Positions 1 to 24,700 of a DNA stretch of 24,700 nt are shown here, in pieces. The notes beneath the pieces were generated by a model, which saw only the letters and a program-made list of their open reading frames with translations, did not search any database and was not told where the DNA came from. The DNA is from a virus. Positions within the stretch are counted from its first letter, which is position 1. Every line of letters starts with the position of its first letter. The translations under genes and the position numbers were made by a program. Location of the stretch: the IMG/VR virus record IMGVR_UViG_3300034418_012413, positions 1 to 24,700 of that record; one strand, written 5' to 3'.

Positions 1-404
1 ATTACTTGCCCATCTTTACCTGCAATATAACCGATATGAACTACACCTCCAATTGTTTGGTGGTGGTGTGAACACATTGAGGTAAGTGGAATATTACGTT
101 CAATAATCACACCATCATATCCATCTGAGGGAAATGAGGTAATAGGTGACATTGCTGTATAACGACCTTCCCACAAATCATACACATATGCTTTAGCTAC
201 GCGACGAGGTGTTTCCATTGAATTTGGATCATTTCTCCAATCACATTTTAGAGCATCTAAAAATTTACCAAAAGCATATTCTGCTTTATCAATCATTTCC
301 TCTTTTTCTTTATCATTAAGGGGAAAACCAGGTGCAACTCCATTAGCGAAACCTTCTTGTACTACCTCAAGTTCTTCGTGTATTTTTCTACGTTTATTTT
401 CCAT
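1..404 (-). CDS. folE: GTP cyclohydrolase I (partial, C-terminus beyond left edge)
   Basis: The ATG is at 404 and about 134 codons are visible; the C-terminal third is outside the window. FolE converts GTP to dihydroneopterin triphosphate, the first step toward folate and toward preQ0. The zinc-site motif TSMCSHHHQTIGG (Cys111, His113/114) matches the family CEHH motif, and METPRRVAKAY matches the conserved TPxRVAKA segment. With queD, queE and queC on the same strand, the role is most likely 7-deazaguanine synthesis for DNA modification. It is the most downstream visible gene of the block. Confidence 0.93.
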   Translation of the reverse strand, partial: MENKRRKIHEELEVVQEGFANGVAPGFPLNDKEKEEMIDKAEYAFGKFLDALKCDWRNDPNSMETPRRVAKAYVYDLWEGRYTAMSPITSFPSDGYDGVIIERNIPLTSMCSHHHQTIGGVVHIGYIAGKDGQV

Positions 405-443
405 GTATAAATTTTTATGTTTGTATAAATAAAATAAATAATT

Positions 444-950
444 TTAGAGAGCCCAAATTGAGTTGAGATTTCTACTATATCCTTTATCATCATCGCACCC
501 CATCCCTACAATCCATTCATCTTTAATAGTAAAAGCATGATATGAAGGTACTGGGGTAACATCTTTAGATTCACGTTTAACTAAAGTGATGATTGAAATT
601 GAGGCTGGATGTTTAACTTCTAAATATTCAATTACTGCGTTCATTGTATTACCAGTATCGTAAATATCATCAACAATATAAACATGCTTGCCTTTAATGG
701 GTGTCTCTAAGTCTTTGGTGATTTGGATGTCACCTTGTTTTCTTTTGCTTATATACGATTTAACACGCATAAAATCGCATTCTATATCGATACTCATATT
801 ACGTACAAAATCAGCATAAAACATAAAACAACCATTAAGTAAACCTACCATTACAACAGGTGTTTTATCTCCTCTATGGTTATCACTGATTTGTTTAGCT
901 AAGATTTTGGTTTGAATATTAATGTCTTTAGCTTTAATTAATTCTGTCAT
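444..950 (-). CDS. hpt: Hypoxanthine/guanine phosphoribosyltransferase
   Basis: This 168-residue protein is a complete type I phosphoribosyltransferase. The PRPP-binding motif VYIVDDIYDTGNT lies at residues 90-102, and VGLLNGCFMFYADFVR is the usual HPRT N-terminal segment. It would salvage hypoxanthine or guanine with PRPP to give IMP or GMP. Its start overlaps the stop of the thioesterase gene by 4 bases (ATGA), indicating translational coupling. The base used is not shown by the sequence. Lying next to folE, it may raise the guanine nucleotide pool feeding deazaguanine synthesis (inference). Confidence 0.85.
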   Translation of the reverse strand: MTELIKAKDINIQTKILAKQISDNHRGDKTPVVMVGLLNGCFMFYADFVRNMSIDIECDFMRVKSYISKRKQGDIQITKDLETPIKGKHVYIVDDIYDTGNTMNAVIEYLEVKHPASISIITLVKRESKDVTPVPSYHAFTIKDEWIVGMGCDDDKGYSRNLNSIWAL

Positions 951-1330
951 TCAAATTTATTTTTTACTCTTTCTGCAATTGGGATTGGATCTCCATTTTC
1001 ATCAATCCTTACAAATTTAATTTTTGTTGATAATATAACATTTTGAGAACCCGAATACACATTATGTGCTCGAGCTTCTAAATAAAGTGTTAATGAAGTA
1101 TTACCCATAGAATCAATACCCCCGTAAATTTTAATCAATTGACCTTCTTTAGCTGGTTTTTTAAAAATACATTCATCTATTTTAATTGTAACCATTCTTG
1201 GAGTATCGGCTACTTCCATGGCCATAGCAGCACCAGCAGCATCTAACCAAGATAAAAGTTTTCCGCCAAATAAATTGGCATGGAAACCTAAGTCTGATTT
1301 CTTAATTGGGTGAGTACTAATTAATTGCAT
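947..1330 (-). CDS. Acyl-CoA thioesterase-like hotdog protein
   Basis: This 127-residue single hotdog-fold protein has HANLFGGKLLSWLDAAGA near the N-terminus, which matches the H-x-N-x-x-G-G-x-L-x-x-W-x-D signature of YciA/BACH-type acyl-CoA thioesterases. Asp in that motif is the usual catalytic residue. The strands that follow (MVTIKIDECIFKKP, then IKFVRIDENG) fit the fold. The start shares one base with the stop of the nuclease gene (TAATG), and its stop overlaps hpt. Its use to a phage is unclear; host lipid or CoA metabolism is a guess. Confidence 0.78.
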   Translation of the reverse strand: MQLISTHPIKKSDLGFHANLFGGKLLSWLDAAGAAMAMEVADTPRMVTIKIDECIFKKPAKEGQLIKIYGGIDSMGNTSLTLYLEARAHNVYSGSQNVILSTKIKFVRIDENGDPIPIAERVKNKFE

Positions 1331-1683
1331 TATCTTTTTTCCCCATAATATTCTACGGCATATCCCTCAGCTATGAGTTGGTTGTTTACACTATCTGAGT
1401 TTTCAGTAAGAAAAATTTCTCCTAAACAACGACCATATTTTCCAATTCCATGAGATACTAAAATAAATTTTCCTTCATTTTCTAGTTCCAAAATTTCGGC
1501 TAATCTATCTTTTGCAGCTAAACCTCGTGCTTTTTCCTCTAAATCTTTGGTACGAGATTCAGGTGTATTTATACCATACATTCGAATGTTAACTTTTTTC
1601 CAAGTATCAAATCCTAAATCTACCAAAGCAACGATGGAATCACCATCAATTATTCTCTCTAATTTTGCGTTGTAAGTATACAT
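1330..1683 (-). CDS. Staphylococcal nuclease-like (SNc/TNase) endonuclease
   Basis: This 117-residue protein has the TNase core: RIIDGDSI at residues 10-17 (Ca-binding Asp), IRMYGINTPESR (the R-x-x-G-I-x-T-P-E catalytic segment with Arg and Glu), and GKYGRCLGEI (the second catalytic Arg region). The family cleaves DNA and RNA in a calcium-dependent way. No signal peptide is seen, so action inside the host is likely, for example host DNA breakdown (inference). The ATG directly abuts the TAA of the upstream small gene. Confidence 0.87.
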   Translation of the reverse strand: MYTYNAKLERIIDGDSIVALVDLGFDTWKKVNIRMYGINTPESRTKDLEEKARGLAAKDRLAEILELENEGKFILVSHGIGKYGRCLGEIFLTENSDSVNNQLIAEGYAVEYYGEKR

Positions 1684-1857
1684 TTAACCAATTTTTTTTA
1701 CTTCGTAAATACTATTGTGAGTTGTGTTTGCTTGGAACAAATCAGCAAAATATTTTGCATCATCATAGTTATCCCATTCAATAGGTATCCCTTCAGAATC
1801 ATTAACTATAATATGATGTTTCATATTTTGGGATTTTTTTAAAATTACATAAGCCAT
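1684..1857 (-). CDS. Small conserved-looking phage protein, 57 aa, unknown function
   Basis: An open frame runs from ATG at 1857 to TAA at 1684-1686, with the TAA directly followed by the ATG of the nuclease gene. The translation begins MAYVILKKSQNMKHH and ends HNSIYEVKKIG. It is mixed in charge, with no membrane segment, and may be a small alpha/beta domain. It fills the gap between queE and the nuclease gene with operon-like spacing, which is the main support that it is real. Confidence 0.68.
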   Translation of the reverse strand: MAYVILKKSQNMKHHIIVNDSEGIPIEWDNYDDAKYFADLFQANTTHNSIYEVKKIG

Positions 1858-1878
1858 TTGCAGTTTATTTAAATAACA

Positions 1879-2742
1879 TTAAACACATCTTTCGGTACCA
1901 AAAGCCATTATATGGGCTCTACCTGTAAATTTATATCCTTTATCTCTACACATATTCATCACTACAGGATAAGATTCAAACAATGCAGGTCTATCATCAC
2001 CTGCAGGCATACACCATATTTTGGATTTAACATATTTTTCAATTGTTTTTCTATCAAAAGGATCATCTCCAAAGGCACTAGCACCAAATTCTCTTTCAAC
2101 TAAAGCATCTATCAATATTTCTACAAAACTTTCCACTTCAGGCAAAACTGCCAAATCCTTATCTATAACAGGTTTAATATGAAAATCACTATGGTACATA
2201 ATTGAATCAGCAATAGCATCAACATTTAACCTTAAACGGTTGTGTATTTCAATCATCTTTTCATCAACAACTTTTCCATTTGGGGTTAATGTTCCAACAA
2301 CAGGTACACTATTGCTGAATTTAGGGGAAATGGACAATAGATTAATTGGATAATCTGTGTTTAGAAAATGTGAACCTTCAGTTTCAATGGTAATAAAAAT
2401 ACCTCTTTCATTAGCAAAATGGGTTAATTCATTTACCAATGCAGAGTGCATTGTTGGAGAACCCCCAGTAAGCATCATTTCTGAAATATGAGGGTTTTCA
2501 TCGTACATTTTAACAATATCATTAAAGTTGAATGTACCTTTTTCTGGGTGAATAGAAGTATACCAACTATCACACCACCCACCTTCACCAAAATAGCATC
2601 TATGGGTACAACCTGTTGTTCGAATAACTATTGTAGGATAACCTTGTCTACTCCCTTCAGATTGAACAGCTGTATAAACTTCTAGAACTGGAAGGGTTTT
2701 ATTGTAATCCTCAATTCGTTTTAGTGGTTTTAAATTTGACAT
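1879..2742 (-). CDS. queE: 7-carboxy-7-deazaguanine synthase (radical SAM)
   Basis: This 287-residue protein converts 6-carboxytetrahydropterin to 7-carboxy-7-deazaguanine. VLEVYTAVQSEGSRQGYP is the QueE N-terminal signature, and MMLTGGSPTMH is the SAM-binding GGSP motif. The iron-sulfur cysteines are Cys45, Cys49 and Cys57, giving a C-x3-C-x7-C pattern in place of the radical SAM C-x3-C-x2-C. At 287 residues it is longer than the roughly 220-250 usual for bacterial QueE. It lies 2 bases downstream of queD in the same run. Confidence 0.92.
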   Translation of the reverse strand: MSNLKPLKRIEDYNKTLPVLEVYTAVQSEGSRQGYPTIVIRTTGCTHRCYFGEGGWCDSWYTSIHPEKGTFNFNDIVKMYDENPHISEMMLTGGSPTMHSALVNELTHFANERGIFITIETEGSHFLNTDYPINLLSISPKFSNSVPVVGTLTPNGKVVDEKMIEIHNRLRLNVDAIADSIMYHSDFHIKPVIDKDLAVLPEVESFVEILIDALVEREFGASAFGDDPFDRKTIEKYVKSKIWCMPAGDDRPALFESYPVVMNMCRDKGYKFTGRAHIMAFGTERCV

Positions 2743-2744
2743 TT

Positions 2745-3209
2745 TTATTCGCTATAAATTGCACTATTTTTTCCATGTTCCATAAACTCAACTTTTACTA
2801 CCCTTACACGATTAGAGGTTTCTTCTTGAACAAAGGTGTTAAGTTTTTCATAGATAAATTTAGCAAATTGTTCTGCTCCAACTGCTGGGATAACTCGGGT
2901 TTGGGTAAGACCATGAGTATCCATTGCTATAAATCCATCTACATAGGGATCATCTTCAGCAACTACTAAAGTATGATCAAACATATAATCCATCCAAGCT
3001 TTAGGAGACATACCATCGATAGTACCTTTGGCGCGTTTCATACCACCAAAATCCCAAACCCAGTTTTTTTCATCAAGTTCACCTTCAAACCATACTTTAA
3101 AACTTACTCCATATCCGTGAAGGTATTTGCAATGAGTTTCTTCTGCTTTCCATTGACGGAATACACAACTGAATCCATCAAATACTTTTGTTGATTGAAA
3201 TTTAGGCAT
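2745..3209 (-). CDS. queD: 6-carboxytetrahydropterin synthase-like (PTPS fold)
   Basis: This 154-residue protein resembles QueD, which makes 6-carboxytetrahydropterin from dihydroneopterin triphosphate. The segment C27-K-Y-L-H31-G aligns with the catalytic Cys and HGH motif of E. coli QueD. Asp78-His79 (MFDHTL) and a Glu near VEFMEHGK match the other catalytic positions. Two zinc-ligand histidines appear replaced: the FxAAH position reads CVFR, and HGH reads HGY. The start overlaps the thioredoxin stop by 8 bases. Its setting between queE and queC supports the function despite the altered site. Confidence 0.87.
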   Translation of the reverse strand: MPKFQSTKVFDGFSCVFRQWKAEETHCKYLHGYGVSFKVWFEGELDEKNWVWDFGGMKRAKGTIDGMSPKAWMDYMFDHTLVVAEDDPYVDGFIAMDTHGLTQTRVIPAVGAEQFAKFIYEKLNTFVQEETSNRVRVVKVEFMEHGKNSAIYSE

Positions 3210-3459
3210 TGTTAAAATTGTTATATTGTTCTATTAATAATTGACCATCTTTTACTCCAATGTGTCGAGTATATTCTTTACCCATGTTATCTACAAGAAT
3301 TACTGTAGGTACACTACGAACAGAGTATTGCATAACCAATTGTTGGTTTTCATCTACGTTGATTTTTTGGACTGGGATTGTTTGACTTACACGTTCCATA
3401 ATAGGACCATATTGTCTACAAGGTACGCACCAAGGGGCGCTAAAATACAAATATTTCAT
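3202..3459 (-). CDS. Thioredoxin-like protein
   Basis: This 85-residue protein has the active site APWCVPC (Cys11, Cys14) and SVPTVILVDN with the conserved cis-proline. The fold is short compared with E. coli thioredoxin (about 108) and resembles phage thioredoxins and glutaredoxins. The likely job is to supply electrons to the ribonucleotide reductase encoded at 21744-24445. It overlaps both neighbours by 4-8 bases. Confidence 0.88.
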   Translation of the reverse strand: MKYLYFSAPWCVPCRQYGPIMERVSQTIPVQKINVDENQQLVMQYSVRSVPTVILVDNMGKEYTRHIGVKDGQLLIEQYNNFNNA

Positions 3460-3662
3460 AATTCTGATTCTTTTATTAATTCATTTCCTTCCATTCTCAT
3501 TAAATAAGTGGTATTTGAAAGGTATAAAGGTTTTGCTTTAGACCAATCATCTGAGTATTGAAAACTCCCACCTTTCATTCCTATATAAACTTCACCATTT
3601 TGATTGACAACAATATATCTATCAGGTGAAGGAGTTGATTTTCTATAGGTACGCTTTCTCAT
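3456..3662 (-). CDS. Hypothetical phage protein, 68 aa
   Basis: This short basic-to-neutral protein starts MRKRTYRKSTPSPDRY and contains VVNQNGEVYIGMKGG, which looks like a small beta-rich segment. I do not recognise a family. Its start overlaps the preceding gene's stop by 4 bases, and its own stop overlaps the thioredoxin start by 4 bases, so it is a true member of the run. Confidence 0.7.
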   Translation of the reverse strand: MRKRTYRKSTPSPDRYIVVNQNGEVYIGMKGGSFQYSDDWSKAKPLYLSNTTYLMRMEGNELIKESEL

Positions 3663-3961
3663 ACTAGTTCTTCTACTATTCCAATTATTTCGCTAAATAT
3701 AAGAACAATAGTTGCAGCTACCAAATTGAATGGGATAAGAGCGTATCCTAAGATACGCACACCCGATTTAATAAAACTTACATAACGGTGCCATTTTTGA
3801 TTAGGCATGTATTTTTTAATTTCAGTATTCAATTTGATATCTTTAGTATTTCTTATTTTACCATACAATTCTGGGTTATGGATACTATCATTGTAGTTGT
3901 ATTTATCATCTTTGTAAATACCTCTACGTGCTTCAGTTATTCCATCACTCATGGTTAGCAA
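3659..3961 (-). CDS. Hypothetical membrane-anchored phage protein, 100 aa
   Basis: The N-terminal part is hydrophilic. A hydrophobic stretch near residues 70-97 (ILGYALIPFNLVAATIVLIF) is a likely single C-terminal membrane segment. Met4 (position 3952) is an alternative start, giving MSDGITEARRG. From memory, related proteins with KKYMPNQKWHRYVSFIKSG occur in marine T4-like phages; this was not checked. The start overlaps the 3' end of queC. No function is assigned. Confidence 0.7.
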   Translation of the reverse strand: MLTMSDGITEARRGIYKDDKYNYNDSIHNPELYGKIRNTKDIKLNTEIKKYMPNQKWHRYVSFIKSGVRILGYALIPFNLVAATIVLIFSEIIGIVEELV

Positions 3962-4805
3962 GAATTTGTTCTACATGAGCACGTGCTACTTCCCAACTAA
4001 CTTCACCTGTTTCATCTTCATACTGTACTGGATCAGGGCGACCTAAAGCAATAAAAGCTTCAATACGTTCAACTGAAGATGCTGATTTGTAATCTGAATT
4101 ACCTGATGGGTAAGGTTTGTATGATGTATTAGTTCTTTTATAAACTTCATCAAAATCAAGATTTAAACTATTGCATAATGTTTCTCCATCTTGAAGGATA
4201 GTAAATTTATTACCATGTAAATAAGGAGTATAAACAAATACTCTTTCAGAACCCCAGTTACCAGAACGAAATGCTTCAAAATCCAAATCACGGAATTCTT
4301 GACGACAATCTGGGTAAATTGCATGGTCACCTGCATGGATTCCCATCGCAATTACCGTGTTTTCTTCCGTCTTATCCGCAATTGAAAGTGCTACTGCCTG
4401 AGTAATGGAAGCAAAGATTTTGTTGCGGTTAGGAACAACTGTAGCTTTCATATTTTCTTCAGCATAGTGTCCTTCAGGTACTTCATCTCCACCTTCTACT
4501 AAAGCAGAATTTAATAGATCAGTTAAACCATCAAGTTTAATTACTCGATAGTTGACAGGATAGTATGGAGCTTTTTGTCCATCTTCTGCTGCTTTGTTTT
4601 CAAGTCCATTAATATAATCTACTAATGATTGAGCTCTTTCAAGTTCTACTCTATGCTTTTGACCATAATCAAAACTTAAAGCAGTTACTGTTTCGAATTC
4701 TTTTAAACATTTTAACAACACAGTAGTAGAATCCATACCACCTGAAAGTGATACTACTGCATGTTTTGCATTCATTTTACCTAATTGGTCTTCTGTAAAT
4801 AACAT
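3945..4805 (-). CDS. queC: 7-cyano-7-deazaguanine (preQ0) synthase-like, zinc cysteines absent
   Basis: QueC turns 7-carboxy-7-deazaguanine into preQ0 using ATP and ammonia, through an amide intermediate. The pyrophosphatase loop SGGMDSTT is at residues 21-28, ALSFDYGQKHRVEL follows, and VVPNRNKIF is the conserved central motif. At 286 residues it is longer than the usual ~230. The C-terminal zinc site, normally four cysteines, reads Ser228, Asp238, Ser241 and Ser244 before the conserved R-x-E-AF (Arg247), so no cysteine remains there. It is the first gene of the folE-to-queC run, after a 53-base gap with no promoter that I can recognise. Confidence 0.9.
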   Translation of the reverse strand: MLFTEDQLGKMNAKHAVVSLSGGMDSTTVLLKCLKEFETVTALSFDYGQKHRVELERAQSLVDYINGLENKAAEDGQKAPYYPVNYRVIKLDGLTDLLNSALVEGGDEVPEGHYAEENMKATVVPNRNKIFASITQAVALSIADKTEENTVIAMGIHAGDHAIYPDCRQEFRDLDFEAFRSGNWGSERVFVYTPYLHGNKFTILQDGETLCNSLNLDFDEVYKRTNTSYKPYPSGNSDYKSASSVERIEAFIALGRPDPVQYEDETGEVSWEVARAHVEQILANHE

Positions 4806-4858
4806 AATTTTATTTTTTTTAATTTGCCAGGTATGTTTGAGGATATAGGCTAATCCTT

Positions 4859-5074
4859 TTATCTTACTAAACTATAAATTTCATCGGGACGTTTCACAGA
4901 TATAATATCGTTACCAATTTTACACTTTCCACCCTGTTTTAAAATTTTTCTCACAGTTTGTTCTTCTTTTTCACTCCACATTTCACTTAATGTGATAAGT
5001 TCTTCTTTTGTGGTGGATTGACCATTTAGTAAAATATTTTCTAGGCCACGTATTGATTGTTTTTTTAATGTCAT
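4859..5074 (-). CDS. Hypothetical protein, 71 aa
   Basis: This small charged, helical protein starts MTLKKQSIRGLENILLNG and contains SEMWSEKEEQTVRKILKQGG. There is no membrane segment or motif that I recognise. Its start overlaps the upstream gene by 4 bases (ATGA). It is the last gene before the 53-base gap that precedes queC. Confidence 0.65.
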   Translation of the reverse strand: MTLKKQSIRGLENILLNGQSTTKEELITLSEMWSEKEEQTVRKILKQGGKCKIGNDIISVKRPDEIYSLVR

Positions 5075-5523
5075 AGTTCTAGTTCTTCAAATGCAGGTTC
5101 AACTTCTTCATCCCAATAATATTCGTTATCCCAATCCACCTCAACATCAGTTTCTGCTATATCCCACATTTCAGGGCTATTGCATTGGAAAATACCAATT
5201 GGGGAAAAATTTTCATCCCAATACCTACCATTAGCCCAAGCATGAGGGTCATGTTGTTGAAGTTGAGCTACCATATTTTTAACCATTTCGTTTGGGGGAT
5301 ACCAAGCTGATTCAAATGATAAAAAATATTCGTGTTCATCCTCTCTTCCCCAATCATATCTAATCAACCACTTTGAACCAATTTTATCAATCAAATTGTT
5401 TCCTTTAGAACTAAATTGACCAATATAGTCATCTGTATCAAAATTTTGTGTTAACTTTTCAAACCAGTCGATAGTAGATTGGTTGGCGTGAAGGTGAATT
5501 TCTGTTCTACAAGTATTTGCCAT
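5071..5523 (-). CDS. Api92/DUF1281-like phage protein
   Basis: This 150-residue acidic protein starts MANTCRTEIHLHANQ and has LSFESAWYPPNEMVKNM. That arrangement resembles Api92-like (ferredoxin-like fold) phage proteins, in which a W-x-P-P-x-E segment follows a strand. The C-terminus is strongly acidic (DEEVEPAFEELEL). The similarity is from memory of the family and was not tested. Function is unknown. It overlaps both neighbours by 1-4 bases. Confidence 0.7.
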   Translation of the reverse strand: MANTCRTEIHLHANQSTIDWFEKLTQNFDTDDYIGQFSSKGNNLIDKIGSKWLIRYDWGREDEHEYFLSFESAWYPPNEMVKNMVAQLQQHDPHAWANGRYWDENFSPIGIFQCNSPEMWDIAETDVEVDWDNEYYWDEEVEPAFEELEL

Positions 5524-5714
5524 TATTTTTTAAAATATTCATTTAAAAAAGATTCAGGATACATCATTATTTTTCCTGTGTATTTGGGGTTTGAAATTTC
5601 TTTAGTTTGAAATCCTACTTTTGCTTTCAAAGCTGCTTCAGCTACTTGTTTACCTAATTCACCTCCAGCCGGGCGGCCTAGAAAATCATATAAACTCATC
5701 ATTTTATTTTTCAT
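5523..5714 (-). CDS. Hypothetical phage protein, 63 aa
   Basis: The protein starts MKNKMMSLYDFLGRPAGGELG and ends YPESFLNEYFKK. Met5 or Met6 could be the true start, since SLYDFLGRPAG looks like the beginning of a conserved domain. I recall similar small proteins in marine T4-like phages but cannot name a function. It sits directly after the DpdA-like gene (1-base gap) and overlaps the next gene by 1 base. Confidence 0.7.
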   Translation of the reverse strand: MKNKMMSLYDFLGRPAGGELGKQVAEAALKAKVGFQTKEISNPKYTGKIMMYPESFLNEYFKK

Positions 5715-5715
5715 A

Positions 5716-6504
5716 TTATAAATTATTTATTTCACGAAATTTACTAACATTATAAGCCAAACAATCATAATTTATTTCATGTTCTGATTTGTAGAAATGG
5801 TTATTCATATTGGCCATTGGTTTAGTATCTAAACCAGCATCAAGATAGTAGATATTTTCTAAAGCAGCCATTATCGGATTAGAAGTATCAATAGATTCAA
5901 TACAATTATACCCTCTATACCACCCAAATTCTTGAGGCACAGCACATCCCAATAAATGTATTCGGTCATTATCTCCAATAATCTTCATTTTATATAAAGC
6001 TGAAATTACAGATAAACGACCCAATGCTTTTCCTAGGTCTTTGTTAGGGTGAGGAACTATATCATTGTAATATGATGCTCCATATGAAAAAGCAATTTTT
6101 TTATATCCTAAATCTTTATAGGTTTGATAACAAGTAGCAGCCTCGTGGATTGTTTGAGCTTGAACCACTACCACCTTTTCCACTCCTTCAGGCAATTCAA
6201 TATTAACCCATTTTCGAGCATTGACTACAGAGGCATCTCTATTTTCCCAAACATCAGGAACAATGAATTCATTGGGTTTTAATTCTTGAATCCAATATAA
6301 CAAATCTTCAGTGTTATATGCTTTTCCTAATTCGTGAAGTGAATTATCCATAATAATATAACGACCTTTAGCCTTTGCTTCACGAAAGTATTTTTCATAA
6401 GCAGGTTCCCTATCTAATAAATGAGGTAAACAATAGTCATAGTCGTTAAACTTTTCACTATCACCTAACAAACATAAGGGGGTTTCATGACTTACTTTTA
6501 CCAT
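5716..6504 (-). CDS. dpdA: DpdA-like 7-deazaguanine DNA transglycosylase (TGT family)
   Basis: This 262-residue TIM-barrel-like protein resembles phage homologues of tRNA-guanine transglycosylase. IIMDNSLHELG has Asp53, IVPDVW has Asp84, IHLLGCAVPQEFGW is the loop near the substrate, and ESIDTSNP has Asp206 at the position expected for the nucleophile. The canonical TGT zinc motif (C-x-C-x2-C) is absent, as in DpdA proteins. It would exchange guanine in DNA for preQ0 or a related base. The setting just upstream of a complete preQ0 pathway is strong support. A promoter sits 17-49 bases before its ATG, and the leader AAGAGTTATG matches other promoter cassettes here. Confidence 0.8.
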   Translation of the reverse strand: MVKVSHETPLCLLGDSEKFNDYDYCLPHLLDREPAYEKYFREAKAKGRYIIMDNSLHELGKAYNTEDLLYWIQELKPNEFIVPDVWENRDASVVNARKWVNIELPEGVEKVVVVQAQTIHEAATCYQTYKDLGYKKIAFSYGASYYNDIVPHPNKDLGKALGRLSVISALYKMKIIGDNDRIHLLGCAVPQEFGWYRGYNCIESIDTSNPIMAALENIYYLDAGLDTKPMANMNNHFYKSEHEINYDCLAYNVSKFREINNL

Positions 6505-6634
6505 AACTCTTAAATTTGTAATAAATATAATTTAAAGCTGGGGGTAATCCAACCCCACTCAAAAGAATTGTAAGAAGATTTGGGTGCCAATGTTCACCAC
6601 AGAATCCTAAACTATGTTTAATAATTTCTATCAT
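6485..6634 (-). CDS. Small hydrophobic phage protein, 49 aa
   Basis: ATG at 6634 follows the stop of the AT-hook gene after one base, and the frame ends at TGA 6485-6487, overlapping the DpdA-like gene by 20 bases in another frame. The translation starts MIEIIKHSLGFCGEHWHPN and continues with a hydrophobic stretch (LLTILLSGVGLPPALNYIYY), a probable single membrane span, then a basic tail. The promoter of the DpdA-like gene lies within it. Confidence 0.6.
   Translation of the reverse strand: MIEIIKHSLGFCGEHWHPNLLTILLSGVGLPPALNYIYYKFKSYGKSKS
6521..6553 (-). promoter_or_regulatory. Bacteroidota-type promoter before dpdA-like gene
   Basis: On the minus strand GTTGG is followed 20 bases later by TATATTTAT, the same geometry as the other promoters here. 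The upstream box sits in the loop of an inverted repeat (GGGG-TTGGATTA-CCCC), which could be an operator. Confidence 0.6.
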
Positions 6635-6635
6635 A

Positions 6636-7247
6636 TCACAGTTGAAATATTTCATCTTTACGGGGACGACCTCGTCCTCGTTTAGGTTTATTTATATTAG
6701 GGGTTGGTTTGGGTGTTGATTGTTTTTTAGGAGGACGACCTCTCCTATTTTTTCTATTTTCAGCTGGGGTTTTAGTGAAGAAATTTTCAGCATACTCATA
6801 AAAACTCAAAATATCACCAGACCATCTAAGAAATGCTTCTTCAAGTTCTTCCTTTGTGATTTGATAGGCATCTGTAAATGCATCATATAAAGAAGTCATA
6901 CGTTCATGTTCTTCTTTTTCGTAATCTTCTACCAAACGTTTATATCGAGCTAAATCAACAGCCAGGTTTTCCAATTGTTTTTGATGATCATCTGTTTTGA
7001 GATTGACTTTATCTCGGGCAGTATATAAGGCCAATTGGGATTGCCAAAAGTAAGATGAAGGTTCAAAATCCCCATTCAAAATTCGATCTTTAAGAGGATG
7101 ACGTTTACCAAGTGGTTTTACATTATCTGTATGAGTACGCCACCATCTAAATTGGTTGTAATTGAGTGGTTGGAGTCGGGAAATATGTTTTTCAACAACT
7201 TCACGACTATGTTTAATACAACTCTCCTTAATAAACGGATACATCAT
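6636..7247 (-). CDS. AT-hook-containing DNA-binding protein
   Basis: In this 203-residue protein the last 40 residues carry two AT-hook cores, NRRGRPPKK and KRGRGRPRKD, separated by a Pro/Lys-rich linker (TPKPTPNINKPK). The N-terminal ~150 residues are mostly helical and charged, with DLARYKRLVEDYEKEEHERM likely coiled. AT-hooks bind the minor groove of AT-rich DNA. A role in phage DNA organisation or transcription control is inferred. The start overlaps the upstream gene by 4 bases. Confidence 0.75.
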   Translation of the reverse strand: MMYPFIKESCIKHSREVVEKHISRLQPLNYNQFRWWRTHTDNVKPLGKRHPLKDRILNGDFEPSSYFWQSQLALYTARDKVNLKTDDHQKQLENLAVDLARYKRLVEDYEKEEHERMTSLYDAFTDAYQITKEELEEAFLRWSGDILSFYEYAENFFTKTPAENRKNRRGRPPKKQSTPKPTPNINKPKRGRGRPRKDEIFQL

Positions 7248-7462
7248 ATAGGTAATGTAATATTTCTTTTTTGAGCTTCCTCATTTAACCAGCCAATTCT
7301 TTGTTGATCTAAAAGATCACTTTTATCAGAAATTTCTATGAGACATCGAGCAAGTTTTTGGAATACTTCATTTGAAATGTCATCATGTAGGGCAACCCAA
7401 GACATTGTTCCTATGAGTTTACCTGTTTTTTCAGCATAGCTGATTGCTTTATCGTTTATCAT
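7244..7462 (-). CDS. Hypothetical protein, 72 aa
   Basis: This small helical protein starts MINDKAISYAEKTGKLIG and ends EEAQKRNITLPI. I see no known motif or membrane segment. It overlaps the AT-hook gene by 4 bases and follows the 115-aa gene after 3 bases, so it is an operon member. Confidence 0.65.
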   Translation of the reverse strand: MINDKAISYAEKTGKLIGTMSWVALHDDISNEVFQKLARCLIEISDKSDLLDQQRIGWLNEEAQKRNITLPI

Positions 7463-7465
7463 AAC

Positions 7466-7813
7466 TTATTCAAAAATTGAAAGATTATCTAAAGATTCTT
7501 TTGTTCCTTCAAATCCTGGGATTTCTTTAGGTTCATCTAATGTATTACCTAATTCAACATTTTCAAATTTAATTTTGGCAGTGATTTTATTATCTAACAT
7601 ATCATAAGAATACAACATCAATCCGTGTTTGGTAATTGATTTAATATTCATACCTTTACCAAATACACTTAATTCACTTACTTGACCATCTGAATATTTG
7701 TATTCAGGGTCTTTTGGGGTAAATTCAAATACTTTTTTACCTCTCCATCCACCTAAATTAACAGTGAACTCAAATTTTTCTGTTGCTGTTTCGAAATGCT
7801 TTTTTAAATCCAT
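7466..7813 (-). CDS. Hypothetical beta-rich phage protein, 115 aa
   Basis: The sequence alternates charged and hydrophobic residues (FEFTVNLGGWRGKKVFEF; ITAKIKFENVELGNTL), typical of a beta-sheet domain. No family is recognised. It is the first gene of a minus-strand operon and has its own promoter at 7837-7869, with the start context AAAAGTTATG seen at other genes here. Confidence 0.7.
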   Translation of the reverse strand: MDLKKHFETATEKFEFTVNLGGWRGKKVFEFTPKDPEYKYSDGQVSELSVFGKGMNIKSITKHGLMLYSYDMLDNKITAKIKFENVELGNTLDEPKEIPGFEGTKESLDNLSIFE

Positions 7814-7836
7814 AACTTTTATTTCTTTTTTACGTC

Positions 7837-7869
7837 GTAAAAATACGAAGGAGCTTTCGCTCCTCCAAA
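7837..7869 (-). promoter_or_regulatory. Promoter with internal hairpin
   Basis: Minus-strand TTTGG and TATTTTTAC are separated with the standard 20-base spacer. The spacer holds a perfect 5-bp inverted repeat with a GAAA loop (GGAGC-GAAA-GCTCC), a likely operator or a terminator for other transcripts. Confidence 0.68.
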
Positions 7870-7877
7870 TGAGTCAT

Positions 7878-7906
7878 ATGACGTTTTATGACGTTTTTAT
7901 GACTTT
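7878..7906. repeat. Three tandem ATGACGTTTT-type repeats between divergent genes
   Basis: Copies start at 7878 (ATGACGTTTT), 7888 (ATGACGTTTTT) and 7899 (ATGACTTT). They lie between the minus-strand promoter at 7837-7869 and the plus-strand lipoprotein gene at 7961, a typical place for repressor binding. The first copy overlaps the small palindrome GTCATATGAC. Confidence 0.5.
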
Positions 7907-7960
7907 AATTTAACTCAAATATGTATAATCGCCAAATTACTCAATTTAAGTTTAAATATC

Positions 7961-8122
7961 ATGAAAAAAATTTTTATTTTTATCGCATCATTAATGTTAG
8001 TTAGTTGTGCTTCTTCAGAGAGTGTGACTAAGGTTAGCAATGTTAGACAATCTATTTGTAAACAAGACCCAAATTGTACAAATACTAGTATTCATGACCA
8101 TGTAGTATTTTTTACTTGGTAA
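7961..8122 (+). CDS. Small lipoprotein, 53 aa (only convincing plus-strand gene)
   Basis: The translation starts MKKIFIFIASLMLVSCASSE. Two lysines, a hydrophobic core and the lipobox LVSC at residues 13-16 make a textbook lipoprotein signal, so the mature protein would begin with lipidated Cys16. The mature part is about 38 residues with two more cysteines (SICKQDPNCT) that could form a disulfide. It is preceded by AAATATC and an AT-rich region. Its 3' end overlaps the convergent gene at 8112 by 11 bases. Phage lipoproteins such as T5 Llp block receptors; a similar superinfection-exclusion role is inferred from size and location only. Confidence 0.8.
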   Translation: MKKIFIFIASLMLVSCASSESVTKVSNVRQSICKQDPNCTNTSIHDHVVFFTW

Positions 8123-8681
8123 TAGGTTTACCCATTAACATTTTGGTAAATACTTTACCTCCAATTTCTCTTTGATATGAACCATCATCGTTCATTTCAA
8201 TGTCTTTACCTTTTAAGACTTTACGGATAATATTTTCATCTGTAATAATTGGGGCTCCTTTTGACTGTAGGATATCTTTTAATTTACCTGATACTTCTAC
8301 AAAATAGCCTGGTTGTTTTAAGAGTAGGACAGAAATATTAATAGCGGCTCTTTTTGCTTCTTTTGAACCATCATGCCCCATTGCTACTGATTTATTACCT
8401 AAGGGTTTTTTCTTGGAAACTTTTAGAGCATCCCATTCAGGGTCATCATCCAAATCAATTACCATATAATCTGCATCACCTTCAGCCCCTATTACATCTG
8501 ATGGGGATTTGTAATTGGGATGCCCCCCAATGGGTTTATAGGCTGTATCTATAAGATCAAATAATTCTTCAGCGAATTCATCTTTTTCATCTTGGGTAAG
8601 AGATACCCAAACGTTTTTATCAAAACCCTCTACTTCTTTAAGGTATTGTTTTTTAAACCAACCATGTAAATTAAAGCTCAT
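8112..8681 (-). CDS. Conserved phage protein of unknown function, 189 aa
   Basis: The protein starts MSFNLHGWFKKQYLKEVEG and has a central MVIDLDDDPEWDALKVSKKK followed by GHDGSKEAKRAAINISVLLL and KLKDILQSKGAP. From memory, this GHDGS-x6-A arrangement occurs in marine T4-like phages, but I cannot assign an activity. There is no membrane segment. The start overlaps the esterase gene's stop by 11 bases, and the 3' end overlaps the convergent lipoprotein gene. Confidence 0.72.
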   Translation of the reverse strand: MSFNLHGWFKKQYLKEVEGFDKNVWVSLTQDEKDEFAEELFDLIDTAYKPIGGHPNYKSPSDVIGAEGDADYMVIDLDDDPEWDALKVSKKKPLGNKSVAMGHDGSKEAKRAAINISVLLLKQPGYFVEVSGKLKDILQSKGAPIITDENIIRKVLKGKDIEMNDDGSYQREIGGKVFTKMLMGKPITK

Positions 8682-9156
8682 TTTTATAATTACTTATTAC
8701 ATCAATAAATATATGTAAAGGGGTTTGATGTGCCATTTCTTTGAAAAATATGTGATAATTATCTTTACCTTCAAGTAGCAATTTGGTAATATCAGAAGGA
8801 ATAACATCATCTTCTTTTCCTAATATGACAATTTTATCTTTTTGAGATTCTGCTTGTTCACCTTCAACTGGATAATCAATTGGGAGGACTAAACTCCAAT
8901 TGTGGAGAGCTGGGTTAAACAATATTGCGGATTTTCCATATTTTGTGGATAAAATATCGGCAACATATCCCCCCATACTACTACCAATAATAAGATCAGG
9001 ATCAAAATCTTCCATTATTTGATCCATTTGTTGAGAGAGGTTTGGGTTTTTATAATCCATAGCAGGAGCATGAACTATAAACTCGTTTGCCAGAAAATCC
9101 ACTTTAGGACCTCCTTGCTTACTTTCCAAACCATGTAAATATAAAACCTTTTTCAT
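8671..9156 (-). CDS. Alpha/beta-hydrolase (YqiA/UPF0227-like esterase)
   Basis: This 161-residue protein starts with KVLYLHGLESKQGGPK (oxyanion region). GSSMGG at residues 58-63 is the nucleophile elbow with Ser60; ILGKEDDVIP holds a likely catalytic Asp (114-117), and MAHQTP has His143. Size and motifs match YqiA-like esterases. The substrate is unknown. It lies 2 bases after a 47-codon gene, and both are served by the promoter at 9325-9357. Confidence 0.85.
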   Translation of the reverse strand: MKKVLYLHGLESKQGGPKVDFLANEFIVHAPAMDYKNPNLSQQMDQIMEDFDPDLIIGSSMGGYVADILSTKYGKSAILFNPALHNWSLVLPIDYPVEGEQAESQKDKIVILGKEDDVIPSDITKLLLEGKDNYHIFFKEMAHQTPLHIFIDVISNYKNEL

Positions 9157-9158
9157 AA

Positions 9159-9302
9159 TTAAATGGGCAAATTATCATCTTCACCTTCATCCAAATCAGT
9201 AAAAATATTGATATCCTCTCCATTTTTTACCAATTCATCCACAATCTGTTTTAAGATTTCTTGCTCTTCTTGGTAACGATCTGCTAAAACTTCAATATCC
9301 AT
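9159..9302 (-). CDS. Small acidic protein, 47 aa
   Basis: An open frame from ATG 9302 to TAA 9159-9161 encodes MDIEVLADRYQEEQE... ending DEGEDDNLPI. It is very acidic and helical. It begins exactly at the ATG of the promoter-leader cassette (AAGAGTTATG) and ends 2 bases before the esterase start, which together make it convincing. Its charge could suit a DNA-mimic or anti-host factor, but this is speculation. Confidence 0.72.
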   Translation of the reverse strand: MDIEVLADRYQEEQEILKQIVDELVKNGEDINIFTDLDEGEDDNLPI

Positions 9303-9324
9303 AACTCTTATTTCTTATTACATG

Positions 9325-9357
9325 GTAAATATACGAACGAAATTTCAAAAAACCAAA
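9325..9357 (-). promoter_or_regulatory. Bacteroidota-type promoter
   Basis: TTTGG, a 20-base spacer and TATATTTAC on the minus strand are followed by the conserved leader up to AAATAAGAGTTATG. It serves the genes at 9302 and 9156. Confidence 0.75.
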
Positions 9358-9360
9358 TTT

Positions 9361-9834
9361 TTATACATATCTCTTTCCAAGTTCTGTGATTATTTCTTTG
9401 GCTTCGTTTAAGGTAACCTGAAAGAATTCACGATTATTACTTACACGATAAGAATCTAATTTATGATGTACTTCTTGTTCTAAACCAAAACCATCAAAAC
9501 AATGGAAAGCCCATTCTACTTTATAAGGTAAGGCAACACCTGTAGCTTTTGAAAGTTGTTTTGCTCTCTCTTCAGGAAGATTTTTGGTATACCCAATTTT
9601 AAACATATTAGGGACTGAAGGGTTAGAAAGAATATAAACCCAAGAATCATAGTTGTTATCTCGATTGGCATATATATTATATTTTCGAGCAGTATAATAT
9701 GTAACATCTTCCCACCCATCCCCTCTTTTAGAAGGAGTTAAAGTAAAATATTTTGCTTTTTCAATTCCTTTTGAAGTAAAATCTTCACTGCAGGGAATAT
9801 ACTGTTTAGCTTCTTCAACAGTTATTCTTTCCAT
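9361..9834 (-). CDS. T5orf172/GIY-YIG-type nuclease domain protein
   Basis: In this 157-residue protein the C-terminal ~95 residues form a T5orf172-type domain: SWVYILSNPSVPNMFKIGYT gives the GIY-YIG-like strands, followed by ERAKQLSKATGVALPYKVEW, LEQEVHHKL and NNREFFQV. The N-terminal 60 residues (VEEAKQYIPCSEDF) may bind DNA. Such proteins are GIY-YIG superfamily nucleases often found in phages. It lies 3 bases downstream of the thymidylate synthase gene. Confidence 0.82.
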   Translation of the reverse strand: MERITVEEAKQYIPCSEDFTSKGIEKAKYFTLTPSKRGDGWEDVTYYTARKYNIYANRDNNYDSWVYILSNPSVPNMFKIGYTKNLPEERAKQLSKATGVALPYKVEWAFHCFDGFGLEQEVHHKLDSYRVSNNREFFQVTLNEAKEIITELGKRYV

Positions 9835-9837
9835 AAC

Positions 9838-10980
9838 TTAATTTGATAAAGGTGCTTTAATTGCTGGGTGTGATTGATAGTTATCCAATATAAAATCATC
9901 CAATTCCATATGTTTTACCTGCTCTATACTTAACATACTATCATCAGAATTCCAAAATTCATTGTTAATAATTAATTTGGGTAATTCAAATGGTTCTCTA
10001 CCAATCTGTTCTTTTGCTTGTTCAATGTGATTTGAATATAAATGCGTGTCACCCAGGTTTCCAATCAACTCATCAGGAATCATATTCACTTCTTTGGCAA
10101 TGATTTCTAATAGTAAACCATAAGATGCAATGTTGAAGGGTAAACCTAAAAATGTATCTACTGAACGTTGGTTCCACATTAAAGAGATTGCTCGAGTTGG
10201 AATATTGGCTTCATCTAAATCTTTAGCCGTAATTTTTTCTAAAAATCTAGCAACTTTTTTACCTTGCATAAACAAATTTACTCGGTCGCTTATACTTAAC
10301 TCTCTCGTATAAACTTGAAATCCATAATGACAAGGTGGAAGTACCATTGAATCCAATTCTCCAACATTCCAAGCGTTAACCATCAAACGTCTTGAATCTG
10401 GGTTTGTTTTAAGGTCATTAATTAAACACGAGATTTGGTCAATAACTGTTTGGTCCATTTCATCATAAATATTTTCATATAAACCATCCGTTGAAAGATA
10501 CATTTTCTTCTTAGTCCATTTTCTCCACTGCTTACCATAGATAGGACCTAACTCACCCCACTTCTTAGCGAACTCCTTATTGGTTTTGATTTTGTTGATG
10601 AATTCTTCTTTTGTAAAATTACTTGCCTCATATGGTTGTGAAGAATTAAACTCACCTTCTTTAAATTTACCATCACCAGGCACACATTTAGACCATTCTT
10701 TAAGATATGCTTTGTAAGCATCACCATTCCAAATATTACATCCATTATCAACGAGATATTTGATATTGGTATCTCCACGTAAAAACCATAGCAACTCAGT
10801 TACCATAGTTTTGAATGCCATTTTTTTCGTAGTCAATAAAGGAAACCCTTCTGACATTTTATGTCTAATTTGTCTGCCAAATACTGAAATGGTGCCAGTA
10901 CCTGTCCGATCTTTCTTTTCTACTCCATTGTCAAGGATGTCTTGGAGGAGTGATTGGTATTGTTTATCTAAATTGTTCAT
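9838..10980 (-). CDS. thyA: Thymidylate synthase, enlarged
   Basis: ThyA converts dUMP to dTMP with methylenetetrahydrofolate. Motifs in order are DRTGTGTISVFGRQIRH (24-40), LLWFLRGDTN (63-72), GPIYGKQWRKW (145-155), the catalytic Cys217 in PPCHYGF, QRSVDTFLGLPFNIASYG (271 on), GDTHLYSNH and the C-terminus HPAIKAPLSN. At 380 residues it is about 115 longer than E. coli ThyA. Extra segments lie at about 85-143 and 224-267. All core catalytic motifs are intact, so it should be active. The start overlaps the upstream gene by 17 bases. Confidence 0.96.
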   Translation of the reverse strand: MNNLDKQYQSLLQDILDNGVEKKDRTGTGTISVFGRQIRHKMSEGFPLLTTKKMAFKTMVTELLWFLRGDTNIKYLVDNGCNIWNGDAYKAYLKEWSKCVPGDGKFKEGEFNSSQPYEASNFTKEEFINKIKTNKEFAKKWGELGPIYGKQWRKWTKKKMYLSTDGLYENIYDEMDQTVIDQISCLINDLKTNPDSRRLMVNAWNVGELDSMVLPPCHYGFQVYTRELSISDRVNLFMQGKKVARFLEKITAKDLDEANIPTRAISLMWNQRSVDTFLGLPFNIASYGLLLEIIAKEVNMIPDELIGNLGDTHLYSNHIEQAKEQIGREPFELPKLIINNEFWNSDDSMLSIEQVKHMELDDFILDNYQSHPAIKAPLSN

Positions 10981-11230
10981 TGTTATATTTTCTAAATTCT
11001 TTATCTACAAACTTTCTATTAAACCACTCCCATATTTTTTTACGAGAATTTTTTCGGGGTATTTGAGCATCTTGTGAAATTTCAACCCATTTTTTAGATT
11101 TGCATTCTTTTAAATGAGGTTTACTCCCATGCACATGACATTCAGGACAATATCTAACTGTTTTCCACCAGTGGTTCTGTCTATTAAATCCTTGTTCTAA
11201 AGAAGTAGCAGTTAATTTGCGTCTACTCAC
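10964..11230 (-). CDS. Small zinc-finger-like basic protein, GTG start
   Basis: This 88-residue protein begins with GTG at 11230 (GTG-AGT-AGA). Residues 28-45 hold CPECHVHGSKPHLKEC, a possible CxxC...H...C metal site. The rest is rich in Lys and Arg with many aromatics (KKIWEWFNRKFVDKEF). Nucleic-acid binding is plausible but unproven. It overlaps the thyA start by 17 bases. Confidence 0.65.
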   Translation of the reverse strand: MSRRKLTATSLEQGFNRQNHWWKTVRYCPECHVHGSKPHLKECKSKKWVEISQDAQIPRKNSRKKIWEWFNRKFVDKEFRKYNNEQFR

Positions 11231-11233
11231 TTT

Positions 11234-11485
11234 TTATGTGTTAAAGGTTTCGTTGTAGTATTCTTCAAAGGGTTTAGGCACACTATCCCAGTATTCAACG
11301 CCACCATATTTACAATCGTGTCTATATTGGCTATTATCATAACCATTCTTATGCACTAACCTCATCTGCTCCTTCTCCATTTCTTTGGCTTCACGGTACA
11401 CCACAAGATTTTTGTAATCTCTAGTCACTAATAGTCCTTGACTAGCTAATTTTTCAAATACAAAGTCTACTGTTGTCTGTTTCAT
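11234..11485 (-). CDS. Hypothetical phage protein, 83 aa
   Basis: The protein starts MKQTTVDFVFEKLASQGLL; AKEMEKEQMRLVHKNGYD follows, and it ends EEYYNETFNT. Small proteins with a KEMEKEQ helix and a terminal YNETF are, from memory, common in Bacteroidota phages. Its start overlaps the stop of a 23-codon ORF (ATGA). Function is unknown. Confidence 0.72.
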   Translation of the reverse strand: MKQTTVDFVFEKLASQGLLVTRDYKNLVVYREAKEMEKEQMRLVHKNGYDNSQYRHDCKYGGVEYWDSVPKPFEEYYNETFNT

Positions 11486-11553
11486 TTTTTATTTTCTTTG
11501 CCGAGCAGATACCCTGCCCAAAAACTGATTAACACTATTACAAATCCGTTCAT
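11482..11553 (-). CDS. Membrane micro-ORF, 23 aa
   Basis: ATG at 11553 overlaps the previous stop as ATGA, and its own TGA overlaps the next ATG the same way. It encodes MNGFVIVLISFWAGYLLGKE plus NKK: one hydrophobic span with a basic C-terminal end. The coupled overlaps at both ends argue for a real translated micro-gene in the operon, despite its length. Confidence 0.6.
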   Translation of the reverse strand: MNGFVIVLISFWAGYLLGKENKK

Positions 11554-11774
11554 TTCTCGTTGGTGTTAAAGGTTTCTTCAAACTCTTTTGTGATATAGCT
11601 AAGGGTATATTCTTTGTGGCTAAATCTTGTAGCAAATCCAATTGTGGTGCTTTTCTCTTTCTCAAGCATTGATGCTAATTTAAGGAGAATAGCATTGCAA
11701 GTATCTACATCAACATTGCCGCTATCTCCGTAATCCTTAATGGCTGTTATTGCTTCTTGTAGTGCTGTTTTCAT
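11550..11774 (-). CDS. Hypothetical protein, 74 aa
   Basis: This helical protein (MKTALQEAITAIKDYGDSG; CNAILLKLASMLEKEK) ends EFEETFNTNEK. Its last codons share DNA sequence with the 3' end of the gene at 11234 and with the leader before 11948 (GAAACCTTTAACAC). No family is recognised. Confidence 0.65.
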   Translation of the reverse strand: MKTALQEAITAIKDYGDSGNVDVDTCNAILLKLASMLEKEKSTTIGFATRFSHKEYTLSYITKEFEETFNTNEK

Positions 11775-11786
11775 TGTTCTTGTTGT

Positions 11787-11948
11787 TTAATCTATTTTAC
11801 ATCTGAATGACCAAACAAAAAACGGATAATTAGCCATCCATTTTTGTCCGTATTTATCTACATAATTATGTACCTCTCTTCCTTCAACTTTGTCAAAGAA
11901 ATTGTATGATACCCATTTCATTGTTAATCTACTTATTAATTCTTTCAT
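11787..11948 (-). CDS. Small phage protein, 53 aa
   Basis: ATG at 11948 to TAA at 11787-11789 encodes MKELISRLTMKWVSYNFFD... ending WSFRCKID. It is rich in aromatics and has HNYVDKYGQKWMANYPFFVW. It sits in the same run of small genes, 12 bases before the next ATG. No function is assigned. Confidence 0.68.
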   Translation of the reverse strand: MKELISRLTMKWVSYNFFDKVEGREVHNYVDKYGQKWMANYPFFVWSFRCKID

Positions 11949-11991
11949 TACTCGTTGGTGTTAAAGGTTTCGTCAATTTGATACTATACAT
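11929..11991 (-). CDS. Possible 20-codon leader ORF
   Basis: ATG at 11991, in the context AAGGTTATG that other starts here share, opens MYSIKLTKPLTPTSNERINK and stops at 11929-11931, overlapping the start at 11948 in another frame. It lies just after the G-rich stretch. It may be a leader peptide or chance. Confidence 0.3.
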   Translation of the reverse strand: MYSIKLTKPLTPTSNERINK

Positions 11992-12001
11992 AACCTTACT
12001 A

Positions 12002-12019
12002 CCCCCACCCACCCCACCC
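12002..12019 (-). other. G-quadruplex motif in intergenic RNA/DNA
   Basis: The minus strand reads GGGTGGGGTGGGTGGGGG: four runs of three or more G separated by single T, the pattern of a very stable parallel quadruplex. It lies about 18 bases past the DUF932 stop and just before the start of the next small genes. Confidence 0.65.
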
Positions 12020-12036
12020 TACGTATATACTATATT

Positions 12037-12843
12037 TTAGTTGGCATATTCCAGTGCCAACTCGAACAATTCTCTATTGATTTTTTGATCTTGACTAAAA
12101 TTCTTAACACGACGTGCTTTACGTGTTTTAGTACCACTAGAATATGTAAAATCACCATCAATGATTTTTTCTTGTACTACATTAAACACACTCCACAAAT
12201 CATCTCCTCTGTCTTCTCTACGAACGGGTTCCAACAATTCATTCAAATCAATTTTGATATTATCTATTTGATCTTTTTCAAATCGAGTTTCGAGAGCACG
12301 TTGAGCAAATTCAAGAGCGGCCTCTTGGCCCATTTGAATTTCTTTCATGCGATTCATGGATTCGACTGTTAATGGTAAGCGCTCAACCATTTTGTGGATA
12401 TTGGCTTGAAGGTCCTCAAACGTATAACCCATGTGGCGCATTTTTACGTCTTCAAACTGGGTGGTTGAAATGACCAAACCATTTTCGCAGATCATGCGGA
12501 AAAGGCCAGCTGTGAATGTGAAGGCATTTTTACCGTCGTGGGAATTGGTGAGCAAGATTTGTGGGAAAACTGTGTCGCCATCTTCACCATTGATGACAAC
12601 TTCCGGGTTACGGAATACAACCAAGTGTTTTTGAACACCACGTGTGGAGGATTTACGAGCCTTAACTTCTTTAGCGTCTATAACGTCCCATCCTAAGGTA
12701 CGCATGTCATTTATTACCTTAGTGGTGGGAATGTGTGTATAATGTTTAGAGACGCCATTTGATGGAGTTTCTGTGAATACCGATGGTGCGACTTTGCGAA
12801 TTTCGGCATCGTTCATAAAAGTGGTTTTTTCTAAATTGATCAT
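12037..12843 (-). CDS. DUF932 (phage/plasmid-related) protein
   Basis: From ATG 12843 the protein has about 268 residues. SNGVSKHYTHIPTTKVINDM opens the DUF932 core, followed by LLTNSHDGKNAFTFTAGLFRMICENGLV, which matches the family HDG and R-x-x-C-x-N-G-L motifs. An in-frame ATG at 12891 is rejected as the start because it lies upstream of the promoter's TACATTTAC box. The C-terminus is basic (GTKTRKARRVKNF). DUF932 proteins occur on phages and plasmids; their biochemical role is unknown. Confidence 0.83.
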   Translation of the reverse strand: MINLEKTTFMNDAEIRKVAPSVFTETPSNGVSKHYTHIPTTKVINDMRTLGWDVIDAKEVKARKSSTRGVQKHLVVFRNPEVVINGEDGDTVFPQILLTNSHDGKNAFTFTAGLFRMICENGLVISTTQFEDVKMRHMGYTFEDLQANIHKMVERLPLTVESMNRMKEIQMGQEAALEFAQRALETRFEKDQIDNIKIDLNELLEPVRREDRGDDLWSVFNVVQEKIIDGDFTYSSGTKTRKARRVKNFSQDQKINRELFELALEYAN

Positions 12844-12879
12844 AACTTTATTTTTTTTTGTTTTTCTTAATATTACCCT

Positions 12880-12912
12880 GTAAATGTACAAACGAGATCC
12901 TGGGGAGCCAAG
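12880..12912 (-). promoter_or_regulatory. Promoter of DUF932 gene
   Basis: Minus-strand CTTGG, a 20-base spacer and TACATTTAC, followed by an A-rich leader ending AAAGTTATG. It fixes the start of the gene at 12843. Confidence 0.7.
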
Positions 12913-12930
12913 TTTCTGCGCAAGGAAATT

Positions 12931-13140
12931 TTAAGAGTTTTCTGGGGTAATTTTTTGAACATTATCTATAGCATCTTTTACCTGCCATACAAGATTTCTA
13001 TAGAATATATAGGCATGTCTGGATTGCATTCCACCTTTTACTTGGTGGAGATCACTTATTCTTTCTGTTAAGAGTTGATCTAATTCTTGGATGGTGTTTT
13101 GTAATGTTTTTAAATCGTCTTGTGTAATTTTGAATTCCAT
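12931..13140 (-). CDS. Coiled-coil-like small protein, 69 aa
   Basis: This is a helical protein with heptad-like spacing (MEFKITQDDLKTLQNTIQEL; DQLLTERISDLHQVKGG), then an aromatic patch and DAIDNVQKITPENS. It has its own promoter at 13161-13193. No family is recognised. Confidence 0.68.
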   Translation of the reverse strand: MEFKITQDDLKTLQNTIQELDQLLTERISDLHQVKGGMQSRHAYIFYRNLVWQVKDAIDNVQKITPENS

Positions 13141-13160
13141 TTTATTGCTTATTTATTGAT

Positions 13161-13193
13161 GTAAATATATGTATATCCTCTTCGATAGCCAAA
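13161..13193 (-). promoter_or_regulatory. Bacteroidota-type promoter
   Basis: Minus-strand TTTGG, a 20-base spacer and TATATTTAC. The spacer (ATCGAAGAGGATATACA) differs from the other copies, which suggests that the two boxes rather than the spacer are conserved. Confidence 0.73.
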
Positions 13194-13325
13194 TTTTTTA
13201 AAGAGATCTTTTTTGAATTTTGTTATTTTTTATTCTTTTTTTGCTATATGGGTTTTGGTGTGTGTTGTGGGGATATAGGTATATACTATCGAAGGGGTAT
13301 AGGTGTTTACGATCTAAAAATTACC

Positions 13326-13499
13326 CTAAACCTTTTCCTCCACCCATCCACGCCCGATGGACGACGGCGCGCGGGGGATACTATACACATTATACGGCGG
13401 GCGTACGCCGGCATACTTACCCCACAACATACCATATGCCATAGTTATGCTACAATACGGCAGCCAGACCACACATAGTGGTCCAGCCATCAACCGCAT
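13326..13499 (-). CDS. Possible small ORF in a GC-rich intergenic stretch, 57 aa
   Basis: ATG at 13499 lies 13 bases after the peptidase-like gene's stop with an A-rich leader (ATACAAAAATG), and the frame runs to TAG 13326-13328. The product starts MRLMAGPLCVVWLPYCSIT and ends SSIGRGWVEEKV, unusually rich in Trp, Tyr and Pro. Base composition is much more GC-rich than the neighbours. It also contains a hairpin (GACCAC-ACATA-GTGGTC at 13467-13483) and the palindrome GGCGTACGCC, so it could equally be a structured noncoding element. The remaining 13200-13325 shows nothing else. Confidence 0.35.
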   Translation of the reverse strand: MRLMAGPLCVVWLPYCSITMAYGMLWGKYAGVRPPYNVYSIPRAPSSIGRGWVEEKV

Positions 13500-13512
13500 T
13501 TTTGTATTTAGG

Positions 13513-14019
13513 TTATGAAATTTTAAATGCGCTTTCTACCACACGTCTGTATCCGTCGGTCTGGTAATTTTTATTATCATGTATCACCCCATTTTTTATG
13601 GCCAGGGCGTGGCCTTTGACTGCTAGGATGTAATTGCCTTTGTTGAATTGGCGGGCAAATTCCTTAACGGTGTAAGCTACTTTTTTGTGTTTGTATTTTG
13701 GGTTGTTTAATTTGCCACCTTTTTTAGGCATATCACCAATGTGTTTTATGGTGCGTTCAGTAGCATCATTGCTATCAAATAAACTTAGTTGAACAATATG
13801 GTTGAATTTGATGGTTTGGAGTTGTTTCATAATGGAACTAAACATATGAACTCCACGTTTGTCTTTACGATCGAATGCTTGTTTGACTGCAGCGTGGGCT
13901 GACTCATAAGATACATCACATGCATTAGCGATTGCTCTTACTACACAATCGTTTTTCTCGTTTTTAGCCACGTTGCTACCTTCAGCAACCGCATAACCAT
14001 TTTTAAAATTCTTTAACAT
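13513..14019 (-). CDS. Papain-like/C39-like cysteine peptidase-fold phage protein
   Basis: In this 168-residue protein, KNEKNDCVVRAIANACDVSY puts a Cys at the start of a helix, as in papain-like and C39 folds. GNYILAVKGHALAIKNGVIHD gives His and Asp in the order expected for the rest of a Cys-His-Asp/Asn triad. Similar proteins are, from memory, widespread in T4-like phages without a known substrate. Peptidase or deamidase activity against a host target is inference. Confidence 0.68.
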   Translation of the reverse strand: MLKNFKNGYAVAEGSNVAKNEKNDCVVRAIANACDVSYESAHAAVKQAFDRKDKRGVHMFSSIMKQLQTIKFNHIVQLSLFDSNDATERTIKHIGDMPKKGGKLNNPKYKHKKVAYTVKEFARQFNKGNYILAVKGHALAIKNGVIHDNKNYQTDGYRRVVESAFKIS

Positions 14020-14037
14020 AACCTTTATTTTTATTAA

Positions 14038-14160
14038 TTATAAACCTATAATATCTAACATCTCCTCCAACTCATCATCAGTGATTAAATCATTGGCATA
14101 AGCATTAAACAATTGATTCATTGTGTTAATCTCTTCTCTAACTTGATCGAATTTATTCAT
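14038..14160 (-). CDS. Small acidic helical protein, 40 aa
   Basis: ATG at 14160 begins at the end of a promoter-leader cassette (context AGAGTTATG), and the frame ends at TAA 14038-14040. It encodes MNKFDQVREEINTMNQLFNA and ends DDELEEMLDIIGL. The gene at 14019 follows after 18 bases. Position right behind a promoter supports it. Confidence 0.62.
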   Translation of the reverse strand: MNKFDQVREEINTMNQLFNAYANDLITDDELEEMLDIIGL

Positions 14161-14182
14161 AACTCTCATTTCTTATTACGGT

Positions 14183-14215
14183 GTAAATATACGAACGAGG
14201 GTTCGGGGAGCCAAC
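14183..14215 (-). promoter_or_regulatory. Promoter cassette copy
   Basis: Minus-strand GTTGG, a 20-base spacer and TATATTTAC. Upstream is the shared AAAACTTCTCACAAAAG segment, which directly follows the tRNA-like gene at 14239-14364. Confidence 0.74.
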
Positions 14216-14238
14216 CCTTTTGTGAGAAGTTTTTTAGT

Positions 14239-14364
14239 AGTCAGGACAGGATTCGAACCTGTAATCAATCTGTTTCGTTAGTGATTTCTCAGGATAACTA
14301 TTCTAATTGATCTCCACCTTTCGGTTGTTATCTGGATAGCGTCTACCAATTCCGCCACCTGACT
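14239..14364 (-). tRNA. tRNA-like gene 1, 126 nt, anticodon not identifiable
   Basis: On the minus strand the 7-bp acceptor stem is AGTCAGG/CCTGACT, the D-arm is GCG-GAATTGGTAGA-CGC, and the T-arm is ACAGG-TTCGAAT-CCTGT, all perfect. Between the D- and T-arms are 76 bases rather than the ~35 of a Leu-type tRNA. They contain a 40-base hairpin block (GATAAC...GTTATC, with ACC-GAAA-GGT inside) flanked by near-repeats of TATCC. I cannot fit a 5-bp anticodon stem with a 7-base loop. D- and T-arms look Leu-like. CCA is not encoded. Confidence 0.6.
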
Positions 14365-14414
14365 ATATTTATTATTTCAAATAACTTTTACATCGTGTGC
14401 AATTAATGCTATCT

Positions 14415-14705
14415 TTATTTTGATTGAATTAAAAGCATCAACGCATTGATTTGATCTCGGTCTTGATAACCCAAAACATCATCAGGATAATCTTCAGGGA
14501 AAAACTCACGTGTAAAATGACCATTAGGAGCAAATACTGCTACCTCAAATGAGGCAAAATCATCAGGACTATCCTTATCTTTACGTGGTGTGCTGTAAGC
14601 AAATTCACCTGCAACTACACTAAGGAAAAATCCATTGTCAAAATCCATCCGGGCTCTTATACCACCCAATTTGTTTTTGAATACTAAATCTTTAAATGTT
14701 TTCAT
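14415..14705 (-). CDS. Hypothetical conserved phage protein, 96 aa
   Basis: The protein starts MKTFKDLVFKNKLGGIRARM and has FDNGFFLSVVAGEFAYSTPR, then DDFASFEVAVFAPNGHF and LGYQDRDQINALMLLIQ. It looks like a compact alpha/beta domain; similar proteins occur in Bacteroidota phages by recollection. Its promoter is at 14735-14767. Function is unknown. Confidence 0.72.
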   Translation of the reverse strand: MKTFKDLVFKNKLGGIRARMDFDNGFFLSVVAGEFAYSTPRKDKDSPDDFASFEVAVFAPNGHFTREFFPEDYPDDVLGYQDRDQINALMLLIQSK

Positions 14706-14734
14706 AACCTTTATTATTTATCTCTTTTTACATG

Positions 14735-14767
14735 GTAAATATACGAACGCTATCTCGGGGAGCCAAC
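14735..14767 (-). promoter_or_regulatory. Promoter cassette copy
   Basis: Minus-strand GTTGG, 20 bases, TATATTTAC. It lies directly behind tRNA-like gene 2 with the same upstream AAAACTTCTCATAAAAG. Confidence 0.74.
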
Positions 14768-14790
14768 CCTTTTATGAGAAGTTTTTTAGT

Positions 14791-14869
14791 AGTCAGGGAA
14801 GGATTCGAACCTACTATGTTTAAGTATCGCCAAGGAGTACCATAACTTAGCCCATTGTGCTACCTGACT
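14791..14869 (-). tRNA. tRNA-like gene 2, 79 nt, degenerate
   Basis: The acceptor stem AGTCAGG/CCTGACT is identical to the other two. The T-arm is GTAGG-TTCGAAT-CCTTC with one mismatch. The D-arm starts GCACAATGGGCTAA but pairs poorly. The middle can fold as TATG...CATA with GTA...TAC inside, not as a normal anticodon arm. It may be a decayed or unusual tRNA. Confidence 0.5.
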
Positions 14870-14899
14870 ATGTTTATTATTTCAAAGAACTTATCTTGT

Positions 14900-14985
14900 A
14901 GTCAGGACAGGATTCGAACCTGTATGTGCTCTTTATTTAACGTTGCAACTGCACTCTCCGCGTCTACCAATTCCGCCACCTGACT
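14900..14985 (-). tRNA. tRNA-like gene 3, 86 nt, Leu-like arms, anticodon not identifiable
   Basis: Acceptor stem, D-arm and T-arm are identical to tRNA-like gene 1. Its length matches a class II (Leu-type) tRNA. The 36 bases between arms contain GTGC...GCAC but no 5-bp anticodon stem with the invariant U33. The promoter at 15016-15048 lies just upstream, and the 5' flank (AAAGTTATTTGAAATAATAA) matches that of gene 1. Confidence 0.62.
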
Positions 14986-15015
14986 ATGTTTATTATTTCA
15001 AATAACTTTTACATC

Positions 15016-15048
15016 GTAAATATACGAACAATTCCTCGGGGAACCAAA
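15016..15048 (-). promoter_or_regulatory. Promoter of tRNA-like genes 3 and 2
   Basis: Minus-strand TTTGG, 20 bases, TATATTTAC. The expected transcript begins about 25 bases before tRNA-like gene 3 and can run on through gene 2. Confidence 0.75.
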
Positions 15049-15052
15049 TTTT

Positions 15053-15283
15053 TTAATAGAAAAATAAATTCCAAGCTGTATCAATTGACATGCGATGAAC
15101 ACCACGTCTGGGTTCAATGTGTTTATTTGATTCATATCTACCTCTCTCATCCATGTATGTTACATATCCTTTATCAGGGTAAACACCAATTAATTTTGAA
15201 CATGATGTTGGGGCAAAGTTATTGCTAAATACTTGTCCAATAACTTGCTTTAATTCTTCTACTTTTTCGTTTGTGTAATACAT
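15053..15283 (-). CDS. Hypothetical protein, 76 aa
   Basis: ATG at 15283 in the context AAGGTTATG is chosen; the longer in-frame opening at 15376 would begin upstream of the promoter at 15305-15337. The product starts MYYTNEKVEELKQVIGQ and ends MSIDTAWNLFFY, with SKLIGVYPDKGYVTYMDERG in the middle. No family is recognised. Confidence 0.65.
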   Translation of the reverse strand: MYYTNEKVEELKQVIGQVFSNNFAPTSCSKLIGVYPDKGYVTYMDERGRYESNKHIEPRRGVHRMSIDTAWNLFFY

Positions 15284-15304
15284 AACCTTAATTCCTTTAA
15301 CGGT

Positions 15305-15337
15305 GTAAATATACGAACGGGATTTCAGGGAGCCAAA
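15305..15337 (-). promoter_or_regulatory. Promoter cassette copy
   Basis: Minus-strand TTTGG, 20 bases, TATATTTAC, 22 bases before the ATG at 15283. Confidence 0.75.
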
Positions 15338-15358
15338 TTTTTTCATAAAGGAAGCCCA

Positions 15359-15378
15359 AGAAAGGCGCCTAAGCACCT
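15359..15378 (-). terminator. Rho-independent terminator of the ncRNA
   Basis: The minus strand forms AGGTGC-TTAG-GCGCCT, a 6-bp stem with a 4-base loop, followed by TTTCTT. It closes the transcript starting behind the promoter at 15581-15613. Confidence 0.6.
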
Positions 15379-15576
15379 ATAAATTTTTTTAACATGTTTG
15401 CGACTCAGGATATTTAGTCTATTTTAGCCTGGGACATAATTATTTGGTGTTCGGTTTATCCAGTCCGACTGCTACATAATTGTGGTAAGAACGAGTTTGT
15501 AATGCATCCGTTTTAAACCCGCGTCGTAACTGGGCGGTGCCTCCGGCTGTGCCCTGGTTTTCTAAACAGGAATTAC
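15363..15576 (-). ncRNA. Candidate structured noncoding RNA, about 215 nt, unrecognised family
   Basis: The unit has a promoter (15581-15613), no ORF above about 12 codons, and a terminator (15359-15378). It is more GC-rich than its surroundings and dense in complementary segments. The 5' end CGTAA pairs with TTACG about 45 bases on, enclosing CCTG...CAGG and GCC-GGA-GGC hairpins. Later, TCGG...CCGA forms another stem. It does not match any small RNA that I know. It could act on host or phage mRNA or on a host protein. Confidence 0.58.
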
Positions 15577-15580
15577 GATG

Positions 15581-15613
15581 ATAAATATATGAAAATCAAT
15601 GAAGGTCGCCAAA
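15581..15613 (-). promoter_or_regulatory. Promoter of the candidate ncRNA
   Basis: Minus-strand TTTGG, 20 bases, TATATTTAT: the same geometry as the gene promoters, but not followed by any reading frame. Confidence 0.7.
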
Positions 15614-16147
15614 TTTTTGCGATAGATTTTTATGATCGTATATATTTTTTTCTCCTACGTAAGGGTTGGAGGCGCGGGGAAAAGGGGTTAATCTGAGGCA
15701 ATCCTCACCTCACACTCCCCATCACCTGTTTTTCATATACCATTGTCTATCAACGTATATTATGACATGTTTTAACCGAGTTGGCCATCCTTTGGCAATT
15801 CACCTCCTCCCCGTTATCAACACATTAATTAGAATGGGTAATGTTGTTATTGGATTCGTTGTACTGGGTATTATAATAATATCTCCCCTTTGAAGGGTTT
15901 TGGAATTCCTACGATTTTTTTATTTATGGGAGTTTATTGTTATTGTTAATAACATTCATTTAAACAGCTGCTATAAGCTTGTTATAAAAGTTGCCTAACA
16001 ATAGCTAAAGTTAATTGCCTTGCAAGGTCTTGTTATAATTTATGGTTAGTGTTTAAGGCAACTAACCTTAGCCTCGTACGTTATATGCAATGCTACGTTT
16101 CTACATCGTATTAAGTTTTATCGTAATATTCTTTTTGTTTTATTTTT
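15614..16147. other. Intergenic stretch, no convincing gene
   Basis: Neither strand holds a believable gene. A plus-strand frame at 15666-15893 has poor protein character apart from a final hydrophobic 19-codon piece from ATG 15833. The right part (15960-16090) contains palindromes and boxes like those between the accessory genes further on. The short hairpin TGAGG-CAAT-CCTCA lies near 15700. Confidence 0.5.
15963..16067. repeat. Palindromic attC-like element
   Basis: The plus strand has AAACAGCTGCTATAAGCTTGTT at 15963 on (the sequence family also seen at 17082 and 18286), then the inverted pair AGTTGCCT (15989-15996)/AGGCAACT (16056-16063), the palindrome CCTTGCAAGG (16018-16027), and GGTTAG/CTAACC (16044-16067). 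The box GCCTAAC at 15993-15999 fits the RYYYAAC end of integron recombination sites. Confidence 0.45.
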
Positions 16148-16564
16148 TTAAACTTCACCAACATATTTAATAATTTTTGTATTATTTTTTGTTGATAAAA
16201 ACTCTGAAGGTGTATTAACACCAAATAATGAAAAAGATGGTTTATATTTAGGGTTGGTTAATCTAAGGATATATAAATATTTAGGTTTCTCACCCAAATT
16301 TTCCTTATCAAAAACATCTAACCAATTTTTATATTCTAAACTTGAGTAAATGTAATCACCATTTCCACCTCTTTCACTTTTAAAATCATCATTAAATTTT
16401 AAATTAGGATTGGTTGAAAGGTGATATGTATCTATAACACCGTTATATACGTAAGTGTTATGATATAATTTCTCTAATTTATTCTCATCAAAACTATTAA
16501 TCAGTGTTTTTTGCTCATTCAAATATTCACGTATGGTAGTTGCTATAAATTTTCGTAATTCCAT
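16148..16564 (-). CDS. Possible ADP-ribosyltransferase-like phage protein, 138 aa
   Basis: The N-terminus MELRKFIATTIREYLNEQ is a helix often seen at the front of marine-phage proteins. Then come LYHNTYVYNGVIDTYHLST, RGGNGDYIYSS and KYLYILRLTNPKY, in the order of the LYxGT, ST, G-x-G-x-x-IY and strand motifs of ART-fold enzymes. The fold call is a pattern judgement only, and no catalytic Glu is pinned down. The gene is strongly AT-rich. Upstream, the promoter form differs from the cassette copies. Confidence 0.55.
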   Translation of the reverse strand: MELRKFIATTIREYLNEQKTLINSFDENKLEKLYHNTYVYNGVIDTYHLSTNPNLKFNDDFKSERGGNGDYIYSSLEYKNWLDVFDKENLGEKPKYLYILRLTNPKYKPSFSLFGVNTPSEFLSTKNNTKIIKYVGEV

Positions 16565-16686
16565 AATATTTTTCTTTATACATAAATATTCAAATTTTAA
16601 ATTAAGTTAAATTTCATATTGTATAAATTTATTTTTACTAATACATAACAAATGATAAACAACATTAAAACAATTGTTTAACCAAA

Positions 16687-16695
16687 CCGTTAGTG
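16687..16695. repeat. CCGTTAGTG box at gene end
   Basis: On the minus strand the stop codon TAA of the 16690 gene lies inside CACTAACGG, a weaker version of the GCCTAACGG box that ends three other genes in this region. Confidence 0.4.
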
Positions 16696-16956
16696 ATAAT
16701 GCGCCAAAAACCAATTCCAATGTTCTGGCTTCCATATTCGGCAATCACGTTTATCTTCATTCAGTCGTGGTGGAAATTTCGACACACCTTTTATTAATCC
16801 GTTTACGTGATTTCGGTGTTTATCGTACCATTTTAAAGCATTATCAATTTGTTCAGGTGTCAAAATTTCTTCGGGCAAGGCGCACATATCACTAACATTG
16901 TGTATAGCACATTGCTCTTTCGTTTTCAATCCAAGTAATTTTTTAATCCAATTCAT
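16690..16956 (-). CDS. Hypothetical cassette gene, 88 aa
   Basis: The protein starts MNWIKKLLGLKTKEQCAIHN and ends HWNWFLAHYH; it contains ALKWYDKHRNHVNGLIKG. It has no recognised family. Upstream, the promoter cassette's own ATG (16978) is followed at once by TGC-CGT-TAA, so the cassette start is not used for this gene. This looks like a joint between promoter cassette and gene. Confidence 0.62.
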   Translation of the reverse strand: MNWIKKLLGLKTKEQCAIHNVSDMCALPEEILTPEQIDNALKWYDKHRNHVNGLIKGVSKFPPRLNEDKRDCRIWKPEHWNWFLAHYH

Positions 16957-17000
16957 CGTTCTAAATTTAACGGCACATAACTCTTATTTCTTATTACATG

Positions 17001-17033
17001 GTGAATATACGAACGAAATTTTGGGGAACCAAC
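17001..17033 (-). promoter_or_regulatory. Promoter cassette copy
   Basis: Minus-strand GTTGG, 20 bases, TATATTCAC, followed by the conserved leader through AAATAAGAGTTATG. Confidence 0.73.
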
Positions 17034-17054
17034 CCTTTTGTGAGAAAGTTTTTG

Positions 17055-17100
17055 CTAACATGGTATAACAGCCATTAAAACGGCTGCTATACGCTTGTTG
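17055..17100. repeat. Hairpin repeat, copy 1
   Basis: The plus strand forms an 11-bp stem, GTATAACAGCC/GGCTGCTATAC with one G-T pair, and the loop ATTAAAAC; outer AACA pairs with TGTT. The copy at 18259-18304 is nearly the same. It follows the stop of the gene at 17110 and precedes the promoter at 17001-17033 on the minus strand. Confidence 0.65.
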
Positions 17101-17109
17101 TGCGTAATA

Positions 17110-17316
17110 CTAATCGGCACGTCCAACAGTTGTTTTTTCTCTATCAAGCAAGTCATCTTCGAGCATTTCTTTAACCTCAAAAATAGTTTCCTTACTATCC
17201 CCACGTTCTACCATCTTCATAACCTGCTCAAGTACATGATAGCTTCGGTAGCAGCTTTCATGTACCTTGTCAATTGTAGTAGGTTGTCTTCTAATGTCAG
17301 ATAAATTTAATCTCAT
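17110..17316 (-). CDS. Hypothetical cassette gene, 68 aa
   Basis: ATG at 17316 (MRLNLSDIRRQPTTIDKVHE) is preferred over the in-frame GTG at 17331, which falls in the palindromic spacer. The rest is helical and charged, ending DREKTTVGRAD. It is followed by hairpin repeat copy 1. No family is recognised. Confidence 0.6.
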   Translation of the reverse strand: MRLNLSDIRRQPTTIDKVHESCYRSYHVLEQVMKMVERGDSKETIFEVKEMLEDDLLDREKTTVGRAD

Positions 17317-17332
17317 AATCGTACTGCGCACA

Positions 17333-17414
17333 ACACAAGCTAAAAAGCATAGCCATGCGACTTTTTGTGTTTTAATGAAGCGTGATTACTTGGCTACGCT
17401 TCTTAGCCAAACCG
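17333..17414. repeat. Palindromic spacer between cassette genes
   Basis: It holds a perfect 7-bp inverted repeat, TTGGCTA (17390-17396)/TAGCCAA (17404-17410), and a second nested hairpin built on ACACAA (17333-17338)/TTGTGT (17365-17370). On the minus strand it opens with GCTTAAC, which fits RYYYAAC, and ends near GTTGTGC. Confidence 0.5.
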
Positions 17415-17675
17415 TTAAGCTTCATTGTTAATCCAATCTATAATTCTCCGCAAGAATATAATTTTATCGCTTCTGTAAGGTGTCATTGTCTTACCAAGTT
17501 TAGGGTTTGTTTCTTGCTTTAATTCGCTTTTAGCCCAATTAAGCAAGTCAAGTCTATTCTTTTGAAACAACGAAAGCCTAGCATTGTATAAAACCAATAG
17601 CTTATCTATTGCTTCATCCTTGCTTATATCGTCTCTAATTAGGTCTGTTACTATATCAAATATTTTATCTTCCAT
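17415..17675 (-). CDS. Hypothetical cassette gene, 86 aa
   Basis: This helical protein starts MEDKIFDIVTDLIRDDISKD and ends LRRIIDWINNEA. Its TAA stop lies inside the GCTTAACGG box. It starts 24 bases after a GCCTAACGG box. No family is recognised. Confidence 0.65.
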   Translation of the reverse strand: MEDKIFDIVTDLIRDDISKDEAIDKLLVLYNARLSLFQKNRLDLLNWAKSELKQETNPKLGKTMTPYRSDKIIFLRRIIDWINNEA

Positions 17676-17698
17676 ATCGCTACTGTTTTTATACTTGT

Positions 17699-17707
17699 CC
17701 GTTAGGC
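17699..17707. repeat. CCGTTAGGC box
   Basis: On the minus strand GCCTAACGG follows the stop at 17712 after 4 bases. It is followed by AAAAACAGTAGCGAT before the next ATG, shared with the box at 18770-18778 (AAGAACAGTAGCGGAT). Confidence 0.5.
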
Positions 17708-17711
17708 CACA

Positions 17712-17924
17712 TTAAAAAGAGAGTGCGTTATCAAAACATTCGTTTTCCTTACAAAGTCTTTTTGCTTCGGCAAATGTATAACATCTGCCAACGTGGGTTT
17801 GTTCTCTGTCATTTTTAAATACTTCGTACTTGCCAATAAGTTGTGGGTGTTCTGATTCTTGGATGAAGCAACCTTTATAAAGCCACTCACCTACTTCTAT
17901 TTGTTTTGGTTTTTCTACTGCCAT
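17712..17924 (-). CDS. Hypothetical cassette gene, 70 aa
   Basis: The protein starts MAVEKPKQIEVGEWLYKGCF and contains KYEVFKNDREQTHVGRCYTF and CKENECFDNALSF. Its beta-strand pattern and four cysteines suggest a small domain. A second frame over the same bases is a shadow. No family is recognised. Confidence 0.62.
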   Translation of the reverse strand: MAVEKPKQIEVGEWLYKGCFIQESEHPQLIGKYEVFKNDREQTHVGRCYTFAEAKRLCKENECFDNALSF

Positions 17925-17963
17925 TTGTTTTTAATTTTAAGTTCGCACCATTCATATACTTAA

Positions 17964-17972
17964 CCGTTAGGC
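17964..17972. repeat. CCGTTAGGC box
   Basis: Minus-strand GCCTAACGG lies 6 bases after the stop of the 17979 gene, followed by the pair TTAAG...CTTAA before the next gene. Confidence 0.5.
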
Positions 17973-17978
17973 GTAATG

Positions 17979-18182
17979 TTAAGAAAAATCAACATTAGTA
18001 ACATCACCACACTCTTCGCAAAATTGAAAGCTAAGGTCTTTATAAGAGCCTTGTTTGTCATCTATGCCTATGCAATGTTTATCCCATCTAATTGAGTTTT
18101 CAGCACCACAAGCACTACACACAACAATAGGTATGATTAATGTCTGTTCTGTGTTATTTTCTAAGTTTTGTTCTTTATTCAT
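17979..18182 (-). CDS. Small zinc-ribbon-like protein, 67 aa
   Basis: Two CxxC knuckles, CSACGAENSIRW and CEECGDVTNVDFS, are spaced about 32 residues apart, with a further Cys and His between (KHCIG). It looks like a zinc ribbon. The start lies directly behind a promoter cassette (AAGAGTTATG). Nucleic-acid or protein binding is inferred. Confidence 0.68.
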   Translation of the reverse strand: MNKEQNLENNTEQTLIIPIVVCSACGAENSIRWDKHCIGIDDKQGSYKDLSFQFCEECGDVTNVDFS

Positions 18183-18204
18183 AACTCTTATTTCTTATTA
18201 CATG

Positions 18205-18237
18205 GTAAATATACGAACGAGGTCTCGGGGAGCCAAA
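18205..18237 (-). promoter_or_regulatory. Promoter cassette copy
   Basis: Minus-strand TTTGG, 20 bases, TATATTTAC, then the conserved leader to the ATG at 18182. Confidence 0.76.
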
Positions 18238-18258
18238 TCTTTTGTGAGAAGTTTTTTA

Positions 18259-18304
18259 CTAACATAATATAACAGCCATTAAAACGGCTTTTATACGCTT
18301 GTTG
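18259..18304. repeat. Hairpin repeat, copy 2
   Basis: The plus strand has TATAACAGCC/GGCTTTTATA with loop ATTAAAAC, flanked by AACA and TGTT: a near copy of 17055-17100. It sits in the same position, between the last gene of a unit and the next promoter cassette. Confidence 0.65.
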
Positions 18305-18314
18305 GCAGCAATGC

Positions 18315-18722
18315 CTAATAAAGGTCTTCGCTGAACAACTGTTTTAGTGGTTTATCAATCTGTTTCGCTTCGTAGGCTATTTGTGCCGCTTCAATTCTAT
18401 CAACAAATCTGTCTTTGTTGGTTATGAATCCTTGCTTTTCCCTTTCTTCAAGTGCAATACTTTTCTTAACCACCAATGTTTTATCATAACCAAGTGCTTT
18501 ACCTATGCTTTGAACAGAAGAAAAGCAATTGTGATGTCTTCGTCCTGAAACAACAAAGCCAGATTCTACATTCTTCGGTTGATGATTGTATTTATTCCCA
18601 TCATTGAACCATATAGCGGCACAAATAATGAACTCGAAAGGCACGTGCTGCCAACAATGTATAAAACCAATAGCGGTTTCATCGGTTGGCGAAGGTTTGT
18701 GCTGTTTACTAATATCTGTCAT
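18315..18722 (-). CDS. Hypothetical protein, 135 aa, phage-type
   Basis: FEFIICAAIWFNDGNKY and SGFVVSGRRHHNCF form the core, followed by EKQGFITNKDRFVDRIEAAQ and the C-terminal FSEDLY. From memory, proteins with this GFxTxxxRFVDRxEA segment and a terminal SEDLY occur in many phages and bacteria with unknown function. It is the second gene behind the promoter at 19050-19082 and ends just before hairpin repeat copy 2. Confidence 0.68.
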   Translation of the reverse strand: MTDISKQHKPSPTDETAIGFIHCWQHVPFEFIICAAIWFNDGNKYNHQPKNVESGFVVSGRRHHNCFSSVQSIGKALGYDKTLVVKKSIALEEREKQGFITNKDRFVDRIEAAQIAYEAKQIDKPLKQLFSEDLY

Positions 18723-18769
18723 ATTTTGAAGGTTTATCGTTATTTATCCGCTACTGTTCTTATGCGTAG

Positions 18770-18778
18770 CCGTTAGGC
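18770..18778. repeat. CCGTTAGGC box
   Basis: On the minus strand the TAA stop of the 18773 gene is part of GCCTAACGG. The following GCTAC...GTAGC can form a short stem. Confidence 0.5.
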
Positions 18779-19027
18779 GCAATGCCGTGAAAGAAAATCA
18801 ATACATTCAGCGTAATTAAATAAAGGTCTACACACTTGCGTTTGTCCCTGTATAATTGAACGCATCTCTTTTGCCTTATCTCTGTCTGTCCAATTACGCT
18901 TCCAAGTTGGGTCAAACAACATGATAAATGCCTCAGCTAATATTTTATCATCTAAGGCAGATGCGCCTAACAATGTATAACCGTCAGGCTTATTTTCTAC
19001 ATTTTTGAAAGTTTCTTCTGTATTCAT
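18773..19027 (-). CDS. Hypothetical cassette gene, 84 aa
   Basis: The protein starts MNTEETFKNVENKPDGYTLL and contains ALDDKILAEAFIMLFDPTWK and ends ECIDFLSRHCA. It is mostly helical and starts behind a promoter cassette. No family is recognised. Confidence 0.65.
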   Translation of the reverse strand: MNTEETFKNVENKPDGYTLLGASALDDKILAEAFIMLFDPTWKRNWTDRDKAKEMRSIIQGQTQVCRPLFNYAECIDFLSRHCA

Positions 19028-19049
19028 AACTCTTATTTCTTATTACATG

Positions 19050-19082
19050 GTAAATATACGAACGAAATTTTGGGGAGCCAAA
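19050..19082 (-). promoter_or_regulatory. Promoter cassette copy
   Basis: Minus-strand TTTGG, 20 bases, TATATTTAC, and the leader up to the ATG at 19027. It marks the right edge of the accessory region. Confidence 0.76.
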
Positions 19083-19088
19083 CCTTTT

Positions 19089-20255
19089 TTAATAAGTTTT
19101 TACTAAATCATCATTTTTTGGGGGTGGTAGATATGATTTTAATTTATTAATTTCTGATCTAATTTTATTACTTCTAAAAGCAGATAATCCTGGAATTAGT
19201 TGTTGTTCTAATGAATAAATTTTTTCTTCTATTTGACTAAAGTTAGATTTATCAAATTCTTCCTCTTCTAATTCTTCTAAACCATCATTTAAAGTTGAAT
19301 CCCAATCTTTTATTTCATCTTCAGTAAAAATATCACTACCTTCATTATCAACAGTATTATCCCATAATCCCATTTCTTGGTCATTATCTACTATTTTTTG
19401 AAGCAATTCTTCTCTATCTACAGGTATTTTTTCCCCATAAAGATTAGATTTATATTTTTTTCGGGATTGTTCAAAAGCAAAATTAGCGGCAATTACCAAA
19501 GCAATAGCTAAAGGATCAAATACAAATATAATAATTAAAAGTAGGATGTTGATAATTTTATCCATAGGTTTACCTGTTAAATCTGAAAGATATTTAAGTG
19601 GACCTAATTCTCCTGCTAGATCATTACCTGTTTGAATTTCTACTATTTCAGTTTCATAGTCAAATAATTGGGTATTTAAACCATCTATTTTAGTATTTAA
19701 TTCAGTTTGTCTTTGAATTGCTTGATCTAATTGTTTTTCTAAAGCTTTACGAGTTGAGCTAGAGGTTGTTGTTATAATTTGCCCAGTTTCTCTGTCTTTA
19801 TATTGTATAGTGTTGTTTGATAAGCCAGATCTCAAATCAGATACAGCCTCATTAATGGTGCTTTTTTCCGCGTTATATACCGCTAACTGGTCCCTAACAT
19901 TATCTCGTTTAGTTTCTATTAAAGTAATCTTATTATCAATTATACTTGATTTATTTGCTGTTTCTTGATATCCACTACTTAACATTCCATATATCCCAGC
20001 AGATGTTATTAGTGAAAGAATTATTAAGGAAATAACATAATAAACTTTAGATAATTTATTTAATTTATTCCAATATGAGTGTAGAAGAGTTGCCAAAGTT
20101 AATTTAGATAATTCTAAAAAACTAGCCATTATTATAACAGCTGTAGCTACTCCAGCAAAGAGTTTAGATAAACCAATTACACTATAATATGCTGCGGTTC
20201 CTCCTAAACCCAGAGCACAAAGGGTAATAAGCCAAGGTAATAACTTTTTATTCAT
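19089..20255 (-). CDS. Multi-pass membrane protein with large coiled coil, 388 aa
   Basis: The N-terminal ~95 residues hold about three hydrophobic segments (LLPWLITLCALGLGGTAAYY; AGVATAVIIMASFLEL; VYYVISLIILSLITSAGIYG). Residues ~105-215 are a long charged coiled-coil-like region (IDNKITLIETKRDNVRDQL). Another hydrophobic span follows (INILLLIIIFVFDPLAIALV), then an acidic tail (EELEEEEFDKSN). The layout resembles DUF4407-type or phage membrane proteins, but I assign no function. It lies downstream of the holin-like gene. Confidence 0.75.
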   Translation of the reverse strand: MNKKLLPWLITLCALGLGGTAAYYSVIGLSKLFAGVATAVIIMASFLELSKLTLATLLHSYWNKLNKLSKVYYVISLIILSLITSAGIYGMLSSGYQETANKSSIIDNKITLIETKRDNVRDQLAVYNAEKSTINEAVSDLRSGLSNNTIQYKDRETGQIITTTSSSTRKALEKQLDQAIQRQTELNTKIDGLNTQLFDYETEIVEIQTGNDLAGELGPLKYLSDLTGKPMDKIINILLLIIIFVFDPLAIALVIAANFAFEQSRKKYKSNLYGEKIPVDREELLQKIVDNDQEMGLWDNTVDNEGSDIFTEDEIKDWDSTLNDGLEELEEEEFDKSNFSQIEEKIYSLEQQLIPGLSAFRSNKIRSEINKLKSYLPPPKNDDLVKTY

Positions 20256-20316
20256 GTTTTATTATTTAGAAATACTTGTAAAATATGAAAGGGTTTAAAC
20301 ACTTCCAACCTAAAGA

Positions 20317-20760
20317 TTATTTTCTATCACCTTTATGTTTATCAATTTTATCTAAGATAATGTTTAATAACTCATTTTTAATCAAACCTGCCATAGAAGC
20401 ATTTTTAAGAGCAGACATTAATTGGAAAACTATAAATGGGGTGATAACTGTTTCGCTTAACCAACTTGTACCTGCAAAACCTTTTTCAATCATTAAGATG
20501 GCTGTAAGGATTATTTCCCAAGTTGCTAATGATTTTAATACTTTAAGAGCTTTATATGTTTTAAACCCTTCTTTTTTAACTCCAGCTATAACACCAAAAA
20601 ACCCATCTAACAATAATACAGCTGCTACAGCTAAAAATTGCTCAGCATTAGCCATTGTTAATTCCAAAAAATAGGAACAAAAAAATCCTATTGATGCTGC
20701 ACTTGCTATTGTTATCTTCATGTATGTTGATTTAATCATTTTTATAAAATTATGAAACAC
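20317..20760 (-). CDS. Holin-like membrane protein (phage_holin_4 type)
   Basis: This 147-residue protein has several hydrophobic segments. QFLAVAAVLLLDGFFGVIAG, then KALKVLKSLATWEIILTAIL, has the D-x-x-x-G motif and layout typical of the phage_holin_4_1 family. ITPFIVFQLMSALKNASMAG follows. Met7 or Met14 may be alternative starts. It is 17 bases downstream of the lysin candidate, as expected for a lysis pair. Confidence 0.72.
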   Translation of the reverse strand: MFHNFIKMIKSTYMKITIASAASIGFFCSYFLELTMANAEQFLAVAAVLLLDGFFGVIAGVKKEGFKTYKALKVLKSLATWEIILTAILMIEKGFAGTSWLSETVITPFIVFQLMSALKNASMAGLIKNELLNIILDKIDKHKGDRK

Positions 20761-20777
20761 ATATATGATAACTATTG

Positions 20778-21383
20778 TTAAAGATCATTTGAATTAATTA
20801 AAGTATATGTAAATGAGTTCCCCCACACTTTTGCAGCTTTATTGACAATTTCCATAAATAATTTAAAATCACTATTTGATGCTATTACTTGACATCCAGC
20901 AGACCATTTATCTACTTGTGTAGATTTTCCATTTTCTATAGCAGTGGCTCTGTGAATATTAATTCCATAAATACCTTCTTTCACATTTTCTTCAATAAAA
21001 TCATAAACACTATCCTTATCTTTATCTCTATAAACTTTAAGTGGTTTCTTTTGTTTTAGGGCTTCATATTTACCCTGATGTAAACCAATCATGTGAGATC
21101 CTCTATATTGTCCTTCTTTAAGAATAGCGACACCATCTTTGTTTAGTAAATTTTTCTCCCAATGTGAGCCTGGGTCAGTGGTTGCCTCAAAACAATAAAA
21201 ATGCCATTTACCATTTTCATCTTTATAAGAAATAGAAATGCAATCATCAAATCGGTTTGTAACTTTACCCTCAGTAGAAGCATTTCTAATACCTACAATA
21301 TTTACATCATAGTTATTACTTTCAAACCATTTATAACCTTTTGCCTTTACAGCTGCCTCAATTTGTTCTCTTGTGTAACTCAT
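20778..21383 (-). CDS. L,D-transpeptidase-like putative endolysin
   Basis: In this 201-residue protein the C-terminal half contains GINIHRATAIENGK and, a few residues on, WSAGCQVIAS. His-x-n-S-x-G-C is the active-site pattern of YkuD-type L,D-transpeptidases, with Cys as nucleophile. The N-terminal part (MSYTREQIEAAVKAKGYKWF) looks structural. Phages of Bacteroidota seem to use such proteins next to holins. Cell-wall cleavage is inferred from the motif and the holin gene beside it. Confidence 0.68.
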   Translation of the reverse strand: MSYTREQIEAAVKAKGYKWFESNNYDVNIVGIRNASTEGKVTNRFDDCISISYKDENGKWHFYCFEATTDPGSHWEKNLLNKDGVAILKEGQYRGSHMIGLHQGKYEALKQKKPLKVYRDKDKDSVYDFIEENVKEGIYGINIHRATAIENGKSTQVDKWSAGCQVIASNSDFKLFMEIVNKAAKVWGNSFTYTLINSNDL

Positions 21384-21450
21384 AGTTTACTACTTTTTAA
21401 TAAATTTAATCTTAGAAAACTATTGAGTGAAACGTTTTATTATAAATATA

Positions 21451-21480
21451 AAAAAAGGGATGCTATTGCACCCCCTTTTA
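21451..21480 (-). terminator. Rho-independent terminator
   Basis: The minus strand reads AAAAGGG-(GG)TGC-AATA-GCA-(T)CCCTTTT followed by more T: a strong stem with a 4-base loop and T-run, 21 bases after the stop of the small membrane gene. It separates the nrd operon from the lysis genes. Confidence 0.8.
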
Positions 21481-21500
21481 TAAAAAGTGTATATTTTTTT

Positions 21501-21719
21501 TTACTTATTTATCCAAGATTTTAACAAATCCCAATTTTTAGTAGCAAATACACCAAATGCAAATCCAGCATAGATTTTGTAACCAAAAGCCCACAAAAAC
21601 AAACCTGCAATGAGTCCTAAAACTCCTTCTACTCCGTTTGCTACTACCCAATCTTTAATAATTGTAAAGATTTTTTTAATAAAGTTTAGTATATTTTTCA
21701 TAATGTTTTGATTATACAT
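21501..21719 (-). CDS. Small membrane protein, 72 aa
   Basis: An amphipathic N-terminus (MKNILNFIKKIFTIIKDWVV from Met7 at 21701, a likely true start) is followed by GVLGLIAGLFLWAFGYKIY and AGFAFGVFATKNW, one or two spans. It could be a second holin-like protein. It sits between nrdA and a terminator. Confidence 0.68.
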   Translation of the reverse strand: MYNQNIMKNILNFIKKIFTIIKDWVVANGVEGVLGLIAGLFLWAFGYKIYAGFAFGVFATKNWDLLKSWINK

Positions 21720-21743
21720 ATGGTAGGAATTATTAAGAATCCA

Positions 21744-23456
21744 TTAACCCTCACACCCCAAACAGTTATCTGAAACTCTTGAACCAAGATCACCTTTAAT
21801 TACTGAATCTGTACGAAGATAATATAATGTTTTAATTCCAAGCTTCCAGGATTCCATATGCACCTGATTTATCCAACGAGGTGAATCAGTAGGACTAAAT
21901 GCTAAATTAAGTGATTGAGTTTGATCAATATATTGTTGACGAATTGCCGCTTGTTGAACCAAACCTAATTGGTTAATTTCAGCAAATGTTAAAAATATTT
22001 CTTTTTCTTCTTCATTTAATACCTCATGTGGTAAATTAATTACTGAACCTCCATCTACTAAAATTTGATCCCATACTTTATCTGTGTTATGTCCTTTTTC
22101 AATTAGAATTTTTTCTAATTCAGGGTTTTTAACAATAAAAGTACCTTTAGCACCATTGAATGTGTAAATATTGGCTGGTTGAGGTTCAATGCCTGCAGAA
22201 CAAGAATTAATACGTGAATTTGATACCGTAGGAGCAATTGCCAGTAAGTGTGTATTTCTCATACCTGTACCTTTACACCAAAGTGGTTCACCATATTCAA
22301 CAGCTAGTTTACGAGATGCTGCTTCTGCTTTGGTTTTAATATCACTGAAAATTGTATGAGTCCAAGCTGTTGATGAAATAGAATTAAATGGTAAATTTTT
22401 CTTTTGCAAAAATGTATGCCACCCCATTACACCTAAACCTAATGCTCTACCCTTTTTAGCATGTCTGTGAGTACGAACCATTGATTCTTTACCATTGGTT
22501 TTTTCAATAAATTCTTCCATCACACCATCAAGGAAATAGATTGCAGTTTCAACTACATCTGTATTTTTCCATTCATCGTACTTGGCTAAGTTAAGTGAAG
22601 ATAAACAACAAATAAATGAATGTTCCTCATCTGTGTGTAAACAGATCTCACTACAAATATTAGTCATCGAAACATTCAAATTATTCATCATATAGGCTAC
22701 AGGATTTGCCTTATTGACATTATCCTTAAACATAATATATGGTTCTCCAGTTTCTACACGCGATTTAAGAATCTCAAGCCATAACTTCATTGCCTCAGGA
22801 TCTCTATCGTTTAATCTACGCATAAATGCATCATCAACTATAGCACATTGGTGTAAGTTCAAACATTGTCTATTTGGATCCCCTTTAGGTCTACGGATTT
22901 GCATAAATTCTTCGATATCAGGGTGATTAATATCTAAATTTACTGATGCTGCTCCCCTACGTACTGAACCTTGGTTAGTAGCAATAATAGTTGAATCATA
23001 GATTTTAGCCCAAGGCACTACACCTTCTGATTTTCCGTTTCCTCTAATCTGTGTTCCTCTACCTCTAATTTTTGATAATGAGATACCAACTCCTCCGCCA
23101 TAGGACGTGAGTCGCATAAGTTCAGCATTAGTAAGTCCGATACCTCTAATTGAGTCTGGTGTATCGATGCCAAAACAAGAAATAGGTAAACCCCTGTCAG
23201 TGCCAGTATTGCTAAGAACAGGGCTAGCCAAACCAATCCAACCATTCCAAATATATTTAAAAAATTTATTTTCCAAATCAGGACGATTCAAACGCATTGC
23301 TACAGCATGAGCAACTCGTTTGTATGCCTTTCGGGGTGTTTCCCCTGGGAGTAAATAACCTTTAGAGATTGTAGATAAAGCTACATCATCAAAAAATTCA
23401 GGGAAATCTTTACCTCTTTCCCACTGGGTATAGTCTGCTATTAAATTGTTATCCAT
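21744..23456 (-). CDS. nrdA: Ribonucleotide reductase class I, large (alpha) subunit
   Basis: This 570-residue protein reduces ribonucleotides to deoxyribonucleotides. SPVLSNTG and GLPISCFG hold the first redox Cys. SMTNICSEICL has the Asn-x-Cys-x-Glu active site with the thiyl Cys. CCLSSLN holds the second redox Cys, and TLYYLRTDS has the radical-transfer tyrosines. The C-terminal swinging pair is Cys565-Cys568 (CLGC). The N-terminus starts directly at the core with no ATP-cone domain, so dATP overall-activity control is expected to be absent. It ends 2 bases after nrdB starts the unit. Confidence 0.96.
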   Translation of the reverse strand: MDNNLIADYTQWERGKDFPEFFDDVALSTISKGYLLPGETPRKAYKRVAHAVAMRLNRPDLENKFFKYIWNGWIGLASPVLSNTGTDRGLPISCFGIDTPDSIRGIGLTNAELMRLTSYGGGVGISLSKIRGRGTQIRGNGKSEGVVPWAKIYDSTIIATNQGSVRRGAASVNLDINHPDIEEFMQIRRPKGDPNRQCLNLHQCAIVDDAFMRRLNDRDPEAMKLWLEILKSRVETGEPYIMFKDNVNKANPVAYMMNNLNVSMTNICSEICLHTDEEHSFICCLSSLNLAKYDEWKNTDVVETAIYFLDGVMEEFIEKTNGKESMVRTHRHAKKGRALGLGVMGWHTFLQKKNLPFNSISSTAWTHTIFSDIKTKAEAASRKLAVEYGEPLWCKGTGMRNTHLLAIAPTVSNSRINSCSAGIEPQPANIYTFNGAKGTFIVKNPELEKILIEKGHNTDKVWDQILVDGGSVINLPHEVLNEEEKEIFLTFAEINQLGLVQQAAIRQQYIDQTQSLNLAFSPTDSPRWINQVHMESWKLGIKTLYYLRTDSVIKGDLGSRVSDNCLGCEG

Positions 23457-23458
23457 AA

Positions 23459-24445
23459 TTAAAAAATGCTTTCATCCCACTGTAAGTGGCCTTTTGAATA
23501 GTTAGTTACTCGGTTTGCAAAGAAATCTGTATGTTGTTTCCCAGCTGATAGATGATCAAACCATTTCATTCTATTTATAGCTGTCATATCAACATCACCA
23601 ACAATAGGTTTATAACCTAAATCTGCTAATTTAGTATTTACTCTATTTTTAATGAAATGTTGCAAATCATATTTGTTACAACCTTCTAAATCTCCTAATC
23701 CATATACTTTATCAATAAAATCTAATTCAAGTTTTAATGAAAGTAAAGCTGCCTCATTTATTGCTGCTTCAAGTTCTGGTGTCTTGAGTTCAGGATTTTC
23801 CTCGATAAGTGTTCTAAATAACCAACATCCTGCATCTGAGTGCATTGATTCGTCTCTAATAGACCATTCAACAATTTGACCCACTCCCTTAAGCTTGTTT
23901 CGCATTTTGAAAGATAAGAGAATGGCGAAGGAAGAGAATAAATTAACTCCCTCGGTAAATGCTGAGAATATAGCGAGTGACTTAGCAATCTCGTGCCAGT
24001 CTTTCTCATCATTAAAACTATCCCTAACAGACATAAGGTTTTCAATTTTAGCCATCGTAGTCTCATCTTCCAAAAACTCCGAGAAATCATCAAGTCCAAG
24101 TTCTTCATTTAATAGTGAATAAGCTTCAGCGTGAATTGTTTCAAATGCGCCGAATGTTGTAGCCATCATTATAACTTCTGGTTTTCTAAACCACTTTGTT
24201 ACTAATCCTGACCAATAATCATTAACAATTGTTTCGGTTTGAGCAAATCCTTTTAATATAGAACCTATAATATTTTTTTCGGTTTCAGTTAAATTCTGTT
24301 TCCAATCATTAACATCACTCATCATAGGCACCTCTGTGTGAAGCCAGTGTGCTTGTTGTTGTTTCATCCAATACTCATGAGCTTTTGGATACTCAAAAGG
24401 TTTGTAAACAATACGTTCTTGCAATAAAGATTTTTTCTTTGCCAT
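23459..24445 (-). CDS. nrdB: Ribonucleotide reductase class I, small (beta) subunit
   Basis: This 328-residue diiron protein carries the tyrosyl radical. FETIHAEAYS has Glu102, His105 and the likely radical Tyr109. Glu71 takes the place of the first Asp ligand of E. coli. FTEGVNLFSSF and IRDESMHSDAG supply the remaining Glu and His ligands. It lies 2 bases upstream of nrdA, and both are probably transcribed from outside the window. Confidence 0.96.
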   Translation of the reverse strand: MAKKKSLLQERIVYKPFEYPKAHEYWMKQQQAHWLHTEVPMMSDVNDWKQNLTETEKNIIGSILKGFAQTETIVNDYWSGLVTKWFRKPEVIMMATTFGAFETIHAEAYSLLNEELGLDDFSEFLEDETTMAKIENLMSVRDSFNDEKDWHEIAKSLAIFSAFTEGVNLFSSFAILLSFKMRNKLKGVGQIVEWSIRDESMHSDAGCWLFRTLIEENPELKTPELEAAINEAALLSLKLELDFIDKVYGLGDLEGCNKYDLQHFIKNRVNTKLADLGYKPIVGDVDMTAINRMKWFDHLSAGKQHTDFFANRVTNYSKGHLQWDESIF

Positions 24446-24466
24446 TTAATTTTTTGTTATAAAAAG

Positions 24467-24700
24467 TTAGGAATTTAGTTCGAAAAACTTGTTTTTCAAC
24501 ATTTGTTTATCAAATGTATCAAAATTATCGTAACTATTAGAGTTAGGACTAGTAGTTTCAGCTTCGAACTCTTCATCTGGGTCGTAATCGTGAACTTCGA
24601 AATGGCCTGTAGATGTATCGGCTTTTACACCAAAGGTTAAACCATCCATTCCGTATCTGTTCTTCATAATATGAAATCTACCTGTTCCGTTAACTTTATC
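24467..24700 (-). CDS. C-terminal end of a larger protein, possibly DnaB/gp41-type helicase (partial)
   Basis: The frame is open to the right edge: 11 codons (DKVNGTGRFHI) precede the first ATG at 24667, so that ATG is internal. FHIMKNRYGMDGLTFGVKAD followed by GHFEVHDYD resembles the last strands of T4 gp41/DnaB-type helicases (K-x-R-x-G-x-x-G ... F). An acidic, Ser/Asn-rich linker and a short helical end (DKQMLKNKFFELNS) follow. The helicase call is tentative, as only about 77 residues are visible. Confidence 0.5.
   Translation of the reverse strand, partial: DKVNGTGRFHIMKNRYGMDGLTFGVKADTSTGHFEVHDYDPDEEFEAETTSPNSNSYDNFDTFDKQMLKNKFFELNS

Follow-up and report, generated by a model that had tools for sequence, protein, structure and literature searches.

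An integrase-less attC cassette array in a Bacteroidota phage, probably mobilized by a host recombinase and carrying its genes in reversed orientation

Clusters of attC sites lacking an integrase are already known in lytic phages, P12002L among them, and one of these sites, P12002L_attC2, recombines with attI1 through IntI1 (Qi et al. 2023, PMC9892861). In the passages considered, that study speaks of "divergent directions" only, not of an inverted gene orientation, and it mentions neither start codons inside the sites, nor a host recombinase, nor transposition of cassettes between sister phages. For the Bacteroidetes, the record of IntegronFinder 2.0 is limited to In0 elements and a single complete integron, in Salinibacter (PMC9024848). 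The sedentary chromosomal integrons of Vibrio, Xanthomonas and others have long arrays of one orientation, attC hairpins whose R boxes are complementary within their own unit, and a recombinase at one end, all of which recur in the Bacteroidota arrays described below. In inverted-integrase integrons (Treponema denticola type), the integrase is co-directional with the cassettes and is a true IntI. The Bacteroidota arrays resemble this type in the co-directional integrase, but differ from it in the enzyme, the sites and the hosts.

The 24.7-kb stretch of viral DNA analysed here (the window) is from a marine phage and carries a region that we interpret, with a probability of about 0.8, as an integrase-less cassette array (CALIN) in a lytic Bacteroidota phage, moved at AA^C, likely by a host XerA/IntI-like recombinase acting in trans; its promoters, reversed strand and site-borne start codons are part of this interpretation. 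A covariance model (R1), built from 33 chromosomal Bacteroidota sites only, identified six attC-like sites within positions 15,988-18,782, all on the minus strand and with a best E of 1e-12. A CALIN requires at least two sites and no integrase, and a search of the window for a recombinase gave no match. The earlier note had suspected attC-type sites and cassette units, which the R1 matches and the complementarity of the unit ends support. Its further idea, an accessory system encoded by the phage itself, finds no support in this form in view of the missing recombinase match in the window and of 91 other related phage loci (1.2 Mb) in which R1 gave a single match.

The first site in gene direction is a long one at 18644-18782 (E 5.6e-5), with the start codon of gene B in its loop, a predicted AA^C crossover at 18773/18772 and a stem read from the sequence as TAAGAACAGTAGCGG / CCGCTATTGGTTTTATA. 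Two short hairpin sites at 18252-18311 (E 0.002) and 17048-17107 (E 0.014, or 5.8e-4 without filters) are each followed by a phage-type promoter. They contain the near-identical hairpins seen before at 18259-18304 and 17055-17100, which are real and form repeat family D9. The third hairpin reported at 15963 does belong to D9, but is a degenerate copy (15949-15983); the full site is its neighbour at 15988-16090 (E 1.2e-7), which has a 19-bp stem in the DNA fold and ends the array. The others are a 102-nt site at 17323-17424 (E 1e-12) and one at 16638-16699 (E 2e-8), the structured form of the CACTAACGG box. The sites at 17323-17424 and 18644-18782 had escaped notice.

The motif (C/T)TAACGG occurs on the minus strand at 18770-18776, 17964-17970, 17699-17705, 17412-17418 and 16687-16693, i.e. 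five of the seven minus-strand YYAACGG matches of the window are clustered in 2.1 kb. By itself, the box frequency is near chance and weakly above it (10 matches versus 5.0 expected), so that our case for the sites is built on the structure model and the unit-end complementarity. The stop codon TAA of an ORF lies inside a box in three cases (18773, 17415 and 16690), exactly as first noticed, and boxes often provide the stop codon of the preceding gene. For the two R-type boxes CTAACGG in the units of gene 3 (17964-17970) and gene 4 (17699-17705), R1 scored no full site at 17,968 or 17,703. The former has a weak own-unit partner, GTTGTGTGTAGTGC at 18125; for the latter, the complementarity search found no partner within the unit, and its 3' arm appears as GCTATTGGTTTTATACAATGCTAGG near 17,582.

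According to R1 and the pair counts, the sites have the architecture of attC, with two boxes flanking an imperfect hairpin of paired arms and an unpaired spacer. The boxes are relaxed relative to RYYYAAC / GTTRRRY, the constant part being YAAC/GTT. Covariation is evident from 92 two-sided changes as opposed to 33.8 after shuffling, and R1, although built without P12002L, recovers the sites of this phage. Since the sites are hairpins, a covariance model was needed: blastn with a consensus site against phages and plasmids gave chance-level matches only, and an exact 36-nt hairpin pattern had no match in IMG/VR.

The array comprises eight genes, all on the minus strand: gene A (84 aa, 18773-19027; unit start GTTAGGCGCATCTGCC at 18971, unit end GGCATTGCGCCTAAC), gene B (135 aa, phrog_839, 18315-18722; homologs in phages pT24 and PAU), gene 3 (67 aa, 17979-18182; zinc-ribbon-like according to sub-threshold Pfam matches), gene 4 (70 aa, 17712-17924), gene 5 (86 aa, 17415-17675), gene 6 (73 aa, 17110-17331), gene 7 (88 aa, 16690-16956) and gene 8 (138 aa, 16148-16564). 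None of them reached the curated cut-off of a Pfam family; the array DNA had no match among 50,697 phage records, nor did gene 6 in a plasmid search. A promoter-type repeat of 57 nt (D1) is present in nine copies, six before ordinary phage genes and three in the array, namely before gene A (19032-19088), within the gene 3 unit (18187-18243) and within the gene 7 unit (16983-17039), all on the minus strand. The proposal that each unit starts with a phage promoter thus holds at the level of sub-arrays, every one of which is headed by D1, but in two of the three cases D1 is part of a site-bounded unit and was not supplied by the phage ahead of the array. We assume that these phage-type promoters drive expression of the three sub-arrays, two of them from within units.

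On the host side, R1 yielded 143 sites from 20 loci; among them are dense arrays, confined to one strand, that adjoin a tyrosine recombinase related to XerA and IntI. One such array, L241, is from Aestuariibaculum, and Polaribacter has a homolog of the recombinase. A search for the boxes in flavobacterial chromosomes thus uncovered the identical site type beside a recombinase, and the choice between integron cassettes and host-derived repeats turned out to be no choice: both descriptions apply to one thing. In marine Bacteroidota the arrays hold 10-20 or more cassettes per 20 kb, which contrasts with the few integrons recorded for Bacteroidetes by IntegronFinder 2.0 (PMC9024848). The recombinase is located upstream of the array and is co-directional with the cassettes, unlike in sedentary chromosomal integrons. 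An arrangement convergent on the array was ruled out, as the ORFs lie on the strand opposite to the motif strand. In several genomes, the stretch from the recombinase stop codon to the first cassette, where a complete integron has its attI site, holds a hairpin and then GTTRRRY.

Which enzyme acts on these sites is the point on which the strongest alternative turns. The chromosomal recombinase lacks the IntI-specific insert that marks the integrase of a complete integron: it scores 180-212 bits against TIGR02249 (cut-off 265), and an alignment to the IntI4 structure falls into two stretches with residues 181-245 unmatched. It further differs from the enzyme of sedentary chromosomal integrons by about 100 additional N-terminal amino acids. 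The best family of the array-linked recombinase is NF040815 XerA (206-230 bits, cut-off 220), also named "site-specific tyrosine recombinase/integron integrase"; its Bacteroidota members are linked here to attC arrays. The insert is thought to be essential for attC recombination, and its absence speaks against the host recombinase as the enzyme. A canonical IntI, class 1-like or from other host species, might move the cassettes instead, given that IntI accepts a broad range of attC sites and that P12002L_attC2 is a substrate of IntI1. We consider this unlikely, though less so than the other alternatives: none of 50 site-bearing genomes encodes an IntI above the TIGR02249 cut-off, whereas in nine or more of them the patch-less recombinase is the neighbour of an array. 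Of 120 Flavobacteriaceae genomes in the sample, 84 encode it; across this sample, its presence did not correlate with that of R1 sites, probably because 41 candidates were scored per genome, so that long sites were lost. We favour the XerA/IntI-like tyrosine recombinase of the host and suppose that it works in trans, with folded single-stranded DNA of the phage as its substrate. If it does work on these sites, the IntI insert is dispensable for attC recombination, which bears on the origin of integrons from Xer recombinases.

In phages, the start of a unit is complementary to the end of the same unit at 4.32 of 7 nt, as opposed to 2.67 (sd 0.13) after shuffling; in chromosomes the corresponding values are 5.53 of 7 nt and 2.75. 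Across a site there is no such complementarity (2.55 and 2.48, respectively). Complementarity within the unit and none across the site is the signature of integron cassettes. Read in gene direction, we take a unit to begin at C^GG of a site, to include this site and the gene behind it, and to stop at AA^ of the box that follows. Gene content differs between related phages, as had been anticipated: the sister phage L009 is 96.1% identical to the window over 5.1 kb and departs at 18301, in the AAC box at 18301-18303 (minus strand), which is the predicted AA^C crossover. Loci L329 and L337 are 99% identical outside and have different units between AAC boxes. The isolated Polaribacter phages P12002L and P12002S share 4,988 identical nt that end exactly at AAC, and both carry, at different places, an identical AAC-bounded unit of 968 nt consisting of a site plus a methyltransferase gene. 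By way of such cassettes, anti-restriction methyltransferases can be passed from phage to phage. In these three pairs, as in L294/L329, the natural junctions are those of AA^C, or G^TT on the opposite strand, and comparison of the sequences shows that units exchange at this point in a precise, site-specific manner.

Units could also be exchanged in the course of phage mosaicism, with the repeated hairpins as targets of ordinary homologous recombination and no part for a site-specific recombinase. The conserved arms are common to all sites, phages recombine readily, no recombinase was found in 80 site-bearing viral loci, and the BLAST breakpoints are few (27). We nonetheless regard this explanation as improbable. 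The breaks fall on an exact nucleotide at a single side of a single box, and at their junction P12002L and P12002S have no more than about 4 nt in common; of the 27 ends, four are 1.5 nt or less away from AAC and none is as near to GTT. Complementary ends specific to each unit would not be expected either.

Site-specific exchange is common to phage and chromosomal arrays; the orientation of the genes is not. In chromosomes, the gene is opposite to the site strand in 76 of 80 cases, as demanded by the integron rule that the folded strand is opposite to the gene. In phages, including the window, the rule is reversed: the gene runs along the site strand in 88 of 93 cases (80/85 plus 8/8; Fisher p 1.6e-37), and the gene has its site as a 5' leader, not as a 3' tail. 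The coding strand is also the better-folding one, being more stable in 144 of 171 phage sites. In phages, coding and recombinogenic strand coincide, in contrast to chromosomes. Both the inverted orientation and the leader position were overlooked in the earlier note. Excision increases when the recombinogenic strand is placed on the lagging template (PMC11023631), and the phage arrays represent a natural test of this strand rule of integrons. The reversed strand probably increases cassette turnover and separates the phage and chromosomal pools.

Better folding of the coding strand, conserved G-U type pairs and start codons inside sites might also suggest RNA elements (terminators, processing or translation-control hairpins) that spread as repeats, the swapping of units being incidental. 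A secondary RNA role in phages is possible, but as a full explanation this is quite improbable: in chromosomes, 76 of 80 genes are encoded opposite to the site strand, so that an RNA role cannot account for the common structure, and complementary unit ends and precise junctions stand against it as well. That the orientation difference merely reflects the classification of viral contigs is very improbable: most phage sites do come from predicted viral contigs of IMG/VR, but the isolated phages P12002L and P12002S and the window all show the reversed orientation, the viral contigs mostly have one coding strand matching the site strand, and the contrast is 88/93 versus 4/80.

Integron-type recombination with reversed genes is accompanied by a further peculiarity of the phage sites. 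A start codon is present in 35 of 74 long phage sites versus 4 of 81 chromosomal ones, and 29 of the 35 are in frame 0, by which many genes would receive a short site-encoded N-terminal tag such as ALHIGGV. Among 51 protein pairs with similar tags, the bodies were similar in one. A tag shared by unrelated bodies implies exchange at the GTT box too, which cleavage at AA^C alone does not explain. The reversed orientation in phages and the start codons that give unrelated proteins a common N-terminal tag look new. We know of no other natural recombination sites carrying a portable start codon and tag. The data suggest a phage-specific pool of mobile genes that is largely missed by current integron searches. 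On balance, we lean slightly towards a broader view: Bacteroidota may carry a widespread, tool-missed integron-like system run by the patch-less XerA/IntI-like recombinase, and their phages may keep a separate pool with genes inverted relative to the site, a recombinogenic coding strand, and sites acting as leaders of translation, through which swappable bodies receive a standard N-terminal tag in fixed frame. This would be a phage-adapted branch of integrons with its own expression logic.

Within the window, gene B has about 20-25 additional N-terminal residues compared with its naked homologs in pT24 and PAU, which begin close to the end of the site arm. A chance match as the origin of the complementary box at the start of gene B was ruled out by the precise breakpoints and the own-unit complementarity, and so was a fusion with the next cassette, as both assign the site to the gene behind it. 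The N-terminus of gene 7, MNWIKKL..KEQCAIHN, is also found in an unrelated unit of locus L303.

The phage genes of the window, at 24.7 kb a complete IMG/VR record, lie nearly all on the minus strand and include ribonucleotide reductase, thymidylate synthase, endolysin, holin and queuosine genes. Within 15,960-19,027 there are eight small minus-strand ORFs; gene B belongs to phrog_839, and the function of the other seven is unknown. The earlier note proposed that these are gene cassettes bounded by attC sites. The boxes on which it relied, the three stop codons inside them (18773, 17415 and 16690) and the two near-identical hairpins (17055-17100 and 18259-18304) are all borne out on the window sequence. 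Since box frequency by itself is only weakly unusual in the window, we built an independent structural test.

A 17-mer (CTAACGGTTTGGCTATG), derived from boxes of the window and of its sister contig L009, matched 113 stretches in GTDB genomes, nearly all from Bacteroidota among the 80 matches listed; by our estimate, chance would give ~30 matches in the complete collection, spread with no preference for any taxon. The matches are flanked by imperfect hairpins of 60-140 nt terminating in GTT(A/G). An alignment of 33 short chromosomal sites (A1) has 93% paired cells and 92 two-sided changes versus 33.8 in shuffled alignments, and its proposed structure is lost on sliding by one column. The covariance model built from it (R1) matches six sites in the window, all on the minus strand: 17323-17424 (E 1e-12), 16638-16699 (E 2e-8), 15988-16090 (E 1.2e-7), 18644-18782 (E 5.6e-5) and the short sites 18252-18311 (E 0.002) and 17048-17107 (E 0.014). 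R1 gave a single match in 91 loci of related phages, 1.2 Mb in total, from which it follows that the model rarely scores false positives and that the array was acquired locally, in the window's lineage. The sole match (L098, 3235-3305, E 5.6e-11) adds one more site-bearing phage. In A1, columns 23/59 and 31/53 hold G-U on the folding strand in 26/33 and 28/33 sites, and therefore A-C mismatches on the opposite strand; by analogy, these pairs may mark the strand like the extrahelical bases of canonical attC.

The sites are also present in Bacteroidota chromosomes, where R1 found 143 matches in 20 loci, forming dense arrays with a single strand per array. These arrays are adjoined by a tyrosine recombinase of 345-405 aa, located upstream and in the same direction. 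Six such proteins match NF040815 best among NCBIfam models (206-230 bits) and score 180-212 bits against the IntI model TIGR02249, under its cut-off (265). The alignment with IntI4 (2a3v) falls into two parts, with no counterpart for residues 181-245, where the IntI insert lies. No IntI exceeding the TIGR02249 cut-off occurs in any of 50 genomes that bear the sites. In several genomes, a hairpin followed by GTTRRRY lies between the recombinase stop and the first cassette and is a candidate attI. Of 120 Flavobacteriaceae genomes searched with a profile, 84 have the recombinase, generally as a single copy; R1 sites sharing its contig often form clusters on the opposite strand, within tens of kb. 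In many genomes (G097, G128, G081, G132 and G155, and likewise G156, G147, G123, G150 and G151) the recombinase reaches full-length scores but has an internal TAG or TAA; gene decay, programmed readthrough and an artefact of the search are possible causes.

Gene content compared across related phages agrees with swapping of units. The window and L009 are 96.1% identical over 5.1 kb through the AAC at window 18301 inclusive and unrelated beyond; two other contigs, L329 and L337, are 99.3% and 98.9% identical on either side of different units placed between AAC boxes, and L294 and L329 have in common a 366-nt stretch terminating at an AAC. Overall, 4 of 27 internal alignment ends fall within 1.5 nt of AAC and none that near GTT. 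The cleanest case of movement is that of P12002L and P12002S, isolated lytic phages of one common Polaribacter strain. Their 4,988 identical nt terminate at ..GCAGGTAAC, after which P12002L carries a site and a DNA methyltransferase gene; this unit is identical over 968 nt in P12002S, there one position further, after another methyltransferase unit. The paper on their genomes (PMC4615864) describes them as syntenic, with no mention of this shift in its available text. From the precise junctions in sister phages it follows that each unit consists of a site and the gene behind it, with cuts at AA^C; the TAA stop often terminates on the cut (window 18773, 17415, 16690). Several different DNA methyltransferase genes form site-bounded units in P12002L (29-32 kb and 37-39 kb) and P12002S, which suggests shuffled anti-restriction cargo.

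The cassette proposal is also upheld by complementarity within units. For 5/7 window boxes the best complementary GTT arm lies where their own unit begins, as in gene 7 (GTTAGTGATATGTGCGCC..GGCGCATTATCACTAAC). Over 95 phage units, own-start/own-end complementarity is 4.32/7 versus 2.67 (sd 0.13) in shuffled pairs and 2.55/7 across a single site; the chromosomal values are 5.53/7 within units and 2.48/7 across the site. This is integron cassette behaviour, because both ends come from one circle.

Phages and chromosomes differ in gene orientation relative to the strand bearing AACGG..GTT (Fisher p 1.6e-37). Chromosomal genes run opposite to this strand in 76/80 intervals, which is the canonical arrangement with the recombinogenic bottom strand antisense, whereas viral genes run along it in 80/85 intervals of viral contigs and, in addition, in 8/8 of the window, L155 and P12002L together. 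Of 171 viral sites, 144 fold better on the site strand than on the complementary one. Thus, the site precedes the gene in the phage cassette and trails it in the chromosomal one. In Vibrio, excision increases when the recombinogenic strand is placed on the lagging template (PMC11023631); we therefore propose by analogy that the inversion may raise cassette turnover in phages.

An ATG with a frame open for at least 30 codons beyond GTT occurs in 35/74 long phage sites versus 4/81 long chromosomal ones, and GTT is read as a codon in 29 of the 35 (p 2e-9). The encoded N-terminal tags recur on unrelated bodies: among 34 ORFs there are 51 similar-tag pairs, one with similar bodies. The gene 7 tag MNWIKKLLGLKTKEQCAIHN resembles MNWIKKLFNKKEGKQCAIHN of a unit in L303, and MSK(E/K)Q..KALHIGG is common to L009, L155 and L281. 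The N-terminus of gene B is ~20-25 residues longer than in its homologs of phages pT24 and PAU; these homologs start near the GTT arm. Conserved arms partly account for the likeness of tags, but not for the fixed frame or the common loop part. Cutting at AA^C leaves tag and body joined and so would not separate them.

A 57-nt repeat stands ahead of genes in nine copies in the window, three within the array; in minus direction it reads TTTGG(C)..TATATTTAC, which we take to fit the Bacteroidota -33/-7 promoter consensus. Two array copies come after the short sites 18252-18311 and 17048-17107 and are therefore located inside units. At each of the three array copies the next site has no left arm, as though the promoter leader had taken its place.

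In unit signature, hairpin and cut point the array matches integron cassettes, but it departs from them in two defining features: the strand relation is reversed in phages and the linked recombinase lacks the IntI insert. Clusters of attC sites in phages, including P12002L, and IntI1 activity on one P12002L site are already published (PMC9892861). Complete integrons are reported as almost absent from Bacteroidetes (PMC9024848), and none of the 11 attC models of PMC8352920 comes from them. In the open-access literature we found no description of chromosomal arrays with such a recombinase, of the orientation inversion, of start codons inside sites or of the P12002L-P12002S unit transposition.

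L155, a phage-like contig of a MAG, carries an element of TTCGAAGGTATCAAC..GTTGATACC type twice (2425-2590 and 4940-5220); in one copy an ORF lies within the stem, and this copy is apparently a site with a complete gene in its loop. The ~600 nt that separate the array of the window from its tRNA genes (15360-15960) look structured and contain no convincing gene; an Rfam search there gave no family at gathering level. Three tRNA-like genes lie on the minus strand at 14238-14364, 14789-14869 and 14899-14985. The first is 127 nt long yet matches the tRNA model in full, and therefore has an insertion of ~40-50 nt, either an intron or an unusual variable arm. ARAGORN calls the Gln gene alone. In phrog_160 the thymidylate synthase (9838-10980, minus strand, 380 aa) covers a stretch of 279 positions, which suggests an internal insertion of ~100 aa.
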